This document shows, one piece after another, positions 1 through 53,719 of a stretch of DNA of 53,719 bases. Positions within the stretch are counted from its first letter, which is position 1, and each line of letters starts with the position of its first letter. A model generated the notes under the pieces. The model did not search any database. It was not told the origin of the DNA and saw only the letters and a program-made list of their open reading frames with translations. Origin of the DNA: Verrucomicrobiota bacterium (GTDB lineage Bacteria; Verrucomicrobiota; Verrucomicrobiia; Opitutales; Opitutaceae); contig VHCI01000009.1 in the NCBI GenBank assembly GCA_016871775.1, positions 1-53,719 of the forward strand, read 5' to 3'. The position numbers were made by a program, and so were the translations under genes.

Positions 1-1
1 C

Positions 2-778
2 AAAGCCACCGGCTGGCCCGACCGGATGATCATCACCGATTCGCAGCGGGTGCGCGACCCGGTGAAGTGGAAGCAGTCCGCCGTGATGGCCCAAGAGTGG
101 CGCCTGGTGAACGGCAAGGAACTCTACGCGATCCAGCACGACCCGGGGCAAAAGGAGGACGTCGCCGCCCGCCACCCCGAGCAGGTCGCGCGGATGCGGG
201 CCTTCTACGAGGCCTGGTGGACCGAGCTCGAGCCCACCTTCGCCCTCACCACCGAGATCCCGATCGGCCACCCCCAACACCCGGTGGTCAGCCTCACCGC
301 CCACGACTGGATCCAAGAGGACCTGCCCCCTTGGAACCAGCAGCACATCCGCCAGGCCCAAGGCCTGCGCAGTGGCGCGGGCGCCTCCAAGAAGGCCCGG
401 CCCGCCGACGCCGACCCCGCCCGCCACCGCGGCCACTGGGCGCTGCGCGTCGAACGCCCCGGGACCTACGCCATCAGCCTGCGCCGCTGGCCCGTCGAGG
501 CCGACCAGCCCATCACCGCCGGCCTCGCCCCCGGCGGAAACGTCCCCGGCGCCGACCAGGCCTACCGCGCCCGGCCCGGCATCCCCGTCGCCACCACCGA
601 GGCCATCCTCCGCGCCGGCGACCGCGAGCTCGGCCGCCAAACGGTCCCCGCCGGCGCCCGCGAAGTCACGTTCACCAACCGCCTCGAGGCTGGCCCGCTC
701 GCCCTCGCCCCGGTCTTCCGCCTCCCGACCGGCGACGAGCTCGGCGCCTATTATGCAGTGGTCACCTTCGTCCGCTAA
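2..778 (+). CDS. Sulfatase (alkaline phosphatase superfamily), C-terminal part
   Basis: This is the 3' end of a gene that begins before the window; the frame is open from base 2 through the stop at 776-778. The start of the visible part reads TGWPDRMIITDSQRV and then a stretch ending in WRLVNGKELYAIQHDPGQ, followed by a helix with AFYEAWWTELEP. This order is the usual C-terminal subdomain of arylsulfatase-type enzymes, where the protein describes its bound partner or product region before a short tail. The catalytic CxPxR cysteine lies upstream and is not visible, so activity cannot be judged. The last ~130 residues form an extra beta-rich tail. It is probably exported like other sulfatases. 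The substrate is unknown. Confidence 0.8.
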   Translation, partial: KATGWPDRMIITDSQRVRDPVKWKQSAVMAQEWRLVNGKELYAIQHDPGQKEDVAARHPEQVARMRAFYEAWWTELEPTFALTTEIPIGHPQHPVVSLTAHDWIQEDLPPWNQQHIRQAQGLRSGAGASKKARPADADPARHRGHWALRVERPGTYAISLRRWPVEADQPITAGLAPGGNVPGADQAYRARPGIPVATTEAILRAGDRELGRQTVPAGAREVTFTNRLEAGPLALAPVFRLPTGDELGAYYAVVTFVR

Positions 779-798
779 CCTCTTACCCCCCCTCCCCA

Positions 799-1020
799 AT
801 GGTCACCGCCGCCTTCTGCTCGAATCCCGCCGAGGCCGAACTGCTCCGCTCGCTCCTCAAGGAGAACGGGATCGATGCCTTCGTGCTGGATGACTCCTTC
901 GGCGGTGCCATCCGCCTGCAGGTCCCCTCCGATCAGGCGGCGGAAGCCAAGCGAATCCTCGACGAAGCCGAGAAGGAGCTCGGCAGCGAGGGCTCCGGAC
1001 AACCCGCTCCGGAAGTCTAA
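799..1020 (+). CDS. DUF2007-type small protein
   Basis: A 73-residue protein begins at the ATG at 799, 20 bases after the sulfatase stop. The sequence moves from CSNPAEAELLRSLLKENGI to a conserved DDSFGG step and then LQVPSDQAAEAKRIL, which is the fold and motif order of DUF2007 (putative signal-transducing protein family, a small ferredoxin-like alpha/beta domain). Members are often found alone or as a domain in larger proteins and their role is not established. It is cytosolic, with no signal peptide. Its TAA stop at 1018-1020 overlaps the stop of the convergent VOC gene. Confidence 0.75.
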   Translation: MVTAAFCSNPAEAELLRSLLKENGIDAFVLDDSFGGAIRLQVPSDQAAEAKRILDEAEKELGSEGSGQPAPEV

Positions 1021-1502
1021 CCCGCGGCGGGCGCCGGCTCGACCGGACCATACTCCGCCAGCTCGAGGATGACGCCGTCGGGGTCAAGGAAGTAGACGAG
1101 GGTCTTCTCCCCCGCCGCGAACTTGACCACGCCCAGCGGCACCCGCACCGGGTCGCTGAACAGTGTGACCCCGGCCGCCCGCAGTCGCGCCGCCATCGCC
1201 CTGATGTCCCGCACCCGGAAGGCCAGGTGGCGCAGGCCGTGGGTGTTGGGCCGCGCATTCGCCGGCAGCGCCTCGCCGGCTGGCGCCACGTACTGCAGCA
1301 GCTCAAGCCGCGGCCCGCCGCTCGGCGGCTCCACGAACGCCACCAGCCCGCGCACGCCGCGCAGGCCCACGATCGCCTCGATCCACTCGCCCTCCATCGT
1401 GACGTCCGCCGTGCGGCGGAAACCCAGGACCTCGGTGTAAAAGCGCACGGAGCGCCCGAGGTCGGCGACGACGATGTTGAAATGGTCCACGCCCAAAATC
1501 AC
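1017..1502 (-). CDS. VOC superfamily (glyoxalase/bleomycin resistance/dioxygenase fold) protein
   Basis: A 161-residue protein with two beta-alpha-beta-beta-beta halves typical of the vicinal oxygen chelate superfamily. Candidate metal ligands are in the expected places: His7 (GVDHFNI), Glu67 (RLELLQY), His92 (GLRHLAF) and Glu147 (VILELAE). The DPDG turn before the last strand is characteristic. VOC enzymes include lactoylglutathione lyases, epimerases and ring-cleaving dioxygenases, and sequence alone does not choose between them. The gene is divergent from the SIS-kinase genes, and the 107-base gap between them holds an 18-bp palindrome, so it may share their control. Confidence 0.85.
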   Translation of the reverse strand: MILGVDHFNIVVADLGRSVRFYTEVLGFRRTADVTMEGEWIEAIVGLRGVRGLVAFVEPPSGGPRLELLQYVAPAGEALPANARPNTHGLRHLAFRVRDIRAMAARLRAAGVTLFSDPVRVPLGVVKFAAGEKTLVYFLDPDGVILELAEYGPVEPAPAAG

Positions 1503-1555
1503 CCCCGCAGCGTGGGCGAGGCCGGCCGGCGGCCCCAGCTTTTTCGCGGGGGCGC

Positions 1556-1573
1556 CAACGCAACGTTGCGTTG
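1556..1573. promoter_or_regulatory. 18-bp perfect palindrome, candidate operator
   Basis: The sequence CAACGCAACGTTGCGTTG is its own reverse complement and is centred on CG. It lies between the divergent starts at 1502 (-) and 1610 (+), 37 bases before the SIS gene start. Palindromes of this length centred on CG are typical of LacI-family operators, a family abundant in sugar-using Verrucomicrobiota. No regulator gene is adjacent, so the protein that would bind is unknown. Confidence 0.5.
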
Positions 1574-1609
1574 CGCGCCACCGTTCCCCTCTCTGCTCCG
1601 CACTGCCCT

Positions 1610-2338
1610 ATGTCGCCCCTCGCCACCGCCTATTACGAAAAATCCCTCGCGATGCTGGCGGAAGCCCGCGCCCGCAACGCCCCGGTCATCGCCCAACTCA
1701 CGCCCCTCCTCGGCCAATCGATCGCCGCCGGCGGGGTGGTGCACACCTTCGGCTCCGGCCACAGCGAGATCATCTCCCGCGAGATCGTCGGCCGCGCCGG
1801 CGGACTGGTCTGCATCACCAGCATCCCCGACCCGACCGCCGGCTTCATCGAGAACCTCGTCGGCTTCGGCACCGCCCTCGTCGAGCGCTACGACCGCCAG
1901 TACGAGCTCCGCCCCGGCGAGGTCGTTATCGTGATCTCCAACTCCGGCAAGAATTCCTCCCCAATCGAGGTCGCCCTCCATGCCAAGCGCAAGGGATGCC
2001 TTGTCGTCGGGCTCTGCTCCGTCGCGATGTCAACGACCGCCCGCACCGTCCACCCGGGCGGCCGCAACCTGCACGCGATCGCCGACCACGTGCTCGACAA
2101 CGGCGGGCTGCCCGGGGATGCGATTCTGCCGGTGACGGACGCGATCAACACCGGCCCGACCAGCACATTCATCGGCTGTTCGTTGCTTAACTGGTTGATG
2201 GTGTCAGTCATGGAATGGCTGCGGGACCACGGGCACGAGCTGCCGGTGCTGCGAAGCCAGAACTTGCCCGGCGCAATCGAACACAACCGGGCGGTCGGCG
2301 CCCGCTACCGGCACCGGCTCTCCAAACAGCTGGCCTGA
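1610..2338 (+). CDS. SIS-domain phosphosugar-binding protein (UPF0309-like)
   Basis: A 242-residue protein with one sugar isomerase domain. Residues ~45-60 (HTFGSGHSEIISREI) form the first phosphosugar-binding loop and residues ~113-120 (VISNSGKNSSP) the second Ser/Gly-rich loop. The pattern fits the UPF0309 group, which is related to MurQ-type etherases and phosphosugar isomerases. The ATG at 1610 is preferred over one 13 codons earlier because family members begin close to the first helix (ATAYYEKSLAML). The gene is followed 17 bases later by a BadF-type sugar kinase, so the pair probably phosphorylates and then isomerises or cleaves an amino sugar such as GlcNAc or MurNAc; the substrate is inferred. 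Confidence 0.85.
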   Translation: MSPLATAYYEKSLAMLAEARARNAPVIAQLTPLLGQSIAAGGVVHTFGSGHSEIISREIVGRAGGLVCITSIPDPTAGFIENLVGFGTALVERYDRQYELRPGEVVIVISNSGKNSSPIEVALHAKRKGCLVVGLCSVAMSTTARTVHPGGRNLHAIADHVLDNGGLPGDAILPVTDAINTGPTSTFIGCSLLNWLMVSVMEWLRDHGHELPVLRSQNLPGAIEHNRAVGARYRHRLSKQLA

Positions 2339-2355
2339 GGCCGGCCCGCGGGACG

Positions 2356-3261
2356 ATGAACTTCCGCATCGGCATCGACGGGGGCGCGACCAAGACCGAA
2401 GGCATTCTGGTGGACGCCACCGGGGCCGTCGCCGCCCGCGAACTCGCCGCGGGATGCAATCCTAACGTTGTGGGGCCTGACGCCGCCCGCCAGGTGGTCG
2501 CCGAACTGATCGCGGCGCTGCGGGCGCAGGCTCTGGCCCGCTCGCCCGGGGCGGCGGTCACGCACCTTCACCTCTACGCGGCCGGCAACCGCTCCTATTG
2601 GCGCGAAACGATGGCCGGCCTCGGCGGGGGCGCCCAGATGTTCACGGCCGACGACTCCCATCCGGTGCTGGAACTGGCCACGGACGGCGCCCCCGGCCTG
2701 GTCCTGCACGGCGGCACCGGCTCGTTCGTGGCCGCCCGGGCGCCCGACGGCTCGATCCACTACGCGGGCGGGATCGGCTGGCGTTTCGGCGACCCCGGCA
2801 GCGGCTACGACCTCGGGCGACGCGCCATCGGCCGCGGGTTGCTCGAACTGCAGGGCTGGCAGCCCGCTTCCCCCGTCGGCGCAGCGGTGCAGGACCACAC
2901 CGGCCTCGGGCCGACCGCGGATGCCGGATCCGTCACTCGTTGGTACTACCAGCACGGCGAGCCAAATCGGCAGGTGGCGGCGCTCGCCCCTGCGTTGCTC
3001 GCCCTCGCCGGCGCCGGCAACCCCATCGCCTCCGGGCTGGTCGCGGGCTCCGCCGAGGACCTGCTCGAAATTGCCCTCGGGGTGGCGGTCCAGTTGTTTC
3101 CAGCCTCGCCCCTCGCCGGGCTGCGCGTGGGTCTGAGCGGTCCGATCCTGAACCACCCCGCAGTTCAGGCAGCGCTACGCCACCGCGCTCCTTTTAACTT
3201 GCTTCCGGTGGAAGGCACGCCCATCGAGGGCGTCCGCCGCCTGCTGGTCCGCGCCGCCTGA
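2356..3261 (+). CDS. BadF/BadG-family kinase, N-acetylglucosamine kinase-like
   Basis: A 301-residue ASKHA-fold kinase. It opens with RIGIDGGATKTEGILVD, the phosphate-1 loop of the BadF/BadG/BcrA/BcrD ATPase family, and later has LHGGTGSFVA (phosphate-2 region) and a GGIGWRFGDPGSGYDLGRRA stretch typical of eukaryotic-type GlcNAc kinases and their bacterial relatives. It probably transfers phosphate from ATP to the 6-OH of an N-acetyl amino sugar in the cytosol. The ATG at 2356 directly precedes the conserved strand. It follows the SIS gene closely and is 20 bases before the next gene, so the run from 1610 is likely one transcript. Confidence 0.85.
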   Translation: MNFRIGIDGGATKTEGILVDATGAVAARELAAGCNPNVVGPDAARQVVAELIAALRAQALARSPGAAVTHLHLYAAGNRSYWRETMAGLGGGAQMFTADDSHPVLELATDGAPGLVLHGGTGSFVAARAPDGSIHYAGGIGWRFGDPGSGYDLGRRAIGRGLLELQGWQPASPVGAAVQDHTGLGPTADAGSVTRWYYQHGEPNRQVAALAPALLALAGAGNPIASGLVAGSAEDLLEIALGVAVQLFPASPLAGLRVGLSGPILNHPAVQAALRHRAPFNLLPVEGTPIEGVRRLLVRAA

Positions 3262-3281
3262 AGCCCCGCCCCCCGCCCGCG

Positions 3282-4193
3282 ATGCCACCCCTGCGCCTGC
3301 TGATCGTCCTGCTTGTCCTCGCGGCCGCCTCCCCGGCCCCCGCCGCCATTCCCGCGCCCAAAGTGCCGGGCCAGTCCTACTTCGACACCGCCCGCCACGT
3401 GGAGTACATCGCCGGCGACCTGCCGCTGGTTCTTACCGTGCCCCACGGCGGCCGCGCCCAGCCCGCCGACCTGCCGACCCGCCGCAAGGGCGTGACGGTG
3501 ATGGACGCCAACACGCAGGAGCTTGCGCGCGAGCTGGTTGCGGAGCTGGAGCGGCTCTCCGGCGGACGCGTCCACCTGATCCTCAGCCACTTGCACCGGT
3601 CTCGGCTGGACCCGAACCGCGAGATCGTCGAGGCGGCCAACGGGCATCCGGGCGCGGAGCAGGTCTGGTGGGAGTTCCACGCGGCGATCGAGGGCGCGCT
3701 CGCGGCGGCGGTGGCGCGGCACGGCTTCGCCTTCCTCGTCGACCTCCACGGCCACTCCCACCCGGTCGCGCGGCTGGAACTCGGTTACGCCCTCGCCGCG
3801 CCGCAGCTCAACCGAGGGGATAAGAAGTTCGACGCTTCCGGGGTCATCAGCCTCTCCACCCTCTCGGACCTGCACGCGCGCCGCGGCGGGAGCGCCGCCG
3901 ACCTGATCCGCGGGCCGCGCAGCCTCGGAACCCTGCTCGCCGCCGGCGGCCTGCCCGCCACCCCGAGCGGCCCCGACCCGCAGCCGGGCAACCAGCCCTT
4001 TTTCGCGGGCGGCTACATCGTCCAACGCCACGCCGCCGCCGCCGGGACCCCCAAGGTCGACGGCCTCCAGATCGAATGCCCCCGCGCCGGCGTGCGCGAC
4101 ACGCCCGAGAACCGCGCGCGCTTCGGGCGGATCACCGCACCGGTGCTCCTGGAGTTCCTCCGGGAAAACTACGGCTACGCGCCGGCCAAGTGA
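3282..4193 (+). CDS. Exported N-formylglutamate amidohydrolase-like protein
   Basis: A 303-residue protein of the N-formylglutamate amidohydrolase family (zinc-dependent hydrolase fold). Conserved landmarks are VLTVPHGG near residue 50, LSHLHRSRLDPNRE, and VDLHGHSHP in the middle, which supply the expected His and Asp/Glu residues. Residues 1-23 form a clear signal peptide (LLIVLLVLAAASPAPAA), so the enzyme acts in the periplasm or outside. Cytosolic HutG, the histidine-degradation enzyme of this family, has no signal, so the substrate is probably something other than N-formylglutamate. The stop overlaps the start of the next gene, suggesting translational coupling. Confidence 0.8.
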   Translation: MPPLRLLIVLLVLAAASPAPAAIPAPKVPGQSYFDTARHVEYIAGDLPLVLTVPHGGRAQPADLPTRRKGVTVMDANTQELARELVAELERLSGGRVHLILSHLHRSRLDPNREIVEAANGHPGAEQVWWEFHAAIEGALAAAVARHGFAFLVDLHGHSHPVARLELGYALAAPQLNRGDKKFDASGVISLSTLSDLHARRGGSAADLIRGPRSLGTLLAAGGLPATPSGPDPQPGNQPFFAGGYIVQRHAAAAGTPKVDGLQIECPRAGVRDTPENRARFGRITAPVLLEFLRENYGYAPAK

Positions 4194-5122
4194 CCCCGCG
4201 GACCTTCCTCGCGGAGGCGGAGTGGCGGGCGCAGGCGGCGGCGCACGAGGCCCGGGTGCGCGCCTGGACTGATCCACACCAGGAGCGAGCCGCGCGCGGG
4301 GAGCGCCACCCGGTGCACGACTTCCTCTTCACGTATTACGCGCATCGCCCGGCTTGGCTGCGCCGCTGGCACCCGGGACCGGACGTCGCCCTGCTGGGCC
4401 CGTCCGCCCGGGAGTTCCTGCGCCATCCGGGCTACCGGGAACTCCCCGGGCCCGGGGGCGCCCCCGCGGTGGCCGTCGACCCGGCCACGCTGTCCCCCTC
4501 GCGGCGGGAATTCGTGGCCTGGCTGGAGGCACTGCTGTGCGGGATGCAGGCGCGGCCGGCCTTCTTCGGCTGCTACGGGCTGCACGAATGGGCGATGGTC
4601 TACCGGCAGGATCCGGCCGAGGTGCGCCACCAGGCGTGGCCGCTGCGGCTGCCGGCCGGCGAGATCGCCGGCGTGGTGGAGACGGGCGGGGTGACCTGCT
4701 CGCATTTCGACGCCTTCCGCTTTTTCACCCCGCCGGCGCGGCCGCTGAACCGCCTGCAGCCGACGCGGGAAACGACCCCGGCCTTGGAGCAGCGCGGCTG
4801 CCTCCACGCCAATATGGACCTCTACAAATGGAGCTTCAAACTGGCGCCCTTCACGCCCGCGGAGCTCACCGCCGACTGCTTCGCCCTCGCGCGCGAGATC
4901 CGCGAGGTGGATATGCGCGCCAGCCCCTACGACTTCGAGGCCCTCGGCTACGCGCCCATCGCGATCGAGACCGCGGACGGGCGGGCGGAGTACGAGGCTC
5001 ACCAGCGCGCGTTCTGTGCCCGTGCGGAACCGCTCCGCTTCCGCCTGCGCGCGCTCTGCTCCCGGCTGCTTGAATCCGTCAGCGCCCCCGGCCAAATCGC
5101 CGGAAGCCCCGTTGCGGCCTGA
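4190..5122 (+). CDS. Conserved protein commonly annotated as 3-methyladenine DNA glycosylase
   Basis: A 310-residue cytosolic protein. The GTG at 4190-4192 overlaps the previous stop (GTGA arrangement) and gives the expected N-terminus TPRTFLAEAEW. The block ERHPVHDFLFTYYAHRPAWL and the later GLHEWAMVYR, THFD-like CSHFDAFRFFT and NMDLYKWSFKLAPF segments match a bacterial family frequently labelled '3-methyladenine DNA glycosylase'. I know of no motif here that proves glycosylase activity (no helix-hairpin-helix and no AAG fold landmarks), so the label should be treated as a database tradition. The last 44 bases overlap the convergent helicase gene. Confidence 0.65.
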   Translation: MTPRTFLAEAEWRAQAAAHEARVRAWTDPHQERAARGERHPVHDFLFTYYAHRPAWLRRWHPGPDVALLGPSAREFLRHPGYRELPGPGGAPAVAVDPATLSPSRREFVAWLEALLCGMQARPAFFGCYGLHEWAMVYRQDPAEVRHQAWPLRLPAGEIAGVVETGGVTCSHFDAFRFFTPPARPLNRLQPTRETTPALEQRGCLHANMDLYKWSFKLAPFTPAELTADCFALAREIREVDMRASPYDFEALGYAPIAIETADGRAEYEAHQRAFCARAEPLRFRLRALCSRLLESVSAPGQIAGSPVAA

Positions 5123-6311
5123 GCGTGCCGACCGGACTACCCTGCGCTCGCCGGGGCACGGTCGTCGCGGGCCGCGCCACGAGCGGGCGGTACGCAAACC
5201 CCTCCAGCTTCAGCTCCGGGATCTTCTGCCCGATGAACCGCTCGATCGCGCGCACGTCGCCCGCGTTCTCAGGCGTCACCAGCGTGAAGGCGTCGCCAAC
5301 CGCCTGCGCCCGCCCGGTCCGGCCGATCCGGTGCACGTAATCCTCGGGATTGGCCGGGATATCAAAGTTGATCACGTGGGTGACCCCGGCCACGTCGATG
5401 CCGCGGGCCGCGATGTCGGTCGCGACCATAATCTCGTACTTGCCGCTGCGGAAACCCGCGAGCGCCTCGAGCCGCTGGTTCTGCGAGCGGTTCGCGTGCA
5501 GCACCGCCACCTGGTGGTTGGCCGCCTTCAGCCGGCGCGCGATCTTGTCCGCCCCGTGCTTGGTCCGGGAAAACACCAGCACGCTGTCGAAATCCACCTT
5601 CGCCAGCAGCGCCAGCAACAGCTCGAACTTCTGGTCGTGCGCCACCGGGTAAATGGCGTGGGTGATGGTGCGGTTGACCGAGCGGTTCACGCCCACCTCC
5701 AACCGCGCCGGATTGCGCAGGGCAAAGGAGGCCACCGCTTGGATCTCCGGCGGCACCGTGGCCGAGAAAAAGAGCGTCTGCCGGTTCTTGGGGCAGCGGC
5801 CGATGATGTCCTTCACCACCGGCATAAAGCCCATATCCAGCATCCGATCGACCTCGTCCAGCACCAGCACGGAGATGTCCCGCAGGGTCAGGGTGCCGTC
5901 CTTGAGGTAATCCATCAGCCGGCCCGGGGTCGCCACGATGATGTCGACCCCCTCTCGCAGCGCCGCCCGCTGGTTGCCGTAGCCTACGCCCCCGAAGACC
6001 GCCACGGCCCGCAGGTCCGAGAACCGCGCGAAGTCGCGGAAGGCCGTCTCCACTTGGGCCGCAAGCTCGCGCGTCGGCTCCAGCACGAGCACCCGCGGCC
6101 GCCCGCCGCGCAGGTGGGCGCCCAGGCGGGTCAGAATCGGCAGCGCGAATGCCGCCGTCTTGCCGGTACCCGTCTGGGCGGACCCGATGAGGTCGCCGCC
6201 GGCGAGAACGAGCGGGATGGCGCGCAGCTGGATCGGCGTGGGCTCGGCGTAGCCGGCGGCCTCGACGCCGCGCAGGACGGCCGGGGAAAGGTTCAGGGAA
6301 GCGAAGGACAT
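5079..6311 (-). CDS. rhlE: DEAD-box RNA helicase, RhlE type
   Basis: A 410-residue superfamily 2 RNA helicase. In order: Q motif (GYAEPTPIQLRAIPLVL), motif I AQTGTGKT, Ia PTRELA, Ib VATPGRL, motif II DEVDRMLDMGF, motif III SAT, and motif VI HRIGRTGRA. Motif II is DEVD rather than DEAD, a tolerated variant. A short Arg/Gly-rich basic tail follows the core, as in RhlE proteins that act in rRNA maturation and cold adaptation. The ATG at 6311 (SFASLNLSP) is chosen over a longer reading because it begins just before the conserved helix. The 3' end overlaps the convergent gene by 44 bases. An intrinsic-terminator-like hairpin lies just upstream. Confidence 0.9.
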   Translation of the reverse strand: MSFASLNLSPAVLRGVEAAGYAEPTPIQLRAIPLVLAGGDLIGSAQTGTGKTAAFALPILTRLGAHLRGGRPRVLVLEPTRELAAQVETAFRDFARFSDLRAVAVFGGVGYGNQRAALREGVDIIVATPGRLMDYLKDGTLTLRDISVLVLDEVDRMLDMGFMPVVKDIIGRCPKNRQTLFFSATVPPEIQAVASFALRNPARLEVGVNRSVNRTITHAIYPVAHDQKFELLLALLAKVDFDSVLVFSRTKHGADKIARRLKAANHQVAVLHANRSQNQRLEALAGFRSGKYEIMVATDIAARGIDVAGVTHVINFDIPANPEDYVHRIGRTGRAQAVGDAFTLVTPENAGDVRAIERFIGQKIPELKLEGFAYRPLVARPATTVPRRAQGSPVGTLRPQRGFRRFGRGR

Positions 6312-6320
6312 CTCGGGAAA

Positions 6321-6367
6321 CAAAAAGGGGGAAAGAAAAGGGACGGGGTCCCGGAGGACCACGTCCC
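6321..6367 (-). terminator. Rho-independent terminator or attenuator after the RRM gene
   Basis: Read on the minus strand, GGGACG-t-GGTCC, loop TCCG, then GGACC-c-CGTCCC gives an 11-pair stem with a single T/C mismatch and a UNCG tetraloop closed by a C-G pair, followed by TTTTCTTTC. This is an excellent intrinsic terminator. It lies 26 bases downstream of the RRM stop and only about 10 bases upstream of the helicase ATG (the T-rich end runs toward 6321), so it can terminate the RRM mRNA or attenuate the helicase. Confidence 0.85.
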
Positions 6368-6392
6368 TCGAAATCCGGATTGGAGGATCGGC

Positions 6393-6776
6393 TTAGTACC
6401 GGCGCTCGCCGCGGTCGCGACCGCCGAAGCCGCCGCCACCACCGCCGCCGAAGCCGCGGCCACCGCCGCCGCCACCGCCGAAGCCACGGCCACCGCCGCC
6501 GCCGAAGCCGCCCGCGGGGCGATCTTCCTTCGGGCGGGCCTCATTGACGGTCAGCTGACGGCCACCGAGATCGGTGCCGTTCATCTTCTCCGCCGCGGCC
6601 TTGGCCTCTTCGGCCGTGCCCATGGTGACGAACGCAAAGCCGCGGGGGCGGCCGGTCATCTTGTCCATCGCGACGTAGATGTCGGTCACGGAACCGAACT
6701 GGCCGAAAGCCGAGCGGAGCTCGTCTTCGGTGGTCTTGAACGACAGGTTACCGACGTACAGTTTGGAGTTACTCAT
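6393..6776 (-). CDS. RRM-type RNA-binding protein with glycine-rich tail
   Basis: A 127-residue protein with a single RNA recognition motif: RNP2 is KLYVGNL near residue 5 and RNP1 is RGFAFVTM near residue 49, with the usual beta-alpha-beta-beta-alpha-beta spacing. The tail from about residue 86 is almost pure Gly with Arg and Phe (RGFGGGGG units) and ends GERRY. This is the layout of the small cyanobacterial and verrucomicrobial 'RNA-binding protein, RRM domain' family, several of which are cold-induced. The gene is upstream of an RhlE helicase on the same strand. The start at 6776 is the first ATG before SNSKLYVG. It has an unusually long, AT-richer leader (to about 6980). Confidence 0.92.
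6421..6516. repeat. Imperfect 30-bp tandem repeat coding for the Gly-rich tail
   Basis: Bases 6451-6480 and 6481-6510 are two near-identical 30-bp units, flanked by further CCGCCG/CCACCG triplets. They encode [10 protein letters not shown]-type repeats of the RRM protein. Such triplet-rich tracts are prone to slippage, so tail length may vary between strains. Confidence 0.8.
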
Positions 6777-6982
6777 TGTGATGTCTCGTAGATCGACCGT
6801 CCGTTGCCAGTCCGTTCCCACCAGTGGGTTTCGAAATCATCACTTAAGCCAAACGCTCAGCCAACGACTCACCAGAAACTGTCATCTAAACGTGTACTTT
6901 CTAACGAAGGCCCCGGACGGTGGGCGCGCCTGACGATTACGCAAGGCAATTCGCGCGAGGGGCCGCGGCTAGGGAGGGAGGC
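6777..6982 (-). other. Long intergenic leader upstream of the RRM gene
   Basis: This 206-base stretch is clearly less GC-rich than its surroundings. It lies between the convergent-side end of the flavin reductase gene and the RRM start, both on the minus strand. It contains no open frame worth calling. A small inverted repeat (CCCAC-TG-GTGGG on the minus strand, 6817-6828) is present. The length and composition suggest a promoter plus a structured 5' untranslated region, as in cold-shock mRNAs; this is inference. Confidence 0.4.
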
Positions 6983-8506
6983 TCAGGCGCCAACCGTCTT
7001 CTTAACCGCCTTGAGCTGCGCGAACTCGGGCCGGTTCTTGTAGTAGTCGTCGAGCGGGTAGCAGCCGCTGATGATGCCGTTGCGCGGCGCGGTGGTGCAC
7101 TCGCTGAAGGTCCGGCAGATCAGCCGGGGGGTGAGCGCGCCCCGCGTGGTCGTATCGGCCAGCATCTCCGGATAACTCAATACCGCGCGGCCCAGGCCCA
7201 CGAGGTCAGTCCAACCCGCGCGCACGACGTGCTGCGCCACGTGCGGCAGGTACTCCTGCAGGTAGCTGTAGGCGGTGCCCAGAACGAGGGGCGGCGTGGC
7301 CCCGGGCGTCGCCGCCGCGACTTGGCCCGCGTGGGCCTTGATCGCCCGAACCACGTTGATCTGCCGCGCCACGTCGATCAGGGGGTCGTGAGCCGGCTGG
7401 TAGCCGTCGCTCGGCGGGTAGGCCGCCGGGCGCTGGATGTGCGGGTTGTAGTAGGGCGAGCCAGCGGTAAGGTTCAGGATCTTCACCCCAAGGCGGGTCA
7501 GCAGCTCGACGAACTGGAAGGTCTCCGTCAGGTCCGGCTCCACCGGATGGTCCACGCGCACGCCAAACCCGTAGCGGTACGGCAGGCAGTGCGAGAAATC
7601 CTCCGGGATGCCCGGCCCGAGCTTGCCCGGCTCGGCCCGCGTCGGATCCGGCTTGAAGGGCACGAAGTCGAAGGCGCTGAGCCGCACGCCGACGTCGATC
7701 GGGTTCCCATCCGCCCGGATGCCCGCGATGATGTCGCGCAGGATGCGGGTGCGATTCTCGAAGCTGCCCCCGAACTTACCCGGCCGGGTGTGCGCACCAA
7801 GGAACTCGTGCAACAGGTAGCCGTGGCAATGTTTCAGGTCGACGAAGTCCGCCCCTGCCTCGCGCGCGAACCGGGCCGCCCGCACGTAGCAGGCGATCAG
7901 TTCCTCGATCTCCCCATCGGTGAACACCTGGCTGTCGCTGGTGACGTTGAACTTCCGGTCGAGGATCGGGTGGCGGTAGGCCACGCGCGGATCCATCCGT
8001 TTCTTGTCGGTCGGCTTACAGAAACGCCCCGAGTGGGTGAGTTGGAATCCGACCACAAGATCATCGGCCGTGCCGTGCCGCTCGCGGTGCGCCTGCACCA
8101 GCAGTTCCCGGATCTCCGCGAGATCGCGCCGCGTGTCCTCAAGGATCATCAGCTGGTTCGGGTTCGCGCGCCCATCAGGCCGCACCGCCATCGCCTCGCC
8201 GCCAAAGATCAACTTCGCCCCGCTCTGACCAAACCGCTGCCAGCGCCGCCGCACCTCGGCTGTCGCGTGCCCCGTGGTCGTCGCATCCCAGCCCTCCATC
8301 GGATGGATCGCCCACCGGTTGCCGATGCGCTTGCCGTTCACCAACGGCCCGTCCACCGGACGCGTCAGCGGGGACTCCGCCCCGGTCTGCAACTTGTCAT
8401 CGCACGGCAGCTCAAGACCCAGCCCAGCCACGTGGGTGCGAAAGTCGGCCACCGTCTTCAGCGAGGCGAGGCGGGTGAGCTTGAAGGGGGCGGCGGGAGC
8501 ACTCAT
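6983..8506 (-). CDS. NADH:flavin oxidoreductase (old yellow enzyme family)
   Basis: A 507-residue protein with the (beta/alpha)8 flavin-binding fold of the OYE/2,4-dienoyl-CoA reductase family. Landmarks: NRWAIHPMEGWDATTTGHAT early (FMN-binding loop), KLIFGGEAMAV, DLKHCHGYLLHEFLG (substrate/flavin His pair), GGSFENRTRILRDII, and LVGLGRAVLSYPEM (phosphate-binding end). The C-terminus retains ECTTAPRNGIISGCYPL, a small Cys-containing piece, but the full Fe-S/FAD domains of dienoyl-CoA reductases are absent. The start at 8506 (ATG, SAPAAPFKLT) is used because the upstream open frame merely runs antisense through the regulator. The gene is divergent from a GntR regulator, which probably controls it. 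Confidence 0.9.
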   Translation of the reverse strand: MSAPAAPFKLTRLASLKTVADFRTHVAGLGLELPCDDKLQTGAESPLTRPVDGPLVNGKRIGNRWAIHPMEGWDATTTGHATAEVRRRWQRFGQSGAKLIFGGEAMAVRPDGRANPNQLMILEDTRRDLAEIRELLVQAHRERHGTADDLVVGFQLTHSGRFCKPTDKKRMDPRVAYRHPILDRKFNVTSDSQVFTDGEIEELIACYVRAARFAREAGADFVDLKHCHGYLLHEFLGAHTRPGKFGGSFENRTRILRDIIAGIRADGNPIDVGVRLSAFDFVPFKPDPTRAEPGKLGPGIPEDFSHCLPYRYGFGVRVDHPVEPDLTETFQFVELLTRLGVKILNLTAGSPYYNPHIQRPAAYPPSDGYQPAHDPLIDVARQINVVRAIKAHAGQVAAATPGATPPLVLGTAYSYLQEYLPHVAQHVVRAGWTDLVGLGRAVLSYPEMLADTTTRGALTPRLICRTFSECTTAPRNGIISGCYPLDDYYKNRPEFAQLKAVKKTVGA

Positions 8507-8566
8507 GGCTGAAGGGTAAGATCCGCCCAACGGGTTAACACCTGATGCCCAAAAGGAAAGGGCGAA

Positions 8567-8581
8567 GATATATCCTATATC
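8567..8581. promoter_or_regulatory. AT-rich inverted repeat, candidate GntR operator
   Basis: GATATA-TCC-TATATC is a perfect inverted repeat with 6-bp arms. It is strikingly AT-rich in a high-GC region and sits in the 112-base gap between the divergent flavin reductase (start 8506) and the FCD-GntR gene (start 8619). FCD-GntR repressors usually bind short inverted repeats in such shared promoter regions. The same bases could also contain a -10 element. Confidence 0.55.
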
Positions 8582-8618
8582 CTTGCCTCGATCCGAAAAG
8601 GATTCTGGCCTCGCAGCG

Positions 8619-9302
8619 ATGAGAGCCAGTCTGCCCTCGATCCCGGAACGCGCCCCGACGAAGACGGAACAGGTCCACGGCTGGCTGCGGGAGTCGATCC
8701 TGACGCACGCGCTGCGTCCCGGCGAGGCGCTGAACCTCGACGAACTCGCCCGCCGCCACGGGGTAAGCCCCATCCCGGTGCGGGAGGCGGTCGCGCGGCT
8801 GACGGCGGAACGGCTGCTGGTGATCCGCCCACACCACGGCGCCCAGGTCGCGGAACTGGATGAGAACTCGGTGCACGACATCTTCGCGCTCCTGGAAGGC
8901 CTTGAGTCCGCCTCCGCCCCGCGGGTGATCGAACGGGCGGGCCCGGAGGACTTGGCGGCCCTTGAGGGCCTGCTCGGCACGCTCGACGCCGCGGTCGCGG
9001 CGGGGGAATCGGACGCTTGGGGCCGGGCGAACGCGGCCTTCCACCTGCGGCTCGCCGGGGTGGCGCAGCTCCCCCGGGTGGAGGACCAGTTGCGGCTCGC
9101 GTTCGACCATTGGGACCGGGTGCGCCGGCACTTCTTCCGCGAAGTCAATGGACTGCGACTGGGCGAGGCGCAGCGCGAGCACCGCGAGATGGTGCAGGCG
9201 GTGGCCCGCGGCGCGGCCGGGGCCCTGGAGCACGGCCTCCGGGCCCATAACCGCACCGCCCGGGCCTTCTACCTCCACGCCCTCGCCGGCAATACCGGCT
9301 GA
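8619..9302 (+). CDS. GntR-family transcriptional regulator, FCD subfamily
   Basis: A 227-residue regulator. The N-terminal winged helix-turn-helix covers about residues 12-80 (LRPGEALNLDELARRHGVS, then PIPVREAVARLTAERLL), with the usual wing HHGAQVAEL. The rest is an all-helical FCD ligand-binding domain with conserved acidic/His positions (ANAAFHLRLAG, EHREMVQAV, and H in the last helix) that normally bind a metal and a small organic acid. A TTG at 8583 would add 12 residues but would overlap the candidate operator, so the ATG at 8619 is preferred. It probably controls the divergent flavin reductase and itself. The ligand is unknown. Confidence 0.9.
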   Translation: MRASLPSIPERAPTKTEQVHGWLRESILTHALRPGEALNLDELARRHGVSPIPVREAVARLTAERLLVIRPHHGAQVAELDENSVHDIFALLEGLESASAPRVIERAGPEDLAALEGLLGTLDAAVAAGESDAWGRANAAFHLRLAGVAQLPRVEDQLRLAFDHWDRVRRHFFREVNGLRLGEAQREHREMVQAVARGAAGALEHGLRAHNRTARAFYLHALAGNTG

Positions 9303-9336
9303 ATCAGGCGGGGCAGGCCGGACCAGCCGTGACGCC

Positions 9337-10893
9337 TCAAGGCGCGAAACGCTCCATCCACGCCACCTGCGGCCAGCCTTCCCGCACGTACGGCTGCGCC
9401 GGCCCGGGCGTGCTCCGCCCGCGCTCGATGTAACCGCGCAACCGCCGCCCGAGCCGCGTCACCACCTCGGGATGCCGCGCCTCAAGGTTGGTCGCCTCCC
9501 GCGAATCCGCCTCCAGGTCGTACAACTGGAAGGCAGGCAGCCCCTCGAAACTGTCCGGCTTCAGCTGGGTCCACGGCGAGGGCGTCCGCGTCGGCCGGCC
9601 CCAACCGCCCGAACCGGGCGCCAAGATGAGCTTCCAGCGGCCCTCCCGGATCGAGAACTCCCCCTCCGACGAATGGTGCACCAGCGCCTCGCGCCCACCC
9701 GGCGCCCGCTCGCCGCCCCGCAACAGCGGCAGCAAACTCGCGCTGTCCTCCGCCACGTCCACCGGCAGTGGCACGCCCAGCGCCTCCGCCACCGTCGCGA
9801 AGAGGTCCAGATGGCCGATCACCGCGCCCGAACGGGACCCCGGGCGCGTCACTCCCGGCCAACGCACCAAAAACGGCACGCGGTGGCCGCCCTCGTAGGA
9901 ATCGGACTTCGCCCCGCGGAACCCGCCCGACGAATCGTGCCCGAGCGCCCGGTGCGACGGGATGTCCCCCGCCGGCGCGTAGCCGTTGTCTGCAGTGAAC
10001 ACGACGAGGGTGTTGCGCGCCAGGCCCAGGCGGTCGAGTTCCGCGAGAATCCGGCCGAAGTCGGCATCCACCTGCCGCACAAAGTCCCCGTACGGCGTCG
10101 GGGTGGAACCCGCGAACTCGCCCGTCGCCAAGGTCGGCGTGTGCGGGCTCGCAAGGGACACCATCGCGAAGAACGGCCGTCCGTCGCGCGCCGCCGCCCG
10201 TTCGCCGAGGAACGCCACGGTCTCCGCCGTGAGCCGCGGCTGCACATCCTCCATCTTGAAATCCGCCCCGATCGGGCCCGCCCGCCACAGCCGCGGCGCG
10301 GGACTGTCCCCCACCCGGCCGGCCGGCGCGGCAGTGACGCGGTCATCCCGCAGCCACACATACGGCGGCATATCGAGCGAAGCGCTGATGCCCAAGAACC
10401 GGTCGAAGCCGTGGGCGCGCGGCCCGCCGCCGAAGGGACGTGCCCAATCGACGTGCTCCGGCGCCGGCCCGGAACGGGGCCAGTCGAGCCCGAGGTGCCA
10501 TTTGCCGAACAAGGCCGTGGTGTAACCCTGGGCCTGAAGGAAGCCGGCGATGGTCTGGCGCCCGGGCTCGATGAGCGGCGGACTGTAGCCCTGCAACACC
10601 CCGCGCTTCAGGCGGCCGCGCCACGAGTAGCGGCCGGTGAGCAGGGTGTACCGCGTGGGGGTGCAGACGCCCGACGACGAATGGGCGTCCGAAAACACCA
10701 TCCCCTCGCGCGCCAGCCGGTCAAGGTGCGGCGTGCGCCAGAGGCTGGCGGGGTTCAGGTGCGACACGTCCCCGATGCCCATATCGTCGGCAAGGACGAG
10801 CAGGACGTTAGGGCGTTCGGGCGCCTCGGCCGAGACCGGACGAAGCCCGGCTACGCTGGCGAGGAGGACAAGGGTGGCAAGGCGGGGGCGCAT
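9337..10893 (-). CDS. Exported sulfatase (type I, Cys-type)
   Basis: A 518-residue formylglycine-dependent sulfatase. A signal peptide (residues 1-22) precedes NVLLVLADDMGIGD (metal-binding Asp pair at 36-37) and the activation signature SGVCTPTRYTLLTGRY, with Cys77 in a perfect CxPxR context for conversion to formylglycine. Further blocks include KWHLGLDW, FFAMVSLASPHTP, VFTADNGYAP (second metal site) and the C-terminal LYDLEADSREATNLEARHPE. The enzyme hydrolyses sulfate esters, probably on a polysaccharide or glycan in the periplasm or outside. It lies 11 bases after the Tat-exported protein gene and downstream of a TonB receptor, consistent with uptake and desulfation of one substrate. Confidence 0.93.
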   Translation of the reverse strand: MRPRLATLVLLASVAGLRPVSAEAPERPNVLLVLADDMGIGDVSHLNPASLWRTPHLDRLAREGMVFSDAHSSSGVCTPTRYTLLTGRYSWRGRLKRGVLQGYSPPLIEPGRQTIAGFLQAQGYTTALFGKWHLGLDWPRSGPAPEHVDWARPFGGGPRAHGFDRFLGISASLDMPPYVWLRDDRVTAAPAGRVGDSPAPRLWRAGPIGADFKMEDVQPRLTAETVAFLGERAAARDGRPFFAMVSLASPHTPTLATGEFAGSTPTPYGDFVRQVDADFGRILAELDRLGLARNTLVVFTADNGYAPAGDIPSHRALGHDSSGGFRGAKSDSYEGGHRVPFLVRWPGVTRPGSRSGAVIGHLDLFATVAEALGVPLPVDVAEDSASLLPLLRGGERAPGGREALVHHSSEGEFSIREGRWKLILAPGSGGWGRPTRTPSPWTQLKPDSFEGLPAFQLYDLEADSREATNLEARHPEVVTRLGRRLRGYIERGRSTPGPAQPYVREGWPQVAWMERFAP

Positions 10894-10904
10894 CGGGGGA
10901 AGGT

Positions 10905-12653
10905 TCAGCTGATCTTGAGCCGGGCGCGGAAGGGCGTGAGGCCGGTGAGGTACACGCTCTGGCCATCCCACTTGGGCAGGGCGCCGCGAATCTGGGTGTA
11001 GGTGTGCTCGATCTGGCCCGGGCCGAACTCGATCACATCGGAACCCAGCCGGTAACGGCCGGTGCCGGCGCGCAGCAGGTGGGCATCGGCTACGCCCGGG
11101 AGCGCCTCCACGCCCTCGAGCGTCCCACCGCGGCGGAAGGCCAGCTCGATCGCCACCGGCACGGAGTCGGTGCCGGTGAGGCTGAACTCCAGCTCAAAGC
11201 GGCCGGCCTGCTCGGTGACGGTCACGACCGCCTCCAGGCGGCAGAGGTTGCTGCGGGCGCGGATGGCGCGGCCGGTGTTGGCGAGGGTGCCGTTGGGCGC
11301 CATCTTGGTGTGCTCACCGTCGGCGATCTGCGCCGGCGAGAGCGGCTGGAAGTACGGGCCTTCAAGTTCCTGGCGGAGCACGTGGCGGCCGTCCTTCACC
11401 GTGAGCGAATCCGCGGTGAACTGGCCCTTGCCGAAGAAGGCGCTGCTGAGGCGCACGGCCTCGAGGGCGGATTCGCCCCGGCGGAACGAGAATAGGGTGG
11501 TGTTGCCCGCGAGGATGGTCCCGCTGGCGGCGCCGCGGCGGATGCGGGCGAGCTGCGAGAACGGGAATTCGCGCGCGTAGTCGGTCGGGAGCGGCGCGGA
11601 AGGGGGCAGCGGGCGCCAGAACTCCGGCTCATTGAGGAAGGAGAGCAGTTCGACGATCTGGCCGGCGGCGGTGCGCTCGATCTGGCGGGTCATCGCGGCG
11701 AAGCGGCCGTTGCCGTCGATCAGGGCCAGGTGCCGGTAGGCGTAATAATAACGGGCCATACTCCCGCGCTGGTAACGGTCCTGCCGGCGCGAGGCCTCCG
11801 TGACCACCTCACCGTCTGGGTGGATGTAATAGAGGGTCATCTCGAGGTTCTTCCGCACCGGCTCGAGCAGCGCGGGGCGATTGAGGAGCCGCGCCACGAC
11901 GACTAGGGCGCGGTCGACGATGGGCGAATAGACGGTGGTGCTCTTCTCGGTGTACTGGCCGTCGGGATCGAGGTCGATGCCCTCGGCGAGCCAGGCGTCG
12001 ATGCGCGCGACGTAGCGGGGATTTGGGTACAGGGAGTTGGCCAGCGCGAGGGCGGCGCAAACGACCCAGCGGTGGTTGGGGGTATGGACGCCGCCGGTGA
12101 CGAGCCCATCGGCGCCGCGGACCACGAAGCGGCCGAGTTCATCGGCGAGCGCGCGGTACTCCGGGGAGGGGCTGGCACGGAGGAGGGCGGTGGTGGGGCA
12201 GATGCCCTCAAGGAAGAAGGCGGTATCGGGCGGGGAGCGGAAGTTGGTCGCGTAGAGATCGACCGTGCCGTCCTCGTATTGGGCCGAGAGGAGGGCGCGG
12301 ATGGCGAGGCGGAGGGGCTCGACCAGTTCGGCAGAGCCGAAGTAACGGCCGCCGGGAGCGCAGGCGGCGGCGACAAGGGGGATGATCAGGCCTTGGGCGC
12401 CGTGGGGGGTGTGGAGGCCGTACTCGTTGACCATCCCGCCGAGCCAGCGGTGGCCGGGGCGGCGTTCCTGGCGGGCGAGGAGGCCGGAGATGCGGTCGTC
12501 GTTGGCCGCGACGAGCCCGCGGACCAATTCCACGGTGGCGGAGTCTCGTTCCGGGGGGGTGCCGGCGGCGAGGCGGGGGGTGCTGGCGACGGCGAGCGTG
12601 GCGGCGCCGGAGGCGAGGAACGTGCGGCGGGACGAGGTCGAAGGGGAAGACAT
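10905..12653 (-). CDS. Tat-exported protein of unknown function, probable alpha/alpha toroid
   Basis: A 582-residue protein with a twin-arginine signal (SSRRTFLASGAATL, Arg9-Arg10) and a cleavage site near residue 27. The first two thirds are helical with repeated aromatic/His stretches (HRWLGGMVNEYGLHTPHG, YYAYRHLALIDGNGRF) resembling the (alpha/alpha)6 barrels of polysaccharide lyases and unsaturated glycan hydrolases; the last third is beta-rich (ELEFSLTGTD, AIELAFRRGG), like the beta-sandwich of heparinase/alginate-lyase folds. I do not recognise a named family. Position between a TonB receptor and a sulfatase on one strand suggests a role in breaking down a sulfated glycan. Confidence 0.75.
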   Translation of the reverse strand: MSSPSTSSRRTFLASGAATLAVASTPRLAAGTPPERDSATVELVRGLVAANDDRISGLLARQERRPGHRWLGGMVNEYGLHTPHGAQGLIIPLVAAACAPGGRYFGSAELVEPLRLAIRALLSAQYEDGTVDLYATNFRSPPDTAFFLEGICPTTALLRASPSPEYRALADELGRFVVRGADGLVTGGVHTPNHRWVVCAALALANSLYPNPRYVARIDAWLAEGIDLDPDGQYTEKSTTVYSPIVDRALVVVARLLNRPALLEPVRKNLEMTLYYIHPDGEVVTEASRRQDRYQRGSMARYYYAYRHLALIDGNGRFAAMTRQIERTAAGQIVELLSFLNEPEFWRPLPPSAPLPTDYAREFPFSQLARIRRGAASGTILAGNTTLFSFRRGESALEAVRLSSAFFGKGQFTADSLTVKDGRHVLRQELEGPYFQPLSPAQIADGEHTKMAPNGTLANTGRAIRARSNLCRLEAVVTVTEQAGRFELEFSLTGTDSVPVAIELAFRRGGTLEGVEALPGVADAHLLRAGTGRYRLGSDVIEFGPGQIEHTYTQIRGALPKWDGQSVYLTGLTPFRARLKIS

Positions 12654-12733
12654 CGCCGCGAGCGAACCCACCGGGCCGCGCCAAGCCAAGGCAAACCAGC
12701 GGCCGCAGGGCGGAGCCATCGGGGTGCCGGCGC

Positions 12734-12761
12734 AAAAAAAGCGCGCCCACGGCGGGCGCGC
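12734..12761 (-). terminator. Rho-independent terminator of the first TonB receptor gene
   Basis: On the minus strand an 8-bp perfect stem (GCGCGCCC / GGGCGCGC, loop 5 bases) is followed by seven T residues. It begins 25 bases after the receptor's stop and ends the receptor transcript before the Tat-protein gene. The downstream genes may therefore need their own promoter or read-through. Confidence 0.9.
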
Positions 12762-12785
12762 CAGGAAGCGCGGGGACTCCGGACC

Positions 12786-15700
12786 TCAGAGGTCGAAGCC
12801 GACCGTGAAGATGAACTTCCGGGGATCGACGATGCGCCTGGCGTAGATCGAGCCATCCGGGTTCGCCGCCACCGGCTGGAGCCGGCCGTTCTCAAACACA
12901 TCGCGGATGTTCAACTGCACGTTCGCGCGGATCTTGTCGGACAGGAACCGTAGCCGGTAGCCGAACGAAACATCATAATAGAACCGCGCGGAGTCCCAGA
13001 TGGGCTTAGCCGGATCGAGCTCCAGCACCACGCCGCGGAAGTTGCCCGGCAGCTGCGACGGCGCCTTGCCGTAGAAGCCGATCGAACCCTTGTCCTCCCA
13101 GCGGACCGCACCCCCGATGCTGAAGTTGCGCATCATCCCCTCGGTGAAGGTGTAGTTCGTGACCGTGCTCCAGCGGTACTTGCGGACCTGGGTGCGGGGC
13201 TTGCCCGCGTTCGCCACCGCGAACAGGTACGGCGAGATCAGGCCGTTATAATAGGCCGTCTCCGGAATGTCGCCGCCCAGCGCGGGGATCGTGTTCCACC
13301 AGAGGCGACCCTCGTCGTCCTTGGCGGTGGTCCAGACCGGCAGGCGGGACTGCCAATAATCGAACTGCTCGGAGCCGATCCGCGCATCGATCGCGATCTG
13401 CTGGGCGCCGGTGAACTTGATCCGCCAGTTCTTGGTCGGGTTGTAGGTCGCCTCCACCTCGTAGCCCTTGGACTCGACGTCCGACAGGCCGTTGGTCTGC
13501 GGCTGGCCGTTGCCGGCGGCGAGGAACGTGGCCATCCAGTCGTCGGTCACGCCCATGATGCGGGCGGTGGCGGCGGCGGACTGCGCGGCGGTGGGGGTGA
13601 TGCCCTGCGCGGTGAAGCGGCGGTTGGAGAGCGCGAGCGCCCACGGGTAGAAGCCGTTGGCGTCGCGAATGCCGTTGTTCTCGGGGCGGCCCTCGAGGCG
13701 GAAGGTGCGGTTGCCGATCGTGCCCACCTCGCCCGCGCGGCTGCCAAGCTCGGCAACCTCGTAGCGGTTGAGCTTCACGCTCAGCTTGCCCTGCAGCGCG
13801 GTGAACATCACGCCGTAGTCCTTGCCCTCGCCTTTGGCGTTCGGGATCACGCCCTTCAGGTCCATCGCGTAACGGACGACCTGCGGGAAGAAGCTGTCGG
13901 AACGGTTGTAGTACAGGTTAAACCAGGGCAGCGGGCGCAGCACGGCGCCGTAGGTCTTGGTGTCGCCGCGCTGCGAGGCGCGGGTCGCGGCCCCGAGGGG
14001 ACCGGTCGCGTCATCCGTCCAGGGACCCCACACGCCGTAGTTGTTGTAGGAGACGAGGCCGGTGGCGGGGTTGACGGCGGCCTGGCCAGAGGTGCGCTCG
14101 CGGCGGCGGTCGCGGCGGAGGCCCACGGTGGTGATCAGGCGGTCGCGCAGGAAGTAGCTCTGGGCGGTGATGCTGAGCGTGCGCAGCTCGTTGCGGCTGC
14201 GGGTGGTGTTGGCGCGGGCCAGGTTGCCGAACCGCACGGGCTCATCGACAAAGCGGCCGGTGAGGTTGTTGAACCAGGCGACGTTCCGGGTGCCGGCAAA
14301 GTCGCTCAGCGTGTTCGGGCCGTAGTCGACGTTCTGGCCCTGGTTGTCACCGAGGTAGTAACGCAAGCCGAGCTGGTTGCCCGCCACGCGGTTGGCGCGG
14401 TCGACCCAGGGGTTGTCGCTCTCGGGCCAGTAACCGTAGGTGTAGGTGGCGCTGGAGTTGCGATTGACCTCGGCGTGGGCGGCGACGCGCTGGGTGCCGA
14501 CCCAGGAGAGCCAGCGGGGGAGACCCTGCGGCGTGAACTGGTAGGCCAGGTCGGCGTTCTGGGTATCGTAAACCTCGGGGCGCCGGTTGTCGAAGGGTCC
14601 GACCGCCTCGACGAAGGGGCGGAGGAAATTCGGGTTGGCGCGGCCGTCCAGCAGGCGCGAGTTCACATCGATGTAGACCACGGTGTCCGTGTTATCGATC
14701 ATACTGCGGCTGAAGCGGGAGAACTTCTGGTACATGAAGCCGGCGCGGGCGGCCACCAAGTGGGAAGCGGTGTTGAGGATGACCTGCTCGCCCTCGACGC
14801 GGAGGGTGGAGGCGGTGTCCTCACCATAGTTGGCGGAGACGAAGTTGGTGGTGGACCAGTCGTAGATCGACTTGTCGGTTACGGAGGGGGCGAAGAACAG
14901 CGGGTACGGGTTGGCCTTACGGCGCATTATGTCGGTGCCGGTCTGCAGGTAACGAATGTTGCTATTGTTCGTGTAGGGGGAGGGCACGCCGGTCGTGATC
15001 GGGTTGGCGGTGCGAGTGGTGGTGATCCCCTGCAGGCCGTTCCCGTCGATATAGGCCACGAGGCGGCCATAGTTGATGCCCGCCATCAGGCCCGGGGGCA
15101 GGTTCGTATTCTCATTCGCGACCGGGAACGGACCGGCGGTGCGGCCGCCGGCGTAGGAGACGAGCTGCGTGACCGGGTCGAAGGTCGGGCGGCCGGTGGC
15201 GGCCCACTCGGTGACCGTGTCGCGGGGGGTGACCGAGTTGGGGCGGCGGTAGAAGTTATCGTACTTCTCGAACGAGGCGTTGATGACCGTCTGCCGGAAG
15301 GGGCGGACCTGGATGGCGCCGAAGTAGCGGCGGATCTTCTCCTCGGCGGGCTTGCGGGTGAAGCCCTTGGACTCGTCGACCGCGGCGAAGCGGACGGCGA
15401 GCTTGTCGTTGATCAGGGGCCGGTTGAAATCGAACATCAGCCGGTGGCCGCCCCAATCGTCGAACCGCACCGAGGTGCTGGAGCTGACGCGGGTGAGGTT
15501 GGCCTTGGAGGGGACGAGGTTGATGGTGCCGGCGGCGGCACCGAGGCCGAAGAGGTTGGAATTGGGGCCGCGGGAGATTTCCACCGCGTCGAGGTTGTAC
15601 GGGTCGACGGGAATCTTGTTGTTGCTCGAAAAGTTACCGAGGGCGAGGTTGACGCCGCTGCCGCTGATCGGGCTACCAACGCCGCGGATGCGGTTGGCGG

Positions 15701-16115
15701 TAGCGGGGTCGTTGGCAGTGCCGTCGATGATGCCGCCGTTCCGGTTGGGCGTGAACTGGGTGTAGTTGCCGGTACCCTCGGTGTTCGCCTCGTAGAGGAA
15801 AATGTCGTTCAGGTCGACCACCGCCAGGTCCTGCATCTGCTGCTTGGTGACGACCGTGATGGAGGCGCCGAGGTCCTCGAGCTTCGAGTTGAGGCGGGTG
15901 CCCGAGAGGGTGTTGAGCGCCTGGTAGCCGCGGTCCGCCTCGGAAGAGACGGTGAAGGGCGAGAGCAGGATCGTCTCATCGGCCGGGCGGGTGGTGGCGG
16001 CCGGACGGGGGGCCGGGGCGGCGGGGGCCTGCTGGGCCTGGGCCGGCGCAAGGAGGCTGGCCGCGCCAAGGGCAAGCCAAAGCGCGCGGAGGGGGGTTCG
16101 GGTCGGGTTTTGCAT
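12786..16115 (-). CDS. TonB-dependent receptor 1 (Opitutus-type)
   Basis: A 1109-residue outer-membrane receptor. A signal peptide (residues 1-27) is followed by a Pro/Ala-rich linker, LSPFTVSSEADRGYQA and TLSGTRLNSKLEDLG at the plug-domain entry, and plug landmarks ITVVTKQQMQDL, VEISRGPNSNLFGLGAAAGTI. The remaining ~850 residues are amphipathic strands of a 22-strand barrel that ends in the aromatic-type C-terminus FIFTVGFDL. It imports a ligand too large or scarce for porins using the TonB-ExbBD energy system. No SusD-like lipoprotein is beside it. The gene has its own terminator. The ligand is not readable; the nearby sulfatase suggests a sulfated glycan or fragment. Confidence 0.95.
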   Translation of the reverse strand: MQNPTRTPLRALWLALGAASLLAPAQAQQAPAAPAPRPAATTRPADETILLSPFTVSSEADRGYQALNTLSGTRLNSKLEDLGASITVVTKQQMQDLAVVDLNDIFLYEANTEGTGNYTQFTPNRNGGIIDGTANDPATANRIRGVGSPISGSGVNLALGNFSSNNKIPVDPYNLDAVEISRGPNSNLFGLGAAAGTINLVPSKANLTRVSSSTSVRFDDWGGHRLMFDFNRPLINDKLAVRFAAVDESKGFTRKPAEEKIRRYFGAIQVRPFRQTVINASFEKYDNFYRRPNSVTPRDTVTEWAATGRPTFDPVTQLVSYAGGRTAGPFPVANENTNLPPGLMAGINYGRLVAYIDGNGLQGITTTRTANPITTGVPSPYTNNSNIRYLQTGTDIMRRKANPYPLFFAPSVTDKSIYDWSTTNFVSANYGEDTASTLRVEGEQVILNTASHLVAARAGFMYQKFSRFSRSMIDNTDTVVYIDVNSRLLDGRANPNFLRPFVEAVGPFDNRRPEVYDTQNADLAYQFTPQGLPRWLSWVGTQRVAAHAEVNRNSSATYTYGYWPESDNPWVDRANRVAGNQLGLRYYLGDNQGQNVDYGPNTLSDFAGTRNVAWFNNLTGRFVDEPVRFGNLARANTTRSRNELRTLSITAQSYFLRDRLITTVGLRRDRRRERTSGQAAVNPATGLVSYNNYGVWGPWTDDATGPLGAATRASQRGDTKTYGAVLRPLPWFNLYYNRSDSFFPQVVRYAMDLKGVIPNAKGEGKDYGVMFTALQGKLSVKLNRYEVAELGSRAGEVGTIGNRTFRLEGRPENNGIRDANGFYPWALALSNRRFTAQGITPTAAQSAAATARIMGVTDDWMATFLAAGNGQPQTNGLSDVESKGYEVEATYNPTKNWRIKFTGAQQIAIDARIGSEQFDYWQSRLPVWTTAKDDEGRLWWNTIPALGGDIPETAYYNGLISPYLFAVANAGKPRTQVRKYRWSTVTNYTFTEGMMRNFSIGGAVRWEDKGSIGFYGKAPSQLPGNFRGVVLELDPAKPIWDSARFYYDVSFGYRLRFLSDKIRANVQLNIRDVFENGRLQPVAANPDGSIYARRIVDPRKFIFTVGFDL

Positions 16116-16257
16116 GGTGCGGAAGGAACAGGCCAGCGCGGAGCGGCCGAGACGACCGCCCGAGAGACCAACGCTCCCCTAGGCGAACAACCGAAGCGGC
16201 GAAAGCAAAAACGCCCGCCGGAGGTCACTTGGAAACCAGCTGCAGCTGGCCCGCGGA

Positions 16258-16724
16258 TCAGGGGCGCGCCGGGGCGGCGGCAGCGGCCAGTTCCTCCCGG
16301 ACGGAGGCCCATTCGCGCCGGAAGTCCTCCGCTTGGCGGCAGGCCGCGAGGAAGGTGGGCACGAGGGCCGCGCCGGCCGCCACGCCGGAAAGAAAGTGCA
16401 CGCCGGCCAGCGCCCAAGCCTCGCCCGCGCGCGCAACGCCCCGGCGGCGGCCGGGAACGCTTCGGCGAGCAACTCCGCCCAGACGCCGGCTTGCAGGGCC
16501 GTGCGGCTGGGATAGGATCCGCTGGCGGGCAACGGGGCGCACGGGCGCACCCGCGCATCGACCACCCAAGGACGCTCCCGGGGATGGGCCACCTTGGCCG
16601 CGCGCTGAAAAGTCCGGACCTCCCGGGTCAACTCGCCGAAGAAGGCGTCCGTGCGGGGCAGGCGCGCAGCCTGGAACCAAGGACCGAGCTCCGCGGCCAG
16701 ATTGAAGACCTGATCCCGGTCCAC
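16258..16724 (-). pseudogene. Broken PhoN-type (PAP2 superfamily) acid phosphatase
   Basis: Two frames together give a recognisable class A acid phosphatase. Frame A (start 16724, GTG) reads LGPWFQAARLPRTDAFF and the signature AKVAHPRERPW (K-x6-RP) then PASGSYPSRTAL. About position 16420-16424 one base appears to be missing, after which the other frame continues EAWALAGVHFLSGVAAG and the usual C-terminal helices to a stop at 16258-16260. The N-terminal ~70 residues with the signal peptide are absent, with an in-frame stop just before the GTG. Two catalytic motifs are also eroded: family PSGH is PSRT, and HxxSD is HFLSG. A sequencing error could explain the frameshift but not the residue losses. 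Confidence 0.75.
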
Positions 16725-16816
16725 CGTCTCCGCTCAAGCGAGATCCGCCGGGGTACCGGGGCCGCAAGCGCAGCGCGCGCTTGCCTCGGCCGCCCGCGCC
16801 CGGCATCCCACGGGCG

Positions 16817-17146
16817 ATGTCCTCGCTGCCCACCCAGTTCGACGGCGCCACCGTTCACACCAAGGCCAATGTTTATTTCGACGGGAACGTCGTCAGCCAC
16901 ACCGTGCTGCTGGCGGGCGGCGTCCGGAAGACCCTTGGGTTGATCCGGGCCGGCTCGTACTACTTCGGCACCGCCGCCGCCGAGCGGATGGAGATCGTCG
17001 CGGGCGCGTGCACCGTGACGCTGAAGGGCGAGACCGTGGCCCGCACCTACGGCGCCGGATCCACCTTCGAGGTGCCCGCGCAGAGTGGCTTCACCATCGC
17101 GGTGGCGTCCGGCCTCTGCGAGTACATCTGCACCTTCCTGCCCTGA
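16817..17146 (+). CDS. ppnP: Pyrimidine/purine nucleoside phosphorylase PpnP
   Basis: A 109-residue cupin-like protein of the PpnP (YaiE, DUF1255) family. Matching features are FDGNVVSHTV, LGLIRAGSYYFGTAAAERMEIVAG and the ending GSTFEVPAQSGFTI then CEYICTFLP, close to the E. coli protein. PpnP cleaves several nucleosides with phosphate to give a base and (deoxy)ribose 1-phosphate. The ATG at 16817 gives the normal length; an upstream ATG would add 12 residues rich in Pro and Arg not seen in the family. It precedes two peptidyl-prolyl isomerase genes on the same strand. Confidence 0.9.
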   Translation: MSSLPTQFDGATVHTKANVYFDGNVVSHTVLLAGGVRKTLGLIRAGSYYFGTAAAERMEIVAGACTVTLKGETVARTYGAGSTFEVPAQSGFTIAVASGLCEYICTFLP

Positions 17147-17160
17147 GCCCGCGCGCTCCC

Positions 17161-18315
17161 GTGCTCGGCCGGCGCCGCTTCCTCCCGCTCGTGCTGCTCC
17201 CGCTCACGGCGGGGCTCGGGGCCGCGGCGGCACCCTCGCCGGTCGAGGGCTTGCCCGACGGCCTCTACGCGGCGATTGGCACCCCGCGCGGGACGATCGT
17301 CTGCGAGCTCCACTTCCGGGCGGCGCCGCGGACCGTCGCGAGCTTCGTGGGCCTCGCCGAGGGCACCCTCGGGCCCGCGCCGCGCCAGCCCTATTTTGAC
17401 GGCCTGACCTTCCACCGGGTGGTCCCGGATTTCGTGGTGCAAGGGGGCGACCCGACCGGCACGGGCGACGGCGGGCCGGGTTATGCGTTTGTCGACGAAT
17501 TCTCGCCGGCGCTGGGCCACGAGGCGGCCGGGGTGCTCTCGATGGCCAACAAGGGGCCCGACACCAACGGCTCCCAGTTTTTCCTGACCCTGCGGGCCGT
17601 CCCGCGCCTCGACTTCCTGCACGGTGTCTTCGGCCGGGTGGTGCGGGGCCTCGACGTGCTGCCGCGGATCGAGCGCGGGGATAAGATGACCGTGGCGATC
17701 CACCGGCGCGGCGCGGCGGCCACGGCCTTCCGGGCGGACGACGAGGCCTGGCGGGCCCTGAACGCGGCCGCCCGGGCCTATGCCGGGCCAGCGGAACCCG
17801 GGCCAAAGGCCTTCTGCCACGACCCGGACGGCATCCTGCCGGCGGAGCCCCCGCGAGCACGGGCGTTCAACCACAAGTTGGCCAACGTCGAGCGGACCCT
17901 CGGCCTGAGGATCGTGGCACGGTTCCGCGCGCGCTCCCCCACCCCGGCCGAGGACGCGGCCCCGGGGGCCTTTATGCGCGGCCTAGCCAACCAGCTGGGC
18001 ACGGCGCGGGACGGCGCGCTGGCGGTGTACTTCGCGGACGAGGACGAGTGGCGGGTGTGGATCGGCGACGCGCTGGTCGGGCGGTTCGCGGGCCGCACCG
18101 GCACCGCGGCGGAACTGACCGCGGATGGCTCGATGCACGAGGCCAAGGAGGCGTTCCTCGCGGCCGCCAAGGCGCGGGCGGAGGAGGAACTCGCAGAACA
18201 GGTGCGGGCCGCGGCCGCGAAGCCCGGCACGCCGGCGCCGCCTCCGGGCCAGCGCGTGAAACTCCAAGCCGACGCGCTCCTCGACGGCCTGATCCGCCGC
18301 CTCGCCCCGCGCTGA
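17161..18315 (+). CDS. Exported cyclophilin-type peptidyl-prolyl isomerase with C-terminal extension
   Basis: A 384-residue protein starting at the GTG at 17161, 14 bases after ppnP. GRRRFLPLVLLPLTAG looks like a Tat-type or Sec signal. Residues ~40-185 are a cyclophilin: GTIVCELHF, TVASFVGLAEGTL, the active-site FHRVVPDFVVQGGDPTGTG, GVLSMAN, NGSQFFLTL and LDFLHGVFGRV. The following ~200 residues are not cyclophilin. Part of them (ERTLGLRIVARFRARSP, then GALAVYFADEDEWRVWIGD) resembles in outline a TPM/Psb32-type domain, but this is a weak visual match. It probably aids folding of exported proteins. It lies 49 bases before an FKBP gene. Confidence 0.85.
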   Translation: MLGRRRFLPLVLLPLTAGLGAAAAPSPVEGLPDGLYAAIGTPRGTIVCELHFRAAPRTVASFVGLAEGTLGPAPRQPYFDGLTFHRVVPDFVVQGGDPTGTGDGGPGYAFVDEFSPALGHEAAGVLSMANKGPDTNGSQFFLTLRAVPRLDFLHGVFGRVVRGLDVLPRIERGDKMTVAIHRRGAAATAFRADDEAWRALNAAARAYAGPAEPGPKAFCHDPDGILPAEPPRARAFNHKLANVERTLGLRIVARFRARSPTPAEDAAPGAFMRGLANQLGTARDGALAVYFADEDEWRVWIGDALVGRFAGRTGTAAELTADGSMHEAKEAFLAAAKARAEEELAEQVRAAAAKPGTPAPPPGQRVKLQADALLDGLIRRLAPR

Positions 18316-18364
18316 GCCGGCGGACCCGTTTGCCAAAGCCAACTCCGCGGACTCTCTTCGCCCG

Positions 18365-18901
18365 ATGCGCAGCGTCTACTTCCTTCTGATTCTGGGGGCC
18401 GTACTCGTGGCCGTCGCGGTGGTGAGCCGGACCGGCGTCGCCTCGCGCAACGACCCGCGAGACCGGCCCATCAACAGCGCGATGCGGGAGGCCATCGACC
18501 GCCGCAACCCGCAGTTCAGCCCGGAGGACGAGCTGATGCTGGCGCAGCGCTTCGGCACGGCGGTGCGCCGCCCCTCGGGCCTGCGCTGGGTGGAGCGCGC
18601 GCCCGGTACCGGAGTCGCCACGCCCCCGCTCGGCGGCGAGGTCCTCGCGCACTACGAGGGCCGGCTGCTGGACGGCACCCCGTTCGACGATTCGCGCAAG
18701 CGGGCCGCGCCCTTCACGTTTCGCGTCGGCACCGGGTCCGTGATCCGCGGCTGGGACGAGGCCTTCCTCACGATGCGCAAGGGCGAGAAGCGGACCCTGA
18801 TCGTGCCGTACTGGCTCGCCTACGGCGAGAGGGGCCGGCCGCCGAAGATTCCGCCCAAGGCGACCCTCATCTTCGAGGTCGAGCTGGTCGACTGGCGCTG
18901 A
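18365..18901 (+). CDS. FKBP-type peptidyl-prolyl cis-trans isomerase, membrane-anchored or exported
   Basis: A 178-residue protein with an N-terminal hydrophobic segment (residues 4-21, YFLLILGAVLVAVAVVS) and no obvious signal-peptidase site, so it may stay anchored. Residues ~75-178 form a single FKBP domain: VLAHYEGRLLDGTPFDDS, FRVGTGSVIRGWDEAFLTM, EKRTLIVPYWLAYGERG, IPPKATLIFEVELVDW, with the aromatic pocket residues in place. It catalyses prolyl isomerisation of exported proteins. Two different classes of prolyl isomerase side by side (cyclophilin then FKBP) suggest a small folding operon for the envelope. Confidence 0.93.
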   Translation: MRSVYFLLILGAVLVAVAVVSRTGVASRNDPRDRPINSAMREAIDRRNPQFSPEDELMLAQRFGTAVRRPSGLRWVERAPGTGVATPPLGGEVLAHYEGRLLDGTPFDDSRKRAAPFTFRVGTGSVIRGWDEAFLTMRKGEKRTLIVPYWLAYGERGRPPKIPPKATLIFEVELVDWR

Positions 18902-18922
18902 GCAGACCGCCGCGAAAGCGGC

Positions 18923-19696
18923 TCAGAGGCCGACGAGCGAGCCGTTGCGGCGGAGCCAGTGCTCCGCCTCGCGCCAGCCGGGGCAGACCTCCTCGACGCG
19001 CGCCCAGAACCGGGCTGAGTGGTTCATCTCGTGACGGTGCATCAGCTCGTGGTGGATAATGTAGTCGCGCACCGTCTCGGGGGTCTGGACCAGGCGCCAG
19101 TTGAGCGAGATCCCGCCCGTGGCCGAGCAGGAGCCCCAGCGGGCGCGTTGGTTGCGGACCGTGACCTCGCGCACCTCGACGCCGGCGAGCGCCGCGAGTT
19201 CCCAAGTGCGGGCGGGCAACTCGATCCGGGCGCGGCGGATGAAGTGAGCCTGGAGCGTCGGCCGCAGGTCGCCCTCGAGCCGCGGCACGCGGAAGACGTC
19301 CGCGGCGAGGCAGACCTGCGGGCGTTCCCCGGTGGCGGCGACGCGCACCTCCTCCAGCGCCCCGCGCCAGAGCACGCGCGTACCGATGGTCCACACCTCC
19401 GCCCCGCGTGGCCGCTGGCGCTGACGGGCGCGCGCGCGATCGAGCCATTCCCGATGGGCGGCGACGAACCTACGGGCTTCCCGTTCGCTGCCGGTCGCCG
19501 GGATCGTGGCCACCACGACGCCATCGCGACGCAGGGTCAGCCGGTAGCGGCGGGCCCGGGCGCTGCGCTCAAAGATGATGTTTTCCGCAGGAGCGGCATC
19601 CGCAGCGGGGGCGGGCCGGGCGGCGCCCGGGGGCGCGTGGTGCACCCCGGGTTGCGGCGCAAAGAGGCCGAACAAGCCCTGCTGCTGCTGGCTCAA
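18923..19696 (-). CDS. YgjP/SprT-like metallopeptidase (M48-related, DUF45)
   Basis: A 257-residue protein of the YgjP family. The zinc motif is HHELMHRHEMNHSARFW (His216, Glu217, His220 and a third His226), preceded by the family hallmark RWGSC (about 186-190) and NWRLVQTPETVRDYIIHH. The N-terminal ~35 residues are Pro/Ala/Gln-rich and not conserved. Members are zinc-binding proteins of uncertain substrate, found cytosolically. The gene is the last of a possible three-gene minus-strand unit with the phosphatidyltransferase and phosphoesterase, with gaps of 3 to 9 bases. Confidence 0.9.
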   Translation of the reverse strand: MSQQQQGLFGLFAPQPGVHHAPPGAARPAPAADAAPAENIIFERSARARRYRLTLRRDGVVVATIPATGSEREARRFVAAHREWLDRARARQRQRPRGAEVWTIGTRVLWRGALEEVRVAATGERPQVCLAADVFRVPRLEGDLRPTLQAHFIRRARIELPARTWELAALAGVEVREVTVRNQRARWGSCSATGGISLNWRLVQTPETVRDYIIHHELMHRHEMNHSARFWARVEEVCPGWREAEHWLRRNGSLVGL

Positions 19697-19705
19697 CGCG
19701 GCGAG

Positions 19706-20314
19706 TCAACGGATCGACCCGCGCGAATCCAGCGCGATGTGGCCGCCGGTTCCCGCGCGCCGGCGCCGCCAAGCGTGCCAGAGGGTGGGCATCCCGCCGA
19801 CGTGCCCCGGGAGCAGCAGGAGGATCGCGACCTCCTCGATGCCGGTGATCACCAGCCACAGGATCACGGCGCGGAAGGGCCAAGCCGGACCCTCGTTGAG
19901 CAGCGGGATGAGGGTGAGCGGGCAGAGGACGGCCCCGACCTTGGAGGCCCAGGTGTGGTAGCAAGGTGCGCGGCCGAGGCGGATGAGCCCGAGCACGATC
20001 ACCGCGAGGAAGGCGGCCACGCCGGTGAGGATCCAGGGCAGCTCGCGCCGCACCACCTCAGGCCAGAGCAGAGCGATCCCGGTCGTGCCGGTGAAGAGGG
20101 TCACGTAGTCGGCAGCGCTATCCAGCTTCCGCCCGAATTCGCTCTCCGCCCTGAGGCGTCGCGCGAGGTAACCGTCCACCGCGTCCGTCAGGAGCGAGAA
20201 GGCGATCAGCGCCACGAAGAGTTCCCGTTCGCGCGCGACCGCGGCACCCAGCACGGCCGGCATCAGGGCGAGGCGGGACGCCGAGATGAGGTTGGGCCAA
20301 TGCCGGCGGTGCAT
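19706..20314 (-). CDS. CDP-alcohol phosphatidyltransferase
   Basis: A 202-residue integral membrane enzyme with a perfect CDP-alcohol phosphatidyltransferase signature D44-x2-D47-G48-x2-A51-R52-x8-G61-x3-D65-x3-D69 (LLTDAVDGYLARR and EFGRKLDSAADY), whose aspartates bind Mg2+ and the CDP-diacylglycerol diphosphate. Several hydrophobic segments follow. It transfers a phosphatidyl group to an alcohol such as glycerol 3-phosphate or inositol phosphate; the acceptor cannot be told from sequence. It starts 3 bases after the phosphoesterase stop, suggesting coupled expression. Confidence 0.9.
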   Translation of the reverse strand: MHRRHWPNLISASRLALMPAVLGAAVARERELFVALIAFSLLTDAVDGYLARRLRAESEFGRKLDSAADYVTLFTGTTGIALLWPEVVRRELPWILTGVAAFLAVIVLGLIRLGRAPCYHTWASKVGAVLCPLTLIPLLNEGPAWPFRAVILWLVITGIEEVAILLLLPGHVGGMPTLWHAWRRRRAGTGGHIALDSRGSIR

Positions 20315-20317
20315 CGC

Positions 20318-20755
20318 TTACAGGAGTTCGAGCCGCCAGCGGAGCTCCGCGGGGCCAGGGATTTCCAGCCAGCCGAAGCTGGCCGGGGCGCCGCGGTTGG
20401 CGCGGCTGATGCAGCCGGGGTTCAGCCAGCGCACGCCCGCGGCGTCCTGCTCGTCGCGAGGGACGTGCGTGTGCCCGTGCAGGACCACCCGGGCGACCGG
20501 CGGCACGCGGCGCGGCGGGATGTGCACCAGGTGGCAGCGCCAGCCATGGAGTTCCAGATCTAGGTACGCGGGCCACGGATGCCCGTCATTGTTGCCCAGC
20601 ACGATGTGCAGGGGCGGGCCGAGCGCCGCGAACTCCGCGAGGACCTCCGGCGCACACACGTCGCCGAGGTGCCAAATCGCATCCGCGTTGCGCAGCCGCG
20701 CGGGCAGGCCCCGAGGATAACGGTCGTGGGTGTCGGCGATCACCGCGATGCGCAT
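20318..20755 (-). CDS. YfcE/MJ0936-type metallophosphoesterase
   Basis: A 145-residue calcineurin-fold phosphodiesterase. Motifs are complete: DTHDR (I), HLGDVCAPE (II), LGNNDGHPW (III; GNHD-type with N for H), HGHTHVP (IV/V) and a final NPGCISRANRG. Enzymes of this type hydrolyse small phosphodiesters or nucleotides with Mn2+ or similar metals. Cytosolic. It heads the group with the phosphatidyltransferase and the YgjP-like gene. Confidence 0.9.
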   Translation of the reverse strand: MRIAVIADTHDRYPRGLPARLRNADAIWHLGDVCAPEVLAEFAALGPPLHIVLGNNDGHPWPAYLDLELHGWRCHLVHIPPRRVPPVARVVLHGHTHVPRDEQDAAGVRWLNPGCISRANRGAPASFGWLEIPGPAELRWRLELL

Positions 20756-20794
20756 CGACTAGGACCCTAGCCGGGAGGCGGGGATTTGCACGAA

Positions 20795-20841
20795 GGAAGG
20801 CGCCGGCGGGCCTTCCCGGGAGCCGGACCGTCGTTCCGGCT
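20795..20841 (-). terminator. Tandem GC-rich hairpins after the M20 gene
   Basis: Two hairpins lie just past the M20 stop codon: AGCCGGA/TCCGGCT (20821-20827 with 20835-20841, 7 bp) and GGAAGGC/GCCTTCC (20795-20801 with 20810-20816, 7 bp). They are close to the 3' end of the M20 message, but no good T tract follows, so they may be an mRNA-stabilising end or a weak terminator. Confidence 0.35.
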
Positions 20842-20845
20842 GAAG

Positions 20846-21982
20846 TCAGGTCCCAGCGAGGAACCGGCCGAAGGCGGCCGCGCCGACGGCAAGGTCGGAG
20901 CGGGTGATGTACTCGTCCTTGGTGTGGGCGCGCGCGATGGTCCCGGGGCCGAAGGCGACCGAGAGGATGCCGCCGGCGGCGAGGACGTTCGCGTCGCAGA
21001 ACCAGTCCGCCCGCGCCCAGCCCGCCCCGGCCCGCCGCAGCGCGCGCGCCCACGGGTCGGTGCGGGGCGTGACGAAGGCCGGTCCCGTGCGGTGAATCCG
21101 CACGCGCGTGCGCGGGGCGTAGCGGCGGCAGAGTTCGCGCACGAGAGTGAGCGCCTCCGCCGCCCCGAGGCCGGGGTGCAGGCGCAGGTCGAGGCCGAGG
21201 CGGCAGCGGTCCGGCACGATGTTGAGGTCGCGGCCGCCGTGGAATACCCCGAGGTTGAGGCTGGCCGGGCCGAGCACGGGGTGGCGGCGGGCGAGGAACG
21301 CAGGCGCGAGCTCATCCCGCAGCGCGGCCGCGAGCGGCAGGGCACGGTAGACCGCGTTGTCGCCCCGCCAGGGTTGCGCGCCGTGGCAGGCACGGCCGGG
21401 CGTCTCCAGCCAGAGGCGCAAGATGCCCTTGGCGGCGTGGACCACCCGCAGGGACGTGGGCTCGAGCGCGATCCCGAAGTCCGCGCGGAAACCGGAACGG
21501 ACGAGTGCCGCCGCGCCCGCGCTCCCCTCCTCCTCTCCCGCGGTGGCGGCGACGATCCAGCGAACGTCGGACCCGCCCCGGCCGGGTCCGCCCCGGGTCC
21601 AGCGCCGCAGCGCCCAGAGCAGGGCGGCGGTGGGCCCCTTGGTGTCGCAAGCGCCGCGCCCGTGGAGGCGGCCGGCGCGGGACGTGAGGCCGAAGGGCGG
21701 GACGGTCATCCCGGCAACGCCGACGGTGTCGAGGTGCGGCGCAAATACGACCGTGGCGCGGGCCGGGCGGGCGGGTTCGAAGACGCCGATAACGTTGGGC
21801 CGGCCGGGGGCGAGGGCGCGAATCTCCACCGCGGCGCCCAGCCCGCGCAGGTGGTCAGCCATCCAGGCCCCGTAGCGGGCCTCACCCGGCTCGCTGCCAC
21901 CCGGGTCGCCGCCAGGGTTTACGCTCGGGAGGGCAACCATCTCAGCGAGCAACGCGGGGAGGGAGGCGGGGGGGCGGGACAT
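20846..21982 (-). CDS. M20-family deacylase/peptidase (ArgE/DapE-like)
   Basis: A 378-residue di-zinc hydrolase. The motif FAPHLDTVG gives His83 and Asp85, ACDTKG gives Asp113 (bridging ligand), and AGEEEGSAG gives the catalytic Glu150 and Glu151; PGRACHGAQPWRGDNAV and RIHRTGPAFVTP are typical of the dimerisation lid, and the late TKDEY block completes the active site (His of 'AHTKDEY'). It resembles acetylornithine deacetylase and succinyl-diaminopimelate desuccinylase, but the substrate cannot be assigned without neighbours of a pathway. Cytosolic. It is divergent from the SDR gene at 22049. Confidence 0.9.
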   Translation of the reverse strand: MSRPPASLPALLAEMVALPSVNPGGDPGGSEPGEARYGAWMADHLRGLGAAVEIRALAPGRPNVIGVFEPARPARATVVFAPHLDTVGVAGMTVPPFGLTSRAGRLHGRGACDTKGPTAALLWALRRWTRGGPGRGGSDVRWIVAATAGEEEGSAGAAALVRSGFRADFGIALEPTSLRVVHAAKGILRLWLETPGRACHGAQPWRGDNAVYRALPLAAALRDELAPAFLARRHPVLGPASLNLGVFHGGRDLNIVPDRCRLGLDLRLHPGLGAAEALTLVRELCRRYAPRTRVRIHRTGPAFVTPRTDPWARALRRAGAGWARADWFCDANVLAAGGILSVAFGPGTIARAHTKDEYITRSDLAVGAAAFGRFLAGT

Positions 21983-22048
21983 CCCTGGAACGCTGCGGGA
22001 ATATTTGCCCTTGTGCGACGTCGAACGCGGGGTCGAGGCTGAACGCCG

Positions 22049-23086
22049 ATGTCCGCCGTGCCCGAGTTGCCCTGCGCCCCGGAGGAAGCCGATGCCTTCC
22101 TAGGAGCCCCGGCGCCGGAACTCGCGGCCGCGCTCGCGGGCGTGCCCGGGCGGGTGCTCGTGCTGGGCGCAGGCGGCAAGATGGGCCTGCACCTGTGCCT
22201 GCTGCTGCGGGGAGCGTTGCGGCCGCTGGGCCGCGAGGCGGACCTGCTCGCGGTGTCGCGGTTCACCACGCTGCGCGACAGAGCCGATTTCGCGCGCCAC
22301 GGCCTCGCGACCCGCGCGGCCGACCTGGCAGATCCCGCAGCGGTGGCGGCGCTGCCGGACGCGGGCGTCGTGTTTTTCCTCGCGGGGGTGAAGTTCGGCA
22401 CCGCCGCCGCGCCCGAGCTCCTGCAACGGATGAACGTCGAGGTACCGCGGCTGGTCGCGGCCCGGTTCGCTAGGGCTCGCATCGTCGCGTTCTCCACCGG
22501 GTGCGTCTACCCTTTCGTCGCCCCGGCATCCGGCGGGGCGACCGAGGCCACCCCGCCCGCTCCCCCCGGCGACTACGCGCGCTCGTGCCTGGGCCGCGAG
22601 GAGGCTTTCGCCGAGGGCGCGCGCCGCCACGGCACTCCCGTCACACTCCTCCGCCTCAATTACGCCGTGGAATTCCGCTACGGGGTCCTCGCCGACATCG
22701 CGGGCCGCGTCCTGCGGGAGGAGCCGGTGGACGTCACCACCGGTCACGTGAACGTGATCTGGCAGCGGGACGCCCTCGTGCACACCGTGCGGGCCCTCGA
22801 GTTGGCGGCGGCGCCGGCCGTGCCGCTCAACGTCACCGGCCCGGGCATCCTGCGGGTGCGGGACCTCGCGCGGGACTTCGGGCGCCTGCTGGGGCGGGAG
22901 CCGCGGCTGGGGGGAACCGAGGCGCCGACCGCGTGGCTCAACGACGCGGGCACGGCTCACCGGCGCTTCGGGGTGCCGCCGACGGACCTCGCCACGATGC
23001 AGCGGTGGGTGGCGGCGTGGCTGCTCCGCGGCGGTGGCACCTGGGGCAAGCCGACCGGGTTCGAGCGCCGCGACGGTCGGTTCTGA
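22049..23086 (+). CDS. NAD-dependent epimerase/dehydratase (extended SDR) with Cys in YxxxK position
   Basis: A 345-residue Rossmann-fold protein. GAGGKMG at 40-46 is the nucleotide-binding loop and VFFLAGVKFG, AFSTGCVYP (149-155) and GDYARSCLGREEAF follow the extended-SDR order. The catalytic Tyr is Tyr176, but the usual Lys four residues on is Cys180 (YxxxC). Other members I recall from Verrucomicrobia and Planctomycetes have the same YAxSCLGRE, so this is probably a family trait, not damage. A 30-residue N-terminal extension precedes the fold. It probably epimerises, dehydrates or oxidises a sugar or sugar acid. First of a five-gene cluster. Confidence 0.85.
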   Translation: MSAVPELPCAPEEADAFLGAPAPELAAALAGVPGRVLVLGAGGKMGLHLCLLLRGALRPLGREADLLAVSRFTTLRDRADFARHGLATRAADLADPAAVAALPDAGVVFFLAGVKFGTAAAPELLQRMNVEVPRLVAARFARARIVAFSTGCVYPFVAPASGGATEATPPAPPGDYARSCLGREEAFAEGARRHGTPVTLLRLNYAVEFRYGVLADIAGRVLREEPVDVTTGHVNVIWQRDALVHTVRALELAAAPAVPLNVTGPGILRVRDLARDFGRLLGREPRLGGTEAPTAWLNDAGTAHRRFGVPPTDLATMQRWVAAWLLRGGGTWGKPTGFERRDGRF

Positions 23087-23137
23087 GGCGCCCGCCCGAC
23101 GCTCGCCCGCGGCCCAACTTTCCGCTAACCTTACCCA

Positions 23138-24181
23138 ATGAACGACACCCTCCGCGCCCACCTTTTGGCTGGGCAGGTGATCCCCGCCCTGCCGCTCGCA
23201 CTCGACCGACGGCGGCGCTGGGACGAGCGGCGGCAGCGCGCAGTGATCCGCTATTACGTCGATGCCGGAGCCGGAGGCTTGGCGGTGGGCGTGCACTCGA
23301 CCCAATTCGCGATCCGCGACCCAGGGATCGGGCTGCACGAGCCGGTGCTGGCCTTGGCGCGGGAAACGGTGTCCGCGTGGCGCGGGGCCGCGCCGGGGCG
23401 GCCGTTCGTCCTGATCGCGGGCGTCTGCGGCCGCACTCCGCAGGCGCAACGTGAGGCCGCCCTCGCGGCGCAGCACGGTTACCACGCGGGCCTGCTCAGC
23501 TTGGGCGCGTGGGCGGAGGACGACGAGCGGGCCGTCCTGCGCCATTGCCGGGAGGTGGCGCGCGAGTTGCCACTGGTGGGGTTTTACCTGCAGCCCGCGG
23601 TGGGCGGGCGCGTGCTGAGTTACCGATTCTGGCGGGACTTCGCGGAGATTCCGGCCCTCGTCGCGGTGAAGATCGCCCCGTTCCACCGCTACCGCACCCT
23701 TGATGTCGTGCGGGCCGTGCTCGAGGCGGGACGGGATGACGTGGCGCTCTACACTGGGAACGACGACAACATCCTAGCAGACCTCCTCACCCGGTTCACC
23801 TTCGGCGGGCGCACGCGCCACATCACCGGGGGGCTGCTTGGCCAATGGGGCGTATGGACCGAGCGCGCCGTCGCGCTGCTCGGGGAGGTGCGGCGCGCGC
23901 GCGGCCGCCCGCAGCTGGACGCCGGGTGGCTGGAGCGGAATGCGGCGTTGACCGACGCGAACGGGGCCGTCTTCGACTCGGCGCACGACTTTGCCGGTTG
24001 CCTGCCGGGAATCCACGAGGTGCTGCGACGCCAGGGCCTGTTCGCCACCACCGCCTGCCTCGACCCGCAGGAGCGCCTCTCGCCCGGCCAAGCGCGGGAG
24101 CTCGACCGGGTGAGCGCGGCCTACCCGTGGCTCGTCGACGACGCCTTCGTGGCGCGGAACCTTTCTCGCTGGCTCGGTTGA
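23138..24181 (+). CDS. DapA/NAL-family Schiff-base aldolase or dehydratase
   Basis: A 347-residue TIM barrel of the dihydrodipicolinate synthase/N-acetylneuraminate lyase family. The Schiff-base Lys178 is in ALVAVKIAPFHRYRT and the catalytic Tyr150 in LPLVGFYLQPAVGG; the entry GLAVGVHSTQFA takes the place of the usual GTTGE loop, so the substrate-binding loop differs. Enzymes of this type cleave or dehydrate 2-keto acids of sugars. Its C-terminus is longer than in DapA (two or three additional helices). It begins 51 bases after the SDR gene and precedes the exported Gfo/Idh protein. Confidence 0.85.
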   Translation: MNDTLRAHLLAGQVIPALPLALDRRRRWDERRQRAVIRYYVDAGAGGLAVGVHSTQFAIRDPGIGLHEPVLALARETVSAWRGAAPGRPFVLIAGVCGRTPQAQREAALAAQHGYHAGLLSLGAWAEDDERAVLRHCREVARELPLVGFYLQPAVGGRVLSYRFWRDFAEIPALVAVKIAPFHRYRTLDVVRAVLEAGRDDVALYTGNDDNILADLLTRFTFGGRTRHITGGLLGQWGVWTERAVALLGEVRRARGRPQLDAGWLERNAALTDANGAVFDSAHDFAGCLPGIHEVLRRQGLFATTACLDPQERLSPGQARELDRVSAAYPWLVDDAFVARNLSRWLG

Positions 24182-24219
24182 CCCGCCGCGCGCATCCACC
24201 CACAACGCCCCCTTCCCCA

Positions 24220-25200
24220 ATGAGCCTCCGCCCCCTCAGCTCCCTGATCGCCCTGCTTTCCCTTCTCAGCCTCAAGGCTCGCGCCGCCGACCTGCGCATC
24301 GGCCTCATTGGCCTGGACACCTCGCACGTCATCGCCTTCACCAAGACCCTCAACGACCCCAAGGCCAAGGACCATGTGCCCGGCGCGCGCGTCGTGGCGG
24401 TGTTCAAGGGGGGCAGCCCGGACATCCCCTCCAGCGCGAACCGTGTCGAGGGCTTCACCCGGGACCTGTTGAAGTACCCCGAGATCAAGCTGTACGGCGC
24501 CGTGGCGGAGCTGGTGAAGAATGTGGACGCGGTGATGATCGAGAGCGTCGACGGCCGCCCGCACCTGAAGTACGCGCAGGAGGTCCTGCCCTCGGGGAAG
24601 CCGACCTTCATCGACAAGCCCGTCGGCGGGTCCCTACGCGACTCGATCGCGATCTACGCCCTCGCGAAGAAGCACCACACGCCTGTCTTCAGCTCCTCCT
24701 CGCTGCGCCAAGCGGTGCAGGCGGCGCTCAAGGACGTGAAGTACGGGGAGCTGCGCGGCGCGACCACCTTCGGCCCCTGCGAGATCGAGCCGACCCACCC
24801 GGACCTGTACTGGTACGGTATCCACGCCTGCGAGATGCTCTACACCGTGATGGGCACCGGCTGCGTGACCGTGCAGCGGACCCACACCCAGCACGTGGAC
24901 GTCGTCACCGGCGTCTGGGCGGACGGGCGGGTGGGCACAGTGCGGGGCAACCGCGCGACCAAGGGCGCCTACGGGCTGACCGTGTTCGGCTCGACGAACG
25001 TGGTGAGTCCGGAGATCAAGACCGGTTACGCGCCGCTGCTGCGCGAGGTGGTGAACTTCTTCCAGACGCGCGTGCCGCCGGTGTCGGCCGAGGAGACGCT
25101 GGAGCTGATGGCGTTTATGGAGGCGGCGGACGAGAGCAAGCGGCGCGGCGGCGCGGCGGTGAAGGTCGCCGACGTGGTGGCGGCGAACCAGCCCCGCTGA
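24220..25200 (+). CDS. Exported Gfo/Idh/MocA-family oxidoreductase
   Basis: A 326-residue protein with an N-terminal signal peptide (SSLIALLSLLSLKARA) followed directly by the Rossmann strand LRIGLIGLDTSHVIAF, the hallmark of the Gfo/Idh/MocA group. The usual EKP motif is TFIDKPVGG. The later HACEMLYTVMGTG holds the conserved His of the active-site region. A signal on an NAD(P)-dependent enzyme is unusual; several planctomycete and verrucomicrobial members have it and are thought to carry a tightly bound cofactor, as glucose-fructose oxidoreductase does. The ATG at 24220 begins the signal peptide. It could oxidise a sugar in the periplasm and feed the cluster. Confidence 0.85.
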   Translation: MSLRPLSSLIALLSLLSLKARAADLRIGLIGLDTSHVIAFTKTLNDPKAKDHVPGARVVAVFKGGSPDIPSSANRVEGFTRDLLKYPEIKLYGAVAELVKNVDAVMIESVDGRPHLKYAQEVLPSGKPTFIDKPVGGSLRDSIAIYALAKKHHTPVFSSSSLRQAVQAALKDVKYGELRGATTFGPCEIEPTHPDLYWYGIHACEMLYTVMGTGCVTVQRTHTQHVDVVTGVWADGRVGTVRGNRATKGAYGLTVFGSTNVVSPEIKTGYAPLLREVVNFFQTRVPPVSAEETLELMAFMEAADESKRRGGAAVKVADVVAANQPR

Positions 25201-25286
25201 GCGCCGCGCCAGCCGGGGTGGTTTTCGCTTGGTCGCGCCCGGCCGGCTCCGTTAGCCCTTCTTTTCAACCTTTCCCCGCTCAGCCG

Positions 25287-26174
25287 ATGAATTTTCCCGC
25301 CCGCTTAACCGTCATTTCCGATGAGATCTCGCAGGACCTGCCGGACCTCGTCCGTTTTGCGAAGGAGTTCGGCCTGCCCGGCTACGAGCTCCGCAGCATG
25401 TTCGGGCGCGCCTTCAAGGACCTCACCCCGGCCGACATCGCCGAGGTGAAGCGCGTGGCGCGCGGGGAGGGCTGGCGGATCTTCGGGTGCTCGTCGCCGG
25501 TGTTCAAATGCGACCTCGATGAAGCCGCGGCGGTGCGGGCGCACGTCGACGAGTTCCGGCGGACGCTCGGCGTGGCCCACGAGCTGGGCTGCGACCTGAT
25601 CCGCGTGTTCACCTTCCTGCGTCGCGCGGCGGCGGGAAACGCGGCGGCCCTGCCGCGGATCGTCGCGCACCTCGGCGCGCTGGCGGACGCCGCCAAGGGC
25701 ACGTCCGTCCGGATCGGCGTGGAGAACGAGGCCTCGTGCATCATCGGCACCGGCCTCGAGGCGGCGGAGCTCCTCCGGCACCTGCCCGACCCGCGCTTCG
25801 GGATCGTCTGGGATCCGTGCAACGTCCTGTACACGCCGGGCGCGCCGGCGGACGCGACCGCGGGGTTCACCGCGCTGCGCGGGCGGATCCACCACATCCA
25901 CGTGAAGGACGCGCGCCGCGTGACGCCGAAGCCCGGCTCCCATCCGGCGGTGGCGGCGCCCGTGGGCCTCGGCCACGTGGGCTGGACGGCGCACCTCGTG
26001 GAGATCGCGCGGAGCGGCTACGAGGGGCGGTTCTCGCTGGAGACGCACTGGCGGGTGATCCCGATCGCGGAGGCGGACCTGCACCTGCCGGCGGGCTACG
26101 GCTTCTCGCGCGGCGGCGAGGAGGCCTCGCGCATCTGCCTGCACAACCTCCGCGAGATCCTGCCGGCGGCCTGA
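25287..26174 (+). CDS. Sugar phosphate isomerase/epimerase-type TIM barrel
   Basis: A 295-residue protein of the xylose isomerase-like TIM-barrel superfamily. Key blocks are VISDEISQDLPDLVRFAKEF, YELRS (strand 2), CDLIRVFTF, IGVENEASC (Glu metal ligand), GIVWDPCNVLY (Asp) and HHIHVKDARR (His and Asp), and EGRFSLETHW (Glu). These supply the usual divalent-metal site. The ATG at 25287 begins immediately before the first strand. Substrate unknown; companions are an aldolase and a Gfo/Idh enzyme, so it is likely to isomerise a keto sugar or inositol-like acid of the same route. Confidence 0.88.
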   Translation: MNFPARLTVISDEISQDLPDLVRFAKEFGLPGYELRSMFGRAFKDLTPADIAEVKRVARGEGWRIFGCSSPVFKCDLDEAAAVRAHVDEFRRTLGVAHELGCDLIRVFTFLRRAAAGNAAALPRIVAHLGALADAAKGTSVRIGVENEASCIIGTGLEAAELLRHLPDPRFGIVWDPCNVLYTPGAPADATAGFTALRGRIHHIHVKDARRVTPKPGSHPAVAAPVGLGHVGWTAHLVEIARSGYEGRFSLETHWRVIPIAEADLHLPAGYGFSRGGEEASRICLHNLREILPAA

Positions 26175-26190
26175 GCGGAGGGAGGGCGCC

Positions 26191-26910
26191 GTGACCGTCA
26201 TCCACCCGCTCCGGCTACGGCTCTCGAACGCCTACCTGCTCACCGGTGACCACCGGCCGGTCCTGGTCGACACCGGTTCGCCGGGCGACGGCGCGGCCCT
26301 CGCGGCCGGTTGCGCCGCCGCGGGCGTGGATCCGGGGGACCTCGCGCTGATCCTCCACACGCACGTCCACTCCGACCACGGCGGCAACACGGCGGAGCTT
26401 GCCCGGCGCGCGCGCTGCCCCGTGAGCCACCACGAGGGCGACCGCGCGCTGGCGGCGCAGGGGCACAACGGCCCGCTCCGCGGCGTGGGCCTGCGCGGCC
26501 GGCTGATGGCGCCGTTCTTCTCCCGCACGGCCTTCCCGTCGTTCACCGCCGACCTGCCCGCCACCGACGGGCAGCGCCTCGACGGTTTCGGCGTCGCCGC
26601 GACCGTGCTCCACACGCCCGGCCACACCGGGGGATCCATCTCGATCGTGCTCGATGCCGGGGACGCGATCGTCGGCGACCTGCTGATGGGCGGCCATCTG
26701 GGCGGCAAGATCCGGCCGGGGAAGCCCGGTTTCCATTACTTCGCCGAGGACGCGGCGACGATTCCGCGCAGCCTCGACCGCCTGCTGGCCGTGACCCGCG
26801 GCCGGCTCCACGTCGGGCACGGCGGCCCCTTGGCCCACGCGGACGTCGCCCGCTGGCGGGACGCACAACGGGCGCGGCTCAGGCGGGTCGCGGACCCGGT
26901 CACGCCCTGA
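26191..26910 (+). CDS. MBL-fold metallo-hydrolase
   Basis: A 239-residue metallo-beta-lactamase-fold hydrolase with a GTG start preceded by an excellent ribosome binding site (GGAGGG at 26181-26186). The zinc motif is LHTHVHSDHGG (His58, His60, Asp62, His63), followed by TPGHTGGSISI (His ligand), AIVGDLLMGG (Asp) and a terminal VGHGGPL (His). It is in the general glyoxalase II/MBL group; the substrate could be a thioester or lactone made in the pathway of the four preceding genes. The gap to the TIM-barrel gene is 16 bases. Confidence 0.9.
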   Translation: MTVIHPLRLRLSNAYLLTGDHRPVLVDTGSPGDGAALAAGCAAAGVDPGDLALILHTHVHSDHGGNTAELARRARCPVSHHEGDRALAAQGHNGPLRGVGLRGRLMAPFFSRTAFPSFTADLPATDGQRLDGFGVAATVLHTPGHTGGSISIVLDAGDAIVGDLLMGGHLGGKIRPGKPGFHYFAEDAATIPRSLDRLLAVTRGRLHVGHGGPLAHADVARWRDAQRARLRRVADPVTP

Positions 26911-27050
26911 ATCCGGAGCCCTGGGCGGGGGAGTTTTCCCGTAACCGGCCGGGGACCGGTTGCGCCTCAGACGTTGCAGCGCCTTCCCGGCCCGCCATCG
27001 GCCGCGCGGGAGCGGCGCGACGCAAACCGATCCCTCCCTCCGTCCGCCCG
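26911..27050 (+). other. Intergenic region before the Spy-like gene
   Basis: This 140-base stretch separates the five-gene cluster from the Spy-like gene. It contains no obvious terminator hairpin with a T tract, and no clear promoter could be picked out by eye. Nothing else is seen in it. Confidence 0.3.
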
Positions 27051-27464
27051 ATGAAAACGCCTCCCCTCCCCCGTATCCTCCCCGCGCTGGTCGCGGGCCT
27101 CCTGATGACGCTGTCCCCGGTCGTGGCCGCGGCCGCGGAAGGCGCCGGCAAGTCCGGGGAATCCGGTCGTGCCTCGTCCGCCCGCGAGCGCCTCCAGGCG
27201 ACTCTGGCGGAACTCAACCTGACCCCCGAGCAGAAGGAGAGGTTGACCCCGGTCCTCCGGGCCGAGTTGGAGCAGCTCGCCGCGTTGCGGGGAGAACAGA
27301 GCCTCACCGTGCGTGAGCGGCTGCAACGGCTAAAGGCCGTGCAGGAGGAGACGGCGCCGAAGGTGAAGGCGATCCTGACGGCGGAGCAGTTCGTGAAATG
27401 GGAGCAGCAGCGGGCCAAGGCGCGCGCACAACTGCAGGAGCGAGCCCGCGACCGGCGCCGCTGA
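27051..27464 (+). CDS. Spy/CpxP-like periplasmic protein with LTxxQ motifs
   Basis: A 137-residue protein with a clear signal peptide (ILPALVAGLLMTLSPVVAAAA). The mature chain is all-helical with two LTxxQ motifs, NLTPEQKERL and ILTAEQFVKW, the signature of the Spy/CpxP family of periplasmic chaperones and stress sensors; in this phylum many paralogues exist. The tail is a basic Arg/Gln-rich helix (KARAQLQERARDRRR), which might bind nucleic acid or membrane surface. It starts with ATG at 27051. Expected role: chaperone or sensor in the periplasm. Confidence 0.85.
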   Translation: MKTPPLPRILPALVAGLLMTLSPVVAAAAEGAGKSGESGRASSARERLQATLAELNLTPEQKERLTPVLRAELEQLAALRGEQSLTVRERLQRLKAVQEETAPKVKAILTAEQFVKWEQQRAKARAQLQERARDRRR

Positions 27465-27510
27465 TCCGGCCCCGGCCACGAGCACCCAACCCGGCGCCGC
27501 AAACCGCACG

Positions 27511-28899
27511 ATGACCGCCCGATTTATCCGCCTCCGCCTCGCCGCCGCGCTCGCCCTCGCGGCCACCGCGGGCTGCCCGCTCCGCGCCGCGGCCCCGCCC
27601 GAGCGGGAGGCCAGCGTGCTCGAATACCTCTCGATCGACGGGCGCCGGATCCCGGCCGTCCTCTCGATGCCGCGGGGCACCGGGCCCTTCCCGGCCGTGG
27701 TGACGATCCACGGCGGCGAGGGGGACCGGGAGGTCAATTACCTGCGCACGCTCGCCCTCGCGAACGACGCCACGCCCACCGTCACGACCCTGAACGCCCA
27801 GCCGTGGGCGATCCTGGCGATCGACTACCGCAACGGCCTGTTCGGGCTCGAGGAGGAGGATGTCGTGGCGGGCATCCGCTTCGCGAAGACGCTGTCGCGG
27901 GTGGATCCCGCGCGGGTGGGCGTGCTCGGCGGGAGCCACGGCGGTCAACTCGCGCTGCGGGCTGCGATCAAGCTGGGCCGGGAGTTCCGCTGCGTGGCCG
28001 TGGGCTCACCGTGGATGACCGATCCGTTCGTCTATATGCTGGGCCGGCCCGACGAGCCGCCGCTCTCGCTCGTCTCCGCGGCATCGCGCCAGCTCATCCC
28101 GGCCAACGGGCGCCAGCTCTACACTGGCCTCGTCCGCCGCACCGGCTCGGACGCCGAGGCCCGGCGGGTGATGCAGGAGTTCTCGATCGAGGCGAACGCG
28201 GCGCGCATCCTCGTGCCGTCGCTCTTCCTCACGAGCCTCGGGGATGAGCAGGTGCCCCACCTGCTGATCAAGCCAACCTTTGACCTGCTGCGCGCGGCGG
28301 GGCGGGACGTGACGGTGTTCACGGTGGAGCAGAGCCGCCACGGCTTCTACTGGGGGCGGGACGAGGGTGGCGCCCGCGCGGGCCTGGGCCCGAAGACGGT
28401 GACCGAGCTGGCGGAGGAGCAGGCGACCCGCGACCAGATCGTGGCGTTCTTCACCCGGCACTTCGCCGCCGCGGCGGAACCGGCCGGGCCGCCCGCGAGC
28501 CTGGTCAACCTGTCGGTGCGGGGGCGCGTGGGCACGGGTGACGACGTGCTGATCTCGGGCTTCGTGCTGGGCGCGGGCGAGGCGCGGCCGGTGCTGCTGC
28601 GGGCGGCGGGGCCCGCCCTCGCGGGGGCACCGTTCAACGTCCCGGGCACGCTGGCCCGGCCGGTGTTGTCGGTCTTCCGGGGCGGCCAGCGCCTCGCGAC
28701 CAACACGGGCTGGGGCACGGCGGCGAACCCGGCCGAGATCCGCGCCGCGGCGCAGCGGGTCGGCGCGTTCCCGCTGCCGGAGGGCGGGGCCGACAGCGCG
28801 CTGCTGCTCACGCTGTCCCCGGGCGCCTACACGATCCAGATCGCGGGCCTGAACGACACGACCGGCCTCGCGCTCGCGGAGGTCTACGAGGCGCCGTGA
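27511..28899 (+). CDS. Exported alpha/beta hydrolase with Opitutaceae C-terminal beta module
   Basis: A 462-residue protein. After a signal or lipoprotein-like leader (AALALAATAGCPLRA) comes an alpha/beta hydrolase (about 35-320): oxyanion strand VVTIHGGEGD, nucleophile elbow GGSHGG (Ser142), acid near SLGDEQVPH and catalytic His in QSRHGFYW. Residues ~330-462 form a beta-rich module, LVNLSVRGRVGTGDDVLISGFVLG, HLLRAAGPAL-like, NTGWGTA, and LLLTLSPGAYTIQIAG; this module is recurrent at the C-termini of exported proteins in Opitutaceae. Predicted serine esterase or peptidase outside the cytoplasm. Function of the module is unknown. Confidence 0.85.
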   Translation: MTARFIRLRLAAALALAATAGCPLRAAAPPEREASVLEYLSIDGRRIPAVLSMPRGTGPFPAVVTIHGGEGDREVNYLRTLALANDATPTVTTLNAQPWAILAIDYRNGLFGLEEEDVVAGIRFAKTLSRVDPARVGVLGGSHGGQLALRAAIKLGREFRCVAVGSPWMTDPFVYMLGRPDEPPLSLVSAASRQLIPANGRQLYTGLVRRTGSDAEARRVMQEFSIEANAARILVPSLFLTSLGDEQVPHLLIKPTFDLLRAAGRDVTVFTVEQSRHGFYWGRDEGGARAGLGPKTVTELAEEQATRDQIVAFFTRHFAAAAEPAGPPASLVNLSVRGRVGTGDDVLISGFVLGAGEARPVLLRAAGPALAGAPFNVPGTLARPVLSVFRGGQRLATNTGWGTAANPAEIRAAAQRVGAFPLPEGGADSALLLTLSPGAYTIQIAGLNDTTGLALAEVYEAP

Positions 28900-28971
28900 C
28901 CGGGAACGCGGCGGCGATCCGTCCTTGCCGCGGGCCGCGCGCGGTTATGCTCACCTCCAGCTCCCGCGCCG

Positions 28972-30108
28972 ATGCCCCCGCGTTCCGTCCTCGCCCTTGG
29001 CCTGCTGGGCCTCATCCCTCCGGACTTCGCGGTGGCGGCCTCCGTGGCGGAGACATTCCGGCGTCTCGACCGTGACGGGGACGGGAAGCTGACGCGCGAG
29101 GAAGCCGGCCCGGCGCCGTTTTTCGATCCGGCGGACGCGGATCGTGACGGCACCCTGACCCTCGCGGAGCTGGAGCGTCACGCCCGGAGCCGCCCACCGG
29201 CGAATGCGGGGCGGGGGGCCGGGATGGAGGGGGACGGGGCGGGCCCCGCGGACAGCCGGGTCCGGCCCGCCGCGGTTTCCGAGACCGACAGTCCGCTCCT
29301 GAGCCTGGACACGACCGCGGCGGATGGGAGGACGGTCCGGGCCTACTGGCGCCGGCCCGCGGGCGCGGGGGCGTGGCCGGTCATCGTCTTCATCCACGGC
29401 GGACTTTCGCGCCAGGAGGACGCGATCCTGATGCGGCAACTCCGGGTGAATCCGGTCACCACGCGCCTGCTGGAGCGGGGCTACATCGTGGCGCACGCCA
29501 CCTTCCGGACCTACGAGCAGGACATCCAATCGCGGGGTCCGATCGAGGATGTTCGGGCCGTGGTCCAGGCCCTCGCGCGGGAAACGGCGGTGGACCCGCG
29601 CCGGATCGCGTTGTTTGGCGGCAGCGGGGGCGGGAGCATCGCGTTGGAGCTGGGCGCCGATCCCGCGGTGCGCGCCGTGGTGGCCGGGGAACCCGCGACC
29701 CTCATCTACACCGGGATGCTGACCACCGGCGAGTACGGCCCGCGGCTCGCGATGATGGCGGATCCCGCCCGGCACCTCACCCCGGAGCTGCGCGCCGCGA
29801 CCCGGGCGAAGCTCCGCGGGCTGCGGGCCCCGGTGCTCATCCTGCACAGCGACCAGCACGATCTGCGCAAGCTGAACGCGCCCCTGTTCCTTCCCCTGAT
29901 GCGGGAGGAGGGGGTCGCGGTGGAGTACCGGGAGTATCCGGGTTACGGGCACGGCTTCTACTTCGGCGGGGGCGATGACCGCTGGGGCAAGGGGGCCGAC
30001 GAGTCGGTGGTGGCGGCCGTCGTGCGGGACGTCGCAGACTTCCTCGCGCGCGCGCTGCCCGCGGCCACGGACGGGGGGGCACCGGGCGGTCGGCCGGGAA
30101 AGCCGTGA
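28972..30108 (+). CDS. Exported alpha/beta hydrolase with N-terminal EF-hand pair
   Basis: A 378-residue protein. A signal peptide (VLALGLLGLIPPDFAVA) is followed by two calcium-binding loops, DRDGDGKLTREE and DADRDGTLTLAE, both with Asp/Asn at positions 1, 3 and 5 and Glu at 12. A Pro/Gly linker leads to a hydrolase domain (about 115-370): FIHGGLSRQE, nucleophile LFGGSGGGSIAL, HSDQHDL (acid) and YPGYGHGFYFGG (His). The EF-hands suggest calcium is needed for activity or for attachment. It is probably a prolyl-oligopeptidase-like esterase. It sits 72 bases after a related hydrolase and converges on the VapC gene. Confidence 0.85.
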   Translation: MPPRSVLALGLLGLIPPDFAVAASVAETFRRLDRDGDGKLTREEAGPAPFFDPADADRDGTLTLAELERHARSRPPANAGRGAGMEGDGAGPADSRVRPAAVSETDSPLLSLDTTAADGRTVRAYWRRPAGAGAWPVIVFIHGGLSRQEDAILMRQLRVNPVTTRLLERGYIVAHATFRTYEQDIQSRGPIEDVRAVVQALARETAVDPRRIALFGGSGGGSIALELGADPAVRAVVAGEPATLIYTGMLTTGEYGPRLAMMADPARHLTPELRAATRAKLRGLRAPVLILHSDQHDLRKLNAPLFLPLMREEGVAVEYREYPGYGHGFYFGGGDDRWGKGADESVVAAVVRDVADFLARALPAATDGGAPGGRPGKP

Positions 30109-30110
30109 GG

Positions 30111-30566
30111 TCAGCCGCCCGGCGCGAGGACCCGGAGACCGGCGGCTTGGGCGAGGGCACGCTGGCGGAGATCAAAGGTGACGAAGACCCGGGCCTCCAG
30201 TTCCAGCGCGCCGGCGACGTGCACCACATCCAACGTGCGGGTGCCGAGGATTCGGCTGTGTTCCCGACTCAGTGCGGCCGCGCGCCGGAAAACCGCCCGC
30301 CAAGGCAATTCGACCTCCACGAAACGCCCCTGCTCGAAATCCTCGTCCAGAGCCGCGAGGGCGCCGGCACAGGCCCGCTCGGTGATCAACCCGCGGTATG
30401 CCGCCAGCGAGATGCCATTGATGATCTCAACCCGGCCGTGCCCGGTTACGCCCAGGGGGCCGCGGGTCGTGGCGCGCCAAGCAGCCACCTCCCGCGACTC
30501 CGGCTCGTGCAGGAAGAGCTTCAGCAGGGCGCTGGGGTCAGCGTAGATCCGCTCAGCGGTCGCCAC
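30111..30566 (-). CDS. PIN-domain toxin (VapC-type ribonuclease)
   Basis: A 151-residue PIN protein with all four acidic catalytic positions in place: Asp10 (YADPSALLK), Glu47 (GRVEIING), Asp113 (RTLDVVHV) and Asp132 (FVTFDLRQ). Such proteins cleave tRNA or other RNA with Mg2+ and are type II toxins. The start at 30566 overlaps the antitoxin gene by 14 bases, so the pair is translationally coupled. The stop is 2 bases from the convergent hydrolase stop. Length is slightly above the VapC norm. Expected to be inactive while bound by its antitoxin. Confidence 0.9.
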   Translation of the reverse strand: MATAERIYADPSALLKLFLHEPESREVAAWRATTRGPLGVTGHGRVEIINGISLAAYRGLITERACAGALAALDEDFEQGRFVEVELPWRAVFRRAAALSREHSRILGTRTLDVVHVAGALELEARVFVTFDLRQRALAQAAGLRVLAPGG

Positions 30567-30804
30567 GGTTCTCCTCGTGGAGTTCCCTGGCCCGGTCCGC
30601 GGACATCGGCTTGGGCTGCAGCTCCGTCAACCGGGCCCAATAATCCACCGGGGCCGGCGACCTTTTGCGGGGCGGCGCGTACGGGATCAATCGGTAGCGG
30701 GCCTCGCCGCTCTCCGTGAGCACCACCTCACCCTCCCGCTCCAGCAGTTTCCGGACCTTGGGGAAGCAGTTGCGGAGATCGCGGATCGTGGCGGTGGGAG
30801 GCAT
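30553..30804 (-). CDS. Phd/YefM or VapB-type antitoxin
   Basis: An 83-residue protein beginning MPPTATIRDLRNCFPKVRKL (ATG at 30804). The N-terminal half has the Phd/YefM fold with the RDLR...F...L pattern and VVLTESGEARYRLIPY strand; the C-terminal half is Pro-rich and charged (DYWARLTELQPKPM, ending EENRGDR), the part that would wrap the toxin. The upstream frame is open farther but has no good start and lies opposite another gene, so the short form is chosen. It should bind DNA at the palindrome at 30805-30826 to repress the pair. Confidence 0.8.
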   Translation of the reverse strand: MPPTATIRDLRNCFPKVRKLLEREGEVVLTESGEARYRLIPYAPPRKRSPAPVDYWARLTELQPKPMSADRARELHEENRGDR

Positions 30805-30842
30805 TGTGAGACTAATTTGTATCACACTTTTCTCGCTGTCAA
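30805..30842 (-). promoter_or_regulatory. Toxin-antitoxin promoter and operator
   Basis: On the minus strand a consensus -35 TTGACA (30837-30842) is followed 15 bases later by an extended -10, TGATACAAA (TACAAA at 30816-30821). Over the -10 lies TGTGA-N12-TCACA (30805-30826), an inverted repeat touching the antitoxin start. Repeats overlapping the promoter are the usual target of Phd/VapB antitoxins. The 15-base spacing is short, which is why the extended -10 matters. Confidence 0.55.
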
Positions 30843-31141
30843 TCCGCGCGTGCCCAGGCCACCGCAACCCCGGCCGCCGGGGTCGGCAGTGGGGTGACCT
30901 CCAGGGCGCGTAACTGCGCCAGTTCCGCGAGGGCCGGCGCGTGGCCGACCTCCAGCAGGAAGCGCCACGCCGCCAGCACCCGTCGCTGGAGCAGCACGCG
31001 CTCGTCCGCCGTCGCGAGGGTGAGGCCCGGGACCGACGGCGCCTCCGGTGGCGGGATCGCCGCCTCCTGCTCCGCGGCGTCCCGCGCTGCCGACTCGGCC
31101 GCCGGCAACGGGACGAGGGCAAGGAGGGCTGGCCACAGCAA
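30839..31141 (-). CDS. Possible small exported protein (uncertain)
   Basis: A 100-residue frame starting at TTG 31141 reads MLWPALLALVPLPAAES, a convincing signal-peptide core, then an Ala/Glu/Pro-rich linker and a helix (DERVLLQRRVLAAWRFLLEVG). The open frame extends upstream (ending RLPALPRALLW) but has no strong start, so TTG is only a guess. It has no recognised family. Its stop overlaps the -35 of the toxin-antitoxin promoter. It may be a real small periplasmic protein or a chance open frame in GC-rich DNA. Confidence 0.35.
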   Translation of the reverse strand: MLWPALLALVPLPAAESAARDAAEQEAAIPPPEAPSVPGLTLATADERVLLQRRVLAAWRFLLEVGHAPALAELAQLRALEVTPLPTPAAGVAVAWARAD

Positions 31142-31607
31142 GGCACGAGGCAGGGCAGGAAGGCGCAGCGAAGAGGAAAAGGGCGCGGCCGCGAGTCCGG
31201 CGTCGCGCTCGCGGCGATCGCCGGCGGCAGTAGCTCCGGCAGGACTTGGCTCCCGCGGGCGCTTCGATCTCCCCTTCTACCGCGACGCCGCCGCGTCCCG
31301 GCGGCGGGAGCGGCGCCTCGAGCGGGACGTCCGCCTCCGTGCGGCGCCAGTGGCGGGAACAGGTCGAGCCGATGTTCCGCCGCTACGCGGCGCCCCAACG
31401 CGACCACGCCCCCGTGGTGGTCGTCGGCGAACTGGAGGAGGCGGCGCTGAAGGACCTGAGCCACCGCATCCCGCCCTCCTGCCCGCTTGGCGCCGCCGCC
31501 GCTAGCCGGAAGGACGCGGTCGCCCACTTTGCCCGATTCCGCTCTGGCCAAGCCGGCGCGCCCACGTACGTTCTTACCCTCCCGCCGGTTCCGGCGCGCC
31601 CTGCCCT
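31142..31607. other. 466-base stretch without a confident gene
   Basis: Both strands are GC-rich and all frames are broken or low in known features. A plus frame (31246-31611) contains an ordered piece around 31345-31470 (WREQVEPMFRRYAA, then HAPVVVVGELEEAALKDLSHR) whose ATGA stop overlaps the receptor start, but I do not recognise it and the frame begins with an unlikely Pro/Ala/Ser tract. It may be a decayed gene. The last 55 bases hold the receptor promoter area. Confidence 0.3.
31553..31601. repeat. Two 11-bp direct repeats upstream of receptor 2
   Basis: CCGGCGCGCCC occurs at 31553-31563 and 31591-31601, 38 bases apart, in the 55 bases before the second TonB receptor start. Each contains GGCGCGCC, and between them lies ACGTACGT (31564-31571), an 8-bp palindrome. 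The arrangement could be a tandem regulator site or a coincidence of GC-rich DNA. Confidence 0.3.
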
Positions 31608-34600
31608 ATGAAAACCACCCTGCCCCGCCTCCTCGTGGCGGCCTGCCTGTGCCTGCCCGCCACCCTCCCCGCCCAGACCGCACCCGCGCCGCGCCCGCCC
31701 ACGGCCACGGCCGCCGCCGCGGATGACGTTCCCGTGACGCTCAGCCCGTTCGTGGTCGAGGAGGCCCAGGACCGCGGCTACGCGGCCACCTCCACCCTCG
31801 CCGGCACGCGCCTGCGCACGGACCTCCGCGACGTCGGCGCCGCCATCTCGGTGGTCACGTCCCAGTTCCTCCTCGACACGGGCTCGACCAACGCGCGCGA
31901 CTTCCTCGTCTACACCACCAACACCGAGGCCGGCGGCTTCGAGGGCAACTTCTCCGGGGTCGACACCGGCAACCGCTTCTCGAGCGCGGAATCGCTGCTC
32001 CAGAGCCCCCAGAACTCCACGCGCGTCCGCGGCCTCGCCGGCGCCGACCTGACCCGGGACTTCTTCCTCACCAACATCCCGCTGGACTCCTACAACACGG
32101 AGCGGGTGGACATCTCGCGCGGCGCCAACGCGATCCTCTTCGGCCTCGGCAGCCCCGCCGGCATCATCAACAACCAGCTCAAGTCGGCCCAGCTCGGCCG
32201 CAACAGCTGGTCCTTCAGCAGCGCGATCGGCCGCTTCGGCAGCCACCGCGAGGTGCTCGATGTGAACCAGGCCGTGGTCGCCGGCCGCCTCGGCGTGCGC
32301 TTCATCGCCCTGAACAAGGCCGAGGACTACCGGCAAAAGCCGGCCTTCGAGGATGACCGCCGCGCGTTCGTCACCGCCAAATGGGAACCGCGCCTCGTGC
32401 GGGACGGCCTCACCCAGTTCCAGGTCAGCTACGAGGGCGGCTACACCCGCTCGAACCGGCCCCGCCCCACCCCGCCGCAGGACGGCCTCACGGCCTGGTA
32501 CAGCGTCCTGAACAAGGCCGCGGTCGACCCGACCAACCCCACCGCGGTCACGACCAACCCCCTGCTCTTCGCGCACCTCGGCGCGCCCGGCCGCTGGTTC
32601 GGGCAGATCGGCGCGGTGTTCACCGATCCGGCCTCGGCGGCCCAGGGCGGCAACGGCGTCCCCCCGTTTATGATCAGCCGCGGCGGCACGCCGTTCGTCT
32701 CGTGGTACGCGATCGGGGCCTACGCCGCGCAGGGCAACAACCCGAACTTCTTCCTCAACCGCCAGTTCGCGCCCCCGGGCCAGGCCTACGCGGGCCTCTG
32801 GCGCTACCAGGAGATCCGCGACCCCTCGACCTTCAACTTCTACGACGTCCTCCTCGACGGTCCCAACAAGCGCGAGGAATCCGACTTCCGCGCCCTCAAC
32901 GCCACCTTCCGCCAGACGTTCCTGCGGGACCTCGTCGGCATCGAGCTGGCCTACGACCGCCAGACCTTCAACCGCGAGAACTTCGGCGTCTTCGGCTTCG
33001 ACGCGTACACCCTCTTCGTCGATTTCAACACCAAGCTGGTCGACGGCGCCCCCAACCCGAATTTCGGCCGGCCGTACGTCGCCTCGGACTCCATCGGGAA
33101 CAACTTCTCCGAGGTCACCCGCGAGGCCAAACGCGCCACCGCCTACGCCACGCTCGACCTCCGCCGCCGCCCGGGCTGGCAGCGCCACCTCGGCCGCCAC
33201 GTCTTCACCGGCAACTGGACCGACCAGCGCAACGCCACCTTCAACCGCAGCATCAACGGCTACTCCTATGGCCTCGACGTGAACGTCTACGCCAACAACC
33301 CCGCCGCCACCACCTACCCCGCCTACGCCGCGATCCATTACCTCGGGCCCTCCATCGCCCAGCTCAACTCGCCCGCCGGCGCCGGCATCAGCGGCATCAC
33401 CGCCCTCCACGTGCCCCAGCCCGCCGGCACCGCCCTCCTCTTCGACGCCCGCGTGAACCAGATGGTCCGCGTGCCCGTCACCACGATCTCCGGCGACGAG
33501 CGCGATCTCAGCAAGCTGTACTCGGGCGCCTCCAAGAACGCCAACCGCACCCGCAGCCAGTCCGCCATCTGGCAGGGCTACCTCCTCGGGGACAAGCTCG
33601 TTGGCCTCGTCGGCTGGCGCGAGGACGAGTTCGACCTCCGCGACGCCGGCCCCGCCCGCCTCGCCTCGGTCACAGGCGAGACCGACCCGTTCAATCCCGC
33701 CTGGACCCTCCCCGCCCAACCCACGATCTACGCCAAGGACGCGACCGTGAGCTGGAGCGGGGTATTCCACGCGCCCGACTGGGTGCGCCGCCGCCTGCCC
33801 CGCGGCACCGACGTCAGCCTCTCGTACAACGAGGCCCGCAACTTCCGCCCCTCATCGACGATCGCCGACGTCTACGGCCGCCCGTTCGCGCCGCCTGCCG
33901 GCCGCACCAAGGACCTCGGCCTCACCCTCTCGGCGCTCGAGCGGAAGTTCACCCTGCGTGTTAACCGTTACCGCACGACCCAGACGAACGACTCCGCGAC
34001 CTTCTACAACACGTTCTGGCCCGGCAACGACGTGGTCCGCGCCATGAACGGACTGCGCGGCTCGAACACGAACGAGGTCCTGATCAATAAGTGGTTCGGC
34101 TTCACGCCCTCCGACCCGCGCTACCTGCCGCTGCGCGCGAGCCTCACGAACTCCGCGCCGGCCGCCGTGCTCAACCCCGGGCTCACCGCCGCCGAGACCA
34201 CTGCGCGCAACCTCTGGTTCACGCAGCGCACCCGCGAGGAATGGCTCCGGCCGGTTGACCCGCTCCTCGCCCAGACCTGGAACTTCACCCAGGCCCCCAA
34301 CGGCGGGAACTGGAGCGCCACCCGGCCACCGAACGTGGGCAACGTCGCCGACACGGTCTCGGAAGGCTGGGAGTTCGAGGGCACCTTCAACCCGCTGCCG
34401 CACTGGCGCCTCACCTTCAACGCCGCCCGCCAGGAGGCCCGCCGCGCCAACGTCGGCGCCGACTTCACGGAGTTCATCAACCGCAACCTGCCGCTCTGGA
34501 CCGAGGGCAACGGCAAGCTCGCAACGAACATCCGCGAGATGGAGGGCTTCGAGGACATCATCTACTTCAACTCCTTCGGCACCTCGCAGCTCGGGAACCT

Positions 34601-35048
34601 CGCGATCATCAATATGTATGTGCCCTACCTGAATGCACTCGCGGCCAACGGCTCGCCCGTGCCGGAGCTCCGCCGCTGGCGCTTCAACGCGGTCACGAAC
34701 TACGACTTCCGCTCCGGCCCGCTCAAGGGCTGGAGCGTCGGCGGCGCCGCCCGCTGGCAGGACCTCGTCGCCATCGGCTTCCCCGCCAAGCAGAACGCCT
34801 CCGGGGCCTGGGTTTACGACGTCACCCGCCCCTACTACGGGAGCGCCCAGATCAACTACGACCTCTGGTTCCGCTACGGCCGCCGCTTCCTCACGGACAA
34901 GGTCCGCTGGAGCGTGCAACTGAACATCCGGGACGTCTTCGGCAGCGAGGACCTGATCGGGGTCACGGCGCAGCCCAGCGGCCAAGTCGCCAGCGCCCGC
35001 ATCCCACAGCCGAACAAGTGGACCATCACGAACTCCTTCGAGTTCTGA
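31608..35048 (+). CDS. TonB-dependent receptor 2 (Opitutus-type)
   Basis: A 1146-residue outer-membrane receptor of the same group as receptor 1: signal peptide (LVAACLCLPATLPAQ), LSPFVVEEAQDRGYAATSTL, GTRLRTDLRDVGAAISVVT, plug landmarks DISRGANAILFGLGSPAG, then a long barrel ending in TITNSFEF with a C-terminal Phe. Its ATG at 31608 is clear. The ligand is unknown, and no SusD-like gene is beside it. It converges on the helicase gene at 35082; no strong terminator is visible in the 33-base gap. Confidence 0.95.
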   Translation: MKTTLPRLLVAACLCLPATLPAQTAPAPRPPTATAAAADDVPVTLSPFVVEEAQDRGYAATSTLAGTRLRTDLRDVGAAISVVTSQFLLDTGSTNARDFLVYTTNTEAGGFEGNFSGVDTGNRFSSAESLLQSPQNSTRVRGLAGADLTRDFFLTNIPLDSYNTERVDISRGANAILFGLGSPAGIINNQLKSAQLGRNSWSFSSAIGRFGSHREVLDVNQAVVAGRLGVRFIALNKAEDYRQKPAFEDDRRAFVTAKWEPRLVRDGLTQFQVSYEGGYTRSNRPRPTPPQDGLTAWYSVLNKAAVDPTNPTAVTTNPLLFAHLGAPGRWFGQIGAVFTDPASAAQGGNGVPPFMISRGGTPFVSWYAIGAYAAQGNNPNFFLNRQFAPPGQAYAGLWRYQEIRDPSTFNFYDVLLDGPNKREESDFRALNATFRQTFLRDLVGIELAYDRQTFNRENFGVFGFDAYTLFVDFNTKLVDGAPNPNFGRPYVASDSIGNNFSEVTREAKRATAYATLDLRRRPGWQRHLGRHVFTGNWTDQRNATFNRSINGYSYGLDVNVYANNPAATTYPAYAAIHYLGPSIAQLNSPAGAGISGITALHVPQPAGTALLFDARVNQMVRVPVTTISGDERDLSKLYSGASKNANRTRSQSAIWQGYLLGDKLVGLVGWREDEFDLRDAGPARLASVTGETDPFNPAWTLPAQPTIYAKDATVSWSGVFHAPDWVRRRLPRGTDVSLSYNEARNFRPSSTIADVYGRPFAPPAGRTKDLGLTLSALERKFTLRVNRYRTTQTNDSATFYNTFWPGNDVVRAMNGLRGSNTNEVLINKWFGFTPSDPRYLPLRASLTNSAPAAVLNPGLTAAETTARNLWFTQRTREEWLRPVDPLLAQTWNFTQAPNGGNWSATRPPNVGNVADTVSEGWEFEGTFNPLPHWRLTFNAARQEARRANVGADFTEFINRNLPLWTEGNGKLATNIREMEGFEDIIYFNSFGTSQLGNLAIINMYVPYLNALAANGSPVPELRRWRFNAVTNYDFRSGPLKGWSVGGAARWQDLVAIGFPAKQNASGAWVYDVTRPYYGSAQINYDLWFRYGRRFLTDKVRWSVQLNIRDVFGSEDLIGVTAQPSGQVASARIPQPNKWTITNSFEF

Positions 35049-35081
35049 CGTCCGCCCTGGGCGCGTCGGCGCCGCCCCGAC

Positions 35082-37166
35082 TCACGCCGCCCGGCCCGCC
35101 CCGGCCCGTCCCGGCGGCGGCGGCGCGGCCGCCCGCAGGGCGCGGTGGTTGACCGGCCGGCGCTGGTCCACGGTCAGCGGGGGCAAGTCCGGAAGGGAGT
35201 CCGCCCGCGCCTCACGCAGCCAGTACCGCGCCAGCGCGCGGAAATTATCCCAGCGCTCGGCGAGGAAGTGGTCCCGCGGAGTCATCGCCTGCCCGTCGCC
35301 CATCAGCGGCGGCGCCCCGGCGGCCTGCCGCAGCAGGCTGCGCCACTCGGTCAGCAGGCGGTCGAGGTCGCCCCGCCCCGCGGTTTCCACCGCATCCAGC
35401 ACCTCCCGGCTCCGCGCCCCTTCGGCCACCACCGCGCGGACGGCCTCCGCCGCGCCCGAGCCGTACTGCACGGGCACGCCCTCCCACAGCCAACCCTCGA
35501 TGGTCAGGCGGCGGTACGCGCGGCCGCAGGCCTCCGCGAGCCGCCCGAGCCAGCGCGGGTTGGTCCCGGTGAACCGGTCGCCCGCGAAGAGGTTCGCCGT
35601 GTCGAACAAAAGGTCGTCGAGCGGGTAGCGGTGATCCTCCAGCGCCGCCGCGAGCGCGAGGCCCTCGGGACCGAGGAAACCCGCGACGATCTCGCCCCGC
35701 ACGGTCAGGCGCAGCCGCCGGTCGAGCACGCCCGTGCGCTGCCATTGCCACAGCAGGGTGGGCTCCGGGGAAAGGGCCAGGCACTCCGCGCGCCGCGGGC
35801 ACGCGGGGCAGGCCGGACCCGGGTTGCGGTCGCGCCGCACGAGGCGCGCGCGGCCGGTGTCGGTGCGCTCGCCGCAGGGCAGGATCGCGGCCATCTCGGG
35901 CGGCGTGTGCTCGGCCCCAAGCGGCAGACTTTCCTCGCTGAAGAAACGGGCGGAGGCGGTGCGCGCCATATCCCCGGCCTCGCGGCCCCCGCGGAGTTGC
36001 CGCAGCAGGACCGCCCACGGTAGGGGCACCGCGCGGCGGAGGCGCAACGGCTCGGCCCGGCGCAGCCGCGGGGTGCCAGCGCTCACCAGCACGAAGCCGG
36101 CCTCGTCCAAGCCCCGGCGCCCGGCCCGCCCAACCATCTGGAGTAGGTCGTGTGGCGCGATCTCCCGCTCAAGCTGATCGTGGCGGTAGGCGGCGGCGGT
36201 GACGAGGACGGAGCGAAGGGAGAAATTGATGCCCGCGCTCAGGCCGAGGGTCGCGACCACGGCGCGGAGCTGCCCCGCCTTGGCGAGTGGCTCGATCACG
36301 CCGGCCCGCTGCGCGTAGCTCAGCCCGCTGTGGTGGAATGCGACCCGCGCCCGTAGCAGCCGCGCGAGGACCGGGCCGCACAGCTGCTCCTGCTCCGGTG
36401 TGAGGGTCAACGGATCCGCAAGCGGCAACTCCCGCGCGAACTGCCGCGCCAAGCGCTCCGCGTCCGCCCGGTGCGGCGCAAAGACCAGTACCGGACCCAA
36501 CCCCTCGCGAAGCGCCCCCGCTACTCGCCGGGACCAGAAGCCCTCGATGCACCGCGGCAGGCCGTGCACGAGCTCGTCCACCTCGACCTCCTCCAACTGC
36601 ACCGGCCGCTCGTGGTGCGCGATGACCTCGGGGTCGCGCCCCAACCGGCGGAACCACGCCGCCACGTCCTCCGGGTTGGCCACCGCGCCCGAGAGCAGCA
36701 GGAGCTGCAGGTCGCGCGGCGCCGACATCAGCACGCCCTCGTAGTGATTCCCGCGGTGCGCGTCCGCCAGCCAATGGTACTCGTCCACCGCAAGCATCCG
36801 GAACGGCTCCCCAGGGCCGGCGGCCGCCGGGTCGACGATTCGCCCCTGCACCGCTTCAAGGGTGGCGACGACCACCGGGGCCTCCGGCCGCACGCACAGG
36901 TCGCCCGTCGTGATGCCTACTTCCCAGCCGCGGGCTCGCCATTCGGCGAACTTGTCGTTCGCCAGCGCCCGCGTGGGCACAGTGAAGAGCGCCCGGCGCG
37001 CGAACGCCGTCTGCTCCACCCAGCGCTCGAAGACGTAGGTTTTCCCCGCCCCGGTCGGCGCACTCACGATCACATCCCGGCCCGCGCGCAGGCCGTGCAG
37101 CGCCAGCGCCTGCCACCGATCGGGCAGCATCAACTTCTGCAGGCCAGCAAAGGCGTCATGGAGCAC
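35082..37166 (-). CDS. DExH-box helicase (Ski2-like) with a four-cysteine cluster
   Basis: A 694-residue superfamily 2 helicase. Motif I is APTGAGKT (36-43), motif II is DEYH (128-131), and motif VI QMVGRAGRRG (343-352), with other motifs such as VPTRALA and VVATLGLSAGINF; this set is closest to Ski2/Hel308-type helicases. Between the helicase core and a C-terminal helical region are cysteines 431, 453, 456 and 462, spaced C-x21-C-x2-C-x5-C (the last three within PACPACPRRAEC). The GTG at 37164-37166 is the only reasonable start. Expected role is nucleic-acid unwinding or RNA surveillance in the cytosol; the cluster suggests an Fe-S or Zn site. Confidence 0.88.
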   Translation of the reverse strand: MLHDAFAGLQKLMLPDRWQALALHGLRAGRDVIVSAPTGAGKTYVFERWVEQTAFARRALFTVPTRALANDKFAEWRARGWEVGITTGDLCVRPEAPVVVATLEAVQGRIVDPAAAGPGEPFRMLAVDEYHWLADAHRGNHYEGVLMSAPRDLQLLLLSGAVANPEDVAAWFRRLGRDPEVIAHHERPVQLEEVEVDELVHGLPRCIEGFWSRRVAGALREGLGPVLVFAPHRADAERLARQFARELPLADPLTLTPEQEQLCGPVLARLLRARVAFHHSGLSYAQRAGVIEPLAKAGQLRAVVATLGLSAGINFSLRSVLVTAAAYRHDQLEREIAPHDLLQMVGRAGRRGLDEAGFVLVSAGTPRLRRAEPLRLRRAVPLPWAVLLRQLRGGREAGDMARTASARFFSEESLPLGAEHTPPEMAAILPCGERTDTGRARLVRRDRNPGPACPACPRRAECLALSPEPTLLWQWQRTGVLDRRLRLTVRGEIVAGFLGPEGLALAAALEDHRYPLDDLLFDTANLFAGDRFTGTNPRWLGRLAEACGRAYRRLTIEGWLWEGVPVQYGSGAAEAVRAVVAEGARSREVLDAVETAGRGDLDRLLTEWRSLLRQAAGAPPLMGDGQAMTPRDHFLAERWDNFRALARYWLREARADSLPDLPPLTVDQRRPVNHRALRAAAPPPPGRAGAGRAA

Positions 37167-37246
37167 CCGCCCAACGTGCGCGCCTCACCCCCCCCGTCAA
37201 TGAGCGGCGCGCTTGCCGCGGACCTTCGCCAGCCAGCCGGGCCGCC

Positions 37247-38710
37247 TTAGGGCGCGGCCACGGTCGTGGCAGGCGCGATGCGGGCAATGCGCTCCGGTAG
37301 CAGGGCGTAGAGGGCGCCGTCCGGACCTGGCACGACGTGCCGGATGCGGCCGAGCTCCTTGAAGACGACCTCCTGCGCCACGACTTTGCCGTCCCGCAGC
37401 TCGATCCGGCGCAACTCCTGCGCCGCGAGGGTCGCGAGGAACAGCTGGCCCTTCCAGCGCGGGAACAGGTTGCCCTCGTAGAAACTGATGCCGCAGACCG
37501 CCAGGGACGGCACCCAATAGGTCACCGGCTGCTCCATTCCCTCCTGGCTCGTGATTTGGGTGATCGCGTCGCCGCTGTACTCCATCCCGTAGGTGATGAC
37601 CGGCCAGCCATAGTTGCGGCCGCGCTCGACTAGGTTCAGCTCGTCGCCGCCCCGGGGCCCGTGCTCGGTGCTGTAGAGGCGCCCGGTGCCCGGCTCGAAG
37701 GCAAGGCCCTGCGGGTTGCGGTGGCCGTAGCTCCAGATGGAGGAAAGGGCCTTGGGATCTTTGACGAAGGGGTTGTCCGCCGGGACGCGCCCGTCGTCGT
37801 GCAGGCGGTGCACCTTGCCGATCGGCAGGCCGAGGTCCTGGGCCACGCTCTTGCCGCCGCGCTCTCCAATCGTGAGGTAAAGGAGACCCGCCCGGTCAAA
37901 GGCCAGGCGCCCGCCGAAGTGCACGCCACCCGCCTTGATGTAATGCTCGGTCTGCGCCTGGTAGATGGTCTCCTGTTCGATCAGGGTGTTGTCCTTGATC
38001 TTCCCGCGCACCACGCGGGTCAGGCTCACGGCCTCGCCCTTGGCGTTGCGCTGCGGATCGCTGAAGGCGATATAGACCCAGCCGTTGCGAGCGTGGTCCG
38101 GGTGCGGAACCACATCGAACAGACCCGCCTGGCTGCCGGTGTCGACCGCCGGGAGGCCGAGCAAGGGCCTCGGCGCCAGTTTGCCCTTCTCGATCAAAAA
38201 GGCGTGCCCGCGCTTCTCAGTGGCGATCGCGAGGTCCGGCTTCAGGAAGGCGAGCGAGAAGGGCTCCTTCATCCCGCCGACCCACGTCGAGACCTGGTAC
38301 TCGTGCAGCTGGCTGCGGGCGGTCGCGAAATCCGCCGGCTTGGAGAACTGGATCTGCCCGGCCGCGTGCAACGCCCGCTGCTCGCGGATGTAGATCACCA
38401 TCGCGCGGATCTCCTTGTCGGGGATCGCGGTGCCCCAAGCGGGCATCCCCTTCTCGGGAAACCCCTGCCGGATGCTGCGCTCGATGCTGGCGTCGTCCGC
38501 CCCCGCGGTCCAGACGTCATCCAGCAGCGACCCAGCCTGCGCGCCCTGCAGCTTGTCGCCGTGGCAGTTCGCGCAGAGCTGCTGGTAACGCTGGGCAACA
38601 TTGTTGGGCCGGGGCTGACCAGCGGAGAGGACGGCGGCGCCGGCGAGGGCGAGCGCGGTGGCAAGGTTGATGCGGAGGAGGATAAACACGGCCGGCGAGA
38701 TAAGCCGCAT
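37247..38710 (-). CDS. Exported PQQ-type sugar dehydrogenase with N-terminal cytochrome c
   Basis: A 487-residue protein. A signal/hydrophobic N-terminus (ILLRINLATALALAGAAVLSAG) precedes a class I cytochrome c domain with haem motif CANCH (46-50) and axial methionine region FPEKGMPAW. From ~150 on a six-bladed beta-propeller of the GSDH family is seen: PFSLAFLKPDLAIATEKRG, DHARNGWVYIAFSD, GVHFGGRLAFDRAG, GHRNPQGLAFEPGTG (family signature), HGPRGGDELN and GRNYGWPVITYG. It likely oxidises an aldose in the periplasm using PQQ and passes electrons to its own haem. PQQ synthesis genes are not in the window. Confidence 0.9.
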   Translation of the reverse strand: MRLISPAVFILLRINLATALALAGAAVLSAGQPRPNNVAQRYQQLCANCHGDKLQGAQAGSLLDDVWTAGADDASIERSIRQGFPEKGMPAWGTAIPDKEIRAMVIYIREQRALHAAGQIQFSKPADFATARSQLHEYQVSTWVGGMKEPFSLAFLKPDLAIATEKRGHAFLIEKGKLAPRPLLGLPAVDTGSQAGLFDVVPHPDHARNGWVYIAFSDPQRNAKGEAVSLTRVVRGKIKDNTLIEQETIYQAQTEHYIKAGGVHFGGRLAFDRAGLLYLTIGERGGKSVAQDLGLPIGKVHRLHDDGRVPADNPFVKDPKALSSIWSYGHRNPQGLAFEPGTGRLYSTEHGPRGGDELNLVERGRNYGWPVITYGMEYSGDAITQITSQEGMEQPVTYWVPSLAVCGISFYEGNLFPRWKGQLFLATLAAQELRRIELRDGKVVAQEVVFKELGRIRHVVPGPDGALYALLPERIARIAPATTVAAP

Positions 38711-38778
38711 CGGCGCGCAGAGCGCAATCCCGGTTTCCGCCCGCGGGATCGGATCGCGGGGAAGCACCCGGCCCGGAC

Positions 38779-40038
38779 TCAGTTCACGAGCAGGTGGAAC
38801 ACGCGCAGCGCCTCGCCCCCCGGTTCACCCGCTGGCCGCGCCGCGAGCCGCACGCGGCAACGGTGCGGCGCCGAGGGCAGGCCGTCCGCCAAGATCAACG
38901 CCCACGGCAGGTGCAGGGTGGCGCTCCAGCGCGTCCAGGTATCGATCGCGATGAACGGGCCATCGTCGATGCTTACCTCGAGGCGCGCGGTGTCCGGCCC
39001 CACGGTGAGGAAGAGGCCCGCGGCGGTGCCCGTGAAGGCAAATGTAAACGCCGCGCCCGCGCCGCTGCCGACCAGCGCCGGCACGCCGGTGAAGCCCGCG
39101 CGCCCCGCCTTGCCGTCGGCCGGGCGCCACGCGGGATCGACGCTGAAGCCGCGCTCGACCCGCGCGGTCGTGGGGTCGACCAGCCGCCCGCGGAAGTAGC
39201 TCGCAGGGTCCAGCGGCGCCGCGGGCAGCGGCGGCGAGGCACGCGGCTCCCGCGCGACTGCCCACGCCGCGTCCAGCAGCCGGCCGATCGCTGCCGCGTA
39301 CACCGCGTGGCCAAAGGGGGAAGGGTGCAGGTTACGAATGTCCTTTTCCCACGAGAACTGCCCCGCCGCGATCCGCTCCGTCAGCTCACGTGCGAGGTCG
39401 AGCGACGGATTGCCGTACGCGGCGGCGACGCGCTCGTGCTGGCGGATGACCTCGGGCACCTTCCCCGCGCGATAGGCCTCGAGGTGCTCCGGCATCGCAA
39501 AGTGCAGGTGGATGATGCCCATCCGCGGGTTTGCCAGCCGCGCCTGCCGCACCACGCCCTCCATCCCCCGCAGCATCCGCGCGGGCTGGTTGGGGATGTT
39601 GCTCGCGTCGTTCACCGCGGCCTCCACGAACAGGAGATCCACCTCGCCCCGCGCCAGCACGTCCCGGCTGAACCGGAAGGCGTGCGGGACGGACCCGAGG
39701 GAGCCGATGCCCGCCGCGATGAAGTCAAACTCGGTCCGCGGGAACCGCCGCCGCAGGTCGGCCATCACGCGCTCCCGCCAGCCGGTCATCGCGGTGATCG
39801 AGCCACCCAGAAACGCCACCCGCGCCGTCCCGCCCGCCGCGAACCGGACCCGCGCGTGCTCCAGCCCCGCCCGCAGGAGAAAGTAGTCGGTAGCGCCCGG
39901 TAGCCTCGCCGGGTCATAACCCGCAGGCCAGACCGGTTCTGCGGCGGCGGGCGGGGCGGAAGGCGCAAGGAGCAGGGCAGCGAGGCCCGCGGCTAGGAAG
40001 CCGGGCAGCCGGAAGCGGCGGGGAAACACGCGGGGCAT
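38779..40038 (-). CDS. Exported SGNH/GDSL-type hydrolase
   Basis: A 419-residue protein with a signal peptide (GFLAAGLAALLLAPSAPPAAA). The SGNH core shows block I RVAFLGGSITAMTGW (nucleophile Ser), block III EAAVNDASNIP (Asn), and the His of LHPSPFGHAVYA; the usual Asp two or three residues before this His is Asn or Arg here (RNLHP), so the catalytic dyad may be atypical. The last ~150 residues are a beta-rich extension with FRGRLVDPTTARVERGF. Such enzymes remove acetyl or other acyl groups from polysaccharides. It is divergent from the amidohydrolase at 40182. Confidence 0.85.
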   Translation of the reverse strand: MPRVFPRRFRLPGFLAAGLAALLLAPSAPPAAAEPVWPAGYDPARLPGATDYFLLRAGLEHARVRFAAGGTARVAFLGGSITAMTGWRERVMADLRRRFPRTEFDFIAAGIGSLGSVPHAFRFSRDVLARGEVDLLFVEAAVNDASNIPNQPARMLRGMEGVVRQARLANPRMGIIHLHFAMPEHLEAYRAGKVPEVIRQHERVAAAYGNPSLDLARELTERIAAGQFSWEKDIRNLHPSPFGHAVYAAAIGRLLDAAWAVAREPRASPPLPAAPLDPASYFRGRLVDPTTARVERGFSVDPAWRPADGKAGRAGFTGVPALVGSGAGAAFTFAFTGTAAGLFLTVGPDTARLEVSIDDGPFIAIDTWTRWSATLHLPWALILADGLPSAPHRCRVRLAARPAGEPGGEALRVFHLLVN

Positions 40039-40092
40039 CCCCCTCAATGGCGCCACCCTCGTCCGCGCGCAAGACCGCCGCTAGCCAAGGTG

Positions 40093-40107
40093 GCAAGTCG
40101 CACTTGC
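40093..40107. promoter_or_regulatory. Inverted repeat in the divergent SGNH/amidohydrolase promoter region
   Basis: GCAAGT-CGC-ACTTGC is a perfect repeat with 6-bp arms, located between the divergent starts at 40038 and 40182. It fits a repressor or activator dimer site serving one or both genes. The binding protein is not known. Confidence 0.45.
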
Positions 40108-40181
40108 GCGGAACCGCGGACGCCCCACGCTCCGCGACGAAGGGTTGCAGCGACCGCGATCGTCCCTTCCCTCCCTCCTGC

Positions 40182-41576
40182 ATGCCCGCGCGCCTGCACC
40201 GGTTTTCCCTGCTCCTCGCCGCCCTCGCGACGGCCGCGGGCGCCGGCGCGCGAACCCCCGTCGATCTCCTGATCACCAACGGGCTCATCCTCACGATGAA
40301 CCCCGCGCGCGCGGTGATCGAGGCCGGTGCCGTCGCGATTCGGGGTGAACGGATCGTCGCCGCCGGCCCCGGCGCCCTCGCCGCGGACTATGCCCCCGCC
40401 CGGACCATCGACGCCCGCGGCGGCATCGTGATGCCCGGGATGGTCAACGCCCACACCCACCTGGCGATGACCGTCTTCCGTGGCCTCGGCGATGACGTGC
40501 CCGACCGCCTCCGCCGCTTCATCTTCCCCCTGGAGCGGAACTTTGTCACCCGCGACGTCGTCCGCGCCGGCACCCTCCTCGGGCTGCTCGAACTGATCGA
40601 GGGCGGGGTCACCACCTTCGCGGATATGTATTATTTCGAGGACGAGGTGGCGCGCGCGACCCGCGAGGCGGGCCTGCGGGCAGTGCTCGGCCAGACGATC
40701 GTCGACTTCCCCGCGCCGGACAGCCCCGAGCCCCACGGGGGCCTTGCCCTCGCCCGGGAGTTCATCGCCGCCTACCGGGGCGATCCGCTCATTACGCCCG
40801 CTTTCGCTCCGCACGCGCCGTACACGGTGGACCACGCCATCCTCCGCCGGATCGCAGAGGCCTCCGCTGCCCTCGACGCGCCAGTGCTGATCCACTTGGC
40901 CGAGATGACCGACGAGGTCGCCACGCTCCGGCGGGACCATAACCAGACGCCGGTGGAGTACCTAGATGCGACGGGCTTGGTCAACCGTCGGCTTGTCGCC
41001 GGGCACTGCATCTTCGTCACCGAGTCCGACATCACGCTGCTCCGGGACCGCGGGGCCGGCGTGGCCCACGCGCTGGTCGCGAACCTTAAGTCCGCCAAGG
41101 GCGTAGCCCCAGCGCTGCGGATGTTCGAGCAGGGGGTGCGGATCGGGCTGGCCACCGATGGCCCGATGAGTGGCAACACCCTCGACATCATCGGCCAGCT
41201 CGGCTACGTTGCCAAAATCCACAAGCTGGACCGCAAGGACCGCAACGTGATGCCCGCCGCCACGGTGGTCGAAATGGCCACGCTCGGCGGCGCCCGCGCC
41301 CTCCACCTTGAGGACCACATCGGCTCGCTCGAGCCCGGCAAGCTCGCGGACGTGGTGATCGTGGACACCGAATCAACCGCCCTACTTCCGCTTTATGATC
41401 CTTACTCCGCGCTGGTCTACGCCGCGAGCCCGCGCGACGTCCGCACCACCATTGTGCACGGCCGGATCCTGATGGAGGACCGGGTCGTGCGCACGCTCGA
41501 CGCCTCCGCAGTCAAGGCGGGGATGCGCGCGCTGGCCACCCGGATCAACGCGGCCCTCGCCGGCGGCCTCAAGTGA
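40182..41576 (+). CDS. Exported amidohydrolase, MTA/SAH deaminase-like
   Basis: A 464-residue amidohydrolase-fold protein related to 5-methylthioadenosine/S-adenosylhomocysteine deaminases and TrzN/AtzA. Metal site motifs: MVNAHTHLAM (His91, His93), FAPHAPYT, PVLIHLAEM, VAGHCIFVT and LATDGPMSGNT. Residues 1-23 form a signal peptide (LLLAALATAAGAGA), which MTA deaminases do not have, so this copy would act in the periplasm. It probably removes an amino or halogen group from a heterocycle. Its ATG is at 40182. It lies 38 bases before a TonB receptor and likely shares its transcript. Confidence 0.88.
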   Translation: MPARLHRFSLLLAALATAAGAGARTPVDLLITNGLILTMNPARAVIEAGAVAIRGERIVAAGPGALAADYAPARTIDARGGIVMPGMVNAHTHLAMTVFRGLGDDVPDRLRRFIFPLERNFVTRDVVRAGTLLGLLELIEGGVTTFADMYYFEDEVARATREAGLRAVLGQTIVDFPAPDSPEPHGGLALAREFIAAYRGDPLITPAFAPHAPYTVDHAILRRIAEASAALDAPVLIHLAEMTDEVATLRRDHNQTPVEYLDATGLVNRRLVAGHCIFVTESDITLLRDRGAGVAHALVANLKSAKGVAPALRMFEQGVRIGLATDGPMSGNTLDIIGQLGYVAKIHKLDRKDRNVMPAATVVEMATLGGARALHLEDHIGSLEPGKLADVVIVDTESTALLPLYDPYSALVYAASPRDVRTTIVHGRILMEDRVVRTLDASAVKAGMRALATRINAALAGGLK

Positions 41577-41614
41577 GCCGGCGCCGCCCCGGCCAAACCC
41601 TTTTCCTGACACCA

Positions 41615-44332
41615 ATGAAGACCACCCAACCTAGGTTCCTGCTGCTCGCAGCGCTCGCCGCGTCCGCGCTTTCCCCGGCGCCCGCGGCCCAGCCCGCCGC
41701 CCCGGCCCCCGCCGGCGCGCCCACCCAACTCGAGGCCGTCACGGTCACGGGTTCCAACCTCCGGCTCGGTGAGTCCACCGGCGCCGCCAACCTGCGCGTG
41801 GTGACCTCCGCGGAGATCGAGGCCTCGGGCCAGGTCAACCTCGCCAACCTCCTCCGCAAGATCCCCGAGCTCGGCGCGCAGGGCTTCGCCGAGAACCGCG
41901 TCAACACCTCCTCGCCCGGCACCGCCGCCGTCTCCCTCCGCGGCCTCGGGGTCAACTCCACCCTCGTGCTCCTCAACGGCCGCCGCGTCACCCCCGCCCC
42001 CTTCGGCCAGGGCGGTTCCGCCGCCGGCCTCGGCACGGAGCAGTTCGTGGACGTGAATATGATCCCGGTCGCCGCCATCGCGCGCATCGAGGTCCTCAAG
42101 GACGGCGCCTCGGCCGTTTACGGTGCGGACGCCGTGGCCGGGGTGGTGAACATCATCCTCAAGCGCGACCTCACCGGCGGCACCGTGAGCCTCTCCTACG
42201 GTGACTTCACCGGCGGGATCAGCGCCCCGACGCTCCGCGGCTCCTTCACCGCCGGCGCCAAGTCCGGCGCGACCACGCTCTCCGTGATCGGCGACTGGTA
42301 CCAGCGCGACTCGTTCCGGTTCGGGGAATTCCCGCAGACGGTGAAGCGCCAGCTGCTCCTCGCCAGCAACACGCCCGGCTCCTTCGTCGTGCCCGCCGGC
42401 GCCACCGACCCGATCACCGGCCAGGTCATCCCCGCCGGCGCCGCGGCCGCCGCCCGCACGTTCACCGTGGACCGCAACGCCCCCGGCCCGAACGCCACCT
42501 TCACCCGCCAGCTCCAGTCGCAGAATACCTTCGACGCCAACGCCGCGATCCGCCCGCAGCCCGAGGCCGACCGCCGCGGCCTCGTCGCGAACCTGCGGCA
42601 CGCGTTCTCGGACCGCCTCCACGCCTTCGCCGAACTCAGCTGGCAGCGCAATGAGAACATCGAGGGCCTCTCCCCCGCCCCGATCTCCACTCTCAACACG
42701 ATCACGCTGCCCGCCACCAACCCGTTCAACCCCTTCGGCGTCACCCTCGTCTCCAACACCACGCAGACGATGTTCTTCCGCTTCCTTGAGCTGGGAGATC
42801 GTCTTACCACGACCACCAGCGAGATGACCCGTCTCGTCGCCGGGCTCGACGGCCGCCTCGGCGCCAGCTGGACCTGGGACGCCGCCGTCACTTGGAACCG
42901 CCAGACCTCGCACCTCGACCTCAAGAATTTCCCCGGGCAGGACAAGGTGAACGCCGCCCTCGCGGACCCGAACCGCGCCACGGCGCTCAACCTCTTCGCC
43001 AACGGCAACACGATCCGCAACAACCCAGCCACTCTCGCCGGGCTCGAGGGCGGCGTGACCCGCGATGCCCAGACGGAACTCGCCGCGGTCGATGCCCGCG
43101 CCACCGGGTCCCTCTTCACCCTGCCCGGCGGCCCGGTCGCCGTGGCCTTCGGGACGCAGGGGCGTGAGGAGCGCTTCCGCGACCAGCGCACGCGGGTCCA
43201 GCTGCTCAACCAGGGCGCGCCCGTGCCGATCGCCCGCGGCAGCCGCCGCGTGAGCGCCGCCTACATCGAGGCCTCGCTGCCGCTCGTCGGCGCCGCCCAG
43301 CGGATCAACGGGATCCACTCGCTTGAGCTGAACGCCGCAGGGCGAGTGGAGCGCTTCTCGGATGATGGCGTGGGCAATACCACGGTCCCGCGGCTCGGGC
43401 TGCGGTGGCAACCGGTGGCCGAGCAGGTCACCTTCCGCGCCTCCTGGGGCCAGGGCTTCCGCGCCCCAGCGCTGGCCGAGCTCCACCTCCCTCAGTCGGT
43501 CGCGGTGAGCTTCAACATCCCGGATCCCCTGCGCTTCGGCCGCCCCGGCGCCAACGCCAACGACAGCGGCACCGGCCAGCGCCTGATCCGCTCCGGCGGC
43601 AACCCGCTGCTCGCCCCTGAGAAATCCGAGTCGACCAACGTCGGCCTCCAGCTGGCCCCGCGCTTCCTCAAAGGCCTCTCCCTCAGCGTGGACGTCTACG
43701 CGGTCGAGGTCACCAACCGCATCGGCCAGCCGGCGACGCCCGCGATCATCCTCGCCAACGCGGCCCTGTTCCCGGACGCCGTGATCCGCGCCACGCCCAC
43801 CGCCGCCGACACCGCGAGCGGCCTCCCCGGGGAACTCCGCGAGATCCGGACCGTGCTGGGCAACTACGGCCGCACGCGGGCCCGGGGCGTCGACTTCGCC
43901 GCCGAGTACCGCTTCGCCCCGAATCGCCTCGGACGCTTCACCGCCCGCAGCGTCGCCAGCCTCATCAACTCGCAGACGCTCCGCACCCGCCCCGACCTGC
44001 CGCAGGTCGAGACAGTCGGGCTCTACGAAATCCCGCGCTGGCGCGGCGACGCCTCTCTGCTGTGGACCGGCCGCCACGCCTCCGCCGCCATAAACGTGAA
44101 CTACATCGGCGGCTTCCAAGATACCTCCCCCAGCCCGCTTTTCGTGAAGCAGCAGGTGACAACCGACATCCAGTTCAGCCACGAGCTGCCCTGGGGTCTC
44201 CGCGGCACCATCGGGGTGAACAATGTCTTCGACCGGCTACCCCCGGCGACGTCGTTCTCCACCGGCTACGCCGAGCGCGCCAGCAACTTCCTGCCCCGCT
44301 GGAGCTACCTTCAGCTGAGCAAGGCGTTCTGA
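41615..44332 (+). CDS. TonB-dependent receptor 3 (not Opitutus-type)
   Basis: A 905-residue outer-membrane receptor, shorter than the other two. The signal peptide (LLLAALAASALSPAPAA) is followed by LEAVTVTGSNLRLGEST, a TonB-box-like segment of proteobacterial style, and plug landmarks VVTSAEIEASGQVNLAN and IEVLKDGASAVYGADAVAGV, typical of nutrient receptors such as CirA/BtuB-like and TonB sugar receptors. The barrel ends YLQLSKAF. The start chosen is the ATG at 41615. It may carry the substrate handled by the neighbouring exported amidohydrolase. A strong terminator follows. Confidence 0.95.
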   Translation: MKTTQPRFLLLAALAASALSPAPAAQPAAPAPAGAPTQLEAVTVTGSNLRLGESTGAANLRVVTSAEIEASGQVNLANLLRKIPELGAQGFAENRVNTSSPGTAAVSLRGLGVNSTLVLLNGRRVTPAPFGQGGSAAGLGTEQFVDVNMIPVAAIARIEVLKDGASAVYGADAVAGVVNIILKRDLTGGTVSLSYGDFTGGISAPTLRGSFTAGAKSGATTLSVIGDWYQRDSFRFGEFPQTVKRQLLLASNTPGSFVVPAGATDPITGQVIPAGAAAAARTFTVDRNAPGPNATFTRQLQSQNTFDANAAIRPQPEADRRGLVANLRHAFSDRLHAFAELSWQRNENIEGLSPAPISTLNTITLPATNPFNPFGVTLVSNTTQTMFFRFLELGDRLTTTTSEMTRLVAGLDGRLGASWTWDAAVTWNRQTSHLDLKNFPGQDKVNAALADPNRATALNLFANGNTIRNNPATLAGLEGGVTRDAQTELAAVDARATGSLFTLPGGPVAVAFGTQGREERFRDQRTRVQLLNQGAPVPIARGSRRVSAAYIEASLPLVGAAQRINGIHSLELNAAGRVERFSDDGVGNTTVPRLGLRWQPVAEQVTFRASWGQGFRAPALAELHLPQSVAVSFNIPDPLRFGRPGANANDSGTGQRLIRSGGNPLLAPEKSESTNVGLQLAPRFLKGLSLSVDVYAVEVTNRIGQPATPAIILANAALFPDAVIRATPTAADTASGLPGELREIRTVLGNYGRTRARGVDFAAEYRFAPNRLGRFTARSVASLINSQTLRTRPDLPQVETVGLYEIPRWRGDASLLWTGRHASAAINVNYIGGFQDTSPSPLFVKQQVTTDIQFSHELPWGLRGTIGVNNVFDRLPPATSFSTGYAERASNFLPRWSYLQLSKAF

Positions 44333-44368
44333 GCTGATCCCATCGCGCGGGGCTAATGTCCCCGCTGC

Positions 44369-44397
44369 CGGCGCGCCCCGCAGGGCGCGCCGTTTTT
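44369..44397 (+). terminator. Rho-independent terminator after receptor 3
   Basis: A 9-bp perfect stem, CGGCGCGCC / GGCGCGCCG with loop CCGCAG, is followed immediately by TTTTT (44393-44397). It lies 36 bases after the receptor stop and before the convergent enolase-superfamily gene, which ends at 44447. Confidence 0.9.
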
Positions 44398-44446
44398 CCC
44401 CCGCCCACGCCCGACGCGGAACCGCCACAGCGCCTTAGCTGTTCCG

Positions 44447-45862
44447 TCAAACCACCGTCTCCGCAGGGATCGCCGCGAGGTCGGGATCACCCGGGACCCC
44501 GAACGGCGCCGCGTTGAGCGAACCGATGCGGAGCTCGCCCGCCCGCAGGTCCAGCCGCGGTACGCCATCCGCCATCGGCACGTACAAGTCCGGATGGTGT
44601 CGCCGCGCAAACTCCTGCAGCGCGAAAGGGAACTGCCGCAAGCCCGTGAAGTAATGGTGCCCGTTGCGCTCGACACTCGTCACGCCAAGTGCCGCCTGCG
44701 CCGCCAAATCCTGCAACGGCGAGATCGGCCCAACGCTCCCGAGATCCTCCCCGCTGTGCACCGCCGGCAGCCCGGCCGCGCGCCGCCGCGCCAAACGGCC
44801 CGCATGCACGACGCTCTTCAGGACGCCTTTGCAGTTCTTGTGGCTGGTGCCCGCATAACCCAGCCGCAGCGCCACCCGCAAGTCGTCCAGACCGGCGTCG
44901 CTCTCGTCGATGATGATCGGCGGCCGCTCCGGCCAGTCGCGCGCCAGGGCCCCCAACCCCGCGCTCAGCGCGACGTCGCGGTGCCACGGCTGCTCCACGT
45001 AGAGCAGCTGCGGCCAGAACCGGGCGAGGGCGGGATCGGCTCGCAGCTCGTTAAAATAGTCCCGGAATGCCGCGACCTCGCGGAAACTCTCGTTGCCATC
45101 GAGGGAGAACACCGCACCGCTAGGCACTGTCGCCAACACCCGCGCCATCCGCGCGAGGCGGTCGCGGTCGCGGGCCGCATCCCCATTCACCTTCAGCTTG
45201 AAGTGGCGCTGGCCGTAGAACGCCACGACCTCCTCGAGGGTCTGCGGCAACCCATCCGCCAACCGCTCGCCCGCCGGCACCTCCGCCGCGGTGATCGGGT
45301 CCGCCAGACCCACGGTGTGCCGCGAATGGATCCGTTCCGGCGGTCGTGCCGGCAGAAAGTCCGCGGGCCGCATCTGCGCGAGCTCGGGGTCCAGCGCCGC
45401 CAGATCGAGGCCGAGGAGGTCCCCGCGCAGCGCCGCCGAGAGGGTCGTTCCGTTCGCGCGGCACACGGCGTGCAGGAGGGCTCGCTCGACAAACGAGGTT
45501 CCGAAATGGGCCAGCAGCGGCGGGCAACCGGCCGCCTTTGCCCACGCTGCCTGCGCCATGTGCACCTCGCGCCAGAAGGCGAACGGCGTCGCGGCCCGCA
45601 CCTCCGCCGCGAGGCGGATCGCCCCGCGGACCACCCCCAGCATCGCCACGACTTCCTTGTCTAGCGGCTGCTTGGGATCCTTGGTAAACCACTTCGGCGG
45701 CAAAAGGTCCGCCGCGAGGCCCCACGCGCGGCCGCCGGGCAGCTCGAAGGTTAGACGCGCGATCACCTGCGGGACGTCCGTCATCGTCGCGATGCCGTAG
45801 CGGAACGGCATCCGTGCGCGGAGCTCCAGCCGGTGCAGTTCGGCGGCGACGAGGCGGATCAT
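44447..45862 (-). CDS. Enolase-superfamily enzyme A (mandelate racemase/MLE type)
   Basis: A 471-residue protein of the enolase superfamily. The K-x-K pair is FKLKVNG (222 and 224), metal-binding carboxylates are in FSLDGNESF (Asp255), LYVEQPWH (Glu290) and IIIDESDAG (about 319-322), and SHKNCKG holds Lys342 on the next strand. The N-terminal half forms the usual alpha+beta cap (residues 1-150). It lacks a signal peptide and is cytosolic. It catalyses a proton abstraction next to a carboxylate, such as dehydration or racemisation of an acid sugar. It is 13 bases downstream of enzyme B on the same strand. Confidence 0.85.
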   Translation of the reverse strand: MIRLVAAELHRLELRARMPFRYGIATMTDVPQVIARLTFELPGGRAWGLAADLLPPKWFTKDPKQPLDKEVVAMLGVVRGAIRLAAEVRAATPFAFWREVHMAQAAWAKAAGCPPLLAHFGTSFVERALLHAVCRANGTTLSAALRGDLLGLDLAALDPELAQMRPADFLPARPPERIHSRHTVGLADPITAAEVPAGERLADGLPQTLEEVVAFYGQRHFKLKVNGDAARDRDRLARMARVLATVPSGAVFSLDGNESFREVAAFRDYFNELRADPALARFWPQLLYVEQPWHRDVALSAGLGALARDWPERPPIIIDESDAGLDDLRVALRLGYAGTSHKNCKGVLKSVVHAGRLARRRAAGLPAVHSGEDLGSVGPISPLQDLAAQAALGVTSVERNGHHYFTGLRQFPFALQEFARRHHPDLYVPMADGVPRLDLRAGELRIGSLNAAPFGVPGDPDLAAIPAETVV

Positions 45863-45875
45863 TTCGCGGCCCGGC

Positions 45876-47177
45876 TCAGGCGGGCGGGAACAACCCCGCG
45901 TGATGCGCATCGGACGCGAAGACCCCCCCGCTCGCCGCATAGTACGAATCGTCCAGCTCGAAGACCCCCGCGCGAGTCCGCGCCCAAGAGGCGTCGGGCG
46001 CCGAGTGGTGCGCGCGCATCGCCTCCCAATTCTGGTAATTCTGGTGGCCGTTGGTCTCGAGCAGGCCCAGCCCGCCGAGGCCCGGGAAGGGCGCGAGGCG
46101 CGCGGCCACGTTCTTGTTCCACTCGACGAGGCGCGGGCTCACGGTGAGGTCCGCACAGAAGCACGGCACGCCCCGCTCGTGGGCCAGTTGCGCGATGCGC
46201 AGGGACATCGAGAGGGTCTTGGCAATCGGTTTCAGCGCGATGGCCCGGTAACCCATCTGGATGCGCCGCAGCGCGTCGGCATCAGTGTGCGCACTCTCGT
46301 CGGCGGCCAAGCGCACCGGCACATCGGTCACATCCACCTCGAGCTCCTCGGGGAACGGCTCCTCCACCAGCGCGATCTGGTCGAAGGCGCCGATCGACCG
46401 TGCGTGGTCCAGCAAGCGCAGCAGGGTCTCCTTGCGTTCGTAGCGTCCGTTCGCGTCGAAATAGTACGGCAGGCGCCCGTCGGCCGTGTGCGGCGTGCGC
46501 GCGCCACCGATCGCGGCATGGATCGCCGAGATCCGCGCCATGTCCTTCACGAGCATCTCCTCCTGGGAGCCGGGCTGGCCGAGCTTCACCTTGAGGAAGA
46601 AGTAACCCTGGTCCACGGCGCCGCGGATCTCGTCGATGGGCACCGCGTATGCCATCAGCGGGATGCTCGCCACCCGGCGGTGGCGCGCCGCCAGCGCCGG
46701 GCGGTACGCCGCCGGGATGAGGTCGTCGAACGCAGTGATGCCCCGCTCCGCCGCGTACAGCAGCCACACGGCTAGGTCCACGCCCACAAGGGCGTTCAGG
46801 GTGAAGGTCTCCCGCAGGTCCCGCTGGCCGGTGAGCACCCGCGCGTGCGCGTGCACCTCGTGCCGCAGCTCCTCCAGCAGCACCATCGGGTCGGTGAAGC
46901 GCACGCCCTTCAGACGCTGCGCCGCCCACTCGGTCACCGCGTACATGAGGGCGTTACCACCGCTCTCAGAATGCGCCGCAAACACCCGGGCATCGCTCCA
47001 CAGCACGCCTTGGGTGCACAGGCCGATGCCGCGTCGGCCCGACGCGCCCTCCAGCAGGGTCGCGGTCTGCCAGATCTCCGATTGGTAGCCCCCTTTGAAG
47101 CCGAAAGGCCGCACCAGCGGCTCCCGCTCAAAGTTAGCGCCCACTCGGGTGATGGTGACCGGTCCGGGCACGCTCAT
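45876..47177 (-). CDS. Enolase-superfamily enzyme B (mandelate racemase/MLE type)
   Basis: A 433-residue enolase-superfamily protein. The acid/base pair is FFLKVKLG (Lys196, Lys198), the metal ligands YYFDANGRY (Asp241), VEEPFPEE (Glu272/273) and LAADESAH (Asp293/Glu294), with RAIALKPIAKT on strand 6 (Lys316). This is a classical MR/MLE barrel but with a different cap from enzyme A. Its ATG shares one base with the stop of the upstream TIM-barrel gene (TGATG), so it is tightly coupled. Substrate unknown; the two adjacent enolases may act in succession or on epimers. Confidence 0.88.
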   Translation of the reverse strand: MSVPGPVTITRVGANFEREPLVRPFGFKGGYQSEIWQTATLLEGASGRRGIGLCTQGVLWSDARVFAAHSESGGNALMYAVTEWAAQRLKGVRFTDPMVLLEELRHEVHAHARVLTGQRDLRETFTLNALVGVDLAVWLLYAAERGITAFDDLIPAAYRPALAARHRRVASIPLMAYAVPIDEIRGAVDQGYFFLKVKLGQPGSQEEMLVKDMARISAIHAAIGGARTPHTADGRLPYYFDANGRYERKETLLRLLDHARSIGAFDQIALVEEPFPEELEVDVTDVPVRLAADESAHTDADALRRIQMGYRAIALKPIAKTLSMSLRIAQLAHERGVPCFCADLTVSPRLVEWNKNVAARLAPFPGLGGLGLLETNGHQNYQNWEAMRAHHSAPDASWARTRAGVFELDDSYYAASGGVFASDAHHAGLFPPA

Positions 47178-48172
47178 CAGCTGACACCCGCTTGCGCCAT
47201 CCAGCCCTTCAGGGTTTCGAGATCCTTGCGCATCAGCACCGGGAACTGCTGCCGCTTGTCCGCCTCCGACAGCGGGGTGCGCTCGAACGGCGGATACTCC
47301 AGGTGCAGCGACATCGGGCCCGCCAGCTGCAGCTCACGCACCAGCCGCAGATACGCCGCGTACGGCACGATCCCCTGCCCGAGCGGCACGTTGTCGATCG
47401 CGGCCTTGCCGGGCCCCTGTGCCCAGCGGAAATCCTTGATGTCGGTGCAGCGGATCCACGGCGCGAGCAACCGCAGGGTGATCGGCCAAGACTGGCCCGC
47501 CTCAGCCACCGCGTGGCGGATGTCGTACTGCACGCCCAGCCAGCGCGGATCGATGTCCTTCAGCAGCTCGTAGAGATCCCACATCGGGCCGCCGACCCGC
47601 GGGCCAGCGTGGTTCTGGATCGCCCCGTGCAGGCCCAGGCTCTGGTTCAGGGCCGCCAGCTCCCGCAATTGCGGCCGGAGCGCATCGAGGCTCCCCTTCA
47701 CGCCTTTGCTGAAGTCATAATTGAAGAAGCCCAGGCGATAGTACTTCACGCCCACCTTGGCCGCCGCGCGCAGGAGCTTCTCCGTCTGCGGGGTCTGCAG
47801 GCCTTGGACCTCGGTCGTGATCATCTCGACCTTCACCCCAGCCGCCTGACACGCCTCGACCGCGCGAGGCAGGTCCTCGGTTACCTTTTCCGGCAAGACG
47901 TGGCCCTGCGCGTTCCGCACCGTGAAGTCCACGCCGTCGCCGCCTGCAGCCTTCACCATCGCCGCCGTGTCCGCCCACGACATCCAGTGCAACGGCTTCG
48001 AGAAGACGTGCAGCTGGGTCTTGCCGCCTTTCCACGCCGGCAGCGGCGCGGCGGGCTCCATCTTGCGGCCCTCGGCCGCAGCCAGCGGGGCCAGGGGCGC
48101 CATGGCGCCAACAGCGGCCAGACGGGAGACGAAGTGACGGCGGGACTCGGGGGTGGGGCCGGAGGGGTGCAT
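47177..48172 (-). CDS. Tat/Sec-exported TIM-barrel sugar isomerase-like protein
   Basis: A 331-residue protein of the xylose isomerase-like TIM-barrel group. The N-terminus has ESRRHFVSRLAAVGAMAPLA, a twin-arginine-type signal. Core blocks: LHVFSKPLHWMSW, DGVDFTVR, KYYRLGFFNYDF, LGLHGAIQNHAG, LGVQYDIRHAV (Asp/His metal candidates), IRCTDIKDFRW and MSLHLEYPPF (Glu). Such exported TIM barrels are common in planctomycetes and verrucomicrobia and are often labelled 'sugar phosphate isomerase/epimerase'. First gene of the three-gene minus-strand operon with the two enolases. Confidence 0.85.
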   Translation of the reverse strand: MHPSGPTPESRRHFVSRLAAVGAMAPLAPLAAAEGRKMEPAAPLPAWKGGKTQLHVFSKPLHWMSWADTAAMVKAAGGDGVDFTVRNAQGHVLPEKVTEDLPRAVEACQAAGVKVEMITTEVQGLQTPQTEKLLRAAAKVGVKYYRLGFFNYDFSKGVKGSLDALRPQLRELAALNQSLGLHGAIQNHAGPRVGGPMWDLYELLKDIDPRWLGVQYDIRHAVAEAGQSWPITLRLLAPWIRCTDIKDFRWAQGPGKAAIDNVPLGQGIVPYAAYLRLVRELQLAGPMSLHLEYPPFERTPLSEADKRQQFPVLMRKDLETLKGWMAQAGVS

Positions 48173-48247
48173 CAGGCGCGGAAATTGCGTGGCCACCCGG
48201 GCAAAGGCAATGGCGGCGGCGGTCCTCGCGCGCCCGTCACCGGCCAC

Positions 48248-48412
48248 TCAGCGCCGCCCGCGCGCCCCTCCCACCTTGGCCGGCTTGGTCGCGCAGCCGC
48301 AATCGGCGCCGCCGCCCGCGCGCCGGCGGCGGCGCAGCCACGCCACGATGAGTCCCGCCGCGGCCCCGGCCACGATCGCCAGCGCCAGCTTCGACTGGAG
48401 GTCCGCGTTCAC
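48248..48412 (-). CDS. FeoB-associated Cys-rich membrane protein
   Basis: A 54-residue protein that starts with GTG at 48412, 4 bases after the feoB stop. It has one hydrophobic segment (LALAIVAGAAAGLIVAWL, about residues 9-26), then RRRRR and a Cys motif ADCGCATKPAK. This is the layout of the FeoB-associated Cys-rich membrane protein family (CGxC after a transmembrane helix). It is presumed to help ferrous iron transport. It is too short for many gene callers. Confidence 0.85.
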   Translation of the reverse strand: MNADLQSKLALAIVAGAAAGLIVAWLRRRRRAGGGADCGCATKPAKVGGARGRR

Positions 48413-48416
48413 AGGT

Positions 48417-50597
48417 TTAGAAGCCCAGCAGCCGCCCGCTCTGATATACGAGGAAGGTCACGACCCAGGCCGTGCCCGTCAGGTACGCGAGCTGGAACAA
48501 CGGCCAGCGCCACGAGTTGGTCTCCCGCTTCACCACGGCCACGGTGCTCATACATTGCATCGCGAAGACGTAGTACACCATCAGCGCGAGGCAGACAAGC
48601 GGGGTGAACAGCGGCGCACCGTCCGGCCACTGCGCCGCCCGCAGGGCATCCCGCAGTGGCGCTGTGTCGCCCTCTGCCCCCTCTACGCCAAAGATGACGC
48701 CCATTGAGCTCACGAACACCTCGCGGGCCGCAAAGGAGGTCACCAAGCCGATGCCGATCCGCCAATCGAAGCCTAAGGGCTGGATCAACGGCTCCAGGGC
48801 CCGCCCCGCCTCGCCCGCGAAGCTGTGCGCGATCTGGACCTCGGGCGATGCCGCAGGATCCGGATGCTTCGGGTAAGTGCTCAGGAACCAAAGGACGATC
48901 GAGATCGCGAGGATGATGGTGCCCGCGTTCTTCAGGAACAGCCACGCGCGCTCCAGCATCTGCCGCAGGATCTCGCCGAAATGGGGCGGTTGGTATGGCG
49001 GGAGCTCCAGAATCATCAGCGGCGGATCCCCGCGCAGGAAGGTCCGCTTGAACAACCACGCGAAGCCGAACGCCCCCGCCGTGCCCAGCGCATACATTAA
49101 AAACATCAGTCCCGCCTTGGTCGCCGCCGGCACCGCGTCCCCTGGCAACAGGGTCGCGATCATCAGGAGATACACGGGCAGCCGCGCCGAGCAGCTCATC
49201 AGCGGAGCCACTAAAATGGTCACCAGCCGATCCTTGGCGTTCTCAATGGTCCGCGTGGCCATAATGCCTGGAATCGCACACGCATACGAACCCAGCAGCG
49301 GGATGAAAGACTTGCCGTGTAATCCCACCCGACTCATCGGCCGGTCCATCAACGCCGCCGCCCGCGCCATGTAGCCCGTGCTCTCCAGTAGCCCCACGAA
49401 GAGGAACAGGATCAGGATCTGCGGGAGGAAAATGACCACGCCCCCCATCCCACCAATCATGCCCGAGGTCACCAGATTCTGCAGATCGCCCGGCTCCATC
49501 GCGTCCTTCACTCGGTCCGCGAGGTCCGCCATCACCCCATCGATTAGGTTCATCGGATACTCCGCCAAGGCAAAGATGGCATAGAACATCACCGCCATCA
49601 CCGCCGCGAAGGCCAGCCAGCCCCAGCCGGAGTTGACCAAAAGGGCGTCCGCCCGGTCCGCCAGCGACGGCCCGCAGTCCCCCGTCCGCCGGATCACCTC
49701 GCGGCACAGGCCGTGGATCACCTCGTAACGCGCCTTGATCAGGGTTCCCGACCAATCGGTGCCCTGGCCGGTCCAGCGCCGGCGCCAATTCTCCAGCACC
49801 GCACCCGTGACCGCGCTCAACGGGGTCGAGCCCGCCACGCGTACGGAATCCTGGTCCGTCAGCAGCAATAGGGCCTCCGCCCGCGCGATCAACGGCGGCC
49901 GCCCATCCGCCGCGACCAGGGAGGCCTGCAGCTCCGCCACCACCGGGGCGATCGGCGCCGGCACGGTCCACGAATGGCGCGCCAACGGCAGCTCGCGTCG
50001 GCTCATCGCCAACCGCAACTCCACCACGCCGCGGCCCTGCACCGCCGCACAGGAGATCACCGGCACGCCCAAGGCCTCCTCCAATTCGGCCGGCCGCACC
50101 TCCAGGCCCGCGCGCGCGGTAAGGTCCATCATATTCAGGACCACGATCACCGGCCGCCCCAGATCCAAGATCTGGTGCACAAAGTACAAGCAGCGCTCCA
50201 GGTTGCAGGCATCAACGACGCAGATGATCCGGTCCGGCTGCGGGGTATCCGCGCGCCGGCCCAGCAGCACATCCCGCGTCACCGCCTCATCCGGCGACCG
50301 CGCTGCCAGCGAATAGGCACCCGGCAGGTCGATCACCCTCATCGCGTGCCCGTGCTGGGAATAGGTCTCGCCGACCTTCTTCTCCACGGTCACGCCCGGA
50401 TAGTTGCCCACCTTCTGGCGCAGGCCCGTCAAAGCATTGAACAGCGTCGTTTTGCCGCAGTTGGGATTACCGACCAGCGCGTACACCGGCATCCGCTCGG
50501 GCGGCGTTCGGCGGCGTCCCGGCGGCCCCGCGATGTGCGCGGGCAACGGCAACGCGGGGTCGGCTCCCTCGGACCCGGGTCGGGGTGCGGCGGCCAT
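48417..50597 (-). CDS. feoB: Ferrous iron transport protein B
   Basis: A 726-residue membrane GTPase. The G domain begins VYALVGNPNCGKTTLF (G1 at ~43-50), continues with GNYPGVTVEKKVGE (G2), DLPGAYSL (G3) and NMMD (G4), then a helical linker and the core membrane part with Gate motifs: RPMSRVGLHGKSFIPLLGSYACAIPGI (first) and the later PLVCLALMVYYVFAMQCMSTVAV (second gate with conserved Cys). The first ~35 residues are Pro-rich and may be non-native; a start at 50492 would give the usual length. It carries Fe2+ into the cytosol. It is 15 bases after feoA. Confidence 0.95.
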   Translation of the reverse strand: MAAAPRPGSEGADPALPLPAHIAGPPGRRRTPPERMPVYALVGNPNCGKTTLFNALTGLRQKVGNYPGVTVEKKVGETYSQHGHAMRVIDLPGAYSLAARSPDEAVTRDVLLGRRADTPQPDRIICVVDACNLERCLYFVHQILDLGRPVIVVLNMMDLTARAGLEVRPAELEEALGVPVISCAAVQGRGVVELRLAMSRRELPLARHSWTVPAPIAPVVAELQASLVAADGRPPLIARAEALLLLTDQDSVRVAGSTPLSAVTGAVLENWRRRWTGQGTDWSGTLIKARYEVIHGLCREVIRRTGDCGPSLADRADALLVNSGWGWLAFAAVMAVMFYAIFALAEYPMNLIDGVMADLADRVKDAMEPGDLQNLVTSGMIGGMGGVVIFLPQILILFLFVGLLESTGYMARAAALMDRPMSRVGLHGKSFIPLLGSYACAIPGIMATRTIENAKDRLVTILVAPLMSCSARLPVYLLMIATLLPGDAVPAATKAGLMFLMYALGTAGAFGFAWLFKRTFLRGDPPLMILELPPYQPPHFGEILRQMLERAWLFLKNAGTIILAISIVLWFLSTYPKHPDPAASPEVQIAHSFAGEAGRALEPLIQPLGFDWRIGIGLVTSFAAREVFVSSMGVIFGVEGAEGDTAPLRDALRAAQWPDGAPLFTPLVCLALMVYYVFAMQCMSTVAVVKRETNSWRWPLFQLAYLTGTAWVVTFLVYQSGRLLGF

Positions 50598-50612
50598 CAG
50601 GCGAAAGGCGCC

Positions 50613-50867
50613 TCAGCGCGGCGCCAATGGCAGGTGTTCCACCAAAATGCCAATCGCCGCGCGGTGATTCAGGGCGAGGCGCATCCCCCGCACCCGGCAC
50701 AGGCTCATCGTCGTGCCGGAAAGCTTCGTCACCAGCGCCGCCTCCCCGCAGCCCATCTCCCGGATCCGCTGGCAAAACCCCTCATCCCCGGTCAGCCGCA
50801 AAATACGACCCGTCTCCCCAGCGGGCAACTGGCAGAGCGGGATCAGCGGGAAGGGGGAAGCGGACAT
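50613..50867 (-). CDS. feoA: Ferrous iron transport protein A
   Basis: An 84-residue cytosolic SH3-like protein. Features match FeoA: IPLCQLPAGETGRILRL at the start, GFCQRIREMGCGEAALV in the middle and VRGMRLALNHRAAIGILVE at the end. It is thought to help FeoB GTP turnover or stability. The start ATG at 50867 lies inside a longer open frame that runs antisense past the ATP synthase genes. It starts the feoA-feoB-small-protein unit. The 115-base gap upstream holds no obvious Fur box that I could identify. Confidence 0.93.
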   Translation of the reverse strand: MSASPFPLIPLCQLPAGETGRILRLTGDEGFCQRIREMGCGEAALVTKLSGTTMSLCRVRGMRLALNHRAAIGILVEHLPLAPR

Positions 50868-50982
50868 ACGGGAGTGAGACCGGGTATCAGCAGGAAACTG
50901 CGGCTCCGCGGCCTTGGCGAGCCGGATTTGCCGGGGAAAATACGCCGGGGGGTCCCGACCGTCCTTCCTGGCGGCCGCCGCC

Positions 50983-51390
50983 TCAGCGCCGGCGGCGCTT
51001 GAGGGCCAACTGGACGCCCGAGTAACGCACGAGCTCCTGCAGGTGCTCGTACTGCTGCGGATCGAGGTGCTTGGCGGAATCGATCTCCTGTTGGGCACGG
51101 CGCAGGGCCGCCTCGACCGCGTGCTCGTCGATCTTCTCCTCGGTGATGGCGTTCTCCGCGAGGACGCGGACCACAACACCCCCCACCTCGGCAAACCCCC
51201 CGCTTACGGCGAGGAACGAAGTGGTCGTGCCCTTGGTGATCCGGAGCTCCCCGTGCTCGACTTGGGTGAGCAGCGGGATGTGGCCGGGCAAAATGCCGAT
51301 CTCTCCCTCGACCGTGGGGATGACCACGGTATCGACGGTGTCCGAGTAAACCCGGGCCTCCGGGGTGACGATCTCGAGGGTGAGAGGCAT
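50983..51390 (-). CDS. atpC: ATP synthase epsilon subunit
   Basis: A 135-residue F1 epsilon subunit. The N-terminal beta barrel has LTLEIVTPEARVYSD, VVIPTVEGEIGILPGHIPLL and the LxxVxxGEL element; the C-terminal helices (EEKIDEHAVEAALRRAQQEI) are present but short and basic at the end (ALKRRRR). It couples rotation with catalysis and inhibits ATP hydrolysis. Seven bases separate it from atpD. Last gene of the ATP synthase operon. Confidence 0.97.
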   Translation of the reverse strand: MPLTLEIVTPEARVYSDTVDTVVIPTVEGEIGILPGHIPLLTQVEHGELRITKGTTTSFLAVSGGFAEVGGVVVRVLAENAITEEKIDEHAVEAALRRAQQEIDSAKHLDPQQYEHLQELVRYSGVQLALKRRRR

Positions 51391-51397
51391 AACGGGA

Positions 51398-53719
<2,322 letters not shown>

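Follow-up and report, generated by a model that had tools for sequence, protein, structure and literature searches.

Iron-sulfur helicases known from the literature are of the XPD type or are helicase-nucleases such as Dna2 (in part PMC8514734), and in XPD the Fe/S domain is needed for helicase activity (PMC8514734). The role of the cluster in helicases is debated, with a structural relic and a redox sensor as the opposing views (PMC3466216). In Cas4, one N-terminal and three C-terminal cysteines form a staple; Sso0001 contained 4.3 Fe, and Cys-to-Ala variants were insoluble (PMC3466216). AddB, Cas4, and Dna2 share this order, one upstream cysteine followed by CX2CX5C, and in all three the staple brackets a domain and the protein has a PDDEXK nuclease. 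The Ski2/Mtr4 helicases (SKI2W, Dob1, and FRH) are eukaryotic and consist of RecA1, RecA2, winged-helix, and ratchet domains, with a GRAGRRGLD motif VI. In Mtr4 and FRH, an arch projects from the winged helix and has a hinge at its base (PMC5931499). Bacterial degradosomes are described as relying on DEAD-box helicases, with Ski2-like helicases as partners of the exosome (PMC5818665). Literature searches, with subscription journals sparsely covered, returned no report of a Ski2 helicase from Verrucomicrobia and, among the papers listed and judging by their titles and the opening of their abstracts (for PMC12839542 also by text passages), no Ski2-like helicase with an Fe-S cluster.

We analyzed a stretch of 53,719 nucleotides from a Verrucomicrobiota bacterium (contig VHCI01000009.1; hereafter, the window) that encodes a bacterial Ski2/Mtr4-type helicase with a strongly conserved four-cysteine staple at the insert site of the winged helix. 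The features of this gene are as follows.

35082..37166 (-): gene for the Ski2-like helicase (694 aa, starting at GTG); orthologues align from the identical start
36582..37133 (-): RecA1 domain, about aa 12-195, approximate borders (Pfam DEAD at aa 18-166; AF2 secondary structure)
36072..36581 (-): RecA2 domain, about aa 196-365, approximate borders (Pfam Helicase_C at aa 272-352; HMM alignment to SKI2W)
35955..36017 (-): N-terminal half of the winged helix, with helices at aa 384-392 and aa 397-404 (AF2; SKI2W profile alignment up to 762-772)
35781..35876 (-): four-cysteine module, aa 431-462, C-x21-C-x2-C-x5-C (sequence and conservation)
35874..35876 (-): Cys431, Cys1 of the staple, in 33/33 short forms
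35832..35864 (-): basic segment TDTGRARLVRR (aa 435-445), conserved; 108/112 short records fit the motif
35808..35810 (-): Cys453, in 33/33 short forms
35799..35801 (-): Cys456, in 33/33 short forms
35781..35783 (-): Cys462, in 33/33 short forms; replaced by Asp in six f25 long forms and in no other family
35682..35756 (-): C-terminal half of the winged helix, with a helix at aa 471-477, the wing, and a helix at aa 489-494 (AF2)
35217..35666 (-): domain resembling the helical ratchet, approximately aa 501-650 (AF2 helices; VIA alignment to FRH/Mtr4 spanning aa 12-661)

The open reading frame, its strand and coordinates, and the spacing of Cys431, Cys453, Cys456, and Cys462 agree exactly with the initial annotation, which had been made from the sequence and had called the protein Ski2-like with no visible nuclease domain. 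Both of these statements held up, the latter as far as Pfam shows. The two RecA domains carry APTGAGKT (aa 36-43) and the DExH box DEYH (aa 128-131) in RecA1 and a GRAGRRG-type motif VI, QMVGRAGRRGLDE (aa 343-355), in RecA2, and they are followed by a winged helix and a helical ratchet in the AF2 model and the VIA alignments; this combination places the protein in the Ski2/Mtr4 branch, with which it shares the domain order and motif VI. A PDB profile search seeded with the 33 short forms ranked Ski2, SKI2W, and yeast Mtr4 on top (E = 4e-50 to 1e-48), ahead of Brr2 (3e-48), human MTR4 (4e-47), and Hel308 (9e-45). Pfam recognized DEAD and Helicase_C in the window protein and no nuclease domain, PDDEXK included at E up to 1. 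The best NCBIfam matches to the core were Hel308 and PRK01172-type models (E = 2e-35 to 1e-29); membership in Hel308 was rejected at 102.9 bits against a cut-off of 1200 for NF040935 and 122 bits against 891 for the other best model. Motif III differs from that of the eukaryotic enzymes, which have SAT: it reads SGAVAN in the window protein (aa 159-164, positions 36675-36692), with SATVPN as its SKI2W counterpart. In several relatives it is SGS, and S159 and G160 are invariant across the 33 short forms.

AF2 modeling of the window protein (pLDDT 86.1, pTM 0.85) revealed helices 384-392 and 397-404, the cysteine module, and then helix 471-477 and the wing, the succession of elements in a winged helix that carries an insertion. 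Foldseek matched the model best to Mtr4 and Ski2 (E = 3e-26). VIA found FRH 5dzr as the best match (Z = 26.4, 553 residues, 3.8 A), along with Mtr4 6c90_A, a 694-residue chain from which the arch had presumably been removed (Z = 25.2, 562 residues, 3.3 A), Pol theta 9bpa (Z = 22.3, 555 residues, 4.1 A), and Hel308 2va8 (Z = 20.7, 529 residues, 4.0 A). The Ski2/Mtr4 helicases are thus the best match in sequence and in fold. Structure prediction, which the initial annotation had proposed as a check, supported the Mtr4/FRH/Ski2 fold and was less telling for the module itself, over which confidence is modest (means of 76, 67, 63, 80, and 78 for the blocks of residues 421-470).

The module lies inside the winged-helix domain, a location that the initial annotation had not given, near the site of the Mtr4/Ski2 arch. 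The two insertion sites probably correspond residue for residue, as we infer from HMM alignments to SKI2W that end at 762-772 and not from a superposition. The window protein has no arch-sized insert; among Ski2-like helicases, an arch, with its KOW module, is a feature of Mtr4 and Ski2 only. A four-cysteine staple goes unmentioned for Mtr4 and FRH in the available parts of the cited literature. No PDB match was obtained for the 100-aa region around the four cysteines at E up to 5. In XPD, Rad3, and DinG, the cluster domain is inserted into the first RecA domain. These are likewise SF2 helicases with four conserved cysteines, but the family and the spacing differ, and the XPD/Rad3/DinG type was rejected for the window protein, whose cysteines (aa 431-462) follow RecA2.

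An alignment of 33 short forms (54-93% identity to the window protein, which is included) showed all four cysteines of the module to be invariant, as are 177 of the 694 alignment columns; the other four cysteines of the window protein are kept in only 9, 8, 12, and 31 of the 33. The first gap is exactly 21 residues in each of 112 short-form records, near-duplicates counted. In loci from 57 relatives, 23 full-length proteins from the family of the window were read, the window protein among them, and all 23 have the four cysteines; five proteins from the order's other families (L026-L030) have none of them and about 200 residues instead. A scan of 84,980 species, one genome per species, with exact window peptides, which retrieve close relatives only, yielded 79 loci: 65 with the motif, six fragments that stop short of it, seven long forms without it, and one long form (L094) outside the initial pattern. 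Among 989 ORFs selected by codon-position GC from 1.25 Mb of the window's genome, CX2CX5C occurs in two, a NuoG and the helicase, the latter being among them by the choice of the window. Given this rarity, the module is more than a chance arrangement.

In the class to which the genome of the window belongs, the helicase was detected in 141 of 384 sampled genomes (match E of 1e-40 or better). The four cysteines are present in 28 short and 59 long forms; six further long forms have Asp in place of the last cysteine, 42 are long without the cysteines, and the remaining six comprise two truncated and four unread proteins. By record title, all named relatives from the species scan belong to Verrucomicrobiota, save two metagenome-assembled genomes (L098 and L106) that appear to be mislabelled. 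A survey of the phylum (387 genomes) gave as the best match outside the class an 885-aa frame of a second, separate Ski2-like family (E = 1e-30). Proteins of this second family, mostly about 850-1000 aa, occur in many of the same genomes (L140-L144; rows of about 30-35% identity); four of the five read have GRAGRKGFD and the fifth GRAGRRGFD, and inspection by eye of the residues displayed showed no CX2CX5C.

In the long forms with four cysteines, Cys1 lies in PCGLKTDAERARHVRR, which is homologous to CGLKTDAGRARLVRR, and is followed by 177-306 residues and then CX2CX5C (61 records, median 199). These relatives, with about 200 residues between Cys1 and Cys2, go beyond the initial annotation and bear out the likeness to the AddB, Cas4, and Dna2 staple that it had proposed: Cys1 and the triad bracket an insert in the long forms, as the staple brackets a domain in those nucleases, and the order of the cysteines is the same in the long relatives and, with a gap of 21, in the window protein. 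Both halves of the motif are present in 66 of 118 distinct long forms (six with Asp), neither in 52, and a single half in none; L125, with a chance cysteine at another site, is counted under neither after its row was corrected by eye. Halves that are kept or lost jointly follow the logic of a staple, as in AddB, Cas4, and Dna2. The initial annotation had regarded cysteines not conserved in orthologues as evidence against its reading; conservation is complete in the short clade and extends to most long forms, whereas 42 class genomes have a long form that retains the insert but lacks the cysteines, so that the staple is dispensable there. The six proteins with Asp for the last cysteine keep the other three (L146, L147, L149, L150, L194, and L220, all f25), a natural change of ligand. 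One long form with four cysteines, L208, has an oversized insert: more than 100 additional residues of low complexity, in part repetitive, separate Cys1 from the part that is conserved.

In a tree of 121 rows, presence of the cysteines changed three times and short versus long form once; one of the three changes rests on L116, a four-cysteine row on a long branch among cysteine-less rows that we left unplaced. Because the long-form rows are related, the 52 proteins without the motif represent two or three joint losses and not 52. The cysteines are most likely ancestral in the family, considering that they are common to both sides of the split between short and long forms. The root fell within the long forms in a 72-row tree and near the short forms in the quick 121-row tree, and we trust neither placement because the outgroup branch amounts to about 10 changes per column; with the two roots in conflict, the long form as the ancestral state was dropped.

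The insert of the long forms is placed like the Mtr4/Ski2 arch, both being insertions in the winged helix (for the arch, PMC5931499). Its roughly 200 residues gave no Pfam match (five long forms, PDDEXK at E up to 1), and an insert profile gave no convincing match among PDB sequences (best E of 0.2). Across 23 inserts, only W46, G102, D187, and P196 are invariant, and no acidic-lysine pattern was seen by eye. The AF2 model of the long form L094 (pLDDT 82.6, pTM 0.70) has an insert made mostly of beta strands; VIA matched it best to Mtr4 2xgj_B (Z = 27.9, 540 residues, 3.0 A). About 550 of its 825 residues align with Mtr4/Ski2 and much of the insert does not, which is no proof of a new fold. 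These data bear on the idea that the insert derives, by decay, from an AddB/Cas4-type iron-sulfur nuclease and that the short form is a staple left behind after deletion of the nuclease. Staple nucleases do hold a RecB-type domain between Cys1 and the triad, much as the insert is held here (PMC3466216), and the context of the triad is Cas4-like; set against the lack of a PDDEXK match, the mostly beta prediction, the four invariant residues without an acidic-lysine pattern, and the poor best PDB match, this origin appears highly improbable.

We consider it probable (about 60%) that the four cysteines are ligands of a single metal centre, most likely [4Fe-4S], and form a staple in the winged helix, a reading that draws on motif and conservation. 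A similar contiguous arrangement, CX13CX2CX5C, holds a stable [4Fe-4S] in NUBP1 (PMC8007109) and resembles the C-x21-C-x2-C-x5-C of the window closely; Wbl proteins bind [4Fe-4S] through CxnCX2CX5C (PMC7363131), and three cysteines form an oxygen-sensitive cluster in RseC (PMC11729352). The other loci, 1.66 Mb in total with 1167 ORFs, contained CX2CX5C nine times outside full helicase ORFs: in the helicase fragment L254, in four Cas4 proteins, which had been fetched by a Cas4 search and are a biased sample, in one [FeFe] hydrogenase, and in three MutY-like HhH-GPD proteins, which are close relatives of one another. Pfam NADH-G_4Fe-4S_3 covers the motif in NuoG and in the [FeFe] hydrogenase, and EndIII_4Fe-2S scored below the cut-off in two of the MutY-like proteins and was unreported in the third. 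MutY proteins carry [4Fe-4S]. Thus, the five non-helicase carriers that no search had picked belong to iron-sulfur families, which favours iron-sulfur over zinc without deciding between them.

The principal rival, a structural Zn2+ on the four cysteines, which would then be a staple of zinc and take no part in redox chemistry, is rather unlikely in our estimation. It has a precedent in DUF3799 (3L0A), where an identical four-cysteine arrangement holds zinc (PMC3466216), and it would suit a module that, in the window protein, is a short contiguous loop. The change of the last cysteine to Asp in six relatives fits it too, since zinc sites also tolerate an Asp ligand. Against it stand the iron-sulfur families of the non-helicase ORFs with CX2CX5C, both in the sampled genome and in the other loci, and a literature tally, crude and dependent on spelling, in which CX2CX5C is paired with "iron-sulfur" in 15 papers and with "zinc" in three, one of which is also among the 15. 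That the cysteines hold no metal and form disulfides or have separate roles seems very improbable: AF2 as run cannot show a metal, but the helicase is expected in the cytosol, the four cysteines are invariant together in the short forms, and the halves are lost jointly across 177-306 residues.

Around the triad, CARCSLAPVC of L273, a Cas4 protein from the same taxonomic order, is nearly identical to CARCSLVPVC of helicase L161, which is again in line with the Cas4 likeness noted in the initial annotation. When a triad profile was scored on 42 non-helicase stretches, shadow frames included, the helicase fragment L254 came first and Cas4 L273 second, followed by an unrelated L063 frame and Cas4 L272 and L271 in third to fifth place; Cas4 L270 ranked 22nd. 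This ranking is suggestive only. In 15 PDDEXK_1 loci of relatives (L255-L269), no CX2CX5C was seen in the long frames read, which is unexpected for AddB-like proteins. The L273 protein, from an order-level relative, is a Cas4-Cas1 fusion (Pfam Cas_Cas4 at aa 19-222 and Cas_Cas1 at aa 295-587). The helicase staple differs from that of AddB, Cas4, and Dna2 in sitting in a winged helix with no PDDEXK domain found by Pfam.

Under the [4Fe-4S] reading, the two RecA domains would translocate 3' to 5' on a single strand of nucleic acid, probably of RNA, as in Mtr4/Ski2, while the metal centre would staple both ends of the winged-helix insert. The cluster may rigidify the foot of this insert, which would be the hinge site of the Mtr4 arch, and the basic stretch TDxxRARxVRR beside Cys1 could touch nucleic acid. 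In the short form of the window, which lacks the insert, the staple alone would remain. We hypothesize that the cluster serves as a redox switch: if oxidative or nitrosative stress removed the cluster, the winged helix would become looser and the helicase less active. A more far-reaching proposal, which we put forward tentatively, is that this is the first iron-sulfur group in the Ski2/Mtr4 lineage, in which a [4Fe-4S] latch at an arch-like insert foot would act as the redox switch of a bacterial RNA-surveillance helicase; the latch would be independent of the XPD and Dna2 clusters, archless in the short forms, and dropped by lineages that keep the arch. If this is true, a cluster was placed independently at another mechanical hinge, and the short forms with the staple and the long forms with it, with Asp, and without it would make a natural series for the role of clusters in helicases.

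RNA is a first guess at the substrate, prompted by the likeness to Ski2/Mtr4: RNA helicases come first in the sequence searches and in comparisons with the predicted model, and Pol theta and Hel308, which are DNA helicases, rank somewhat below them. A bacterial Ski2/Mtr4-type enzyme is noteworthy in itself, considering that degradosomes are described with DEAD-box helicases (PMC5818665). Among the 79 loci, no conserved gene neighbour was found, the commonest flanking family occurring in 10 (ORFs of at least 100 aa, matches over 92% identity left out), so the neighbourhoods lend no support to a role in RNA decay or repair. In the window, the helicase gene is flanked by genes for a TonB-dependent receptor and a glucose/sorbosone-type dehydrogenase, which say little on function. 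A defence helicase of the Hachiman (HamAB) or BREX kind was rejected, there being no partner gene among the window neighbours, and so was a defence role in general, since the best PADLOC stretches (HamB, BrxHI, and PDC-M23B) fall in the helicase core. Matches were obtained to 22 plasmid and three phage records, none of which covers 80% of the query, and a scan of IMG/VR with two peptide patterns returned 38 stretches with no relative among them.

The flanking dehydrogenase (37247-38767, minus strand) has a cbb3-type cytochrome c domain fused to its N terminus, and genes of the same family adjoin the helicase gene in seven of the 79 loci. Elsewhere in the window, a PIN-domain protein (30111-30566, minus strand; Pfam PIN) is encoded directly downstream of the end of a short reading frame (about 30553-30804, minus strand), which we take to resemble a Phd/YefM-type antitoxin, presumably forming a VapBC-like pair with the PIN protein.
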